From positions 1-64,000 of the forward strand of contig CM074128.1 in NCBI GenBank assembly GCA_037178625.1: 64,000 nt of DNA, written 5' to 3'. Source of the stretch: Skeletonema tropicum. Lineage: Eukaryota > Bacillariophyta > Thalassiosirophyceae > Thalassiosirales > Thalassiosiraceae. Below the pieces are notes generated by a model that saw only the letters and a program-made list of their open reading frames with translations, was not told the origin of the DNA and made no database searches. Below, piece by piece: positions 1-64,000 of the stretch. The translations under genes and the position numbers were made by a program. Every line of letters begins with the position of its first letter. Positions within the stretch are counted from its first letter, which is position 1.

Positions 1-3000
1 CTTCTACGCACGCCAAACGTCTGAGCAGTGCTAATGTGCTTGTATGGTATCACCGCCGACTGTAATGGGCCACTAGAAGCGGCTCATGCGTGTAATGGCG
101 ACGATAGGTACGATTTGGTGGGATGTGGTGCTGCTGGCCAGCCCACACTAGACCTCCCATATCTGCCACGAGACTGTAGCATCGCTTCTACGCACGCCAA
201 ACGTCTGAGCAGTGCTTAATGTGCTTGTATGGTATCACCGCCGACTGTAATGGGCCACTAGAAGCGGCTCATGCGTGTAATGGCGACGATAGGTACGATT
301 TGGTGGGATGTGGTGCTGCTGGCCAGCCCACACTGACCTCCCATATCGCCACGAGACTGTAGCATCGCTTCTACGCACGCCAAACGTCTGAGCAGTGCTA
401 ATGTGCTTGTATGGTATCACCGCCGACTGTAATGGGCCACTAGAAGCGGCTCATGCGTGTAATGGCGACGATAGGTACGATTTGGTGGGGATGTGGTGCT
501 GCTGGCCAGCCCACACTAGACCTCCCATATCTGCCACGAGACTGTAGCATCGCTTCTACGCACGCCAAACGTCTGAGCAGTGCTAATGTGCTTGTATGGT
601 ATCACCGCCGACTGTAATGGGCCACTAGAAGCGGCTCATGCGTGTAATGGCGACGATAGGTACGATTTGGTGGGATGTGGTGCTGCTGGCCAGCCCACAC
701 TGGACCTCCCATATCGCCACGAGACTGTAGCATCGCTTCTACGCACGCCAAACGTCTGAGCAGTGCTAATGTGCTTGTATGGTATCACCGCCGACTGTAA
801 TGGGCCACTAGAAGCGGCTCATGCGTGTAATGGCGACGATAGGTACGATTTGGTGGGATGTGGTGCTGCTGGCCAGCCCACACTAGACCTCCCATATCTG
901 CCACGAGACTGTAGCATCGCTTCTACGCACGCCAAACGTCTGAGCAGTGCTAATGTGCTTGTATGGTATCACCGCCGACTGTAATGGGCCACTAGAAGCG
1001 GCTCATGCGTGTAATGGCGACGATAGGTACGATTTGGTGGGATGTGGTGCTGCTGGCCAGCCCACACTAAGACCTCCCATATCTGCCACGAGACTGTAGC
1101 ATCGCTTCTACGCACGCCAAACGTCTGAGCAGTGCTAATGTGCTTGTATGGTATCACCGCCGACTGTAATGGGCCACTAGAAGCGGCTCATGCGTGTGTA
1201 ATGGCGACGATAGGTACGATTTGGTGGGATGTGGTGCTGCTGGCCAGCCCACACTGACCTCCCATATCTGCCACGAGACTGTAGCATCGCTTCTACGCAC
1301 GCCAAACGTCTGAGCAGTGCTAATGTGCTTGTATGGTATCACCGCCGACTGTAATGGGCCACTAGAAGCGGCTCATGCGTGTAATGGCGACGATAGGTAC
1401 GATTTGGTGGGATGTGGTGCTGCTGGCCAGCCCACACTGGACCTCCCATATCTGCCACGAGACTGTAGCATCGCTTCTACGCACGCCAAACGTCTGAGCA
1501 GTGCTAATGTGCTTGTATGGTATCACCGCCGACTGTAATGGGCCACTAGAAGCGGCTCATGCGTGTAATGGCGACGATAGGTACGATTTGGTGGGATGTG
1601 GTGCTGCTGGCCAGCCCACACTGGACCTCCCATATCCGCCACGAGACTGTAGCATCGCTTCTACGCACGCCAAACGTCTGAGCAGTGCTAATGTGCTTGT
1701 ATGGTATCACCGCCGACTGTAATGGGCCACTAGAAGCGGCTCATGCGTGTAATGGCGACGATAGGTACGATTTGGTGGGATGTGGTGCTGCTGGCCAGCC
1801 CACACTAGACCTCCCATATCTGCCACGAGACTGTAGCATCGCTTCTACGCACGCCAAACGTCTGAGCAGTGCTAATGTGCTTGTATGGTATCACCGCCGA
1901 CTGTAATGGGCCACTAGAAGCGGCTCATGCGTGTAATGGCGACGATAGGTACGATTTGGTGGGATGTGGTGCTGCTGGCCAGCCCACACTGGACCTCCCA
2001 TATCCGCCACGAGACTGTAGCATCGCTTCTACGCACGCCAAACGTCTGAGCAGTGCTAATGTGCTTGTATGGTATCACCGCCGACTGTAATGGGCCACTA
2101 GAAGCGGCTCATGCGTGTAATGGCGACGATAGGTACGATTTGGTGGGATGTGGTGCTGCTGGCCAGCCCACACTAGACCTCCCATATCTGCCACGAGACT
2201 GTAGCATCGCTTCTACGCACGCCAAACGTCTGAGCAGTGCTAATGTGCTTGTATGGTATCACCGCCGACTGTAATGGGCCACTAGAAGCGGCTCATGCGT
2301 GTAATGGCGACGATAGGTACGATTTGGTGGGATGTGGTGCTGCTGGCCAGCCCACACTAGACCTCCCATATCCTGCCACGAGACTGTAGCATCGCTTCTA
2401 CGCACGCCAAACGTCTGAGCAGTGCTAATGTGCTTGTATGGTATCACCGCCGACTGTAATGGGCCACTAGAAGCGGCTCATGCGTGTAATGGCGACGATA
2501 GGTACGATTTGGTGGGATGTGGTGCTGCTGGCCAGCCCACACTGGACCTCCCATATCCGCCACGAGACTGTAGCATCGCTTCTACGCACGCCAAACGTCT
2601 GAGCAGTGCTAATGTGCTTGTATGGTATCACCGCCGACTGTAATGGGCCACTAGAAGCGGCTCATGCGTGTAATGGCGACGATAGGTACGATTTGGTGGG
2701 ATGTGGTGCTGCTGGCCAGCCCACACTAGACCTCCCATATCTGCCACGAGACTGTAGCATCGCTTCTACGCACGCCAAACGTCTGAGCAGTGCTAATGTG
2801 CTTGTATGGTATCACCGCCGACTGTAATGGGCCACTAGAAGCGGCTCATGCGTGTAATGGCGACGATAGGTACGATTTGGTGGGATGTGGTGCTGCTGGC
2901 CAGCCCACACTGGACCTCCCATATCCGCCACGAGACTGTAGCATCGCTTCTACGCACGCCAAACGTCTGAGCAGTGCTAATGTGCTTGTATGGTATCACC

Positions 3001-6000
3001 GCCGACTGTAATGGGCCACTAGAAGCGGCTCATGCGTGTAATGGCGACGATAGGTACGATTTGGTGGGATGTGGTGCTGCTGGCCAGCCCACACTGGACC
3101 TCCCATATCTGCCACGAGACTGTAGCATCGCTTCTACGCACGCCAAACGTCTGAGCAGTGCTAATGTGCTTGTATGGTATCACCGCCGACTGTAATGGGC
3201 CACTAGAAGCGGCTCATGCGTGTAATGGCGACGATAGGTACGATTTGGTGGGATGTGGTGCTGCTGGCCAGCCCACACTAGACCTCCCATATCTGCCACG
3301 AGACTGTAGCATCGCTTCTACGCACGCCAAACGTCTGAGCAGTGCTAATGTGCTTGTATGGTATCACCGCCGACTGTAATGGGCCACTAGAAGCGGCTCA
3401 TGCGTGTAATGGCGACGATAGGTACGATTTGGTGGGATGTGGTGCTGCTGGCCAGCCCACACTAGACCTCCCATATCTGCCACGAGACTGTAGCATCGCT
3501 TCTACGCACGCCAAACGTCTGAGCAGTGCTAATGTGCTTGTATGGTATCACCGCCGACTGTAATGGGCCACTAGAAGCGGCTCATGCGTGTAATGGCGAC
3601 GATAGGTACGATTTGGTGGGATGTGGTGCTGCTGGCCAGCCCACACTAGACCTCCCATATCTGCCACGAGACTGTAGCATCGCTTCTACGCACGCCAAAC
3701 GTCTGAGCAGTGCTAATGTGCTTGTATGGTATCACCGCCGACTGTAATGGGCCACTAGAAGCGGCTCATGCGTGTAATGGCGACGATAGGTACGATTTGG
3801 TGGGATGTGGTGCTGCTGGCCAGCCCACACTGGACCTCCCATATCCGCCACGAGACTCTAGCATCGCTTCTACGCACGCCAAACGTCTGAGCAGTGCTAA
3901 TGTGCTTGTATGGTATCACCGCCGACTGTAATGGGCCACTAGAAGCGGCTCATGCGTGTAATGGCGACGATAGGTACGATTTGGTGGGATGTGGTGCTGC
4001 TGGCCAGCCCACACTAGACCTCCCATATCTGCCACGAGACTGTAGCATCGCTTCTACGCACGCCAAACGTCTGAGCAGTGCTAATGTGCTTGTATGGTAT
4101 CACCGCCGACTGTAATGGGCCACTAGAAGCGGCTCATGCGTGTAATGGCGACGATAGGTACGATTTGGTGGGATGTGGTGCTGCTGGCCAGCCCACACTA
4201 GACCTCCCATATCTGCCACGAGACTGTAGCATCGCTTCTACGCACGCCAAACGTCTGAGCAGTGCTAATGTGCTTGTATGGTATCACCGCCGACTGTAAT
4301 GGGCCACTAGAAGCGGCTCATGCGTGTAATGGCGACGATAGGTACGATTTGGTGGGATGTGGTGCTGCTGGCCAGCCCACACTGGACCTCCCATATCCGC
4401 CACGAGACTCTAGCATCGCTTCTACGCACGCCAAACGTCTGAGCAGTGCTAATGTGCTTGTATGGTATCACCGCCGACTGTAATGGGCCACTAGAAGCGG
4501 CTCATGCGTGTAATGGCGACGATAGGTACGATTTGGTGGGATGTGGTGCTGCTGGCCTGCCCACACTGGACCTCCCATATCAGCCACGAGACTGTAGCAT
4601 CGCTTCTACGCACGCCAAACGTCTGAGCAGTGCTAATGTGCTTGTATGGTATCACCGCCGACTGTAATGGGCCACTAGAAGCGGCTCATGCGTGTAATGG
4701 CGACGATAGGTACGATTTGGTGGGATGTGGTGCTGCTGGCCAGCCCACACTAGACCTCCCATATCTGCCACGAGACTGTAGCATCGCTTCTACGCACGCC
4801 AAACGTCTGAGCAGTGCTAATGTGCTTGTATGGTATCACCGCCGACTGTAATGGGCCACTAGAAGCGGCTCATGCGTGTAATGGCGACGATAGGTACGAT
4901 TTGGTGGGATGTGGTGCTGCTGGCCAGCCCACACTGGACCTCCCATATCCGCCACGAGACTCTAGCATCGCTTCTACGCACGCCAAACGTCTGAGCAGTG
5001 CTAATGTGCTTGTATGGTATCACCGCCGACTGTAATGGGCCACTAGAAGCGGCTCATGCGTGTAATGGCGACGATAGGTACGATTTGGTGGGATGTGGTG
5101 CTGCTGGCCAGCCCACACTAGACCTCCCATATCCGCCACGAGACTGTAGCATCGCTTCTACGCACGCCAAACGTCTGAGCAGTGCTAATGTGCTTGTATG
5201 GTATCACCGCCGACTGTAATGGGCCACTAGAAGCGGCTCATGCGTGTAATGGCGACGATAGGTACGATTTGGTGGGATGTGGTGCTGCTGGCCTGCCCAC
5301 ACTGGACCTCCCATATCAGCCACGAGACTGTAGCATCGCTTCTACGCACGCCAAACGTCTGAGCAGTGCTAATGTGCTTGTATGGTATCACCGCCGACTG
5401 TAATGGGCCACTAGAAGCGGCTCATGCGTGTAATGGCGACGATAGGTACGATTTGGTGGGATGTGGTGCTGCTGGCCAGCCCACACTAGACCTCCCATAT
5501 CTGCCACGAGACTGTAGCATCGCTTCTACGCACGCCAAACGTCTGAGCAGTGCTAATGTGCTTGTATGGTATCACCGCCGACTGTAATGGGCCACTAGAA
5601 GCGGCTCATGCGTGTAATGGCGACGATAGGTACGATTTGGTGGGATGTGGTGCTGCTGGCCAGCCCACACTGGACCTCCCATATCCGCCACGAGACTCTA
5701 GCATCGCTTCTACGCACGCCAAACGTCTGAGCAGTGCTAATGTGCTTGTATGGTATCACCGCCGACTGTAATGGGCCACTAGAAGCGGCTCATGCGTGTA
5801 ATGGCGACGATAGGTACGATTTGGTGGGATGTGGTGCTGCTGGCCAGCCCACACTAGACCTCCCATATCCGCCACGAGACTGTAGCATCGCTTCTACGCA
5901 CGCCAAACGTCTGAGCAGTGCTAATGTGCTTGTATGGTATCACCGCCGACTGTAATGGGCCACTAGAAGCGGCTCATGCGTGTAATGGCGACGATAGGTA

Positions 6001-7243
6001 CGATTTGGTGGGATGTGGTGCTGCTGGCCAGCCCACACTAGACCTCCCATATCTGCCACGAGACTGTAGCATCGCTTCTACGCACGCCAAACGTCTGAGC
6101 AGTGCTAATGTGCTTGTATGGTATCACCGCCGACTGTAATGGGCCACTAGAAGCGGCTCATGCGTGTAATGGCGACGATAGGTACGATTTGGTGGGATGT
6201 GGTGCTGCTGGCCAGCCCACACTGGACCTCCCATATCCGCCACGAGACTCTAGCATCGCTTCTACGCACGCCAAACGTCTGAGCAGTGCTAATGTGCTTG
6301 TATGGTATCACCGCCGACTGTAATGGGCCACTAGAAGCGGCTCATGCGTGTAATGGCGACGATAGGTACGATTTGGTGGGATGTGGTGCTGCTGGCCTGC
6401 CCACACTAGACCTCCCATATCTGCCACGAGACTGTAGCATCGCTTCTACGCACGCCAAACGTCTGAGCAGTGCTAATGTGCTTGTATGGTATCACCGCCG
6501 ACTGTAATGGGCCACTAGAAGCGGCTCATGCGTGTAATGGCGACGATAGGTACGATTTGGTGGGATGTGGTGCTGCTGGCCAGCCCACACTAGACCTCCC
6601 ATATCTGCCACGAGACTGTAGCATCGCTTCTACGCACGCCAAACGTCTGAGCAGTGCTAATGTGCTTGTATGGTATCACCGCCGACTGTAATGGGCCACT
6701 AGAAGCGGCTCATGCGTGTAATGGCGACGATAGGTACGATTTGGTGGGATGTGGTGCTGCTGGCCAGCCCACACTAGACCTCCCATATCTGCCACGAGAC
6801 TGTAGCATCGCTTCTACGCACGCCAAACGTCTGAGCAGTGCTAATGTGCTTGTATGGTATCACCGCCGACTGTAATGGGCCACTAGAAGCGGCTCATGCG
6901 TGTAATGGCGACGATAGGTACGATTTGGTGGGATGTGGTGCTGCTGGCCAGCCCACACTAGACCTCCCATATCTGCCACGAGACTGTAGCATCGCTTCTA
7001 CGCACGCCAAACGTCTGAGCAGTGCTAATGTGCTTGTATGGTATCACCGCCGACTGTAATGGGCCACTAGAAGCGGCTCATGCGTGTAATGGCGACGATA
7101 GGTACGATTTGGTGGGATGTGGTGCTGCTGGCCAGCCCACACTGGACCTCCCATATCCGCCACGACACTCTAGCATCGCTTCTACGCACGCCAAACGTCT
7201 GAGCAGTGCTAATGTGCTTGTATGGTATCACCGCCGACTGTAA
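1..7243 (+). repeat. 184-bp satellite array, block A (about 39 copies)
   Basis: Head-to-tail monomers of 184 bp, about 55% GC, fill this block with very high identity. Copies differ mainly at four diagnostic sites: A or G in the cactAGACC/cactGGACC step, CTG, CCG or CAG in the atatCTGCC step, G or C in gactGTAGC/gactCTAGC, and A or T in ggccAGCCC/ggccTGCCC. Each monomer contains the 10-bp palindrome GCTGGCCAGC, which the T variant destroys. From 4446 the copies form a four-monomer higher-order unit repeated twice. The first 1.3 kb holds extra single-base indels (for example near 216, 342, 487, 1197), as expected at a degenerate array edge or from consensus errors. The repeated 73-residue open frame is a by-product of the repeat. 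The period is not a multiple of three, so each next copy lies in another frame. Confidence 0.98.
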
Positions 7244-7247
7244 TTAG

Positions 7248-8288
7248 TGGGCCACACCTCCACAAGGTACATGCCATGACAATATTATTAACGGAGCAAC
7301 AACACTACGTGTAGATTCACCAACATTTATCAGTGACACACCTCCTACAAAGCAAACAACATCAATTAGGTACTTACCAGTCGAGGACGCCGACGATGTG
7401 TACGCAGCCCATGATAACATGCTACACAACTTGGATACTCTTATTAACACCTTTGACGACTCTGAGCAATCTACTCAGTATGAACCATTTAATTATGAAG
7501 ACAGTGACGAGTATGAGGAATTAGTAGAAACTCTTCCACAACTCCAACACGACCTGGAAACAGCGGGAAAGATTTTTTTAGCAGCAACTCAGCGAAATCA
7601 TATTGCATTTGAGGTTGAGGACGAATACAATACTGATGAAGAAGAGAGTTTCATGAAGCTTGAACCGAAGGTTGAGGACGAATACAATACTGATGAAGAA
7701 GAGAGTTCCATGAAGCTTGAACCGAAGGTTGAGGACGAATACAATACTGATGAAGAAGAGAGCTCCATGAAGCTTGAACCGACTGAGGTTACAGCAGCGG
7801 ATATAGTGCTGAATGATAGCGCGCAGAGGACTCGTATTGGAACTAACAAAATTGAAATTGAGCAGTGGAATTGTGTTGAAACTAAGACAACTGAAGTTGA
7901 GCAGAGGAAACGTATTGGAACTCAAACAACCGATGTTAAGCAGCGGAACTGTATTGGAACTAAGACAACCGATGTTGAGCAGAGGAAATGTATTGGACCT
8001 AAGATGAACGATGTGGATCAGCAGAATATTATTGGAACTAACTCTGGAGTGCAGGCAAAACCGTGGTCGTTTATGATTGACGAAGGTTACCTAGTGGCTG
8101 ATATTCCCGTTACCTTAATGCATTCAGGCGATCAAATGGGTCTGTATGGTAGCCAGTGGAATCCTGGGATCGACCGGGGTAACCCAGATGATTCAGTTAC
8201 AAAAACAACCCTTGATTACCCCAATGATGTTGGAGACAACTTGGTCACGTCACTCATTGTAAAGTGGACTTCCTTTGTCCTTTATTGA
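7248..8288 (+). CDS. Truncated retrotransposon ORF with acidic and IGT-type repeats
   Basis: The frame is open from just after a TAG at 7245-7247 to a TGA at 8286-8288, so the N-terminus was probably lost with the 5' part of the element. Near 7612-7782 it contains three tandem 57-nt repeats encoding an acidic module (VEDEYNTDEEESSMKLEPK or close to it). At about 7838-8040 follow five or six degenerate repeats built on a V-E-Q-R-x-C-I-G-T pattern. The rest is hydrophilic. I recognise no catalytic domain. Position just upstream of a polypurine tract and LTR makes it the 3'-terminal ORF of a retrotransposon, or the C-terminal tail of its polyprotein. Whether it is expressed is unknown. Confidence 0.5.
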   Translation, partial: WATPPQGTCHDNIINGATTLRVDSPTFISDTPPTKQTTSIRYLPVEDADDVYAAHDNMLHNLDTLINTFDDSEQSTQYEPFNYEDSDEYEELVETLPQLQHDLETAGKIFLAATQRNHIAFEVEDEYNTDEEESFMKLEPKVEDEYNTDEEESSMKLEPKVEDEYNTDEEESSMKLEPTEVTAADIVLNDSAQRTRIGTNKIEIEQWNCVETKTTEVEQRKRIGTQTTDVKQRNCIGTKTTDVEQRKCIGPKMNDVDQQNIIGTNSGVQAKPWSFMIDEGYLVADIPVTLMHSGDQMGLYGSQWNPGIDRGNPDDSVTKTTLDYPNDVGDNLVTSLIVKWTSFVLY

Positions 8289-8342
8289 AAGGATAGAGAT
8301 GCTATTTGGTACAATCCGATATCGACTACGTGATATCGAATT

Positions 8343-8351
8343 GTGGGGGGG
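8343..8351 (+). other. Polypurine tract of the truncated LTR retrotransposon
   Basis: A G-run (gtggggggg) sits immediately 5' of the TGTTAG that opens the LTR. This is where plus-strand priming sites of LTR retrotransposons lie. Confidence 0.65.
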
Positions 8352-8472
8352 TGTTAGATTACACGTACGTAGATACAAGTAGAGTACGGAAATACTCTAA
8401 TCATTATCTTTTATCTCCTATCTAATCTATCAATAGCATCGATTGGAAGTAGGGAGATCGAGGATACTAACA
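8352..8472 (+). repeat. 121-bp 3' LTR
   Basis: Begins TGTTAG and ends CTAACA, the inverted TG...CA ends typical of LTRs. It directly follows a polypurine tract and directly precedes resumed satellite. No second copy was seen in the window, so the 5' LTR is absent or outside. Confidence 0.65.
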
Positions 8473-11400
8473 ACACTAGACCTCCCATATCTGCCACGAG
8501 ACTGTAGCATCGCTTCTACGCACGCCAAACGTCTGAGCAGTGCTAATGTGCTTGTATGGTATCACCGCCGACTGTAATGGGCCACTAGAAGCGGCTCATG
8601 CGTGTAATGGCGACGATAGGTACGATTTGGTGGGATGTGGTGCTGCTGGCCTGCCCACACTGGACCTCCCATATCAGCCACGAGACTGTAGCATCGCTTC
8701 TACGCACGCCAAACGTCTGAGCAGTGCTAATGTGCTTGTATGGTATCACCGCCGACTGTAATGGGCCACTAGAAGCGGCTCATGCGTGTAATGGCGACGA
8801 TAGGTACGATTTGGTGGGATGTGGTGCTGCTGGCCAGCCCACACTGGACCTCCCATATCCGCCACGAGACTCTAGCATCGCTTCTACGCACGCCAAACGT
8901 CTGAGCAGTGCTAATGTGCTTGTATGGTATCACCGCCGACTGTAATGGGCCACTAGAAGCGGCTCATGCGTGTAATGGCGACGATAGGTACGATTTGGTG
9001 GGATGTGGTGCTGCTGGCCAGCCCACACTAGACCTCCCATATCTGCCACGAGACTGTAGCATCGCTTCTACGCACGCCAAACGTCTGAGCAGTGCTAATG
9101 TGCTTGTATGGTATCACCGCCGACTGTAATGGGCCACTAGAAGCGGCTCATGCGTGTAATGGCGACGATAGGTACGATTTGGTGGGATGTGGTGCTGCTG
9201 GCCAGCCCACACTAGACCTCCCATATCTGCCACGAGACTCTAGCATCGCTTCTACGCACGCCAAACGTCTGAGCAGTGCTAATGTGCTTGTATGGTATCA
9301 CCGCCGACTGTAATGGGCCACTAGAAGCGGCTCATGCGTGTAATGGCGACGATAGGTACGATTTGGTGGGATGTGGTGCTGCTGGCCAGCCCACACTGGA
9401 CCTCCCATATCCGCCACGAGACTGTAGCATCGCTTCTACGCACGCCAAACGTCTGAGCAGTGCTAATGTGCTTGTATGGTATCACCGCCGACTGTAATGG
9501 GCCACTAGAAGCGGCTCATGCGTGTAATGGCGACGATAGGTACGATTTGGTGGGATGTGGTGCTGCTGGCCAGCCCACACTAGACCTCCCATATCTGCCA
9601 CGAGACTGTAGCATCGCTTCTACGCACGCCAAACGTCTGAGCAGTGCTAATGTGCTTGTATGGTATCACCGCCGACTGTAATGGGCCACTAGAAGCGGCT
9701 CATGCGTGTAATGGCGACGATAGGTACGATTTGGTGGGATGTGGTGCTGCTGGCCTGCCCACACTGGACCTCCCATATCAGCCACGAGACTGTAGCATCG
9801 CTTCTACGCACGCCAAACGTCTGAGCAGTGCTAATGTGCTTGTATGGTATCACCGCCGACTGTAATGGGCCACTAGAAGCGGCTCATGCGTGTAATGGCG
9901 ACGATAGGTACGATTTGGTGGGATGTGGTGCTGCTGGCCAGCCCACACTGGACCTCCCATATCCGCCACGAGACTCTAGCATCGCTTCTACGCACGCCAA
10001 ACGTCTGAGCAGTGCTAATGTGCTTGTATGGCATCACCGCCGACTGTAATGGGCCACTAGAAGCGGCTCATGCGTGTAATGGCGACGATAGGTACGATTT
10101 GGTGGGATGTGGTGCTGCTGGCCAGCCCACACTAGACCTCCCATATCTGCCACGAGACTGTAGCATCGCTTCTACGCACGCCAAACGTCTGAGCAGTGCT
10201 AATGTGCTTGTATGGTATCACCGCCGACTGTAATGGGCCACTAGAAGCGGCTCATGCGTGTAATGGCGACGATAGGTACGATTTGGTGGGATGTGGTGCT
10301 GCTGGCCAGCCCACACTGGACCTCCCATATCCGCCACGAGACTCTAGCATCGCTTCTACGCACGCCAAACGTCTGAGCAGTGCTAATGTGCTTGTATGGT
10401 ATCACCGCCGACTGTAATGGGCCACTAGAAGCGGCTCATGCGTGTAATGGCGACGATAGGTACGATTTGGTGGGATGTGGTGCTGCTGGCCAGCCCACAC
10501 TAGACCTCCCATATCTGCCACGAGACTGTAGCATCGCTTCTACGCACGCCAAACGTCTGAGCAGTGCTAATGTGCTTGTATGGTATCACCGCCGACTGTA
10601 ATGGGCCACTAGAAGCGGCTCATGCGTGTAATGGCGACGATAGGTACGATTTGGTGGGATGTGGTGCTGCTGGCCAGCCCACACTAGACCTCCCATATCT
10701 GCCACGAGACTGTAGCATCGCTTCTACGCACGCCAAACGTCTGAGCAGTGCTAATGTGCTTGTATGGTATCACCGCCGACTGTAATGGGCCACTAGAAGC
10801 GGCTCATGCGTGTAATGGCGACGATAGGTACGATTTGGTGGGATGTGGTGCTGCTGGCCAGCCCACACTGGACCTCCCATATCCGCCACGAGACTCTAGC
10901 ATCGCTTCTACGCACGCCAAACGTCTGAGCAGTGCTAATGTGCTTGTATGGTATCACCGCCGACTGTAATGGGCCACTAGAAGCGGCTCATGCGTGTAAT
11001 GGCGACGATAGGTACGATTTGGTGGGATGTGGTGCTGCTGGCCAGCCCACACTAGACCTCCCATATCTGCCACGAGACTGTAGCATCGCTTCTACGCACG
11101 CCAAACGTCTGAGCAGTGCTAATGTGCTTGTATGGTATCACCGCCGACTGTAATGGGCCACTAGAAGCGGCTCATGCGTGTAATGGCGACGATAGGTACG
11201 ATTTGGTGGGATGTGGTGCTGCTGGCCAGCCCACACTAGACCTCCCATATCTGCCACGAGACTGTAGCATCGCTTCTACGCACGCCAAACGTCTGAGCAG
11301 TGCTAATGTGCTTGTATGGTATCACCGCCGACTGTAATGGGCCACTAGAAGCGGCTCATGCGTGTAATGGCGACGATAGGTACGATTTGGTGGGATGTGG

Positions 11401-12643
11401 TGCTGCTGGCCAGCCCACACTGGACCTCCCATATCCGCCACGAGACTGTAGCATCGCTTCTACGCACGCCAAACGTCTGAGCAGTGCTAATGTGCTTGTA
11501 TGGTATCACCGCCGACTGTAATGGGCCACTAGAAGCGGCTCATGCGTGTAATGGCGACGATAGGTACGATTTGGTGGGATGTGGTGCTGCTGGCCAGCCC
11601 ACACTAGACCTCCCATATCTGCCACGAGACTGTAGCATCGCTTCTACGCACGCCAAACGTCTGAGCAGTGCTAATGTGCTTGTATGGTATCACCGCCGAC
11701 TGTAATGGGCCACTAGAAGCGGCTCATGCGTGTAATGGCGACGATAGGTACGATTTGGTGGGATGTGGTGCTGCTGGCCTGCCCACACTGGACCTCCCAT
11801 ATCAGCCACGAGACTGTAGCATCGCTTCTACGCACGCCAAACGTCTGAGCAGTGCTAATGTGCTTGTATGGTATCACCGCCGACTGTAATGGGCCACTAG
11901 AAGCGGCTCATGCGTGTAATGGCGACGATAGGTACGATTTGGTGGGATGTGGTGCTGCTGGCCAGCCCACACTGGACCTCCCATATCCGCCACGAGACTC
12001 TAGCATCGCTTCTACGCACGCCAAACGTCTGAGCAGTGCTAATGTGCTTGTATGGCATCACCGCCGACTGTAATGGGCCACTAGAAGCGGCTCATGCGTG
12101 TAATGGCGACGATAGGTACGATTTGGTGGGATGTGGTGCTGCTGGCCAGCCCACACTAGACCTCCCATATCTGCCACGAGACTGTAGCATCGCTTCTACG
12201 CACGCCAAACGTCTGAGCAGTGCTAATGTGCTTGTATGGTATCACCGCCGACTGTAATGGGCCACTAGAAGCGGCTCATGCGTGTAATGGCGACGATAGG
12301 TACGATTTGGTGGGATGTGGTGCTGCTGGCCAGCCCACACTAGACCTCCCATATCTGCCACGAGACTGTAGCATCGCTTCTACGCACGCCAAACGTCTGA
12401 GCAGTGCTAATGTGCTTGTATGGTATCACCGCCGACTGTAATGGGCCACTAGAAGCGGCTCATGCGTGTAATGGCGACGATAGGTACGATTTGGTGGGAT
12501 GTGGTGCTGCTGGCCAGCCCACACTGGACCTCCCATATCCGCCACGAGACTCTAGCATCGCTTCTACGCACGCCAAACGTCTGAGCAGTGCTAATGTGCT
12601 TGTATGGTATCACCGCCGACTGTAATGGGCCACTAGAAGCGGC
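8473..12643 (+). repeat. 184-bp satellite array, block B (about 23 copies)
   Basis: This is the same monomer and the same diagnostic variants as block A. A rare T-to-C change that turns tggTATC into tggCATC occurs only in the monomers around 10030 and 12054. Those two lie 2,024 bp (eleven monomers) apart, and the variant order of the monomers around them matches, so block B contains a recent eleven-monomer segmental duplication with one monomer lost. The array ends inside a monomer at about 12643, where unique sequence leading into the helicase gene begins. Confidence 0.97.
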
Positions 12644-12691
12644 TCTTACACCACGCTGTACAAGTCCAAAGACACACAATCCGAAGACAAG

Positions 12692-15600
12692 ATGGCATAC
12701 CGTCGAGTCCATGCCTCAATGGCCAGAAGGCTGTATAGAGCACATGAACACCAGCAACATCGAGATCGACAAGAAAATGAGGAGAAGGAGGAGGAGAGAA
12801 TGCAGAACCAGCCAGCAGAAGATATCACAGCCACAGCTCTAGCAGAAGGCAGCACAACCACAGACAAAGATGACGACGAAGAAGAACGTGCATGCTATAT
12901 TGAAGGGCTCGGGAGAATAATTACTGGAGTGAACGCACTTCTTTCCAGAGACGTTGTAAGCTCCACTATGGCTCACTTACTCATCTCCCAAGGGGGAGAA
13001 AGATTCACTTACTCACATGATTTCTCACACATTTCAGTGCAGAATGTGGAGAATGTGCTAGAAGAGAAGGAAGGCATGCATTTCCGTTTGCGGAGGAATT
13101 GGAATGACGACACAAAGGAAACAATTGCATGGGCTGATTGCGCGGCTTATGACTACATTCACAGGCCAACCGAGCTCAACAACTTGTGCCTTTACGAGTA
13201 CACAATGTGGTACAAAAAGGAATACAAGAGCTTCAAGCAATTGAACGCCAGGAGCAAAAGCACTACTACCACATCCTACAAGTTTGCCGACCTCCATCAA
13301 GGTCAAAAATATTGCTACCTTACGAGACGAACACATCCAGTCATTCCCATCATATACATGGCCACAGACCTTTGCGACGTGAAGTCATTAGATGTGCTTG
13401 AGGATATCCCCAACAGTGGAACTGTGCAGCACAGAGAAAGGTATGCAAAAACAGCAATGCTGCTATTCTATCCATTCAGCAAAGCAGAAGATCTGGTGAA
13501 GAATGGGACCTACTGGCAAAAGTTTGTTGATGTAGGAGGGACGAAAGAGTATAGTGAAGCGATCATCGACGACACACTTGGTTTGAATCCATTGTCAAAA
13601 CAATTTTGGAACCGCGGTAGGATGATTCTGGAAAACATTGAAACGAGGCGCATGGCCGAAAAGGAAATGAAACGTCCCAAAAGCAAGATCACATACTTGA
13701 CGGACACTCCAAAGAGTACTGGGAAACGAAAGAGAGAAAACGTGGACAACGATGATGGATATGATATTGACATAAGTGACTTCTTTGATAATATGAATGA
13801 CGAGGGTTTACAACAATTCCAAGCCTTAGAATCACGGCCACTTTCTGACGCCGACCTCAGGTCTCATGCCAAGATAATGAAAAGAGCAAATGTTCGCGCA
13901 TGTAGCGCTATCAAAACTCACGTTGATGACAATGTGTCCGTACTTGCAACTGCAAACAAGCCATCGACATCAACCACAAATTCAGAGCACACTCAAAACA
14001 ACGTCGACGCCAACAATCATCAACAGCAGCAGTCCGCATCCTACAATGTTCGTGTCCGATATGAGGACATCCTCACTTTCATTCAAGGATCTTTGCTTGT
14101 TAGTAGCAGTGATGAAGGTACCATTGATAGAGACATGGATGATGGAGATGAAGATGGAGATGGAGAAGAACCTTCATCGTTAAAGTTAAGGCAGCAATGT
14201 CTCAAACAGATTCCCACCATGTACGAGATTGCAAGGGGCAAGAGCAGTAAGTACAACCTCGACAACAAACAATTTATTGCCTATCAAATAGTGTGTTGTA
14301 CATTTCTGCTCCAGCTCGTCATGGAAAGAGATCACTATGATACCAAGCTTGGAGAATTGCTAGGAGCAACGCTCGGTCCCTTGGCGGAAAGCGTGCAACA
14401 TACAAAAGACAGTCTAGTCCGGGATCTCAAAGCAAAGGGAGGAAAGGAGCACCTCGTTATGTTCATCACAGGTCCCGCTGGTTGTGGCAAGAGTACAACT
14501 ATGGAAGCAGCCCAATACTACTGTCACAGATTTTGCACTGCTATCGCAACCGCCTTCAATGATTATACCTTCTACTTCACTGCAACGACTGGGTCAGCTG
14601 CAGCTCTCTTTGGAGGAACAACAATCCACAGCGCAGCCCACTTGAACAAAAGTAGGATCAATGATGAGATGAGGGCTATTTGGCGCGATGATGTGCGAAT
14701 CCTCATTATTGATGAAATATCTTTTTTCAAGGCAAACGATGTCGTAAAACTTGACAAACAGCTGAAAAAGCTGACAGGCCGATATGAAATGGTTTATGGG
14801 GGGGTTTCAATAGTCTTCTCTGGAGACTTCCACCAACTGAAGCCAATCTGTGCAGAAGATGATGTCCTCTACTCAGACTCCGATGCAGCTTCAATTTGGG
14901 AGAATACTATCAACTGTGCCATCTTTCTTGATAATAGCCACAGATTCAAAGACGACCCCGAGTTTGGGGAAATACTCGCTAGAATGAGAATAGGGGAGGA
15001 TACACGTGAAGATAGAGAGCTAATAAACAAGCGTGTCGTCAGCACTAGTACTAGCTCCACTTCCACTCTAACATTGCCCGAACACGCACCTGACGCATGT
15101 TTTGCATGCTCTACCAACAAAGAACGAAATGGCGTCACGGCAGCATCATTCAAAATGCACATCGATGAATCGCATCCTACCATTGATGACGATAGCCCAC
15201 CTCCTGATCACACTCTCATAATTGAGGCATCAGTATCTATATCCAAAACGACTGAGAATGAAAACGGCAACAGCAAGAAGAGGAAACGAAGGCAGCGTAT
15301 AAAAGTTTCCGCGCATTTCCATGACACTGTCATCACGCAGCTGGGAGATGATGACATAAGGTCAACCGAGTTTGCAGCAAAAGGAGCTAAAATCGAGCCT
15401 GCCCTACGCATCTACCCCGGATCCCACCATATGTGCATAACGAATGAGGATCTTGACCAAGGGCGAGGCAACGGGACTCTTTGCAAGTGCTTGAAAATCA
15501 AACTTAGAAAGGATGGGCGGGAGAGGAGGTGGAAAAATTGGGATGGAAAGAAGGTATGGACTGTGTCGGTTGACGACGTCGAGTGGGTGGAGTTCGAGCA

Positions 15601-16018
15601 TTACCCAACCACCGGCACCAAAGCACGGACCTTCAAGCTCAAACCACAAGAATTCTCAGCCACAATCAAGTTCCCTCTGACTGAAACAATCAGTACAACC
15701 ATCGGCAACGCCAAGGTCAAACAGGTTCCTGTCAACTCTAACATAGCAACAACAGGCCACAAGCTCCAGGGAATGTCCAAAGACATCCTCATCGTCAATG
15801 ACTGGAATTATCGATGCGTGAACTGGGTCTACGTTGTCTTGTCGAGGGTGAGAACACTAGCTGGACTGTATCCGATGAAACCCTTAGACCTGGAACGCGG
15901 CTTCAATATTCCTCAAAATCTCATTCGCTTCGAGCAACGTTTGAAGGACACCAAAGAACGACCAGTTCTCGACATGTTGGGTTACCAATCAAATGCGGAG
16001 ATCGATACAATGCAGTGA
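12692..16018 (+). CDS. PIF1-like helicase of Helitron type (1,108 aa)
   Basis: This is a superfamily 1B DNA helicase that would use ATP to unwind DNA 5' to 3'. Visible motifs are Walker A GPAGCGKSTT near residue 594, TATTGSAA near 630, Walker B ILIIDEIS near 670, SGDFHQLKPI (motif III) near 709, the ACFACSTNKERN strand typical of PIF1 helicases near 802, TGHKLQG (motif V) near 1020 and VVLSRVRTL (motif VI) near 1048. The stretch at about residues 165-275 (LCLYEYTMWYKK, then RERYAKTAMLLFYPF) resembles the linker preceding the helicase in Helitron Rep-Hel proteins. No HUH nuclease (HxH and YxxxY) is present. An acidic tract lies near 480-492. The Met at 12692 is about 50 bp from the satellite edge, so a Rep domain may have been lost there. 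An alternative is a cellular PIF1-like helicase from a family expanded in diatoms. Confidence 0.85.
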   Translation: MAYRRVHASMARRLYRAHEHQQHRDRQENEEKEEERMQNQPAEDITATALAEGSTTTDKDDDEEERACYIEGLGRIITGVNALLSRDVVSSTMAHLLISQGGERFTYSHDFSHISVQNVENVLEEKEGMHFRLRRNWNDDTKETIAWADCAAYDYIHRPTELNNLCLYEYTMWYKKEYKSFKQLNARSKSTTTTSYKFADLHQGQKYCYLTRRTHPVIPIIYMATDLCDVKSLDVLEDIPNSGTVQHRERYAKTAMLLFYPFSKAEDLVKNGTYWQKFVDVGGTKEYSEAIIDDTLGLNPLSKQFWNRGRMILENIETRRMAEKEMKRPKSKITYLTDTPKSTGKRKRENVDNDDGYDIDISDFFDNMNDEGLQQFQALESRPLSDADLRSHAKIMKRANVRACSAIKTHVDDNVSVLATANKPSTSTTNSEHTQNNVDANNHQQQQSASYNVRVRYEDILTFIQGSLLVSSSDEGTIDRDMDDGDEDGDGEEPSSLKLRQQCLKQIPTMYEIARGKSSKYNLDNKQFIAYQIVCCTFLLQLVMERDHYDTKLGELLGATLGPLAESVQHTKDSLVRDLKAKGGKEHLVMFITGPAGCGKSTTMEAAQYYCHRFCTAIATAFNDYTFYFTATTGSAAALFGGTTIHSAAHLNKSRINDEMRAIWRDDVRILIIDEISFFKANDVVKLDKQLKKLTGRYEMVYGGVSIVFSGDFHQLKPICAEDDVLYSDSDAASIWENTINCAIFLDNSHRFKDDPEFGEILARMRIGEDTREDRELINKRVVSTSTSSTSTLTLPEHAPDACFACSTNKERNGVTAASFKMHIDESHPTIDDDSPPPDHTLIIEASVSISKTTENENGNSKKRKRRQRIKVSAHFHDTVITQLGDDDIRSTEFAAKGAKIEPALRIYPGSHHMCITNEDLDQGRGNGTLCKCLKIKLRKDGRERRWKNWDGKKVWTVSVDDVEWVEFEHYPTTGTKARTFKLKPQEFSATIKFPLTETISTTIGNAKVKQVPVNSNIATTGHKLQGMSKDILIVNDWNYRCVNWVYVVLSRVRTLAGLYPMKPLDLERGFNIPQNLIRFEQRLKDTKERPVLDMLGYQSNAEIDTMQ

Positions 16019-17116
16019 AGAGTTTTACTATTACTAGTACGATAATCAGAAAGTTCATAAGAAGAAACTGCTCAGCAGATTGTAATTGTAGTAAGAAAAA
16101 ACAGGCTCTTACAGGCTCTGCGCTCTGTAAGGCAAAGAACAGTTCTTCACATGTTGGCATACTGATCAGCACCAATCTCATAATCATATAATAACAACTA
16201 GAGAATACATTATACAGATAAACCTTTTGGATCTACGAAAGCACCTACCCAAAAAACAAGTGCTCTATTATGCTCACTTTTATGCAGCAAGAGAATTTCG
16301 TTCAGCAAGAACAGAAGCACGAAAGCCGGGAGAAGCTTGCCCTGCCGCCGCACGCCAATTCATATTTTGCGTTTATTTTGCTGTTGATTTTTGAGCGAGA
16401 AAAGATTTTGGCGACATAATTTTCGGGCTATCGGGCTCTCATGGTTGATTGCCCACTTTTTCAACAAAAATCTCTTTTGTCCGGTAGGTGTGTCCTGTCG
16501 CGTCCGCGTGTCCCCTCACACGCACGAGTGGAAGAGACTACATATGCGGTACAATACCAGCGAACGCTGGTGGTGGTGGGAGCAGCCGATTGAGGCGGAC
16601 CCGTAGAGGGAAGAAGATACATCTGCTATTGTATCTGAGGACGCGTCTGAGGTGGGATCGCTTCTGTTTCTGTCTGTTGAGGATAGTGTGTGATGGGGTT
16701 GGCTAGCTGGATCTTCAATTGTGGTTGTGGGGTCCGTGCCATGATGATGAAGCAACGATGGCCCGATAACCGCGTCATCACTTAATGATGCCCAAATTTC
16801 GTATTTATTATACAGTACAGATGGCAGATCTATTTCTCAAGGACGGAAGTAGTTGTTTGTATTGTCCCGATGTGACAGGAACGACCATACCACTGTGACA
16901 GTACAGCTTCCCGTCTGCTCGAGCAAAGTAAAGCAGAGCTGGGACTTTTTTGTGTTGCTATCAACTCGGCCATCGCCTACACTGCTGCTGCTATTTTGTT
17001 GCTTGGTGGATAGCAGCTTCTGGATGACATAGTGAAACAATGAAAGTACATATCTACCTCTTAGTGATAGTGGAGAATGATAATCAGCTTTTATTTGAAC
17101 TATTGTTACTCTTTTA
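16019..17116. other. Convergent intergenic region, no gene seen
   Basis: This 1.1-kb gap lies between the helicase (plus) and the giant membrane-protein gene (minus). A 7-bp stem hairpin (CTTACAG at 16108-16114 with CTGTAAG at 16125-16131, 10-nt loop) lies about 90 nt after the helicase stop. It could be a 3'-end structure. It is not followed by the CTRR expected of a Helitron terminus. Only short unsupported frames are present. Confidence 0.6.
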
Positions 17117-20100
17117 CTACCCAGACCGTGCTTGATTCAGCCAATTCAATAGAATGCTTCTTGCCTTGTCATTAATATTGATTTCTTCAAACTCTTGTCG
17201 ATTAGCTTTTCTTCCCTTACTGTGCTGTGTTGATTCGATGGATCTTCTCCTGGGATATGTGTCACCCAACTTATCTCTAGCGGCACAGAGCCACCGACTT
17301 AGCATCGTGCCTTCAGTAGTATCTGGATCGAATATAATCATTTCTATTGCTCCATCATCTTCGTCGATTTCAGGATTAGTCTCGTCGTCGCTGCTTACAC
17401 TCTCAGGTCGATAGATGTTGTGTAATGCACTAGCTCGGCTGGATTTGAGTGTCTTCTTCGTGCAATCAGAGCAAATTGTGTAGAACAGTGCATGTTTGCG
17501 AAAGAAAGCTTTCCATAAATCCGGAGAACATTCTTCGGGGCCGTAACTGTCTTCGAATAAATGTATTAGATTGTCGATTGCCGTCGTGCTGTAATCGCCC
17601 TCCCATGCCAAGCCTGCGGTCAAGCTGTCATAGCTGTAGGTTTGATAACATGAATGGCAATGATCATCTTTCCGCTTGTCAATAATTCCTGATATTGTGC
17701 GTGTGAATACCCGCCTCTTCCGCGCTTTCTGCAGCCATATTTGAGCAATCAATAGGCGACTGCCGTCAAGTGGTTTACGTTCCCATTGCCTCCTCATCTC
17801 AAACTCATCATCTGATGAGTCGTCACTAATGTCTGCATTATCACCAGGTCTTCGTGCACCCTCCCCAACTGTTTGTAAATCTGAGTAAACGTGTCGGATA
17901 TAATCAACTAGCGGTCGATTATCTGGGCCGATACTCTGCAATGATCGAGGCGTAATGAGCTGGATAAGATGCTGTAATATCCAGGGACGATTCTTGTCGA
18001 TGAACTTTCGCCTAAACGATTCACTGTTGAGAGCCATGAGATCATGTCTCTCTTCTTCAAGATCTTCCTGCCTTCCTTCTCCGATGGCAAGCTTAGCAGC
18101 GATGACATCGTCCATGACGCCCTTCCCTTCTGCTACTCGCCAAATCCCATTCCAGCAAATAAATTCAACTTTGTTATTTGATATCCAGACGCATACTCGA
18201 GCAATCAATTCACTCCAGAGAATTACAATAGCAACAATCAAAGGAAAGACGGGGTCGGCGAGAAAGTTGTACTTCTTCCGAAGGCAAATAGTCAAGCCGA
18301 GCATGTTGGTACCAAAGCCAATCGATATCAAGGTCAGGATAAAGTAATACTGCGACGAGAAGCAAAGAAGGTCCATATTTTGTAAAGACCTCGAAACGCT
18401 GTCATCCTTTTGAGATAGAAGATTCCACATATTTGCCCGATTTGCGAATCGCCATTTCTGAAATGACAGGTAATCGAACACCCTCCATCCATAAAGAAGC
18501 TCCTGACTGCTTAAGACTAATGAGTCCACAACTGACATCCACGGTATCATGTAAAAGGCAAACAAGCAGTAATAAAGCAGATCGTGCTGGTTGATGTTGT
18601 AGCGGGATGCCATTTCTGTCTCGCGATACAGCAAGATCAAAAGGAGGCACATAAACGGCAGCAACATGCCTCCAGTCTTTTCCATGCTGTAGATGGACAG
18701 CGAGTCCAAAAGAGGCTCAATTCCTTCAGTACGGAACTCGATCTCTTCGTTCACACTTTTTAGTGCCATTTCTCGCTGCTTCTTTGCTTCTATCGTCAGT
18801 CCTCTATTATTGACAGCCCTGCTAACCAGAATCTTCCAACGTGGCCACATAACAGTGGTAGTCTTAATCAGAGGGTACAACAGCAAGCGTTGGAACACAT
18901 TTAGCGCAACCTCCAACAGAAATACTAGAGTAAAGTCGACAAAGTTATGTGCACCGCATGTGATCAGCATCTCTGCCATTTGAATTGAGACCAACAACGG
19001 TGCTGCCAGCAACCGGTCCCCCATAATGAATGACAATAACAAATCCAAAAGGATTTGCATCATCTGAAACAAGACTTTGAAACGAAACAAATTGTTCTTG
19101 AACGTATCAGAATAGGAGAATTCCCAGACACACATTAAAATGGCCTCAATCGCGAGGCTAATCCACAAGAAGTGCGAACGCTTCGACGTCAAGGATCCTT
19201 CACTCTGCTTCCCTTCGATAGAACTTCTGCCTGCTTTGCTCGGAATGAGAAATTGGGTCGTGCGATAAATTGTGAAGAAGCCCAGCACGACAAGAGCCGA
19301 ACCAAGCCTGCACATTGAATTGTTCATTTCTGTCTTGGCATCAATTTTACTATCATCTGACCATGTCCCTCGAACGCCTTCAAACCAAGACGATGAATCA
19401 CTGAACCATGAATGGATTGTAAGAATGGCAGCCATGTACGGAATTATTGCCATTAGCAAACCCTCCAACTGTGGCTTAGATATAAGCTGAAGCAAGGACA
19501 TTCCCATGAATCGTGGTGGATATCGAAGCTTAGTCAACATCCGATTCGTTCCGTAGACAAATCCTCCGATGCTGCATATGACCAGCGCGATCACAGTGTA
19601 GAAAATGAAGTAGATGCCCTGACTGAATTCAAATTGATTTAGCAAGTCAAACCATCGCAGAGGATAGTAATGAATCTCGAGATTGTAATCCTGTGACTTA
19701 ATTTCTCCATTGATGTCGACATCACAAGGGAGAATTCCTCTTTCATTCATCAGATCAAGAATTTCATGGCTTCCTCCAAAATGCCGTGGTGCTTGTGTGG
19801 TGCAAAGATCACTAAAGAAAATGTTCGCTTCCACCAGACGCTTCCTGTATTTGGTAACTTGATAATATTTGAGCTCCAGTTCGACGTTCTTGGGGATGGC
19901 ATGCCGATGTCCTGCCAAATTTTTGTCGACAGAAACTGGAATGGCATCGTAGGAATTCCTCAATGAATCCAATGCTCTCGTCCTCCCCCACTTATCGCTG
20001 TTCTTCCCTGGAGGAGAGAAATCATGTGCAGACACTGGATCTCTCGTCTGGAAATGGAAGGAGGGCAATGGAATAAACAGGGAATGTCAGGTCAGTGTGT

Positions 20101-23100
20101 ATTCATTGAACGCCTGGTCAATCGGAGATAGCATAAAGAACTTACAATATAAAACAACTTGGATTTGGGGGAGGCTTCAAACCAACGCAGATTATTCCTA
20201 GTCTCGGAAACCTTCTCCTCGTAGGTGCATTTGAGTATAATTCCGAGACACGCATCACTAATGGGATCCTTACCCCAAAATGAGTATTCCTTTGTTGGCA
20301 TCGTCTCTTCAAGATCAACTGTCTGACAATCTGGGTGATCCTCTAGCAGTCGACTCAAACTGATATGGCTATCATAACCATCACAATTTGACAGAAAAGG
20401 GAGATACGGCAGGGCGATAAAGTCTTCAAACTGGCTTGCAGGATCGAAAGGGTCCACGGTGGCGGCTGACAACGTGATCACGTCTCGAAGACTTTGAAAA
20501 TCCGGATGTCCTATGGAATGATTGCTCGGTCTATCTAGAAGAAAGCGACTCCTGATATCATTGACTCTACTGAGTGGCAGATTGAGAGGCAGGTCTAAAT
20601 TCAAATTGTCAAAGGTAGATTCCTCGACGATTGATAACCACATCCCTCCGATAGATTCGTCCGTAAACCGCTTTGGACGGTGTATCCGAAGGGATGATTT
20701 ATCCATTGCACCGAAGTAGTCATTGAACTCCTCGTAGTATCTCCCATGGACCAATTCAACTGCAATGCTGACATCCACCGCCTCAAGAGCTGAAATTGTT
20801 ATTTGAATTGGTTGGTGTTTGTCATCGGGATACCCTGACACATTACGCGACGAATGGAAGAACTGGGGCATTGGGTGAGTTTTGCATTCGCAACAACCTT
20901 TCTTTTGAATCCAGGGCTGATTGAGTCCAGGCTTATGGTTCTTTGCTTCACGAGGTGATTGCCATGTATCGAAAAGTTCAAATGGGAATGCATGGTCTCT
21001 ATCCTCTTGCTTGGTGGTATTCATGAGAAGTTGACCTAATGGCTGCTGAAGCGGTGGAAGATATTCATTTTCCACCTCGAAGATTCCAATCAATTTGTCG
21101 CGTATGATGACCTCAATGAGCGGGTTGGACGTACACACCGAGCGCACTTGATCACAAGAGTCGATACCTCGTAATTCAGGCACAGAGGAACAGCAAATCT
21201 TGTCTCGCCATTGTGAGTACACTTCCCAGCGATTAACATCTGCACAGTCGTAAATAGCTGACAGCTCCCCATTCGGCAATGAATCTTGACATAGACGACG
21301 GAAAGTAAGAAAGTTCCATTCAGAAGAAGAGCAAAAATAAGGACGTGATAAGCACTTTTTGATGTCAGGCTCGGAAAACAGCAGGACCTGCTGATTCTTC
21401 AAGCTCACATCAGTCTCATTCAACATCTTTTGGCACTTCTCGACATCTTCAGATGTTCCATCTGCGAGAAGGCATACAGTCTTTCTGTTATCCTTCAAGC
21501 ATTGATTGAGCAGTTCATATTGTTTGGCGACAGGTGGATTATGGCAAGAAGATGATTCAGTGGAGCATTTGTAACGGAGAGGACACGGCTTACATCCGTC
21601 ATACACCGAGATGCGATAATGTTCGCCATAAGTCAAATTGTTTGGAAGCATTGATTGATCTATGGTCAAAACTGCAACATCATATGGATCTAGATGTAGT
21701 GAAGGTGAATCGTCTATGGTACCTTCCAACGTTGGTGGCGAAGTCGTGTTTGACGAGACAGTTGATGGAAGCAACGAAATACGATGGAGGACTTCATCTT
21801 TTGTTGATATACAATCATTGATTGAAGTGGCACCCTTTCCATTAGTAATGGTACCATTCGGACACTTGAGTAAGCCTTGACATTCGCACCAGTCCAAAGA
21901 GCCCGATAATTCAAACAAATTGGACGTAGTTACATTGCTTTGCACTTCAATAGACTTCATAGAAACTTTGTTTGTCGCTTGCAGATAAACTAAATGTTCA
22001 AGCTTCTGGCCAAATTGTTCAATAAGCTGGATTGATATGTGGAGGTCAAATACAAAAGGATCAATGTTGTCTCGAAATCCTGCTATTAGCTGATCGTGTT
22101 CTTGCATATACTCCTTTCGGACTTGCCGCTTTAGCTCAGCATATGTCCCAAAGGCAGTAAAGTTGGCGCTTGTGAATTGCAACGAAATTCCACTGGAGTA
22201 ATCGAAGTGCTCCTTTCTTTCGTAGGGGATGCGACCTTCCACCAAGCTGATGCGATTCGTCGAGTCGTTGAATGTACAAGTTTGACCTATTCCATAATTC
22301 AGCCCATACGGCTGCATCGAAGGATCCATTTTGATTGCCAAACGCTGATCAAGATGTACACGTGAGCCAGGGAACCAAAAATCGCGCTTCCCCCCACCAA
22401 GCGATGGTATACTTGCATCAGCTAATCCCAGATCGTCCAGAGGCAATTCTGATGTGCACTTCCAGAAGCGGTAGACAGTTGCAAGAGTGAAGAATTGAGA
22501 ATGACAATCGCATTCCTTGCGTCTCATGGCCTCCTCGACATAATATGATTTGTCGTCACGTGCACAATTGTCTTCAAATTCAGTAGCCTCAGCTATAGCT
22601 ATAGGGATCCTCTCTTTTCCATCGAGATACTCAATGCTATTTTCATTCTGTACGTCTTTCACTGTAACCTTGAAGCGCTGGTGCAAGCTTGGTAGTGTAG
22701 CAGCCTTACAGTTTGTATCATGACTGCTCGTCAAAGCAAAACTATCACCTCCAAAATAATAGGCATCAGCGGATGAAGTGCTCCTATTCTCACCGTCAAG
22801 CATTCGAATCATTGCATCGTTGGCGAGTGTACCAAGAATTGCTATGTACAGGAAAGATTTTTACAAGAGCGATGAGGAGAAATTGCAAATTTTCTTCAAA
22901 AAGCTATGTACATAAGTGTACTTAGTGTGCAGTGACAAATGTGAACGACTTACGGTTGGCAGTCCCGGTAGGACAAAAGTAATTTTTGGGGCAAGGCTTC
23001 AATTTGTCCTTGGTACCTGTACCTGCATCGCAGAAATGTCCCTCTCGACAGAGCTGCTTGAGCTGATTTGACGGAGCATGAAGCTTCGTATCAGGAGTGG

Positions 23101-26100
23101 TTGCTGCATCACACACATAACCGGCGGCACAAGGATACTTTCGCCCTTCATCTAGTGAAGTATTCTCATCACAAACGAAGCCATTGTCACAAGTCTTTGC
23201 CTCTGACACAGCTGTCCGCCCCTCTGCGCAGATGAGATCAGCCTCACAGGTACCAGGGTAAAATTGATCATGCGCCAAATAGATAGCCCTCTCATGAAAC
23301 TTGTCGATGTTGCAGCATTTTCCCTTTGCATGGAGCTGGTAAGTCACATCAATGTAGCACTTGAGGTCTTGGTCATATAAGCCACATTTCTCAATATCAT
23401 ACCCCCCTTCGTAATCGTGAGCTGCGTCGGTGTAAACAACTTGGTGGAAATCATCCTTCAGTAATGTAGAATTCATAAGTTTGATACCTTTCGTGCAGTT
23501 GAAGTTAGAATCAAAGATGCGAGCTTTTGGTAAATCAATGAAGCCATTCCCCTCTCCTCTGAAGTAGCTATATCTAAGACTAAAATCAAATCCTTTGGGA
23601 GGAGCAACTGCGACAATTTGAGTCTTCAATAGACTTGATCCGTAGCCTTGACTGAAAGATTAAAATAGAAGACGCAAACAGCATTAAGAGCTTTGTCAAA
23701 TCAACGTCAAATAATTTGGTACTTCATTGAATGACTTACTGAGGAAATCCGGTTTGAATATCAAATTGTGGCCCGTAATAGGTTGCCATCCTCTGATAAA
23801 CATGACTTCCCATGGGCTGAGAATTTCTATAGCACTTGGCAATTCTTTGATATTTCAGTGAATACGTGTCGGATGGTCGAAAATGAGGACCACGGCCAAG
23901 AATATCAATATACGGGGGGATAAGTTCACCGAAAAAGAACTCATGATTCCGAAAATGATGTTTACTGTCTGCATTTAGAGACAGACATTCATCAATTGTA
24001 AATGGAGGCGGCCTTGCGCTGCTCGGAAAATTGTACTCCAACGCTGGAATCCCCTTGAAGTTTACTATGGGTTCGTATGGTTGAGGTAGATCTGAAAAGC
24101 TGCACGGATTTGTCATACCATCTATCGGACAAACAGTTCCGGGCGGACAACGCGTACATTCTCCCTTTTCTCTTAGCTGCCAATTTTTTGACCAAGTACC
24201 TTGACTGCAAGGAACACAATCGTAGCCATCTTCATCATTAGAGGACCTATATGTGCCTGGTGGACATTCCTCAGCATGGAATAGTCCCTCTACATCACAA
24301 GATGTGCCAGGAGGACATTCGTAACATTGTCTGTTCTCAATTGTCGGAGCATAAAAGCCCGGTAAACAGGCAGTTGCCTCCTTTAGGCCAGGGTGCTCCG
24401 CAAATGAGCCCTTTTGTGTAGGTCTCGGCACTGCCGTACCTTTAGGACAAACAAACCCTGGGGGGCAAGCACCAGAGCCCTGAGCCGGAGATCATGAGAT
24501 TAGATAGACGAAGCAACAGAATTAGAAAAAGATCGCAATTTACTCATAAGACAATGGGTTGACACTCACTTTGGGTGATGTTGATGCAGCATCGCAGAAA
24601 AATCCCGGCGAACAAGGCTGGGCAAATCCCAACACCCCCTCTCTTACTTCGTTGGATCCCGTGCCGACGAAGCAGTATGTTCCTGGAGTGCAAGCGTATG
24701 GTCGAAGTGTCGTATCATTTCTGAAAGGATCTGATGTCTTGGTAAAATTTTGACAGTAAAAACCTGCCGGGCACAACAAATTCGGTCGGGCTAATCCAAC
24801 AGTCGAACAAACATAGCCTGGATCACACGGCAGTGGATCTCTCAAACCATATCTTGGGCAGTAAGTCCCAATAGGACACATCGAGCATTCAGACTGACCC
24901 ATCAATGAGTTGAACTGACCGGGCTCGCAAGGTAGCGGCTCCATGACGTCGGCATGAGGACAATATGTTGCAACGGGGCAAGGTTTTGCCACACCAAATC
25001 GACAATAATGTCCCTCTCTGCACGAACCAACCCCTCGATTGCTTCTCGCGCCAGCTGGACAGTGCATACCATCCGAACAAGTCGTTGGTGACGAGAGCAA
25101 TGTCGAAGTGATATTGGTCGAGGTACCAGGGCCACAATAAGTTCCTTCGCTGCACAGCCTGGGGCGCTTTAGAGCAAAACCAGTTGAAGAGTAATCGAAA
25201 GATTTATCAAACACTTCAATATTATCAGCATCGTCAAATACGAGACACGACATGTCAAGGCAAAATTTACCCCTAATTGGATGAGTGTCAGCTTCGGCGT
25301 CTAAAGGCATCAAATGTCGTTCGGCCCAGATTGATGCAGGGAAATCCGATACCTGCAGTCCAAAATCATCAGTAGAATTGTCGATGCATGTGTTGATGTT
25401 TGAAAACGAAGGATCGCTGGACATGCAAGATCCTTCCATCGTCGATGTGCCTCTATCACACCAATACCCAGATGGACAAGGCTTTGCCTTCGCCATTCCT
25501 TTCTCATCGCATACTGTGAATCAGAAGAGTGGAAGACTAGTGTAAGAGAATAACGTCGAGACCTCAAAGTTCAATCTAATTGTGCCAATGAACTCACCAT
25601 AGCCAGCTGCACAAATACGAGGAACTGTCATTCCAAATTCAGAGCAAACGTACCCAATTGGACAAGAGATACAATCGCTTTGTCCTACAGTTGGTTGATA
25701 CGTCCCAGGAGTGCAGAGGGTGAAATTAGTTGCACTGCTGGCACAATAAGTCCCTCTTGGGCAAGTAAGCAAGGTTGCATCTCCTTCAACACCGGCTTGG
25801 TACGTCCCTTCGGCTACGGAAGACGAGTAGGTGTAATGTCCACCGTGAGCCAAATCGACTGCATTGTTTGATATGAACAAAGGTACAGTTCTTTTTGCTC
25901 TAGCGCTTCTGTAGCCACTTCCAATAATGGGTGGAGAAAAACAAAGGACGGCATCTCTCGTTAAAAAGTACGCTTTGACATTTTGTTCACCAAATTGGCA
26001 TGACAGCTGTGTGCTATTGACTGGCAAGAGTAAAGAGTCAAATATAAAACAACTCAAGAATTAGCTGAGCTCATACACAACGCAGACTATCAACAACTGA

Positions 26101-29100
26101 TCTTACCAAAATGCGATCCTCCAATAAAGACCGGCGTTCCTCCTCTGCTCGGGCCTCCCTCGTGCGAAAGTGCATGGACCTGGATATCCTTTTGGTACAT
26201 GAAAGAGAAGCCAGCGTTAGTGAAATCATGCCCATTGTTTGTTACTTCGAATGAGACAAGCTTTCCAAAGTACTGGGGATGAAAATGGGATGACGGGAAT
26301 AACTCAGCTGAGGAGGAGTCGTTGTGCCTTTGGTCTGGCAAATTGATCCACGATAGCTCTGCATCGTTGATGGGAGGACTGAGGCATTGTATTTCAGAGC
26401 TGTGATAAAAGACAGCTGGAACTACCACGGATCCAAAACGGCACAGCAAGGACGTTGTGCTGACGAAGTTACCTCCAAAGACACGGACCTTTGTGCCTGC
26501 TGTTCTCGACGGACCAAATGCTGGATTAATACCGTCGACACGTAATACATTGAAGAAATGGAAAGAGCTTCTGAACTTTTCGTAGTCTTGCCCATTTTGT
26601 GTGACCGAGATAGAGTATACTCCCGCAGCATGCTGGGGTGTCGTGCAACTAACTTTTCGTGGATCGATGAAAAACGCAGGCACAACTTTTGTTCCGAACA
26701 TACAAGAGAGTCTTTCATCTGGGAAGAAGTCGCCTCCATGAATCATAATGGCAGTACCACCAGTAGTTTCAGCTGAGTTTGGAGTTACGTGCGTGATCTC
26801 AATTGTATCATGATAGTAGAAAGCGCCTGCTGTCTTCTTCTTCCACTCAGAATTGAGCCATTGTTTCATGCCCTCGCTTCCAATTAAAGACACGGATACA
26901 AGCTGTGGTTCCATCGCTGCTGGTACCGTACAAGTTACCTCCGCTGTACCATACGACAATACCGGACTCGTTGCTAAAAAGCCAGAAGAAATTCGATCGA
27001 TCACAGATAGACTGTTATCCCAAAATAAGCAGGATTTGACAGAATGCCAAGAGAAATTATCACCCGTCACTTTGATTCTGGTACCTCCACGGATGCTTCC
27101 GTGAGCGGGGAATACGTTACGAACGGTGGGTATTGGGTTGTATTCAAAGAGAGTGTTCCTCTCAGAAAAGTCAGCGCCGTCGTTGATTGATACTGCAAGC
27201 TCCACAGAGCCACCATGATTCAAATCTGCCCCCTTGACAACTTCTGTGACAAGAGCATTATACTCCTCTGAAAATGCCGAAGTCTTCGTTGGCGTCCCCC
27301 TTACATTATCTCGATTCATGAGAAGCTCAGGCAGATCTCCTGCGAAGTAAGTTGAAGCCGATATCATATCGTCATCGTGTATTGATGGAGAGAGCTCCTT
27401 CTGCATGAAACGAAGGTAAAAATTGCGATTCGCTCCCAAAATACCAGATCGAACAGGGACTTTGTACATACCCACGTGAGAACTCTCGGTGATTGTGACG
27501 TCTACGTCACTCACTAAAGACAGTTCCTCAAGGACACTTTCAATCTCTGCTGCAGTGGCAAAGACACTGATTTGATCGGTGACATGTTTGCATGTCCGGC
27601 ACGAGTCTCCCTTTGACGGATATTGCAGAGAAAAGTCGCCACCCAGCGTAGTTGCAGTACTAGCAACGTGAGTGATTACACCTTGGAGGTCAGAAGTGCA
27701 CACTCGCGATTCATCTCTGCCCTCGCAATAAAACAGAGCCACTTGGAGATACTCTTCAAGAGAGTCTCCCATGATGTCGAGAAAAAAATACTCAGAGCGG
27801 TATTTCTCAACTGCGATGCTGCCACTTCCGAGGTTGTGGATAGATTCCATCACTTCCTCAGCACTCGCACCGACTATCAGCTCGTCGCCTTCGACCCCAG
27901 CAATTACAATCCTAAATCCACTAACATCTGTTGGTATGCTTACCTTGTAAACAGCGTGGGATGCACCTTTCTTACTTTCGACAATGCTAATCGATGCATT
28001 GCTCCCTTCGAGGGATGAAATATCGGCAATCAGCATGGGTAAGTCTCCAGAATTTTTCAGACTATCAAATGTCACATGCCACTGGAATGCTTCATCATTG
28101 TCAATAGCTCTATTTACATCAACAGCGACGGATGAGTCAACGATGACTTTATCGATTCCAGTCAGTTCCTCCAAGATCAGCTTCATTTCCTCACTTGTAG
28201 AGTTGAATGGGATAGGTCTCGTCTCTTCAACGTTGCCATTATCAACGAAGGACAACTTGAAGTGACCACCAAGCCTCTGAGTCCCCATCTGCGACAAAGT
28301 GCACGAAACAGATGCGTTGCTACCTTTCAGCTTGACTGCTCCTCCACCAGTGTTGACAACATGCAATGTTTCTCCACCGTATGTGAAAGTTTTGGGTAGT
28401 ACAATGTCCCATTTGAAAGTATTTCCGCTAGAAGTCATCGTAGTCCGATTGACATGAAAGCCCTCTGGTAAAAGTTCACTCAGGGCGTCTTTCATCCCCT
28501 CAGCAGATTCATTAAAATGAAGCCAACGCGTGTGTCGTGTCAATGGATAATCAATCGATCCACCTGGTGCCACCAGTCGAAACCCCCTACCAAATTCATC
28601 ATCAGAAACGTCTTCTCCAAATGTTTGACAAGTGTGTACTTCATTGTGGTCATCGACTGTAGCTGAAATAGTTTGAATCTCGGGACTGTTCGCCATGGAG
28701 AACACGCTCACGCGCTGCACCTCGTTGACCCATCCAAATAGCGGACTAACACATGATACCTCATTCTCGTCGTGATAAGTTGCAATGACATCCTTTTCAC
28801 CAAATCGGCAAATTATCTCACCACGATTCTGGAACGGCCCGCCGTGCACTTTTACGAGAGTGCCTCCAGTGACAGGTCCAGAAGCGGGATGAAGAGACTT
28901 TATCGTCACATCGGTATCGTATTGAAAAATAACTCCAATATCAGTGAACGAATGAACATCCCCTGACATGGAAACATCCACTTTGATCGAGGAAGCAAAT
29001 CCGGTAGAAGAACTTGGGGGAGAGGCACAAATGATGTATCCTGAATTCCAATTCACTTCGATGGCTGGGAAAGTGTCATTTCCAAATCTGCACAGAGGCA

Positions 29101-29662
29101 TTGTTGTTTGATCACTTCTTGAAGATATCGTATTGTTGATATTTCCGCTCACTTTCACCCTCGTCCCACCCGATTGTGGCCCATGATTTGGCTGCAGCAA
29201 GAGATCCTTTTGCGGCGGTGGATCTTTCTTCTTCAAACTGTTGCTATTATCGACTGTCCGATCCACCATTGGATATTCGTCGTCATCGTCAGAAGCAGCA
29301 GTAGGAGGAGGAGAGCAGGATATATTGAATGATCCATAAACATTCGCTCGAAACGCCTTCCCATCCACCACACAAAGTGGATCAACGTACGGACTCAAGA
29401 AAGAAAACGGCAGCACTTGATTCCTCGTTTCATCATGATGATGAAGCGTATAATTGTTGTAGGCATCCTCTACAGATAGCGGGTGTAACTCATCATCAAT
29501 TTCGACAAGGGGAGCATCGTTGAATGAGATCCAAGTTTTATCGGAGTCGACGATTATGATCGCACGGGTATTGTTGATTGCGTCTTGATTTGTTGTTGCT
29601 AGGGTAAGATCAGTTATTGACCAAATGAATATTGGCAGAATGGCTGAAATGAATCGCATCAT
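17117..29662 (-). CDS. Giant IPT/TIG and GCC2/GCC3 multipass surface protein, 7 exons
   Basis: Exons on the minus strand are 29662-26107, 26020-25598, 25513-24570, 24479-23740, 23651-22954, 22841-20146 and 20047-17117. The introns are 86, 84, 90, 88, 112 and 98 nt, all GT-AG. Phases agree and the spliced length is 11,988 nt (3,995 aa). An N-terminal signal peptide (first 22 residues) is followed by about six IPT/TIG Ig-like folds with GGT and GG(D/N/S)xF signatures. Between them are repeated modules of the FxLxFxxG type. Exons 2-6 carry Cys-rich GCC2/GCC3 (ephrin-receptor-like) repeats with CPxGxYC patterns. The last exon holds about ten membrane helices and an acidic cytoplasmic tail. This suggests a large adhesive or sensory cell-surface receptor. 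Similar architectures occur, as I recall, in flagellate and ciliate protists, so a role on the sperm flagellum is possible but inferred. Confidence 0.85.
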
Positions 29663-32003
29663 CCCCAGGAGTTGTCGCTGGTAGGTGACGTCGGCGGTGG
29701 GCAGGATGGTGTCATGAACCGAATTGAAGAGATCTGTTCATTCTCCGTCCTCAAGAAATTAAAAATTTTTAAAAATCACCTCACAAAAAAGAAGAACTTG
29801 TTGCTATTTATTCTTGGTTTTCCAGAGAGCCAATGTTGGACGATTTTGCAGTACTGATGACCGATCACAATGAAAGATATTCATTGACTATAAAAGCATC
29901 TTTACCCATCAGCAAAGTGAAGCGATGCTGTAGCCGAACATTTTCATGAGAACTGACCCCCTGGTTGTCACATCATTCCGATACGCCACAACATGTGTAC
30001 AAAATACTACTTTATATCAGGATTATGAGCAGCATATACGATCAGATTATCTCATCGTGAATAGTGTGATCGACAAACAAGATGAGATCTTTTGCCTCCT
30101 AAACCGCAGCTGCGCGCTTCTGACCACCACATCTTCCTCTAGAGCCGCTGTATGTAGTCGAGAATTTATTTTCTAAGACAAACTGCGAATAATACTGTCC
30201 GTGCTCTCTCTCTAGAGAGATAGAGAGATTGAAGTAACGATTTGATTTGAAGCAGGATAGCGTAGAGCAGAAAGCTATGAATAAGTAGAAGGTTCGGTGT
30301 TAGCTGTGAGTTTGCACGCGATAGGTTACGTTTTCACCTGATCACTTTTATGTGGGGGTTTAACTGATCACTCTCTAGGTACTCACAAATCACAAAGACA
30401 CAACTCTGCGCCGCGCTCTGGGAATAAACTTGTCCCAAGCGAGCAAGAGCGTGAAGTTCAAATCACGGGAAATTCGTCAAAGCTTTGTCATTTTGCACAT
30501 AGGAGTACTTGCTACAGTCAATCGGCAACTAACTCAATCAGGCGGCCGCTGCACCGCTATCTGTCTACTGCAAATCAAAAGGCACATGCATTCAATTTAC
30601 CATGCTGAATCTGCCTCGCGTCTCTGAAGTGGTGCAGATTGATTCGCCGTCTGGAAGTGGAAGCGTCTGGAGCACAAAGCGCCCGCCTATCAAGTGATTA
30701 TGACACATATTGTTCGTTGCTCGACAATGAGAACATATCATGACGGACGTCGACGACATTGTCATCTCTCACCGCCAAGAAAAGGCACAATGAATGAACT
30801 ATATCCATCGCATTAATCAATGGATATGTCGAGACACCTGTGCGTTGTGCATCAGCACACTTGTTGGTACGGACACGAGGGCACATCTCCTAGAAAAATG
30901 CATCCACACGCTACAAGCAGCATCTTCTATACACCAACACCAACAATATATCAGAATAGCATAATTTGGAGTCTTAGTGGCGACAGGGAAGGTTGAATAG
31001 TGTGATAGATACTAATGCATACATTTGGGGCTTTCAACTCTGACGGGCAGCAATACAATTCATTGAAGATTCGACAGCAAATGCAAATAAAATCTTTATT
31101 CACGGCAATCGATCAGAGAATGATACGAGCCAAGATAGCAGGTGGAACTGATAGAATGGAGCAGGTTCCAGCCCTACTAAATACAATAGCTTGAGTCCGT
31201 CTTGAAAATGCAAAATACTATGCATGCTTGTTCGTCTCATATCATCTCTTGCTCGGATAAATTAAATCTAGTAGGAGACTCTTATGTAGCTGAATAAAAG
31301 TGATACATCACCTATTCGAGAAGAATGTCGATGATTCTTTGCATTCTGTGATAGATTTGACTATCAACACCTCGATCTACATATACTTCCCTCATCTTTT
31401 TCGACCCTAACTCCCCACCCTAAAATAGGATCTTCTGTCATACATGGGAGTCCTCTTAAGAGGGACTCTGCATGTATGCAGAGACCTCCAAGTGACTCAG
31501 ACAGGTGTCTGAAGATCCTATGTAGGGGGCGAAGCCCAGTGCCTTGAGAACGCACGATGCCTTCGTTTGAATGACTTCTTGATTTGCATCATTATTTGTG
31601 TGTGGTAGGTAGTGGAAAGTTGAAGGTGAAGGAGCGGCATTCAGGCAGGGTCTCACAAGACATTTCGGAAGTTCCATCAATTTTTCTACTTTGTTTTGTC
31701 TCTGCGTAACAAATGACTCTAAGTTCGATTGTTTTCGATGCAGACTCTCGTATGATTGAATGACGAATGCACTTCACGGGGTTACGCCACTTCATTGTGA
31801 CTAAAATAGCCAATATTTGAGAAACCTACCTGACTTCGAAAAGTTCCGCCACCTCTAGATAAGACTGCACGCAATGGCACAAAATCCAGAAAGATCCACA
31901 GCCGTTGGCCCTACACGACTGAGACCATCCCTCACCAATACACCAGTTCACGGCAAACCCTCCGCGTTTTTTTATAGTAGATTCATCACAAACCCTCCGA
32001 CCC
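29663..32003. other. 2.3-kb intergenic region with a foldback element
   Basis: No convincing coding region is present; the few frames of 60-75 codons lack homology cues. A palindromic CT/GA stretch lies at about 30204-30228. A nested inverted-repeat structure at about 31411-31535 is listed separately. The left end must hold the promoter of the giant minus-strand gene. Confidence 0.6.
31411..31535. repeat. Nested inverted repeat (foldback or MITE-like)
   Basis: Outer arms TAGGATCTTC (31426-31435) and GAAGATCCTA (31511-31520) pair perfectly, and similarity extends outwards to CCCTA and TAGGG. Inside them, CATACATG (31439-31446) pairs with CATGTATG (31471-31478). GAGTCC (31448-31453) pairs with GGACTC (31463-31468) around the palindromic core TCTTAAGA. 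It could be a small non-autonomous foldback transposon or a transcribed hairpin. No clear target duplication was found. Confidence 0.55.
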
Positions 32004-33864
32004 GTGTGCAGAAAACGCGGAGCGTTGTCAAAGATGCCTCCTTCCAATAAGCAGAACCGAGCACGAAACTTGTTAGTGAAACTTTTAGTGTTCTTGACCA
32101 CTGCCGAGTTGTGTTGGTACACTATCAATGGAGACATCAATCATGAATATTCCCTTGCCCGCCGACTTGGATTTTATCTACAAGAGGAGTACTACGCTTT
32201 CCTCGTCTCAGCTGGCTTGGCGATGTATAGATATGATTCTTCGACTAATGAAAAAGATGAGTTGACCATCAAGGACGAAGAATGGGTTCATATGATTGAT
32301 GCCATAAAATCAGACAATCACGATGTTACCGATTTTGCTGAAAGGATTGATTTCACAACGAAAAGATTTGATCGAGTTAATGCGCACAAAGGACTCAATC
32401 AGCGTAGTAATCGTCGTTACGATCACAAACTCATACGCATTGGCAAAAAAACTTATGACGGATGGAGCCACGACAACATCACTCAGCAGCTGAAGGATCG
32501 AAACAAGGGGGTACACAAAACCCCGCATCTTACTGGATTATCGCCGCTGAAACGCTCCCTTGTAGCAGACGCACGTGAAATGTTTACCAATGTTATTGCA
32601 TCTGACTTTGATTTCTATGAGAACTTATCAAATAAGAAGCTTGAAGACGATGACGATGACGATGACGATGAGAGCGAAGCAGACGATGACCAGCCACTCA
32701 CAAAGAAACCAAAACTGGCACGCTTTAGTGTCGGTGGCACTGCCCTTGGTCTTGTTGGTGCTATGGAAGCTGGCGAAGCCGAGATTGCCAGCACCTCAAG
32801 TTGCTGCCGTCGAACAGTCGGCGCCTGCTCCTGCTCTAGAAGTAGACACCACTAATACTTCCACAGAGCCGCCTGCTCAGATTGCTGTCGCCGAACCACC
32901 CGCTGCTGCTCCCGTAGGAGACGCCGCTAATCCAGCACCATCAGTCGAAACTAGAATACAGCTTCTTAAGAAGAAACAGGCTGATTGTAAAGAGAAGATT
33001 GCACCATTGGAGAAGAAGTTGAAGCGGATAACGGACAATATTACAAAGGCAAAGAAGTATAAATCCAGCCTCAATGATAAGATCGACGAGTTCAAAAAGG
33101 CGCGTAAGAATTCAGGAGATGGAATCGAGAGCGAAATGTTTCGGACTCTAAAATCGTATGGGATTGAAGTGCAAGCATATCATGGTGGCAGCCTCCATGG
33201 GAAGGACGTACAAAAGCTAATGAACAATGCCAGTGATATGTTTATCTCGTTTGCAGATATTCTGAAAAATAACAGAAAGGAAGGCTGTGAGTACAATGAT
33301 GCTGACATAGATGCTTTATGCAAGTGTTATGCCGAGCTTTGTGTCTTATGGGATGGCGCTTTCTCTTATGCGAGCACAATTGATCCAACCAAAAACGACA
33401 TTGATATGTATCAAAGGTTTGTTACTGCGGCTGTCCACTTGCATGCTGAGATGGGATTAAATGTTACTCCCAAAGTACATCTTATGTGGAAGCATGTAGC
33501 AGACCAAATGAAATTGTTGGGCGGATTGGGCAACAAACGTGAGGATTGGGTGGAAAGGCTTCACCAAACTTCAGGCAGCGTTCGAGAACAGTTTCATAAC
33601 ACCATAGGAGATGTAGAATTGCGTGGGATATCTATGGCTCGGTTACTGCAGCAGGAGACAAATCAAGAAGTAGTGGCTCATGAAAAGGTAGTCAATGCAG
33701 ATGCTTGCACTGGGCCACGTAAGAACTACACATCAGTAGAGGAGCTACGTAAGCAGATGCGGCAGGCGATAAGGCTGTCTGCCCTTTCTTGCTGGGAGGG
33801 GCTTAACCCAGATAAGAAGCATAAAGTGGTGGAGGAGTTACTGTGTGGGGAAGCAATGACGTGA
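32004..33864 (+). pseudogene. Transposon-derived ORF broken by one frameshift
   Basis: Two overlapping open frames form one broken coding region: 32004-32855, then the frame running to 33864. The switch falls near 32760-32800, just after a run of Asp codons (32646-32700) and a Lys-rich basic stretch. The second half has an Ala/Pro-rich linker, a Lys-rich coiled coil (about 32960-33110), then YGIEVQAYHGGSLHGKD near 33160 and TPKVHLMWKHV followed by GGLGNKREDWVERLHQ near 33470-33570. I recognise this order (QAYH, then TPKxHLxxxHV, then G-xx-E-x-H) from proteins encoded by eukaryotic DNA transposons in many genomes. Which superfamily it belongs to I cannot settle; Academ-like or a related group is possible. 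No terminal repeats were found around it. Confidence 0.6.
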
Positions 33865-34162
33865 AGTCGATAAAGTAACTACTGTTTGTTAGCTTAGTAT
33901 GTTGGAGTACGTGTGGGATAGTCAGTTGGAGTGAGCTGGAGGTTTTGGCAAAAAAATGTCAAAATTACGCGGGAAGGCCAAGCGTAACCCCGTGACTTCG
34001 CATTGGCATCTCAAAATTTTACCACGGGTAGGTAGTGTGGCGGCCACCACCATTGAAAGGCAAGTGACCAAGTCGTTTGTGCGAAGGCGTGTTATTATAT
34101 GGAAAGGCGGAGACCGACGACCGTTCATTGTTCCACTAATATACACTTACTAAGAAGTCACC

Positions 34163-35137
34163 ATGACAATGCAGCCAACAGAACGTCTATCCAGGGATAC
34201 AGTGGCCGTAGCCGATACTCTCGCCGCCATGATCAAGAGAGAGCAGCTGACCACCTCATTACATGAGGGCGGATATCTAAATCCCTCCGATCCGACAATG
34301 ATCACTGCCGACGATCGCAAGAAGTTGGTCAACTGGTGCTACGTCTTTGTTGACCACTACCATCTCTCACGAGAAACGCTGGCTTCAGCGATGGAAATGG
34401 TGGATCGATTCCTCTCCAGTGCCAGCAGGAGTAGTATCAGCAACTCTGCCGATCATGCAGACGCCCACGTCGACGCAGTGAGAGCTGTATCTGAGGAGGC
34501 TCTAAGAGATCGAAGCATATTTCAGCTGCTGACCGTCACGGCATTGTATGTTGCCATCAAGATCAACGAATGTGACGTTGTATCAAGTGATCTGTTCGCA
34601 GAGATTTCCAGTGGATCCTACTCCACGAAGGAGATTGAGGATATGGAACTTGTATTAATGAGTGGTCTGTCATGGCGATGTCACGCTCCGACAGCGCACC
34701 AAGTTGGACTTTCAATACTCTCCTTGATACTGCCTTACGTCGATGTCCCAGAGGATACATGGGGCTACCTCCTGGACGACATGAAGTATTTGATCGAACT
34801 TAGTGTGCTCGACTACTACATCTCTACACAACGTACGAGCACCATCGCTCTAGCAGCCATATACAACGCTATAGGTGACATTAAATCCAATAGGGACCAA
34901 GAGCTGCTGAGAGCATTTCTAAGCATGATTATAGATCGCTTCGACTTTGATCATCCGAGGCAGATAAGTGCGGTAAGAAGAAAGATGCGATCCCTCTCAC
35001 CTCATGAAGATGATTTGGATGAGAGTGATGTTGAAGAATGTTTAGGCTTAGATGATTCAGTGAATAAAACTTTGGAGATATTGAGCAGATCTTCCCAGGA
35101 TATAATGACCTTCAACGAACAAGATGGAAATGCATGA
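34163..35137 (+). CDS. Diatom-specific-type cyclin (324 aa)
   Basis: The N-terminal half carries a cyclin box. ADDRKKLVNWCYVFVDHY near residues 50-67 and ASAMEMVDRFLSS near 75-88 fit the pattern in which a basic helix is followed by W-C and then D-R-(F/Y)-L. TALYVAIKIN follows, and a second helical bundle around 165-240 corresponds to the C-terminal cyclin fold. The acidic tail contains ESDVEECLG. Cyclins bind and activate cyclin-dependent kinases to drive cell-cycle steps. Diatoms have a large lineage-specific set (dsCYC), thought to link nutrient and light signals to division, and this protein fits that group better than A-, B- or D-type cyclins. A compact intronless frame with a good Kozak-like context (caccATGaca) supports the start. 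Confidence 0.8.
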   Translation: MTMQPTERLSRDTVAVADTLAAMIKREQLTTSLHEGGYLNPSDPTMITADDRKKLVNWCYVFVDHYHLSRETLASAMEMVDRFLSSASRSSISNSADHADAHVDAVRAVSEEALRDRSIFQLLTVTALYVAIKINECDVVSSDLFAEISSGSYSTKEIEDMELVLMSGLSWRCHAPTAHQVGLSILSLILPYVDVPEDTWGYLLDDMKYLIELSVLDYYISTQRTSTIALAAIYNAIGDIKSNRDQELLRAFLSMIIDRFDFDHPRQISAVRRKMRSLSPHEDDLDESDVEECLGLDDSVNKTLEILSRSSQDIMTFNEQDGNA

Positions 35138-35334
35138 GCACGTAGTATCTATCACGAGATCATCTCCATGGTCTCTCTCACACACGTAGGAATGGGATGG
35201 CATAATCTTAAATTTTACCATTTGAACAAGCTACGTATTTGCAGTCGAATTTGAAGCAAAGTTGTAATAAGTAAGCGTCGGCTGGTGCACTTCTTAATTG
35301 TCAAGAGCACCATTCATCATAACTCCCGCTCCCT

Positions 35335-36231
35335 CTACGAACAATTGGTTGCATCTGTAGCTGCCTGGTTGGCACGCAGAGCAGCATCAAGGTCCTCTTC
35401 GCTAACAAATCCCCCCTTAGATAAATCCATCAGCTGTTTGAGTGAAACATCATGTCCCAGTGAGGCAGCGATGCAAAAATGCCTCACCGCTCTGTCAAGA
35501 TTGACACATCGATTCTCCAGTGCTCTATCAATATTGACATTGTCCATCTCCAACATTCCAAGACTGTGCCTGGATTCTGGATGACCAGCAATAGCAGCCT
35601 CTTCCAGGTGGTAAATTTTCTTCTCCGTATTTGTCTCAACACCCATCCCGAAGTGATACATGATTGACAATTTGAAATGTGCATCGGCATTTCCCAATCC
35701 AGCAGCCTTTGTAAAATAAGCAGCTGCACTACTGTAATCTCCTTCTTTGTATTGTTGCTCTCCTTTTCGCCACATGGCAACTGGATCATTCACCCCAATT
35801 CTTTTCATTGTTAGTTTATCATTTTCCTTCCCTCTTGGTAGAGGATGTCGACAGAATGGACATGATACAACCAATGATTTTTCCATCTGATGTGTCCAAT
35901 GACCTTCAGTGCAGCTCAGACAAATCAGTTTACTGCAACATGTCATTATGACAGATTTCGATCGATGAATCGGCAGAGGGTTCATGCAGATAGGGCAGTC
36001 ACCAAGATGTGTGCCATTCGGTTGCTTGAATAATAATTCGTCACGTAATTCAGCCGTCCGTTTTTTGCATGCTGCTGGTAAATGTTTTGATGTATGATCT
36101 CTCTGGCATTCAATACTGCAATATTTAACGAGATCGCATGCATCACATCCCTTCAGTTGAATGTCATCATCTTCTGCTACGCCGCAGGACGCACAAAATG
36201 TTGATATGTCTGCTTTATTCTCTTCGCTCAT
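35335..36231 (-). CDS. MYND and RING zinc-finger protein with Sel1 repeats (298 aa)
   Basis: I place the start at the Met at 36231 (MSEENKAD), because the 39 codons upstream are hydrophobic and unlike the family. A MYND finger comes first (residues about 10-50): CASC, then CDAC, YC, C, and a final H and C with standard spacing. A RING-like finger follows (about 70-125): CPIC, CCSKLICLSC, then CPFCR. The C-terminal half has Sel1/TPR-like helical repeats, for example AAAYFTKAAGLGNADAHFKL and a motif ending GHPESRHSLG. Such proteins are very numerous in diatoms. They are assumed to act as protein-interaction scaffolds or ubiquitin ligases, but no specific substrate is known. The gene is convergent with the cyclin. 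Confidence 0.8.
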   Translation of the reverse strand: MSEENKADISTFCASCGVAEDDDIQLKGCDACDLVKYCSIECQRDHTSKHLPAACKKRTAELRDELLFKQPNGTHLGDCPICMNPLPIHRSKSVIMTCCSKLICLSCTEGHWTHQMEKSLVVSCPFCRHPLPRGKENDKLTMKRIGVNDPVAMWRKGEQQYKEGDYSSAAAYFTKAAGLGNADAHFKLSIMYHFGMGVETNTEKKIYHLEEAAIAGHPESRHSLGMLEMDNVNIDRALENRCVNLDRAVRHFCIAASLGHDVSLKQLMDLSKGGFVSEEDLDAALRANQAATDATNCS

Positions 36232-36841
36232 TAGATATACCTCTCTTTCTCTAGAAATGATGAATAGTTTTATTATTGTAGTCAGCAGCGCCAAAGGAAA
36301 GTTAGGTGTGCGTGCCGTCGCAACTTGATACGTCGTAAACGAAGCCAATGATAGGAGTGCGTGATCGTCGGGAGTTAGCGGTGGTTGGTGCGGGCGGTAC
36401 TTATGTAAGGGGTAGATAAGTGGGTCGTTTCATAAATTCAAATTTTATTCAAACCCATTTTCGTTTCGGCTTTCGGCCCCTTTCGGGTCGTAACTCTAAA
36501 CGGCCCAAAACAGGTACTAAATGAGTCAAAACTTTCTTGTGAGAAGCCGCACGCCGGGCGGGCCATGGCATGCAACACGTCACATCTCACATCGTGATGT
36601 CGGTCGTCGATGTCCTCCAGAGCAAGCAGTGTGCTGTGCCATGAACCAATGAAGCAGACATTGTTGCTGTTGCAGTCATCATGTTACATGATGAGCTACT
36701 GTCGCTGCAGAGGCAAAATAGATAGATGCTAAGTATATCATTGACGAGTTTTGTTGAGAAGACGCGCTACTCCTACCACGCAACTAAGCTATCATGTTGT
36801 GATAGATAGCCCGGAAGGAGGCGTCCTACACCGACAAATGA

Positions 36842-37143
36842 AAAAAAAAAATTAACGGAAATCTTAAAGTACGTCATGGTTGGCCCTCCAGGGGCGAAAT
36901 TATCTACAATTATCTAGAGCAATGTCACAAGTTACTACCCTTTGAGTGTAATTAAGCAAATAACCAACAGTTTTTCCATCACCCCGGAATTAGCAAAGAG
37001 GCAGTGATATGAAATTCCAAACCAAGTAATGGTCTTTTTTCCCAGATCGCACTCCGAGCTGCGACACCTCAAACAGCCAGGATTTGGCACGGGGGAGACT
37101 CGAACCCAAGACCCCGAACCAAAAGAGAGGCGGTGATACCACT
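36842..37143 (-). mobile_element. SINE copy 1 (tRNA-derived, T-tailed, 302 bp)
   Basis: On the minus strand it starts AGTGGTATCACCGCC and runs to an 11-base T tail. It is flanked by a perfect 10-bp duplication CGACAAATGA (36832-36841 and 37144-37153). Compared with copy 2 it lacks the first 15 bases, including part of the pol III A box, and otherwise differs at only about three positions in 300. It lies just beyond the 3' end of the STAND ATPase gene, in opposite orientation to copy 2. Confidence 0.85.
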
Positions 37144-37305
37144 CGACAAATGATTACTGGTTGAAAGAATATTTACGAACAAGAGACACTGTTTACACTA
37201 CTCATACCATTCTGAGGAGATGTTTTCAAACAACACGAGGTAGCTTCGCCAAATACCAACAAATTGATGTGCGAGTGGCTCACCCTTCTTACTCATCTTT
37301 GAAAT

Positions 37306-40300
37306 CTATTCTGAGGAAACAAGTAGGTGAGCTAGATCAGACTGAACACCAGCAGTGATTGCAGAGCTTAAACCCAACCGATCGTTCATAATGCTACCAA
37401 AGAGCTTGAACAAACTTGTGCACTTCCCAATTGCACCCTGCGAAAAGGTCGACAAAGATGTGAGACAAAATCAACAATTGATTGACAGATATATTGATAG
37501 ATCAATTAAAGAGTGAACTACTCACCCATTCTTGATACCTTTCATGTGCAAGCAAACAGTAATCAGCTGCAATGTTGACCTCCCCTATATCGAGGTAGAA
37601 ATACGCTGCCAACTCACAGGACAAGGCTTCTTCGTGTACGAACTAAATAATACAATACATACCAACATACCAGAAAAGAAGTGAGTACACGACACTATGG
37701 TATGGGCCAATGTGAAAGCATACGCATTCTGTTCATCTTACCTTGTGAGCTTTGGCTGATGACACAGCCTTCTCGTAGTACATTTTAGCGTCATCAAAGT
37801 TGCTGTTAGAAAATGCTACCTCTGCCTCCAACAAGTACCATTTATTCTCAAATGTCCACTGAGACGTTTCTGCCCATTTCCTCAGTGCTATTTTGGATTT
37901 GTTGCCTCTTTCGTGCCATTGGTCTCCATCTCTCGAGTTTCTAGCCACCCAGAATGAAATGAGACCAACATAAAATGCATGAAAAGATTGGGACGTTACC
38001 AAATTGGCACAAGCGCTGCTAATGACGCAACCTAAGTACTTCTCTGCGTAGCTTTTGGTATCATCGTACAATCGAAACATGAAGCTGATGTATGACTTAT
38101 GAAAAAAGTGTGTCATCTTGATCCTTCTGTTCTTTGCTGCGAGAATGCTCTCTTCCTCGGCCGAACTGTTCTTTGAATCTTCATCAATTCCAATCAATTT
38201 GAGGACAGAATTCTGCATGAGTTGTGTTTCTCTCAAGAATATCACTATCTTTCTTTCCCGTATGAAGTTAATTACTTTGTCACCCTTTTCTCTTGTAGTT
38301 TGTATCTTCACACCAGCAAAGAAATTGGATACATAACCTGCGTACAAGTTGAGAGCTGCTAGGATGATATCACCAGATGCTATTGCAGCAGCGTATCCCT
38401 CATCATGATATTCCAATGTGGCTTGAAGCGGCTCTATGTATGATAAGACTTGTGTTTGTATACATTTGACCTCACCAGCATTTTCTCTCGACCCTAATTT
38501 GTCCAGCAACGAACAAGCCAGTTTCACGTAGTTGTATCCTCCCCTAATATCTCCAAGCTTTGCTGCATACGAGCCAAAGTGCGCAAACCCTAATGCAGAC
38601 ACAGGATTCACGGGGGTGGTGTGGTGTAGTGGTATCACCGCCTCTCTTCTGGTTCGGGGTCTTGGGTTCGAGTCTCCCCGTGCCAAATCCTGGCTGTTTG
38701 AGGTGTCGCAGCTCGGAGTGCGATCTGGGAAAAAAGACCATTACTTGGTTTGGAATTTCATATCACTGCCTCTTTGCTAATTCCGGGGTGATGGAAAAAC
38801 TGTTGGTTATTTGCTTAATTACACTCGAAGGGTAGTAACTTGTGACATTGCTCTAGATAATTGTAGATAATTTCGCCCCTGGAGGGCCAACCATGACGTA
38901 CTTTAAGATTTCCGTTAATTTTCAGACACAGGATTCACGCCATGATCTACAGACAGTTGAATAATTTTTTTCGCCACATGCGGCGCGGATTCAGGCTTGG
39001 TTTGAGCCATTCCTACCATCAATTTGCTCAGGAATTTCATTGCAATAGTCATTGTTGAGTCAGTCATTCTTCTGGTATTCAATAATTCATCATAAGTGTA
39101 AGCTGAAATCAGATCCTTTGTTTCTTCCACGCAAGCTTCTATACTCGATCCACACCCTCGCAAATCAATACCCAGCTTCAACAAAATATCAAGCCCCTTT
39201 TCAACTGATACTGGTAGCCCTGATGACCATGCAAGAGCACATGTAATGAAATATGTAACGTTGAGTGTGTCCTCAAATGACTGTGCCTTTTTCATAACTT
39301 GTTGAGATAGAAGTTTCAAGCTGATGGTATCGCCATTAGCGAATGCACAGTTTGCAGCCAAGTTAAACAACTCTAACCTCAACGTGTAGTCCTCCTCCCA
39401 GTGCTTCTTCCGCAGAAACGTTATCCCGTTATCAAAGTACGAGTAAGCTGCTTCAAAATCGGACATCTCCATTGCCTTCTTTCCGGCCCTGAGATTGAGG
39501 TTTGCAACAAAGGCATATTGTGTTTCACCTTCAACAGCTTCAGGACCCGCTAAATTGAGTTGGGTTACAGCAGTGAAAAGAAAGCCGTCCTCTTCATCGT
39601 GCTTCGAAGCTAGAGCCATACCATAGCTGAAATGAAAGCGGCACCGATCCAGATAACTCATCATGTTGTAAGAAGCCTCTTGGATGCGGTCATGACTGAA
39701 ACGATATTGATCGTCAATCTTGTCGAGAAATCCTTCGGCAACAGCTGTCTCTATGCCGTCACGCAAGTTTTTGTCGAGAACCCTCTCAAGTTTCTTGACG
39801 AAGGCACTGTTCACCGATGACCCAAAACAAGACAACATGCTCAGTGTTGATTTCACATCAATGGGCAACGCTAGAATCGTATGCAATAGGAACTCGGCCA
39901 CATCGTCGGAAAGCTTCTGGCACAAGATCTTCTCTTCGTCCCACTCCCACCGTCGCCGTCGCAAGCTTGGACGTAGTAGACCATCCTTGCTCAGCGAGAC
40001 CATCAATCGAGTGACGAAAAGTGGATTCCCCTTCGTCCTGTGGTATATTATACTCGATAAAGTCCGCGTCAGACGCGGCAATAGGCACAACGTTTCTGAG
40101 ACCATCGTTCCCAACGTCTCTTCGTCAATAGAATCAAGTTTGATGTTTGTTGATGGAATAGCGTCATCATCTACTCCGCGGTCAACGACGTCTCCTTTCC
40201 GGTAACATCCCAAAAAGAAAAAATGTGCATCCTGCGAGTTGAGGCCACCGCCAAGTAAGAGTTGGTTCACAGCTGCGACAGATGCCGAATCTGCCCACTG

Positions 40301-41794
40301 CAAGTCATCAAGGAATAAAGTTACAGGGGCAGCGAATGAATTGGATATCACTTGCACAAATTTACATAACAGCATTTGAAGTCTCTTCTTAGCATTGACG
40401 TTGTCTTCATCGTGATTGCAGCCAATTCCTTCTAGACCTAGAATGATTGCCAACGTGGGTATAAGCTTGGTCAAGTAATATGCGTCCCTTCCAAGCGTGA
40501 GACGCACCTGATGGGCCAATTTCTGCCTCACTGAAGCAAGGGTACGATCGCGTACCAGATAATCGCAGAAGTGGTTGAAAGCCGACGCCAATGCACTGAA
40601 TGGTTTGCCCTTTTGCAGCTGATCGAACTTTCCAGAAAGAAAGATTCCTCTGTTTGAAGTCACATACTTCCCTACTTCAACCGCCAAAAATGACTTGCCC
40701 GTTCCTGATTTGCCGGATATTACTACCGACTCGCTTTCACCAACCGCTGACCGCCGGTAGGCATCGATAATAGTGGATAGCTCGGCTTTTCTACCGTAGA
40801 CAGTGTCACCAAATTTCAATCCAGTCGTTGATAAACTGCCCATATCCTGGTCGTAGAGATAGATCGAAGGTTTCTCAAGCATGAGCTGCAAGTCATCCCT
40901 CACATCTAACATACATCGATAAGCATCTTCTCCCCCGTGTCTGCCATCTGTTATACCCAACATGTTGGAAATCAAATCACACATAGATGTCGGAACTCCT
41001 TTATCTTTCAGTGTGTCCACCGACTTTGCATATATAATGTTCTTATTACTTGCCGATTCTTTCTTTCTTGGATTTTGACCGTGAAGGGACCCCTCAATGT
41101 CATTATTTCCCCAAATATCATTGTAGTCATCTTGAAGATCATCAACTGCGAGATGATCACCGTTATTAAGATCATCAATTCCGAGATGATCACCGCCATT
41201 AAGAACAACAACACTGAAGGCTTCTAGATCAATGGTTCCGTCACCTTGATCAAAGGGGAGAGGATCCAAGCCCTCTAAGAGCAATTCATTCGTCGCCACA
41301 GTTTGGATTTGAGACCCGTCAGGCCGTTCCCCCCTTGAGAATAGTTCATAAAACACAAGCCCGAGTGAATATAATACTCCATTATTCCTTGCTTGTTTTG
41401 AATCAATATTAACCGTGGTAGTGGAGCATAAGAAGAACTTTTTGGGGTCCATACCCTTACCAACTCTCTGCGGAGCGGTATTCTGAGTGGATGAACCGGA
41501 TGCAGACGACATTCTCGACACGTCAACAAGAATTGATGGGTCTGCTCGATGTTGTTGTTGTTGTTGTTGTTGGGCTCCCTCACTTATACTAGGGGAGTCG
41601 AATGACGCTGTGGCAGAATTAGTTTGCCCTGGGTCACCTCTGGGGCCGGCTGGTGACTGTTCAACTGATTTCACACTTGCTCCGAGAGAGTATGAATCAC
41701 TTCTCTCTGATGTCCGTCGTTCTGGTTCTCGATGATCGGAGGATGCTGATAGATCTGAATACCCTGATTCGGACCCTGATTCACTCAGACTCAT
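37306..41794 (-). pseudogene. STAND/AAA ATPase with TPR-like repeats, split by a SINE
   Basis: Exons on the minus strand are 41794-37742 (containing the SINE), 37642-37526 and 37437-37306, with GT-AG introns and phase 0 throughout. Without the SINE and one target copy the product would be 1,324 aa. A Ser-rich N-terminus with a Gln run is followed by a remnant of a protein-kinase C-lobe (YSLGLVFYELFSRGERP). An orc1-like P-loop domain comes next, with Walker A SGKSGTGKS and Walker B LFLDDLQWAD, then a long helical TPR-like region. The family (predicted ATPases linked to kinase-like modules) is expanded in diatoms and probably serves signalling. The SINE at 38613-38922 adds a stop two codons after the frame enters it, truncating the protein to about 959 residues. 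Exact splicing-out of the SINE is not supported by GT-AG sites at its ends. Confidence 0.85.
38613..38922 (+). mobile_element. SINE copy 2 (tRNA-derived, 310 bp) inside a coding exon
   Basis: A perfect 17-bp target duplication CAGACACAGGATTCACG flanks it (38596-38612 and 38923-38939). The head (38613-38690) is tRNA-like. A box TGGTGTAGTGG and B box GGTTCGAGTCT lie at the right distance for internal RNA polymerase III promotion, and the end CCCCGTGCC resembles an acceptor arm. The body has no open frame, and the 3' end is CCGTTAATTTT rather than poly(A). The inserted length plus one duplication is 327 bp, a multiple of three, yet stops occur inside. Near-identity to copy 1 shows recent movement. 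The partner LINE is unknown. Confidence 0.9.
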
Positions 41795-41901
41795 TCAGAC
41801 TCGACGTAAGGCAGCCAAGTACTACGACAATTATCAGTTGCGTTGGATTACCGATCTTTCGTGCCGGTATACGGATTAAGAACCTCACTTGATGGATTCA
41901 C

Positions 41902-43473
41902 TTGCTGATGGATTCTCACGATCCAATTGATTCGATTCTTCTACTGATTCGATTTAAACACTACGATGACGACTTGGAGGCAAGTGAAGCAGCGAAGGAG
42001 AAAGGCGCTACTAGTAGCATCGATAATCACCTTGACGCTACTAAAGTTGAGACCTCGATTGCGCTCAACATTTTCAAGGCTCAGCAGATGGGAGTCGACA
42101 TGAGGAAGTGTGACTTATCAACTGTCTTCATGGTCCCGAAGTTGAAGGATAGAAATGAGCCTCCCGATAGTCCCAACAGATGGGACTACTCTGATTTGGT
42201 GAATATTTTGGAGTATCCACGTAAACGTACGATGGAAGAATGTCAGGAATGGAACGCACAATGCGTGCTGCATGGAGCCGAGAAGACCCAATTTGCTGAT
42301 AGTCTCACCCAGCAAGATCAAGATTGGGGTCTCCTCAAATTAGAAAACTCTTGTGCCCCTGGCTTGAAGATTGAGATATCAGCTTCTATGCAGAAGCTGG
42401 ATAAAAGATATCACGGTGGAACGACTTTCATCAAGCTTCTCTTTGAGAATCTCTATGCGATCAATGATGATGTCATTGAAGCGCTCAAGCTTGTTCTTAA
42501 ACGGTTTAAGGAACAAGGACCTGTTAATGCCAAGGGAGAAAACATTCGTTCTGTGAAGTTGGTGCTTATGGCCGTTTTCTCAATGTTAGATTCTTGCGGC
42601 CAGCTACCTGTTCGTAGCGAGTGCATCAAGATTGTCACCTACGGTTTGGCAAAAGTCACTGCTAATAAGGAGTTTCAAGAGCAGTGGGAAGGAGTGAAGA
42701 CTGCATCATCCAATCCATTTGCCGCAGTCGAATACGGTGACAAGAATGCAACCACTCTTGAAGTCCTGGAAAATATCCTCACGACTGCTGTTGCCAAGTA
42801 TGATGCCCATTGTTTGTCCAAACAATGGAATGCTCCGACCCATGGCATTTATAATGCTTGCTTTAACTGTGAACAGGTAGATTGTCCAGGAGAGTTCGCC
42901 TGCGCGGAAGAACGCGATGAGGAGAGAATTGCGAAGAATAGGAAAGCCTTCTATGAGAATAAAGGCAAGAAGAGGCCGCCCCCTCTCTCTGAAAGTGGTC
43001 TACGTCCGACTGTGAGGAGGTACGACGATCGAGGCAAGTTTGGTGCGCCAGAGTCTAATGAAACTGTCAAGGTGGTCAACAGGAAAGTCTATGCAGCATG
43101 CAAGCATTGCCAGGCTTGGACGACTGGGAATGATGCTCACTCTACAGGCTTCCACAATGAGTGGGTGCAAGGCGGCAGAGTCAAACTCCCTTCTTCTCAC
43201 CCTTACCTTCTCATGGTACGAGAAAGGTCTGGTGGTCGAGACGGTCGTGGTCGTGGGCGAGGCCGTGGTCGTGGTCGTGGGCGAGGTAGAGGTCGTGGTC
43301 GTGAAGCTGAACGTGATGGTGCGGGTGATACTCAGCAGCTAACATCTGCTTTCGTAGCTGAATTAGGAAAGCAGCTTACCTCAGCTTCAAAGGATACCGA
43401 AGACCCTGCTCAAGCGAATACATTCGCTATGCTTGCCAAAGCTGTTGGAAATATGTCGATGTCAAAAGAATAA
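41902..43473 (+). CDS. Copia Gag-like protein (523 aa)
   Basis: This would be the retrotransposon structural protein that forms the particle and binds the RNA. A helical capsid-like region (residues about 40-300) is followed by a Cys cluster, CFNCEQVDCPGEFAC near 326-340, and a second pair CKHC near 400. An Arg-Gly repeat (43241-43310) encoded by a ggtcgtggtcgt-type microsatellite probably binds RNA. The first 20 residues are weak, so the true start may be lost with the 5' end of the element. The frame is intact to TAA at 43473. Confidence 0.75.
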   Translation: MLMDSHDPIDSILLLIRFKHYDDDLEASEAAKEKGATSSIDNHLDATKVETSIALNIFKAQQMGVDMRKCDLSTVFMVPKLKDRNEPPDSPNRWDYSDLVNILEYPRKRTMEECQEWNAQCVLHGAEKTQFADSLTQQDQDWGLLKLENSCAPGLKIEISASMQKLDKRYHGGTTFIKLLFENLYAINDDVIEALKLVLKRFKEQGPVNAKGENIRSVKLVLMAVFSMLDSCGQLPVRSECIKIVTYGLAKVTANKEFQEQWEGVKTASSNPFAAVEYGDKNATTLEVLENILTTAVAKYDAHCLSKQWNAPTHGIYNACFNCEQVDCPGEFACAEERDEERIAKNRKAFYENKGKKRPPPLSESGLRPTVRRYDDRGKFGAPESNETVKVVNRKVYAACKHCQAWTTGNDAHSTGFHNEWVQGGRVKLPSSHPYLLMVRERSGGRDGRGRGRGRGRGRGRGRGRGREAERDGAGDTQQLTSAFVAELGKQLTSASKDTEDPAQANTFAMLAKAVGNMSMSKE

Positions 43474-43478
43474 GGGCT

Positions 43479-44246
43479 TTGTCTCTGGCTGAGTCATTCA
43501 AAGTCCTCGCTATGTTCACACATTTTGTGTGGTACTCAGCGCTCATCGGAATTTTCTTATCTACCATCACCCCACTCTTCGATGGCAACGTAATGTGTGC
43601 CGATCCCTCCAGTGATGCACTTCAAGTTCTATATCAAGTGCTATTCATCGTTTATGTATCATTATACACATTCATCATCATGTGTCCTCCAGCTCGTCTT
43701 CTGGAGGTCCTTCTTCAATCACCATTTAAACCCCGCAAGAAGCGCAGGAAGCGCAGGCGTAAGAAGAAACGCCGCAAGTCTCGTCAATACTTGTTTGCTC
43801 GGTTTAATCGTCGCAGTTTGCCTTATCATCTGACACTGCGATGTTATCGTCGTAAAGGAAATAGGCCACCACGTCTACCAAGTGCTGTTAGTAGGAGTGC
43901 TGTTCGGCTTGCTCTTTCTCTACGTCGTAAGCGGCAGAAGTTGAAACGTAAAGAACGTCAGCATGCTAAGCGTGTTGAACATGCCGTCAAATATGATCTT
44001 CCAAGACCAGATTCGTGTCAAGCTCCGTTGTTGTTGCCTCGAATCTCGGAGGAAGTAGTGTCCGCATTTGTATCCACTTTAGATTGTCATGGATTACAGG
44101 AAGATCATCCTCTCAATTGGACTATGGATCGAGTCTCGACGTTCCAAGATCCATTGAATTCGTCTAGCATGTCGTATCATGCTCGACGTGTATGCCTTCT
44201 CACAACGTCTTGGTTGTGTTCAAGTATGGCTGCAGAAGCGCCTTAA
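43479..44246 (+). CDS. Pol N-terminal segment with hydrophobic and very basic parts
   Basis: A 255-codon frame lies between gag and the protease and is in another frame from gag. It starts with two hydrophobic stretches (near residues 10-28 and 48-68), then a strongly Lys/Arg-rich region (about 85-180), and ends with a TAA that separates it from the protease frame it leads into. The stop may be a lesion within one pol frame. I know no function for this part; nucleic-acid binding is plausible from its charge. A separate envelope-like role is not supported. Confidence 0.5.
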   Translation: MSLAESFKVLAMFTHFVWYSALIGIFLSTITPLFDGNVMCADPSSDALQVLYQVLFIVYVSLYTFIIMCPPARLLEVLLQSPFKPRKKRRKRRRKKKRRKSRQYLFARFNRRSLPYHLTLRCYRRKGNRPPRLPSAVSRSAVRLALSLRRKRQKLKRKERQHAKRVEHAVKYDLPRPDSCQAPLLLPRISEEVVSAFVSTLDCHGLQEDHPLNWTMDRVSTFQDPLNSSSMSYHARRVCLLTTSWLCSSMAAEAP

Positions 44247-46097
44247 GTGTTTGATACGGGTGCTAGCTTTGATATTTCACCGTTCCGATGTGATTTCTTG
44301 ACGTATACGCCGCTGACTGGTACAGTGGTGCAGGGAATCAATGCCAAGAGCCAGATTAAGGGCGTTGGATTGGTGTTGTACAAATTCACCACACGAAGTG
44401 GTAGAACAATCTTCCGTCCGTCAGTTGCATACCACATGCCCGATGCTGATATTCGATTGTTAAGCCCTCATGTTCATATGAGGATGCATGGTGGATCAGC
44501 TACTGTTCATGGAGATAGAGTCGAATGGAGTCTTCCTACTCCTCGTGACGGAGATAATTGGGTTGAAGGTGATGTGGTCGATATTCCTATTGATCGCAGG
44601 ACAAATCTGCCCATCGTTACTGACTTTCTGCCTACACAAAAGGAAGTCGAACAACATTCAGAGCGTTACATTAATGAATACGCTATGTTTGTGTCTAGTC
44701 CTGAAGATGCATCCTTTCAAGCGAATGATCTTTATTGTTCTGATGTACCAGAAATCGGATCCAAGCCCTCAGAAGCGCCTCTCGAATCCATCTGGTCTTG
44801 TCTTACTGTTGCAGATCCGGATAATATGAATTTATCTATGCCCCAGAAAGAGCTCCTGCGATTGCATTGGCGATATGGTATTAATATGAAAGATATCCAG
44901 CTCCTTCTGAAACCTCGCACTTTGTATGATGACGATGGTAATGTTATCAGCGTTGAACCTCCTGTTCTCAAGTCAGAGTACAAGTCTACCGCAAAATGTG
45001 AGATTCCTGTTTGCATGGCGTGTAAGTTTGCAAATCAGCGGGCGAGATCGACAGAGACATCTGTAATCAGAGCCATTCCGGAAAAGGAAGGATCGTTATC
45101 CCGTGGTGCCGATGCTCCGGGGAAGATGGTCCATACTGACCAAATGGTTGTTAGTACTCCTGGTCGTTTATTGAAGGGATATGGAAGAGAAGGTCCTTCT
45201 TCTTCTATTCATGGTGCTACTACTTATAGTGATGCGTACAGTCGGTATAAGAGCTTCCAGCTTCAGGTCTCCCTAAATGCCAACGAAACTATCGACGGCA
45301 AGTCTACTTTTGAGAATGAGATTCGTGATTACGCAGGAGTAGATGTGAAGCACTATCGCAGTGATAATGGAATATTTGATAGTGCTGCTTTCAGACAAGA
45401 TTGCAAGGTGAAGTCCCAAAGCCAATCGTTCAGTGCAGTTGGGGCTAAGCACCAAAACTCAGTTGCCGAATCTGATATTCGTGTAATTGGTTCAATGGCA
45501 CGTCATTTTATGATACATGCCTCTATTCATTGGCCTGATACGAGTCAAGTTAACGCTCGTCTTTGGCCCTTTGCCGTACAACAAGCAGTGTATATTTGGA
45601 ACCGTATTCCGAAAGAAGTTCTTGGGTATCACTCGCCGATTGAAATGTTGTCTGGTCTCAAGTCGGATCATCGTGAGCTACGTCGTATCAAGACTTGGGG
45701 ATGTCCTACTTTTGTCCTCAATCCTACTATTCAAGATGGAAAGAAGTTGCCGAAATTCAGTGCTAGAAGTCGCTTGGCCCAACATCTTGGAGTTAGTAAG
45801 GAATACTCATCCTTAACTGGTGTGTGCCGCAATCTGAGGACAAATTATGCATCGCCGCAATTCCATTGTGTCTATGATGAATTGTTTACCGTTATTAGGA
45901 ATGATACGCCTGTCGGTGATGCGCAACTCGATAAGATTTTTGGAACTCTTTTCGAATCAGTTGACAATCGGGAATTCTATGGAGAATTGCCTGAAGATGT
46001 TCCAACGTCAACTGATGAGCCTACCCATCTGAGGATCGAGGCGAGGCAACTCCACGCCCTGCCACTGATTTGCCTGCTTTGCATGATGATTATTTAA
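44247..46097 (+). CDS. Copia protease and integrase portion of Pol
   Basis: The aspartic protease motif DTGAS stands at the start (D codon at 44253). A Cys/His-containing pre-integrase region with IPVCMACK follows near 45000. The integrase core has the D,D,E triad: HTDQM near 45133, YRSDNGIFDS near 45356 and KHQNSVAESDIR near 45448. WPFAVQQAVYIWNRIP and SPIEMLSG are the conserved copia integrase tail. The enzyme would insert the cDNA into the genome. The frame ends early at 46097, where the coding potential shifts to another frame. Confidence 0.85.
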   Translation: MFDTGASFDISPFRCDFLTYTPLTGTVVQGINAKSQIKGVGLVLYKFTTRSGRTIFRPSVAYHMPDADIRLLSPHVHMRMHGGSATVHGDRVEWSLPTPRDGDNWVEGDVVDIPIDRRTNLPIVTDFLPTQKEVEQHSERYINEYAMFVSSPEDASFQANDLYCSDVPEIGSKPSEAPLESIWSCLTVADPDNMNLSMPQKELLRLHWRYGINMKDIQLLLKPRTLYDDDGNVISVEPPVLKSEYKSTAKCEIPVCMACKFANQRARSTETSVIRAIPEKEGSLSRGADAPGKMVHTDQMVVSTPGRLLKGYGREGPSSSIHGATTYSDAYSRYKSFQLQVSLNANETIDGKSTFENEIRDYAGVDVKHYRSDNGIFDSAAFRQDCKVKSQSQSFSAVGAKHQNSVAESDIRVIGSMARHFMIHASIHWPDTSQVNARLWPFAVQQAVYIWNRIPKEVLGYHSPIEMLSGLKSDHRELRRIKTWGCPTFVLNPTIQDGKKLPKFSARSRLAQHLGVSKEYSSLTGVCRNLRTNYASPQFHCVYDELFTVIRNDTPVGDAQLDKIFGTLFESVDNREFYGELPEDVPTSTDEPTHLRIEARQLHALPLICLLCMMII

Positions 46098-46417
46098 CTG
46101 AAGCAGAACAAGCCGAGAAGCAAGCTACTATTGCGGCTCGACGGCAGTATGAAAAGGAACAATGGGATCGTGATTCTGCAGTGTTTGAACAGTTTTTAGA
46201 GAAACAACGAGTTTCTACTCCAGATCCCCCGGCAGATACTTCGCGCCCGCCAGCGCTATCTCGCCAGATAAGCATCTCCAGCTCAAGCGATGAATCTGAT
46301 GATGATTCCGTCGCATCTGATAATGCTCCAGAGGGAGCAGCTCCTGAAGTCTCTGAGGGAGCACCGTCACAAACGCTCTCAAAGGTTGAGGCGAGATGGG
46401 TACAATCGTGGAACTAG
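46070..46417 (+). pseudogene. Copia Pol linker in a shifted frame
   Basis: The acidic, Ser- and Pro-rich spacer between integrase and reverse transcriptase (HDDYLTEAEQAEKQATIAAR, then SSSSDESDDDS) reads in a different frame from both its neighbours. One frameshift therefore lies before it and one after it. Either the element has decayed or the assembly has two indel errors. Confidence 0.6.
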
Positions 46418-48452
46418 AGGACTTAGAGATGGCGTGTCTGAGGGAGCTTATATTTCTCATCCGGATTTCCAACGCGCCTATGCTAGTTTGGTGACGGATA
46501 AGCACATAGACAAAGACTATGTTCGTGCGCACCCTGATCAATTTGGTATTACACGCAGCTCGAAGCGACAGCAACCTCCGAGATTGTCTCGTAAACGTAA
46601 GCATTACAAGGCGAGATTAGCAAAGAGGAAGTTGGTTGAAGCATTTTATGTGGCAAGAGTTGACAACATAAGTGTTCCTTCCGTTGAAGAATTGATGCAG
46701 AGTGATTTATCTCGTTTTGTGCACTTAGCCGCAATTGATCATGGCTATGAAGGCACTTCGTCCGACCTTGTTGTTGAATGGCTGCATCCCTTGATGTTAG
46801 CAGCTAAAGCAAATGCCAACAAAGATGACTACCCCAACTGGTGGCAAGCTATGAATGGACCTTTCGCAGAAGAGTACTGGCAAGCCGCAGTTTTGGAAGT
46901 GGAGACTTTGGAACAGATGGACACGTGGGATATTGTTGATCGAACAGATGAGATGCATCCTCTACCAACTACTTGGGCGATGCGATGCAAGCGTTTTCCT
47001 GACGGTCTGATCAAGAAGATGAAAGCTCGATAGTGTGCTCGTGGAGACCTCGCAAAGGCAGGAATCCACTATTTTGATGACAGTCTATATGCACCGGTCG
47101 TGCAATGGACTACCGTGCGAATACTTTTGATCCTGGAGTGTATTCTCGGATTGAAGAGTAAGCAAGGAGATGTGAAGGCAGCTTTCCTTCACAGCAAGCT
47201 TGCGCCTGGTGAAGAAATCTATTTAGAGATGCCACAAGGTTTCAAGCAGTTTGATAAGAATGGTCGTCCTCGCGTTCTCAAGTTGAAGCGATGTATTTAC
47301 GGTCTCAAGAACTCTCCCAAAGCGTTCTACGAGTTCATGGTTGAGAAAATGGAAGAATGTGGCATGCGCCAAAGCTCTTTTGATCCGTGTTTGTTCATTG
47401 GAGACACTACCATTGCCGTAATCTTTGTTGACGACATTCTAATGTGGTCTCGTGACGAGGAGAACATCACCGTTCTTGGAAAGGACTTGCGAGCTCGTGG
47501 AGTTGACCTCGAGGAAGAGTCTGATTCTGCAGGATTTCTTGGAATTGACATGAAGAGGATTCCCGCAAATGAGGAGAATGGTGGAAAGATCTTGATGACG
47601 CAAAAAGGTCTTATCGATCGCATTTTGGTAGCGCTCGGTCTCGACGAGAACTCGACCCAAAAGGGAACTCCGTGCTTGAAGAAGCCTCTTGTAAAAGATG
47701 CCGAAGGAGATCCTCCTGATGGATTTTTCTCTTACTCAAGCGTGGTGGGAATGTTGCTCTATTTAGCAAACAACACCCGACCTGATTTAGCGTACAGTGT
47801 GCACTGTGCAGCTCGATTCTCTTTCTGTCCCAAGAAGTCTCACGAAGAGGCACTCAAGAGGATCGGACGGTACCTCAAGGGTACACGAGACAAGGGTATG
47901 CTAATTACCCCGAATGCAGACCTCAAGGAACTCAAGGTTGATGCATACCCAGATAGTGACTTCGGTGGTCTCTACGGATATGAAGATATTCAAGATCCAG
48001 TCGTCACTCGATCTCGAACTGGATTCATCATCAATGTTGCGGATAGTCCTGTTCTTTGGAAGTCGCAGCTCCAGAGCGAGACTGCTACTAGTACAATGGA
48101 AGCTGAGATAAATGCAATGGCTTCTTGTTGTCGCGAACTCTTTCCTATCTTGGATGTAGTTCAAGAGTTGAGTAGTGCCATCGGTCTCTCTGCAGAAGAT
48201 GGCGCATCCATGCACATTCGATTGCATGAGGACAATGCTGGAGCATTGATCCTAGCGCAAACATTACCTCCCGAGTTTACTCCCCGAAGCAAGCACTATG
48301 CAATCAAGACCAACTGGTTCAGAGAACAAATTGCGGCTCGAGGAATCAAACTTCTGAAGTGTGAAACTAAAGAAATGCTCGGTGATATTTGCACAAAATG
48401 CCTTCCCCAACCTCAATATGAGTATTTACGAAAGAAAATAATGGGATGGTAA
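46377..48452 (+). pseudogene. Copia reverse transcriptase and RNase H with internal stop
   Basis: The frame enters before 46400 and is interrupted by TAG at 47031-47033, exactly where copia RTs have KARxCARGD, then continues in the same frame to 48452. Visible parts are the RT start (YWQAAVLEVETLEQMDTW), VKAAFLHSKL, CIYGLKNSPKAFYEFM, the catalytic FVDDILMWS near 47428, and RNase H with DADxD-like DAYPDSDFGG, STMEAEINAMASCCRE and HEDNAGAL. Without readthrough the RT would be inactive. Confidence 0.85.
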
Positions 48453-48498
48453 GTAATCATTCTATCTCCGCTCATACTTCTCGTCGATAGAGAGGGAG

Positions 48499-48719
48499 TG
48501 ACGGAGGTGTCCGTGATTCAGATGTGTCTTTAGCGACACAAATAAGATGGTTTCTCTGTTGATCGCCAAAGGTGTCAACCTGGTGTCAGAAGACCATCGT
48601 GTGGGTTTTCAGGCTACTTCTCTCGAAGTAGCGGAGTTTCCCATGCGCTTGTTTACACGTAGATTTCATTAATAACCAAGTAGATATATGTGAAGCAATA
48701 CTATCGTATTCACTCCGCA
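48499..48719 (+). repeat. Proposed 221-bp copia 3' LTR
   Basis: It follows the purine tract agagagggag and has near-inverted ends (TGACGGAG and CTCCGCA). Without a second copy for comparison the borders are provisional. Confidence 0.45.
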
Positions 48720-48731
48720 GCGATTGCACTA

Positions 48732-49082
48732 TTACCTCTGTTCAAATGGAACTATCAGTATTGACGTCCTTCTTGTAGACGGTAATACTTCTGCTCGAAT
48801 GTTACTGCTGGCGTCGCCATTTGCCGTGACTACAATTCTATCTATCCAATCTTGCGTGCCAGGCGTAGGCATAAGCGATTGACCACTATCTTTTTCTTCG
48901 GCTTTACAAATCTGATCCGCTAGTGAGGAGGCAATCTGCAGAGCTGGAAGTATGTAATCATCGGGATTTTCGCCACCTGAAGGCTGCTGTGTACCGAATA
49001 TGTTCGTCTTGAAGGGAATCCACTCTGAGAGTGGTATGCTCAGGTCAAAAGCACTTCCCTTTGTATTACTTTCATTAGACAT
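48732..49082 (-). CDS. Hypothetical protein next to the copia LTR (116 aa)
   Basis: The minus-strand frame starting at Met 49082 (MSNESNTKG) ends 13 bp from the proposed LTR edge. The composition is protein-like (mixed, soluble; ALQIASSLADQICKAEEKD could be a helix), but I recognise no family. The 3' end may have been displaced by the retrotransposon, so the natural C-terminus could be lost. Confidence 0.35.
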   Translation of the reverse strand: MSNESNTKGSAFDLSIPLSEWIPFKTNIFGTQQPSGGENPDDYILPALQIASSLADQICKAEEKDSGQSLMPTPGTQDWIDRIVVTANGDASSNIRAEVLPSTRRTSILIVPFEQR

Positions 49083-49453
49083 CGGATCGGGACAACACAA
49101 AACAATAAGAAGTCTCTCTAAGAAGTATGATGTTCAGGCATTCTCTGCGAACTACACAACACACATCATATCGGGATAGGAGGGAATGCTGGACATTTTG
49201 TGAGACATTTTGCTTTCTGTGACTGTCCTGACTGTACCATACGGTACTAAAAAATTGAAGATGACCCCTTCCCGACCTGTTGGCTTGTTCCGTGGAACGG
49301 TTCCCGTGGTGGAACAACTGCGTATGCAATGATGTACAGAAAATACAAATGACGGAACGATCATAAAAATCTCTTGGGCTGGTTGTGGAGTAAGTAAGTA
49401 AGTAGTAGCATGCATCACTCATTCAAGTGTGGCGTCCTAAGTACTCGGACTTG

Positions 49454-52400
49454 TCAAGTCAGGATTGGAAGATGATCCGAACACTCATTAGGTTTCGAGC
49501 CCAGATTGTTTCCGCGGAATGGCAAGTTCTGTGTCTTCGTACTGTGTCTCCCTTTGTCTTGATGATTACAGATGTTCTTCTCCACCCTGTTAATGCGGCT
49601 ATCGATTTGACTAAGTATTTCGTCCCTATCTGCTTGAGTGACCCTATCAAAGAAAATATGATTAGTAGATGATTGGAGCGAAGAAGAAAAATGCAGAACG
49701 TCATTTGTTGACTTACCTCTTCCACTCGTCGAGTGAGAATGAATTTGGCACATTCTCTTTCTGAGGTGTGGGGAAGAGTATGGACCGACGATTCAGAGTT
49801 TTCGAATCAAATGCGAAAGGCTTCGGAACTCCACATTTTCTCGTTCCAGTTCTCCTATTCAATGAGATCGAGTGCACCGCGAGAGCGTTAGTTTGCGTCG
49901 CTGAACAAAAATGCTTTGCCACAGTGGCACATGAACCCTGAGAATAGGGCAAATAAGTACGTAGGAATTCCATACATGCCTGTCCCCCGTTTTTTTTTGG
50001 TTCCGACGATCTCCACTTTTTGCTCTCCACCGCCGCAGCCACAAAGATCCGCCCTCCCGTAGTATCATATTACCACCCATACCATAGGGCACACACAACG
50101 CATAATAACTTGATAACATACTGTCCCCTACAGAATTTTCCGTAGAATTCAACGGCGGCCGCCGATTTGTTACGTTTGCAGCGGTTTTATTTACGTATCG
50201 TCATAAAGCTGACGGTGCTTTTTCTTATCATCATCGCATCTTTCATCATGGTTTCGACCAAACAATTGTCTCCCAAGACTCCGAAGGTAGGAAAGAAGCG
50301 CCGATCAACAAAAGTTACTCCCTCTCCTGTGGCAGTGAAAAAGAAAAAGAATGCATGTGACTGCAATTGGAAAGATTGCGCTAAACTTCTGGCAATTTTT
50401 AACAAAAACAAACACCCTGACTTTGCTGGCAGATGCATCAATATTGAAGTGTCCGACACAGTCAATGCATTGAATTTTATTAATTGTGCATGTAAAAACC
50501 TTGGTATTTCCGTATCCGACTACAAAGAACTAAAACAGAAAGCAACAGATGACTCTAATATGAAACGGACACGTGCAACACACACGGAGGGAGGGAGGAG
50601 GAAGAAGAACAACATATTCATTGCACGGCATCACTTCAAGCCTGGGCTATGGAGAATGAAAAAAGCGAGTAAGAAAAAGTGGCAATGGCTTCAGCCCATA
50701 TCATCAGACGACGTTAAAAAATACAAAGTGTTGGCTGATAACTACACAACCGACAAAGTTGTACGGTTCGATCCGGACATATCCAACAAACTACAAAATG
50801 GGAGAGAGAAGAAAGTCGACTGTGAATCAGAGGAGGGGAGAATGTATATCAAAGCGCCATGCGCTACAAAGGAGGATGTGCGGCAGATTGCAGAACCTCG
50901 TCAAGGACTTGACAGCAACACTCTTGATGAAAAGAGGGAAGCTGCACTTACAGCAGAGGAAATGAAAGCAACGATTGCTTCAAAGGATGCAATGATTGAA
51001 ACGCTACGAAAGCAACTAGAACAATCCAATGCAGAGAAGAAAAAGAAAGATGACGAACTAAAGCGAATAAAATTACAAAAGGATGTTGCAAAGTCACAAA
51101 AGAAAGCTGTGCAGAAAAGTATCAAAAGAACGACGGCCAAGCATGCTGAGGATGTTGCAAACATTGCGGTGGAACTGCAGGAATCCACTATTTTGCAAGA
51201 AGCAAAGGAGATCGTCTTGAACGCTGGTGGTCTGTCCATACTACTTGATACCTCTCTTACCATATGCACATTCCCTGGCACATGGCGAGGCGAATCTAGA
51301 TCAACCATTTCGTACACCAGGTGATAACTCGATCGTTGCGGAGGAGTACTGGCCCAAAAACAAGAAGAGTCGTAAATCATAAATGTTATATTAATCATTT
51401 CGCTTTCGTTTATTACCTGCTTGCCTCTTAGTTTGAGCTTGCTGCCTATTAAAAATATCTAATGCATGCAAGTTCTCAATCAATACTGGTTCAGCTTGTA
51501 CAAGCTTTGGAGACACAGGATATCCTGTCTCAAATTCCTTCTGTGAAGCACTACGCTGCACTAATGCTAGCACCAAGAGGAAAGCAATCATATGCGAGCA
51601 AAAGAGTGATCCATCTTCGCAACTGCATGTTGACAGTGGGGATGATAGAAAGTCCCCGTCCTTCTTATCTTCAAAGACGGCATGGATGGTATGGATGACA
51701 GGTCGGACAGAACTCAGAGCTTCGCAGCGCAATAGCAGGCAAGATGAATTGTCTATTTTGGATGTCACATTGCAACATTGGATAGAGCGTGGATTGATGT
51801 TTCCTCCTTTCAAGAGTAGTATTGCTCGTGATCTCATTCCTGGAAGGGCTCCATCCAACTTCTCTTCCATGTAGCTGTCACTTACATCTCTAACGAGTTT
51901 TGCAATTGTGTAGTAGTCTTTGTCCCAAGAGTCAAACTTATTGTTAGCAATTCGTGCCTCTAACGCCTCAAATCCGTTGTACTTTCCCATTAGAAACTTG
52001 ATACTAGGAGGAAGCACAGGTTTGTTGTTAGCTAATGCCCACCGTACATTCCGCTCGATAATTGATCTCGACTCCTTCTGAAGTGTTTTAATCCCTCTTG
52101 ACTGCAGCCAAAGTATTAGACACAATCGCGGTTGTGCTTCAAGTGGAACCTTTTCAAAGTCAAGGCGGGCAAATGTTGGAAGCGGCTCACTTGTTGCAAC
52201 AGTTGCATTATCAGCAGCAGAATAACAGGGGCCACGCTCCTCATCAACTGGCTTCCCAGTCAATGGTACGACATTGCGTACATGGTAAACGTCATCGTAT
52301 TGATGCGGGGTGATGGCAGCATCTCTGTCGAAGGCGATTTGAAGATATGATTCTAAATCGTCAACACCTTCTGGCAATGGAGTCAATGGTACAACCGACA

Positions 52401-53798
52401 CATTCCCGGTACTCTGACATTTCTGAAATACCGGTGCATGCAAGAGGTAACGGCGTGCTGCTTCGTAATCTGCCGCATAATTGTCGGGTGCATTCTTATT
52501 TGTAGCCCCCAATGTCTTCACCCACTCCTCGCGGTCACTTGCTGCGGCTAGTTTATCAATCAATCCACCATCTTTCAGAACAGTCTTCTTTCCAACTAAG
52601 CGGATGTTTGGATGGTAATCATTACCTAGGAGCAGAGCGATGTCAACAATATTGTTGGGATGTTGTGCCAATTTAGACGATGTTTCTCGCTCAATGAATT
52701 CTTTCTTTTCGTAGATGCGTGAAAATAACTTTCCTGATTCTGTTTTCCATTTAGATAGAACCATCTCGCTGTTCAGGATAATCAGGTCGCCATCCTCTGT
52801 CGCAATTGCGTCAACAACACCGTCCATCTCCAGCTTCCTCATCTGTTGGTCTGCCTCAAATAAAGAGCCAACCATCCAGATGCCTTTACTTGCCATCCAA
52901 GAAATAACTGCTGCATGATCGGCTGCGGTAGGATGCGCCTTTTTCATTCTACTTGCAATTGCTTGTTCCACCTCTTCTTCTTCAAAGTTAAGGGGTGCAG
53001 CATCATCTTGCAGTTGCAACACATCACACAAAAACTTATCATACTCTTCCCCACCTTTGTTGCGATCACCTTGCCTACGCAACTTCTCTCTATTCTTTAT
53101 TGGCGGCGCTTTCCCGTCAAATACGTAGCAGGGTATTACTCCTGCATCAATCACCAGGTCGTGAAACTCTTGCACGTAGTCTAATATATCCGGAGATGCA
53201 TAAGTTGGTTCGTTTGTTGAAGTCAGTTTCGTCAGCTCCTTGCCGTTTACCTTGTTCAATATGATTGCAGCATCGAAGGCAACTCTTTTCCCTTTCAAAA
53301 TAGATAATGCTTGGTGTGGTTTGCTGCTAAAGCCACCCAAAGCATGCACCCAGAGGTGACGGACTGTCATCGGCGTGGAATAAATTAATTATCACGCACC
53401 GTCAGCTTTATGACGATACGTAAATAAAACCGCTGCAAACGTAACAAATCGGCGGCCACCGTTGAATTCTACGGAAAATTCTGTAGGGGACAGTATGTTA
53501 TCAAGTTATTATGCGTTGTGTGTGCCCTATGGTATGGTTGGTAGTATGATACTACGGGAGGGCGGATCTTTTGTGGCTACGGTGGTGGAGAGCAAAAAGT
53601 TGAGATCGTCGGAACCAAAAAAAAACGGGGGACAGGCTTTACGTAGGGATTCTCACGGTTCATTGGACTGGCACTTACGTTGGGCTCGAACCGCTCGAAA
53701 CACTTCTCCGATTCATCCTGTTTTGTGACCGATATTAGAATGCGAAGAAGTGGTAGAAGTGAAACTGAGTTCCTGTCCGTGCGTGAGTTTACAAGATA
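49454..53798 (-). CDS. Hypothetical gene with a transposon in its intron (partial)
   Basis: Three open segments join with GT-AG sites and matching phase: 53798-53679 (no Met, so an upstream exon is likely), 49937-49717 and 49643-49454. The second intron is 73 nt. The first is 3,741 nt and contains the whole 49978-53637 transposon. With the transposon removed it would be about 60-80 nt, the normal size here. Donor GTAAGTG and acceptor TTTGCCCTATTCTCAG are strong. The product is about 143 residues or more, basic, with no family I know (SISLNRRTGTRKCGVPKPF, then RVTQADRDEILSQIDSRI). The model rests on splice logic and open frames only. Confidence 0.4.
49978..50217 (+). repeat. Left terminal inverted repeat of the nuclease transposon
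   Basis: The reverse complement of this segment matches 53396-53637 with about six substitutions and one indel. The inner edge ends at ...CTGACGGTGC. Confidence 0.92.
50248..51324 (+). CDS. Transposon ORF: Cys/His-rich N-terminus plus coiled coil (358 aa)
   Basis: The start ATG at 50248 lies 30 bp inside the left TIR. A Lys-rich N-terminus is followed by CDCNWKDCAKLLAIF, further Cys (NCACK) and IARHHFKPGLW, a spacing reminiscent of a THAP-like DNA-binding finger though not a clean match. The middle part is basic. From about residue 235 to 330 there is a long coiled coil (EEMKATIASKDAMIETLRKQ onward). The C-terminus is short and hydrophobic. By position it may be the DNA-binding subunit that recognises the inverted repeats and partners the nuclease. 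That is inference; it could also be a highly diverged transposase. Confidence 0.7.
   Translation: MVSTKQLSPKTPKVGKKRRSTKVTPSPVAVKKKKNACDCNWKDCAKLLAIFNKNKHPDFAGRCINIEVSDTVNALNFINCACKNLGISVSDYKELKQKATDDSNMKRTRATHTEGGRRKKNNIFIARHHFKPGLWRMKKASKKKWQWLQPISSDDVKKYKVLADNYTTDKVVRFDPDISNKLQNGREKKVDCESEEGRMYIKAPCATKEDVRQIAEPRQGLDSNTLDEKREAALTAEEMKATIASKDAMIETLRKQLEQSNAEKKKKDDELKRIKLQKDVAKSQKKAVQKSIKRTTAKHAEDVANIAVELQESTILQEAKEIVLNAGGLSILLDTSLTICTFPGTWRGESRSTISYTR
51391..53370 (-). CDS. FEN1/XPG-like nuclease with SWIM finger (659 aa)
   Basis: The N-terminal XPG domain has the metal-binding Asp in VAFDAAI (D33) and VFDGKAPP (D85). The internal domain has FEAD near 175, ATEDGDLI near 195 and LLGNDY near 250, the acidic set of flap endonucleases. 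DIALLLGNDYHPNIRLVGKK matches the helix-hairpin-helix entry of the family. Near 580-595, CSCEDGSLFCSHMIAF fits the SWIM finger (CxC, then CxH), a DNA or protein-binding module common in Mutator- and Zisupton-type transposases but not in cellular FEN1. The usual PCNA-binding tail is not evident, and the end is Lys/Arg-rich. As it sits within terminal inverted repeats it is probably a mobile-element nuclease acting on strand ends during transposition. The start at 53370 lies just inside the right TIR. Confidence 0.85.
   Translation of the reverse strand: MTVRHLWVHALGGFSSKPHQALSILKGKRVAFDAAIILNKVNGKELTKLTSTNEPTYASPDILDYVQEFHDLVIDAGVIPCYVFDGKAPPIKNREKLRRQGDRNKGGEEYDKFLCDVLQLQDDAAPLNFEEEEVEQAIASRMKKAHPTAADHAAVISWMASKGIWMVGSLFEADQQMRKLEMDGVVDAIATEDGDLIILNSEMVLSKWKTESGKLFSRIYEKKEFIERETSSKLAQHPNNIVDIALLLGNDYHPNIRLVGKKTVLKDGGLIDKLAAASDREEWVKTLGATNKNAPDNYAADYEAARRYLLHAPVFQKCQSTGNVSVVPLTPLPEGVDDLESYLQIAFDRDAAITPHQYDDVYHVRNVVPLTGKPVDEERGPCYSAADNATVATSEPLPTFARLDFEKVPLEAQPRLCLILWLQSRGIKTLQKESRSIIERNVRWALANNKPVLPPSIKFLMGKYNGFEALEARIANNKFDSWDKDYYTIAKLVRDVSDSYMEEKLDGALPGMRSRAILLLKGGNINPRSIQCCNVTSKIDNSSCLLLRCEALSSVRPVIHTIHAVFEDKKDGDFLSSPLSTCSCEDGSLFCSHMIAFLLVLALVQRSASQKEFETGYPVSPKLVQAEPVLIENLHALDIFNRQQAQTKRQAGNKRKRND
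53396..53637 (-). repeat. Right terminal inverted repeat of the nuclease transposon
   Basis: This is the partner of the repeat at 49978-50217. It begins GCACCGTCAGC at the inner edge and ends GGGGGACAGGC at the outer edge. Confidence 0.92.
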
Positions 53799-54299
53799 TC
53801 ACACTTTTACTTTTTGTGGCGAAAAACTTTTGTACCTGGCGTTGTGAGCAAATTTTTTCCTTTTTTAGCAATACTTATTTGTGTCTGCAGTGACTATCTT
53901 ACTACTTTTCTGAAGGAAGCTCTTCTTGTTGAAAAGATGAGCGCAACTGAGACTGATCCCTCCTGCAATGAAGATGAAGAAGAGGAGGAGGAGGGCGATG
54001 AATTTTCGAGACTAAAATCGCTTTTGAAGAAGGTATTCATTGCTTACTTCTTGTCTAAAGCATTACTTTCTGACAGCTGGCGTTTTAAACGCCAGTAGAC
54101 TCACCGTCGCACTTTTTAAATATTTGATGAACGCTAGTAAAACTCGCTTAAAGCTAGTAAACAAGCTTGACTTTAGACCTCTGGAAATCATCCATCGGAA
54201 CCCCTACGGAAAAAAGTAGCGGTAGGAATCTATTCTCCATCCAAAACGGTAGGGACACCACCCCTATCAACCATGAGGGGAGGGCGTAATTCGGGCAGT

Positions 54300-56276
54300 A
54301 GAGGCCTCGAAGTAAGAGGCCTCGCAATGATCAGCAATTGTCTGATCGTGAGGCACGTCTTCGTGCTAGGTCGGCTGCAGCAGAGGAGAGAAGTAGTGTA
54401 CCCCCTCCAAATGAATCTGAACACGTTGCTGTTCCCCATGATGGCTTGGAGTGCGCCTGCTGTAACAAGGCAATCGCAAATACCGATGATCATGTCTTCA
54501 TTACGCCATGCGAGCATCATTATGATGTTGTCGTCCAATGAAGATGAAGATGGAGAGGCATCTGCCCGGAGGAGTCAACCTTCCAGCGATGACTCTGTCT
54601 TCTATCATGGGATGAGAGGCTGGAAGAATACCTTATCAAGTACTACATCGACAATTATAATGCTGTTGAAAGATCTGAGAATGGACTTGCGAAGGTAAAG
54701 ACTGCGGTGAAAGATCTAAAGGCAACAGTGGAATTGGATACGAAACTTGCAACTACAACAAGCGCACAAGATCTAAAGCCAAGAGAGTGCAAAAAAGTTT
54801 TGCTTCTGGTAGAGATAGATCGCATGACCAAGCGAGATAAATTGAGGACGAAGAAGAAAATGAAGATTCCAGTGCACAAGATGGACTTGAACACAAAGAG
54901 AGATACTATTATTGAGTTCCTCATTAAATGGTGTCAAAAGAGTTCAAAGCTTATACAAAGCTAGAACAAGAGCTGAAGGGTGGAATTTTGACGAGGCAGA
55001 GTGAATCTAATCGTGCAACACATGCATCCAGAAAGGAGCTTATCGAGTCGGAGTTCTTCTCTCTAGGCAAGCATCTACGCGAAAAGGGAGACACATACTC
55101 ATGATCAATCTATAATAGTTCATTAGTTCCAGAGGCTATCTCGTCGACACTTGGGAATCTCCTGTGCGTGTCTGAGGGCACATATACATGCCGAAGTAGA
55201 GTTATCAGTATTCTCCAAGGTGAAGCGTCGGCAGTCGGCATTGGGAACCCTGCCAACATTTGATAGCAGGATTTCGATGGGTTCATTACTAGCCTTGTTG
55301 GATGCAAACAAATCCATCAACGAGTTGAAGGTCCTCAACAACGTTGGCCAAATGACTGGAGTGGCGGACGCTTTTCGTCACGTTGATTCGATTGAGAAGA
55401 ATATGGATACTGAGCTCCTCAAATCATACGCTACTCACGACCAGTCTTACAAGAACTTCCTCCTCATCTTGGCGTACGTCTGGACTGGTGCCAAAGTCTT
55501 GTCTTTGTGGCAGATGGATCAAATATTCAAACATCTTGCCGAACAAGACTCTCTCACTGATAAAGCGAGGGCACTGTATAGGTTGAAATTTGAGGGCGAG
55601 CTTGATGAGGCGATGAGTGTATTGGACTACTTGGAGAAAGTTCTGATTCCTCTTTCTTTCTGATACTCAAGAGTACACAGTGGAGGCAGTAAAATTGCTT
55701 TTGGTCATCAAGGATGTTTTGACAAATTTCGGCAATACTAGGGTGAGGAAGGAGCAACAACCGATGAGGAAGGAAATGATACTTGGCAAGTTCTCTCTTG
55801 CACAGTCGATGGATATCGATGGAAATGTTGTGTCTGAAAAGGGAGATCTTCTAAGGAGTGGCAGTGATGCGTGTAAACAAAGAAGAGAAAGAGATGCTAT
55901 GAATGCTGTCTTCAATCTCGTCATGGAGAAACAGATCGAAAAGAAACTCCCAGGTCAACTCCTTGAATCACGTGGTGGATTCGCTCTTGGCATCCTTCGT
56001 CTCAGTTCTTCGGATATGGCACGCCTTTGCAACAAGTTCACGCCTGAATTCTTGTTTGGCACAAACAAAAAAGAAGAACAAACGGCTGATACCCTCCGTC
56101 ACGTGTACATTGCCGACGATGAGAAGTTGAAAGTGCTCAAAGCTGTTATTTTGAAAGAGAAGTACAATAAGAATGACACTTCATTTCGAGGGGAGAAGAA
56201 GATCGTTATTTTTACAGCTGCTCAAATGAAAAGCTTTGAGGGTCTAGGGGACTTTGCAACTAACTTACGTGGTTGA
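54300..56276 (+). pseudogene. Decayed coiled-coil coding region in several frames
   Basis: Consecutive stretches of protein-like sequence change frame without splice sites. The first has a half zinc-finger motif (ECACCNKAI, then PCEHHYD, 54445-54525). A coiled coil follows (about 54620-54963, LEEYLIKYYIDNYNAVE onward), and then an overlapping frame to 55104 that reads KAYTKLEQELKGG. Next come 55151-55663 and, after a one-base slip in a pyrimidine run near 55655, the frame ending at TGA 56276. The last part contains EKKLPGQLLESRGGFALGIL and is helical. I recognise no family. The breaks suggest a pseudogene, perhaps of transposon origin; sequencing indels are an alternative. Confidence 0.5.
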
Positions 56277-57882
56277 GCCTCTCGGTCTCGGACAGTCGCA
56301 TAAGAGGAATTCGATTACTTACACCCCTTGAACATTAATGATCACAGGGCTTCCATTCCCGCCAACTCTTCAGCTTCCGAACTTTGCTAGCTGCTGGGTC
56401 ACCCGCGGTGGAGTCGGATCAATTTATCGCTGCGTCGTGATACTTGCCCAAGAATGATGAAGGTAAAGTAGCCACTCCAAATGTCCATCTCTGGGTAGAT
56501 CAAGAGTCTGTTCATCATAGAAACTTCTTCCAAATAAATAACAACGCTACCAAGCTCTTCCGTCCTCGCAGGATTTCTATCAAAGATTTGTAGGAGGCAC
56601 ATCCTCACTCAGCAGTTCTCTACTTACATCAATATCTCTGGCCGTATCTACTTACTGGTTCTTGAATGGTGCTTCAACTTTACAGTTGCTCATAAATGAT
56701 AGCCTCGAGCAAGGGCCGTACATATGTACTTATTCTTCTCAAGCTCCCACTTTCACTTCACAGTACAACATACTGAAGCTTACCGCCAAGATAAATCGAT
56801 GGCTTCGTAATAGATGATTCCTTCAGCTTCCAATGTCGATCGATCTCATTGCGTATGACTGCTTCACATTATCAGATGCTATATGCACGTCATCTCTGTA
56901 AGGCTTCCTCCACCATGCACTCTGATCCGTCTCTCGCTGCGTAGCAGAACGAATCATGCATTGGAGTTTCTCCAACCTCTCGTGTCTACTTCAAACATGA
57001 GGAAGTGTTGAGAGATAGCTAGAGGTGCAATCTAGCTGAGATGCTCCCCCCAAATAATAAATCTTCTATCATCTCTACTTCCACTGTCTTTCGATGGCAA
57101 TTTCTCTCATATACCCATCCTAAATCTTACGACATTGGGTGTCTCTTGAGAGATGCGTCGTCTTGTCTCAAGCCGTGTCGTCTCATCTCGATTCAAATTT
57201 GTGTATTTGTTGACCCTTTGATTTGATCGTCACGGGCCAGATGGATTATCGACTTGACACTGGAACGTCGCTGCTAGAGTACTGTGCAGTTCAATGCAGC
57301 GCTGATTGATAGAAGTACTACGCTGTTGTTCCGGTGCGGTGGAAGACTCCAATTGTTGGTTCAATGATGTCTACTTAGGTAGCGATAATGCATAATGCAA
57401 CATTTACCAAAATGGTTGGGATGTTGTTCCGGTGCGGTGTCTGTACCGGTGTCGGTGTGTGCTTGCGTGAAGTTGGCAAAAGTAGCTTCTTCTGTCGGAG
57501 GGAAGTTTTAATATTACTCATACTCTACAACGTTGCCATACATCAATCACCGTCTGTCCATTTTTATGTTCAGAAAGCAATTACTGTTGCGAAGCACAAG
57601 GAGAACCGACAACTTTCTCGCGCCCATTCTCGCACACATCTCTTGCCTCCGACCGGCTCGGCTCGCCAACTTGGCATCGAAGGTCGATTCCTCTTTGAAT
57701 TTGATGCATTCGCATCGATTCCTGGAGCGATACAATACTCCTCTTATTCTCAACACGGGCGTAATACTTACCTATTAATCGAATAGGATAGCAAAAGAAG
57801 GAACAACAGCCATCGACGACACGGCAGCTGCATAATAACTTAATTTTAAGCGCCTCCTCCCAAAGCAATCCTCCTCAAAAAG
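56277..57882. other. 1.6-kb intergenic region, no supported gene
   Basis: Only frames without homology cues are present. An 18-bp direct repeat (TGTTGTTCCGGTGCGGTG at 57324-57341 and 57422-57439) is 98 bp apart. The promoter of the following membrane-protein gene must lie at the right end. Confidence 0.55.
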
Positions 57883-59247
57883 ATGAACATCTCCAACCAC
57901 TCCGCCGCCAACCAGGCAGACGCCAACCTCAACCAAATGTCCTCCGACTCGTCCTTCGAAGGCTCCTACGTCTGCGAATTCAACAGCAAATCAGCCAAAT
58001 GGGAATGTCAGCAATACTACAAAACTCAAATCCTCCAAACGATCATCGACCAGCATGACAATCAGGACGGACGGCAGACGATCGATCAGCTCAAGGAGTT
58101 CGGTATCACGGTGTACCTGGCCGAGCATGATACTGTCAACATTGCCCTGTTGAAGCAGGTCATTTCACACGTGACTGTCAACCGGAATGATAAATCGAAG
58201 GAGCCCCACGAGAACCAGCGGTGCATTCTGTACCGTGATAAGAGCGGGCAGTTGTACAACTTGACCTGTGACAATGGATCGGGAGGGCTGGCGGCAACGT
58301 GGAAGAATTTGCTCTTGAGTTTCTCCGGGCTGCAGGCTATGGTGGCCTTGAGTATTCTGACGAGGGCGTTTGCTTGTATCAATCCAGAGTCCAAGGTCAA
58401 GCCGGGGTACTTTTTGGGGTTGGTGCTGGGTTTGGTGTTGCAGGAGGAAATGAGTCAGTCGTTCTTGAATGTGGCCTTGTTGGTGCAGGGTATCCCATCT
58501 GTGGCGGCGTACTCGTTGATGTCGGGGTCGGAGTCAGATTGGCCACGAAAGGTTGCCACGTTTTCATTGGCCTTGGCTGCAGCCCAAGAAGCGGGCAGTG
58601 CCGCACAAAAGATTTGCACTTTGTTGGGTATTGCGTTTTCCATGACGTTACTGGCGGCCAATTTGGGATCGAGAGCGTGGTTGTACATGAGATGGAAGCC
58701 TATTGGGAACATGTTTGGTGCGCTTACTCCATTCTATGCGTATTGTGCCGCGGTTATTACTGGGTTGGTGTTCCCCTTTATGGGATTTCGTCAGATACAA
58801 TCGGGTGGTGCACCAGCCATTCAGACGATCATGATCAATTGTGCCATTGTGGCCATATTGTTTGTCCTTTCTGATTTGAATATTGTGCAAGGATTCCTCT
58901 TTATGGGCGAGGCATGCGATCAGGCGACTACCAACATTACCCTGGGGAGTTGGCTTGCCATGGCAGCAATTACATCCATCTTTGCCGCACGAAAGATTGA
59001 AAAGCCCGAGACGGTCGAAAGTGTGGAGGGTGAGATTGACATGATTCTGGATGAAGATCAGACATCTCCTGTAGGATTCAAGGTACCGAACTTTCCAAAC
59101 TATTGTATTGATCCTGTGCGCTTGAGAGAAGATGGACTCAGTTGCTTGTCTACGAATGCACAGACATTCTTGGGAGTTGTAATTTGTTTAGGTTTTGGGG
59201 CCTTCGTAGGAGCGGCTGCTATTGTCGATTACTTCAATTTTGAGTAG
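57883..59247 (+). CDS. Multipass membrane protein of unknown function (454 aa)
   Basis: A soluble N-terminal part of about 140 residues (Cys pairs at VCEFNSKSAKWEC and CILYRDKSGQLYNLTC) precedes about eight hydrophobic helices. They lie near 146-166, 172-187, 192-212, 240-258, 270-295, 303-328, 343-358 and 428-448. An acidic loop (EKPETVESVEGEIDMILDED) separates the last two. The intronless frame and context (aagATGaac) support the start. The protein resembles no transporter or receptor family I can name and may be diatom-specific. A transport or membrane-scaffold role would be a guess. Confidence 0.75.
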   Translation: MNISNHSAANQADANLNQMSSDSSFEGSYVCEFNSKSAKWECQQYYKTQILQTIIDQHDNQDGRQTIDQLKEFGITVYLAEHDTVNIALLKQVISHVTVNRNDKSKEPHENQRCILYRDKSGQLYNLTCDNGSGGLAATWKNLLLSFSGLQAMVALSILTRAFACINPESKVKPGYFLGLVLGLVLQEEMSQSFLNVALLVQGIPSVAAYSLMSGSESDWPRKVATFSLALAAAQEAGSAAQKICTLLGIAFSMTLLAANLGSRAWLYMRWKPIGNMFGALTPFYAYCAAVITGLVFPFMGFRQIQSGGAPAIQTIMINCAIVAILFVLSDLNIVQGFLFMGEACDQATTNITLGSWLAMAAITSIFAARKIEKPETVESVEGEIDMILDEDQTSPVGFKVPNFPNYCIDPVRLREDGLSCLSTNAQTFLGVVICLGFGAFVGAAAIVDYFNFE

Positions 59248-59701
59248 TGTAATAGAAGTAGGAGGGCTTGTGGAGGTGTAGCATGTGTATTTAGAATAGG
59301 GGTACTTAACTGTAAAAAATGGGCCATTGAATTAATACATGGATGGCTTCTGTCGTCTCACGATATAATAATATCTGCACTATCACTACTTACATGATAA
59401 TAGAGCTAGCATCGAAAGCTCTACTATCACCCTTGACAATCCTTCCTTTCCAGCAGTATATATGCAATCTAGTCAATCGATACAGTGTAAGCTTCCTTTT
59501 CTTGTCATGTATCTGTTTATGTTTTTCTGGACAGCCTCACTGCCTCCATCTCTCCATTCATAGAGCCCTAGCTGATGTGATAATACTCAAAGTCTCTCTC
59601 GAGAGGGATGTCTCGCTGGATTGGATATGGATGAGAAGAACCACCGGCATAGTAGAGTAAGCTTTTGTAATTCATGGGTGAATTCAGATTGGTCAGGGTG
59701 T

Positions 59702-60052
59702 CTAGAGATCTGATTCAATGTCCGATGAGACGGGTGAGAATAAGTCATCATCATCAATATCATCCTCTACATCTTCTTCACTACGAGCGTCGTGATGATG
59801 GGTTTTGGTAGCCGCATGTTGTTATCGCTGCTGTTGCCTCCTCCTGCGATAGTGACTGTGATGCTGTTGGCGGCCGTGATGTTGATTAGTAGTTGTAGAA
59901 GAAGATGAAGCACTCCATCTGCTCCTCCTATCCTTACCACCATCGCCGCCTCTACTCAAATTATCACCAACAACAAGGTACGGCAACACCACAGGCTCCG
60001 ACATACCACGCTTCTTCACTGTCATACTACTCTGTCTCGCACTCCCTCCCAT
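59702..60052 (-). pseudogene. Small His/Arg-rich frame with an in-frame TAA
   Basis: The minus-strand frame starts at Met 60052 (MGGSARQSSMTVKKRG). It contains VLPYLVVGDNLSRGGDGGKD and His/Gln/Arg-rich repeats, then meets TAA at 59822-59824. It stays open in the same frame for 39 more codons, giving an acidic tail (SEEDVEDDIDDDDLF) before TAG at 59702-59704. The continuing protein-like composition suggests either a gene with a recent nonsense change or stop readthrough. It could also be chance low complexity. Confidence 0.3.
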
Positions 60053-60584
60053 TTGAACCGTCCCAATAACATATCTACACCTTTTGTGACTGTCCCTTCG
60101 AGTACAATCAATGCTGATCCGTTTATTTGCACCGTGTCCCCTCCTTCATCATCGCCTAGTATGTACTCATCAAATTGTCATCTCGTAAGCAAACTGCAGC
60201 AATCTTCTGTGGAAATTATTCTCATGTGTGTCACAACAACTTCAAAAGTCTTCTTGAAAATGAGAATCAGCGAAGGAACGAACGAAAATATCACTCCCAT
60301 TTTGCGTCTTTCATTCTATCTTGCATACGGTTGAGTCACGGGAACCGTTGAGTATTGTAAAGCTTATAAGTAGCCCGTGCGTTGGTAGTTAGTTCGTTGC
60401 TTGCACTTACATCAATCGCCAACTTATAGCACTGTTAGCTGCAGTATCAGTTACACTGTAGGAAGTCCCAGAATAGAGACTCAGCTTGGCGATCAAAAAT
60501 TAAAATTCTACTAATCATCAGCGCAGCACTTGAACTTCCAACCAGATCACAACGACACAGTAAAAAATAATATCAACGCCCAAC

Positions 60585-61157
60585 ATGACCAGAGCTCTCC
60601 TAACCGTGTCGGCCATGCTCCTCCTCGGCAGCAACATCGCCCCATCAGCTGCCGATTCTCACATAGTCTCCTTTACTACCAATTTGTACTCATCACTAAC
60701 GGGTCAGCCATCTTCCAATCACTCCCTTACTTTGAAAATCGGCCAATTCATCAGGTCTCCAGATGGCTTCATGTTGCTAATGCAGAATGACGGTAATCTA
60801 GTACTGTACAACACTCAAATTGGCGCCGCTAATCCCACACTATGGGTATCAGCCACATCCAATACCAATGGAGAGTTTGCCACAATTCAAAGTGATGGAA
60901 ATCTCGTTGTGTACGATAGATCTGAAAATACCTTGTGGTCTTCTCATACTTGTACAACTTGTCATACGGCTGACCAAAGTGGATTTGTAGGGAAGGGAAT
61001 TGCGTTGTATCTTCCTGGTGAGACGTCGGAGTGTGAATGCACTGATTATATGTGTATCAAGGTGAAGAATGAAATTACGGGTGATTTAACTGATTATTAT
61101 GCCATTCAATCTGGACAAGTCTTTGAGACGGTAGCGGAATGCCCCGTTCGGCTTTGA
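60585..61157 (+). CDS. Secreted bulb-type (B-type) lectin (190 aa)
   Basis: A signal peptide (first about 23 residues, ending PSAADS) is followed by a beta-prism II lectin domain. Two copies of the mannose-site motif QxDxNxVxY are intact: QNDGNLVLY near residue 66 and QSDGNLVVY near 104. FIRSPDGFMLLM and ENTLWSS are typical framework segments. After a CTTC pair comes a Cys-containing tail (CECTDYMCIKVK) that may form disulphides. Such lectins bind mannose-type sugars outside the cell, so roles in adhesion, wall binding or defence are possible. The frame has no introns. Confidence 0.85.
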   Translation: MTRALLTVSAMLLLGSNIAPSAADSHIVSFTTNLYSSLTGQPSSNHSLTLKIGQFIRSPDGFMLLMQNDGNLVLYNTQIGAANPTLWVSATSNTNGEFATIQSDGNLVVYDRSENTLWSSHTCTTCHTADQSGFVGKGIALYLPGETSECECTDYMCIKVKNEITGDLTDYYAIQSGQVFETVAECPVRL

Positions 61158-61891
61158 AGAGAGTGGAGTAATATGTATAGTGACGGAGGGTGTGCACTAA
61201 TATCAAAGTATAAAAGGGTTCGCAGTAACTTGCTCGTAGTTGTAATAAGTTTTGGGGTGCGATCTGGGAAATAATAGCTACTGCAGCAAGATAGTGTAGA
61301 TAATGTCGCCTCTTGAGGGCCCACCAGACGTACTTTAAAATTTTCTGTTACATGTATATAGCTGTAATAAGTTTATTTGCTTCCCAATCTCTTCCCTTCA
61401 GTCAAGATTAATGATAGTATATACGTCGTCACCTCTTGAGATATCGCTTGACTTGACGCACATGCGCATTATGTCGACCATCTCTGTGGGCAGCTGAGGT
61501 AGCGAGGTTGTTTGTCCATCATTACTCATTGAATCGTAGATATAATACACTGACACATCTCAGGTAAATGCACAGTATTCACCTCCTACTTCTACCATTG
61601 TTATGATGTTGGTGCTAATTACGCTTATGTCGCTTATTTCATGTTAATGTCAATTCAGAACAACAATACATGGGCGTAAAGATAGATGATATCATCTCTT
61701 GAGATGTAGATTGGCTCGACGCACCTTCTTCCAAGCCAAATTATGAACTAATCGAATAGGTGCTGAATGATGGACATAAAATATAAGCTAGAGTCTAATA
61801 AAAATACAACGATACTAAGTGGTTAGAAGGCAATGCGATTATTTTTCTGCCTCGCCGTCATGCTCGATGTAGAATAAGACTATCGTGTCAC
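61158..61891. other. Intergenic stretch with SINE relic and a diverged repeat
   Basis: Apart from the SINE relic at 61253-61362, two diverged copies of a segment reading cctcttgagatat...gacgcac (near 61430 and 61695) lie about 260 bp apart. No gene is seen. Confidence 0.5.
61253..61362 (+). mobile_element. Short, diverged SINE copy 3 (110 bp)
   Basis: A perfect 12-bp duplication TGTAATAAGTTT (61241-61252 and 61363-61374) bounds it. Its left part matches the SINE segment GGAGTGCGATCTGGGAAA (with one or two changes). Its right part matches the SINE 3' end (TAGATAAT, TCGCC, GAGGGCC, GACGTACTTTAA). The tRNA head and about 130 bp of the middle are missing. The intact duplication suggests that it moved as a short form. 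Confidence 0.7.
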
Positions 61892-64000
61892 CTACCCCGT
61901 CCTAAGTTGAAGTGCATTCGCTGCTGCTGCTACCTGTGGCTGTTGCATCTTAAGCACCAACTCACGTAGCTCCCTCAGCTCTTCTATACTTCTACGCTGC
62001 TCCTCATGAGCCTCATTCTCTGCATTTAACTCAAGATGCATGTCGTCCGCCGATTCGTTGTACTCCCCAACAAATGAAAAGCATCGCAAGAGCCGCAAAT
62101 CATTCTTCACTAGCCTCCATTCTTCATCGTTCTTCCACTCTACCTTTTCAAATATTCCTTTGCATTTTTCAGAATTGACCTTAGTCAAACGAGTGCCATC
62201 AACCTCTCCCAAAGCTTGTTCAAAGAAGTCTTTCAAGTTGCCACAGTCGGTAGGCATACTTGTTGTTTGTTCAATCTTAGCAAATATCTTGCACATCTCT
62301 TTGCGCACGCTTTTGGAATTCGATGCACACAATGCCAGAATCCATACACACGCCTCTTTCATACTCACTTCATGTGGTGTGTCTACGCCCGGCGTCTGAT
62401 CCCGACGATACCATATGATCTTCATGAGCTTGAAAACATTGACTAACCGTCTGGCAGAGCGTGGACCGACACCAGAGAACACACATGCATCTTTAAGAGA
62501 TTGGAGCTCTTTCCAAGTGAACTTGAGCTCCTTAGTAGGGATCTCAACCGATGGTTCCTTTGATTCAGATTGTGCTGTGTCAGCCGTCGGTGTCTCCCTG
62601 GGTAAATCTACAGTTGTTGTAATTCTCGCTTCACCTGCTAATGTCATGTTTTCAGACAAAATAGGTGGCTCACTTTCTGATTCGTCGCTCGCGGCTGCTG
62701 ATGACCCCTCTTGTGTCACACGACCTTCATCGTCAGCAGAGAGTTCATGACTATCCTCCTCCTCCTCCGCATTCATTTGAGCTTGAAGAAATGACTCCAT
62801 GAATTCGGCACTTATTGGTGGCACGCGATATGGTAGCTGAACTATCTTCTCGACATAGTCCAAGCCGGATGGGGGCCGTTCTGGATGGAGGATATCTTCA
62901 TATTCCTTCTCCAGACAAAGCGTGACATATCGCGCATCAATTGCCAGGACAACCACAAACAGCTTCGTTTTCACAAGAAGCTGCACGGCCTCAAGAGTCT
63001 CTACCACTTTCTTTGGCGGGCAACGGTCAAGGTCATCAATGAATAGCACAATGCGAGGATCACCCCGCGGAAAGATCTTCTTAGCATCATCTTTCTCATT
63101 ATCATCTCTTCTCAACATTGCATCTGATATGCGTTGGAGATCTTTTTGTGCCTGATGCACTACCCCTAGATGTTCCTCGTAGTTGTTCGAACCGACTCTG
63201 TCTGCGACTACATTGCTCAGTGAATCACTACGCTATTCGTCGCATTAATCAAGGCTTCTGTAATGTTTCCACCTCTTGGCTTCCATTCGCTGCTTTCTCT
63301 TCTTAATCTTCCATCCTTCACAGCCTTTTTTAGATACTCGATCTCACCACTTGTAGTGAATTGGTTCATCAGTTCAATCAAACTCACTCCTTCCATTAGA
63401 AGCTCTGGTCCAATTGATGCCTCCAAATCCAATTGGTCGTTGAGTTCCGTCAAGATACGGTTCATCAAGCTTGACCAAAGACAGCCCTTTGCAAATGTCC
63501 ATACATCAAATTTTATCAAGTAGATATGGCCGACATAGGGAGAATTAAGTTTGATAGCCTCAGTTGCCAGATCATACTTTTGTATCTCCTTCAAGTGCTC
63601 TTCTAGAAGGTTGAAAGTGAAGCTTTTGCCCGATCCCCAACCTCCCAAGATTCCAACAACAAAAGGAGTTTGTAAGTCCTTAAAGGCGATTATATCTGCA
63701 ATTGCGTGGGCTTCTTCCTTCACGCCAAGTAGATCTTTGCCTTTGGCGTGATCGCCAAGGAGACCTTGGCTCCTCGTCAAGTTGTGGACGACCGTTATGA
63801 CCCTGTCATATATTTCCTTGATTTGAGGATTGTCGATTGGCAGGTCTCCATCTCCATCTTGTTCCTTCATTGCATTCGGATGTTCTTTGATAAGCAGCTG
63901 TAACACTTCCTTTGGCGCATCATTTAGGACGGCAATATGCAGCGGCAGGTTTCCCCATCTATCTTTCTCCTTCACTGCATCAGGATATTCTTTGATAAGA
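61892..64000 (-). pseudogene. Ankyrin-KAP P-loop NTPase, frameshifted, 5' end outside window
   Basis: The gene enters at 64000 with an ankyrin-like repeat (DRWGNLPLHIAV) and continues into a KAP NTPase domain: Walker A GILGGWGSGKSFT near 63640, Walker B VLFIDDLDRCPP near 63040, and ARYV with KEYEDIL further on. KAP NTPases are membrane- or scaffold-linked ATPases of the STAND-like group, and here the ankyrin fusion points to signalling. The frame ends with TGA near 63217, yet the conserved continuation SNVVADRVGSNN runs on in another frame from about 63225 down to 61892. The gap is too short for an intron, so this is a one-base frameshift (pseudogene or sequence error). The C-terminus is helical, Glu/Arg-rich. 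Confidence 0.75.

What the first reader, a model, noticed from the sequence alone, without database searches (positions are those of the whole stretch)
49978..53637. DNA transposon with long TIRs encoding a FEN1-SWIM nuclease and a coiled-coil partner, no transposase seen
A flap-nuclease fold with its acidic residues kept, fused to a SWIM finger, is enclosed with a second gene by about 240-bp inverted repeats that are about 97% identical. The nuclease itself, or the Cys/His coiled-coil protein, may drive mobility by an undescribed route; alternatively it is a two-gene branch of Academ-like elements. The young TIRs suggest recent activity.
Basis: partly seen in the sequence, partly recalled or inferred. 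Interest (0 to 1): 0.88.

Follow-up and report, generated by a model that had tools for sequence, protein, structure and literature searches.

The report
Diatom jumping gene with flap nuclease
This is a shortened copy of a recently active diatom jumping gene whose longer sister copies still hold pieces of an ordinary transposase, and its unusual point is that the family also carries its own gene for a DNA-flap-type nuclease.

Summary
The genome shows 23 near-identical copies (lower bound). The true ends lie outside those reported: GAACC...GGTTC, 49933-53661, flanked by AT. Forty of 40 scored paralogous empty sites hold a single AT, so the target duplication is 2-bp AT. The "coiled-coil partner" is the N-terminus of a ~900-aa DDE transposase; about 1.57 kb of its gene, with D, D and E, is deleted at 51235/51236. 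Sister copies keep the missing domain; close relatives P0001 and P0008 encode both proteins, probably on one 5.8-kb contig. No uninterrupted full-length copy was found; 15 of 18 mapped copies carry private deletions, and two are identical to the window's. The family is a PHIS-type cut-and-paste transposon, closest in plan to animal ISL2EU. Its second gene is a Rad2/FEN1/Exo1-family nuclease with a SWIM motif, not YqaJ, and YqaJ was not detected in this genome. Divergent FEN1-like/DDE pairs recur there, so the pairing looks old. Likely role: 5'-end or flap processing during transposition (inferred). New variant of a known kind.

The parts
49931..49932 (.). AT, left target-site duplication
   Evidence: AT abuts the element at 18 of 19 left and 18 of 20 right ends (exceptions L013 both ends, L017 right; L030 not counted); paralogous empty sites hold one AT
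49933..50218 (+). left terminal region: outer GAACCCTGAGAAT end plus the ~240-bp inverted repeat
   Evidence: shared by the fetched copies that retain the left end
50248..51324 (+). truncated transposase gene: 332 N-terminal residues (Cys/His motif, coiled coil) plus 26 out-of-frame residues
   Evidence: the same N-terminus continues into 705-739 aa ORFs in L017, L019 and L021, and an 869-aa ORF in L025 that includes a 500-N gap
51235..51236 (.). junction of an internal deletion of about 1.57 kb that removes all three catalytic residues of the transposase
   Evidence: element coordinates 1303-1304 join positions 838 and 2411 of the L018 copy, with 2 bp overlap
51233..51382 (+). leftover 3' end of the transposase gene (residues 567-615 of the L018 ORF) and its stop codon, out of frame with the 5' part
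51391..53370 (-). FEN1-SWIM gene, 659 aa, intact, convergent with the transposase gene (8 bp between stop codons)
52420..53313 (-). FEN1/Exo1-like nuclease domain (about residues 20-317)
51592..51627 (-). SWIM zinc-finger motif CxC-x6-CxH (residues 582-593)
   Evidence: (sub-threshold Pfam match)
53396..53661 (-). right terminal region: inverted repeat plus outer ATTCTCACGGTTC end
53662..53663 (.). AT, right target-site duplication

Best explanation
The window holds a non-autonomous, internally deleted copy of a cut-and-paste transposon of about 5.3 kb in a diatom, probably of the Thalassiosira/Skeletonema group. The family encodes, tail to tail, (a) a ~900-aa transposase with an N-terminal Cys/His region, a coiled coil, a probable helix-turn-helix and a DDE_4-type catalytic domain, and (b) a FEN1/Exo1-family nuclease with a SWIM motif. 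Shown: the family, its ends, the AT duplication and the loss of the catalytic domain from this copy. Inferred: the transposase cuts the element out and joins it at C|AT|G-like sites. Inferred: the nuclease trims 5' flaps or resects 5' ends left at the joined element or at the donor gap, a job that YqaJ may do in animal ISL2EU. Inferred: the varied internal deletions come from interrupted repair of the gap left by excision. This copy would be moved by transposase made elsewhere while still able to supply nuclease.
Confidence: 0.9

Rival explanations
1. The FEN1-SWIM protein or the short Cys/His coiled-coil protein is itself the recombinase, by an undescribed route.
For: The window copy and its two identical copies (L015, L022) encode no catalytic transposase; FEN1-SWIM is the only intact gene in them.
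Against: Sister copies with the same ends carry DDE transposase segments. The short protein is a deletion and frameshift product. A 2-bp AT duplication is a known PHIS (ISL2EU) feature (PMC4482050).
Confidence: 0.03
2. FEN1-SWIM is passive cargo or a captured host repair gene with no role in transposition.
For: Most copies have lost part of it: 4 of 23 have the whole 659-aa protein at 100%. Other genes of the same superfamily exist in the genome.
Against: Divergent FEN1-like proteins lie beside DDE_4 transposases in distinct places of the same genome (C13, C4, C23), and the pair probably shares one contig in a related genome. Most catalytic acids are kept at about 40% identity. The transposase is lost more often: no complete one was seen in one frame.
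Confidence: 0.15
3. A branch of Academ (AcademX carries a nuclease).
For: A DNA transposon with an XPG-family nuclease; that AcademX carries XPG is recalled, the passage in PMC10045372 says only nuclease.
Against: 2-bp AT duplication instead of 3-4 bp; transposase family with DDE_Tnp_4 and, in relatives, HTH_Tnp_4.
Confidence: 0.04
4. The short transposase N-terminus made by the 3.7-kb copies acts as a repressor of the family, like P-element KP protein (KP analogy recalled). Compatible with the best explanation.
For: Three identical copies of this derivative; it keeps the putative DNA-binding region and the coiled coil (helices and strands in the model of relative P0008).
Against: No expression data; the derivative may have amplified by chance.
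Confidence: 0.2

Closest known systems
ISL2EU group of the PHIS superfamily (Han et al. 2015, PMC4482050: one section in full and passages)
   Same: AT target duplication, two genes (DDE transposase plus a nuclease), element about 5 kb, long inverted repeats
   Different: second gene is a Rad2/FEN1-family nuclease with SWIM, not YqaJ; target flanks favour C..G rather than A..T; ends begin GA, not usually GG; host is a diatom, the families of that paper are from animals; a THAP fold was not demonstrated
Kolobok lineages E, D and P (PMC9587614, passages)
   Same: DDE transposon lineages that acquired different accessory nucleases
   Different: Kolobok makes TTAA duplications; XPG and FEN do not occur in that paper's text
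Academ, lineage AcademX (passage in PMC10045372; XPG identity recalled)
   Same: DNA transposon carrying a nuclease, probably of the XPG family
   Different: 3-4 bp target duplication; different transposase superfamily (recalled, not compared here)
FEN1 / Exo1 / XPG (Rad2 family) host nucleases
   Same: fold and metal-binding acids
   Different: low identity (about 20%), SWIM motif at the C-terminus, carried by a transposon

Membership tests
PHIS superfamily (DDE_4 transposase) | DDE_Tnp_4-type catalytic domain with D, D, E (in the family; the window copy has lost it) | tested here: met
   Weak in the window family (E 0.0034, below cut-off); above cut-off in the related L061 protein; 5 of 23 aligned relatives match DDE_Tnp_4 at E <= 0.05; D, D and E identical in 13 of 13
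ISL2EU | AT dinucleotide target duplication | tested here: met
ISL2EU | target A|AT|T | tested here: not met
   C at -1 or G at +1 in 19 of 36 positions, A at -1 or T at +1 in 3 of 36
ISL2EU | second gene with YqaJ exonuclease domain | tested here: not met
   second gene is XPG_I/XPG_N; PF09588 has no match in the genome, while 2 of 14 control genomes rang
ISL2EU | N-terminal THAP domain in the transposase | tested here: inconclusive
   conserved CxC...C...AxxH(H) motif and a strand-helix-strand order, but no Pfam THAP match and no THAP row in the structure comparison
ISL2EU | helix-turn-helix before the DDE domain | tested here: inconclusive
   HTH_Tnp_4 in 4 of 23 relatives at E <= 0.05; not reported for the window family's own ORFs
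ISL2EU | inverted repeats of 6-259 bp, usually starting GG | tested here: inconclusive
   length fits: about 240-bp near-perfect arms plus a 15-bp outer end, separated by a non-matching stretch; the first two bases are GA
ISL2EU | transposase groups with ISL2EU in a tree | not tested
   no ISL2EU reference sequences were at hand
PIF/Harbinger | TWA 3-bp duplication and Myb/SANT second gene | tested here: not met
   AT duplication; second gene is an XPG-family nuclease
Academ | 3-4 bp (AcademX) or 9-10 bp (AcademH) target duplication | tested here: not met
   2-bp AT
Rad2/FEN1 family | XPG N and I regions with conserved acidic residues | tested here: met

The most novel reading that the evidence does not exclude
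A diatom branch of the PHIS transposons has replaced (or independently acquired in place of) the YqaJ nuclease of ISL2EU by an unrelated FEN1/Exo1-family nuclease with a SWIM finger. A dedicated 5' nuclease would then be a real working part of these AT-duplicating transposons, filled by two unrelated enzyme folds, and it would act on the 5' ends of the transposition intermediate.
Probability: 0.4. Interest if true: 0.65.

Novelty: new variant of a known kind. Interest (0 to 1): 0.5.

Why it matters
[quoted passage not shown] An unrelated nuclease of similar expected polarity in the same position turns that into a testable question: do these transposons need their own 5' nuclease, and for which step? 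The divergent pairs in one genome give natural material for the test.

Tried and rejected

Literature: 0 papers for FEN1 + SWIM + transposon + DDE transposase. ISL2EU + diatom gave 2 papers, one seen in passages (a Kolobok paper), the other only in the listing. Academ + XPG gave 1 unrelated paper, and the XPG/diatom, SWIM/YqaJ and Harbinger/flap-endonuclease listings showed none that describes this (listings only). Passages of PMC12730594 and PMC9179366 were also seen. Only open-licence PMC papers were searched and Repbase was not available, so a Repbase entry of this element cannot be excluded. The AcademH paper itself (PMC7165386) is not held.

L062 (C23) shows a 612-aa ORF with a FEN1 part in frame with a transposase C-terminal part. 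I considered a true nuclease-transposase fusion. The transposase N-terminal part lies inverted on the other strand, and the matched transposase part (residues 417-595) does not include the first catalytic Asp, so I take it as a rearranged copy. L013 lacks the standard AT at both ends and L017 at the right end; they may be imprecise insertions, not resolved.

Full report
What is there. The inverted repeats at 49978-50218 and 53396-53637 are real, as is a 659-aa minus-strand ORF, 51391-53370. That ORF matches Pfam XPG_I and XPG_N, and by sequence FEN1, Rad2 and Exo1 in the PDB. Foldseek of its AlphaFold model (mean pLDDT only 55.8) puts human Exo1 first (E 8.6e-13) and then Rad2, FEN1 and XPG. 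The seven FEN1 metal-ligand positions are acidic in the window protein (Glu160 as Asp). Across the 6-sequence alignment they hold wherever a relative covers them, except that D85 is Gly in P0004. The SWIM motif is CxC-x6-CxH and is kept in P0001, P0004, P0005 and P0006; P0007 lacks that region. Pfam's SWIM model matches it only below its cut-off.

The family. A search of the window's own genome (78.4 Mb, 125 contigs) with the left repeat gave 40 scored matches of 42 candidates. I fetched these places. Counting the window, 23 copies are seen, a lower bound: 17 with both inverted repeats, L030 with both termini but most of the left repeat deleted, and L025-L029 with one end in the stretch fetched. 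Among 1-kb flanks compared, only L023 and L030 share sequence (63 bp left, 135 bp right). L013 and L017 deviate at the very ends.

Target duplication. Copy L011 sits in a repeated element. Its two flanks joined with one AT match 40 of 40 scored places over all 298 bases at 99-100% identity; the first look had 70 candidates. So the insertion duplicated AT. AT abuts the element at 18 of 19 left ends and 18 of 20 right ends: L013 fails at both, L017 at the right, and L030 was not counted because it shares L023's site. Only the fitting ends entered the base counts. There the neighbouring bases favour C|AT|G: 19 of 36 positions, against 3 of 36 for A|AT|T.

Deletion history. One search mapped 17 copies against the window's. 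L015 and L022 are identical to it over 3729 bp; the other 15 each have their own deletions. Junctions overlap by 0-5 bp or hold 2-14 bp of filler, as expected of end joining or interrupted gap repair (inference). Four of 23 copies encode the whole nuclease at 100% (window, L022, L015 and L010). None of the scored places encodes the whole transposase in one frame, L025 being unreadable at its gap. Pieces on C15 in the right order look like one copy split by about 6- and 13-kb insertions (inferred from positions). Adding the segments missing from L018 gives a length near 5.3 kb (arithmetic; no composite was built).

Is the pairing old? P0001 (nuclease, 82%) and P0008 (transposase, 83%) are each recorded on one contig of 5793 bases, probably the same contig; I could not read it. 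More distant nucleases (P0004 42%, P0006 39%) keep the architecture. Named transposase relatives come from Thalassiosira exigua, T. oceanica and Skeletonema dohrnii, so the host is probably a thalassiosiralean diatom. In the window's own genome a divergent 829-aa protein with XPG_I, XPG_N (at its cut-off) and a CxC...CxH motif seen by eye lies next to a compact 402-aa DDE_4 transposase on C13, in divergent rather than convergent orientation. C4:496-498 kb has a DDE_4 match beside a FEN1-like frame. C23 has a rearranged pair. Three of 14 XPG_I places outside the family lie within 3 kb of a transposase place (57 places listed by hand), rough chance 3e-5 if placement were uniform; the other 11 do not. 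Seven more places with similarity to the SWIM half lie 1-2 kb from a transposase match (7 of 7); they are probably related to each other and not independent. One was read and holds a SWIM ORF divergent from the transposase. YqaJ (PF09588) has no match in the genome, while 2 of 14 control genomes rang.

What it is most like. In PHIS, ISL2EU elements make AT duplications and carry a THAP-HTH-DDE transposase and a YqaJ exonuclease gene; the families of that survey are all from animals (PMC4482050: landscape section read in full, other passages by search; also passages of PMC9179366). The diatom family shares the AT duplication, transposase type, size and two-gene plan, but not YqaJ, the A|AT|T flanks or the GG end, and THAP is unproven. 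I therefore do not file it as ISL2EU but as an ISL2EU-like PHIS variant with a different nuclease. Other DDE transposons have also gained different accessory nucleases (Kolobok D, E, P; PMC9587614, passages).

How it probably works. Shown: ends, duplication, families, deletions. From established knowledge (recalled): DDE enzymes join 3' ends to staggered target cuts, leaving 5' ends and gaps for repair; FEN1 and Exo1 cut 5' flaps and resect 5' ends; YqaJ belongs to the lambda-exonuclease-like fold, which also degrades 5' ends. Inference: the SWIM nuclease processes the 5' ends of the joined element or the donor break. Confidence is about 0.9 for the transposon identity and about 0.5 for the nuclease role.

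Noticed in passing
window 1-12645: A 184-bp tandem satellite of about 68 copies (91% matches) begins at the first base of contig C2, with GC mostly 0.50-0.55 against about 0.45 beyond; perhaps subtelomeric or centromeric.
   Followed up: no
L062:1421-3259 (G000:C23): A 612-aa ORF joins a FEN1-like domain in frame to the C-terminal part of a DDE transposase, with the N-terminal part inverted downstream; probably a rearranged copy, though a used fusion gene is not excluded.
   Followed up: partly
L061:1333-5917 (G000:C13:969500-975500): A second, divergent FEN1-like/DDE_4 element with short inverted repeats (25 nt 88%, 16 nt 100%) and divergent gene orientation.
   Followed up: partly
flanks of L011 (G000:C20:1555200-1560700): L011 is inserted in a highly repeated element: 70 candidate places, 40 scored, all at 99-100% identity over 298 bases, which points to a recent burst of that element too.
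   Followed up: no
L023 and L030: Two copies with different internal deletions share the same 63-bp left and 135-bp right flanks: a repeated target or a duplicated insertion whose inside then diverged.
   Followed up: no
L013 and L017 ends: Two insertions lack the standard AT at one or both ends; short repeats CAGT and GTGAT flank them instead, suggesting imprecise insertion.
   Followed up: no
P0013, P0015-P0018, P0020, P0021: More distant transposase relatives carry an extra Cys/His cluster at the C-terminus that the window family lacks; Pfam finds PHD in 2 and a RING-like model in 1 of 23 relatives.
   Followed up: no
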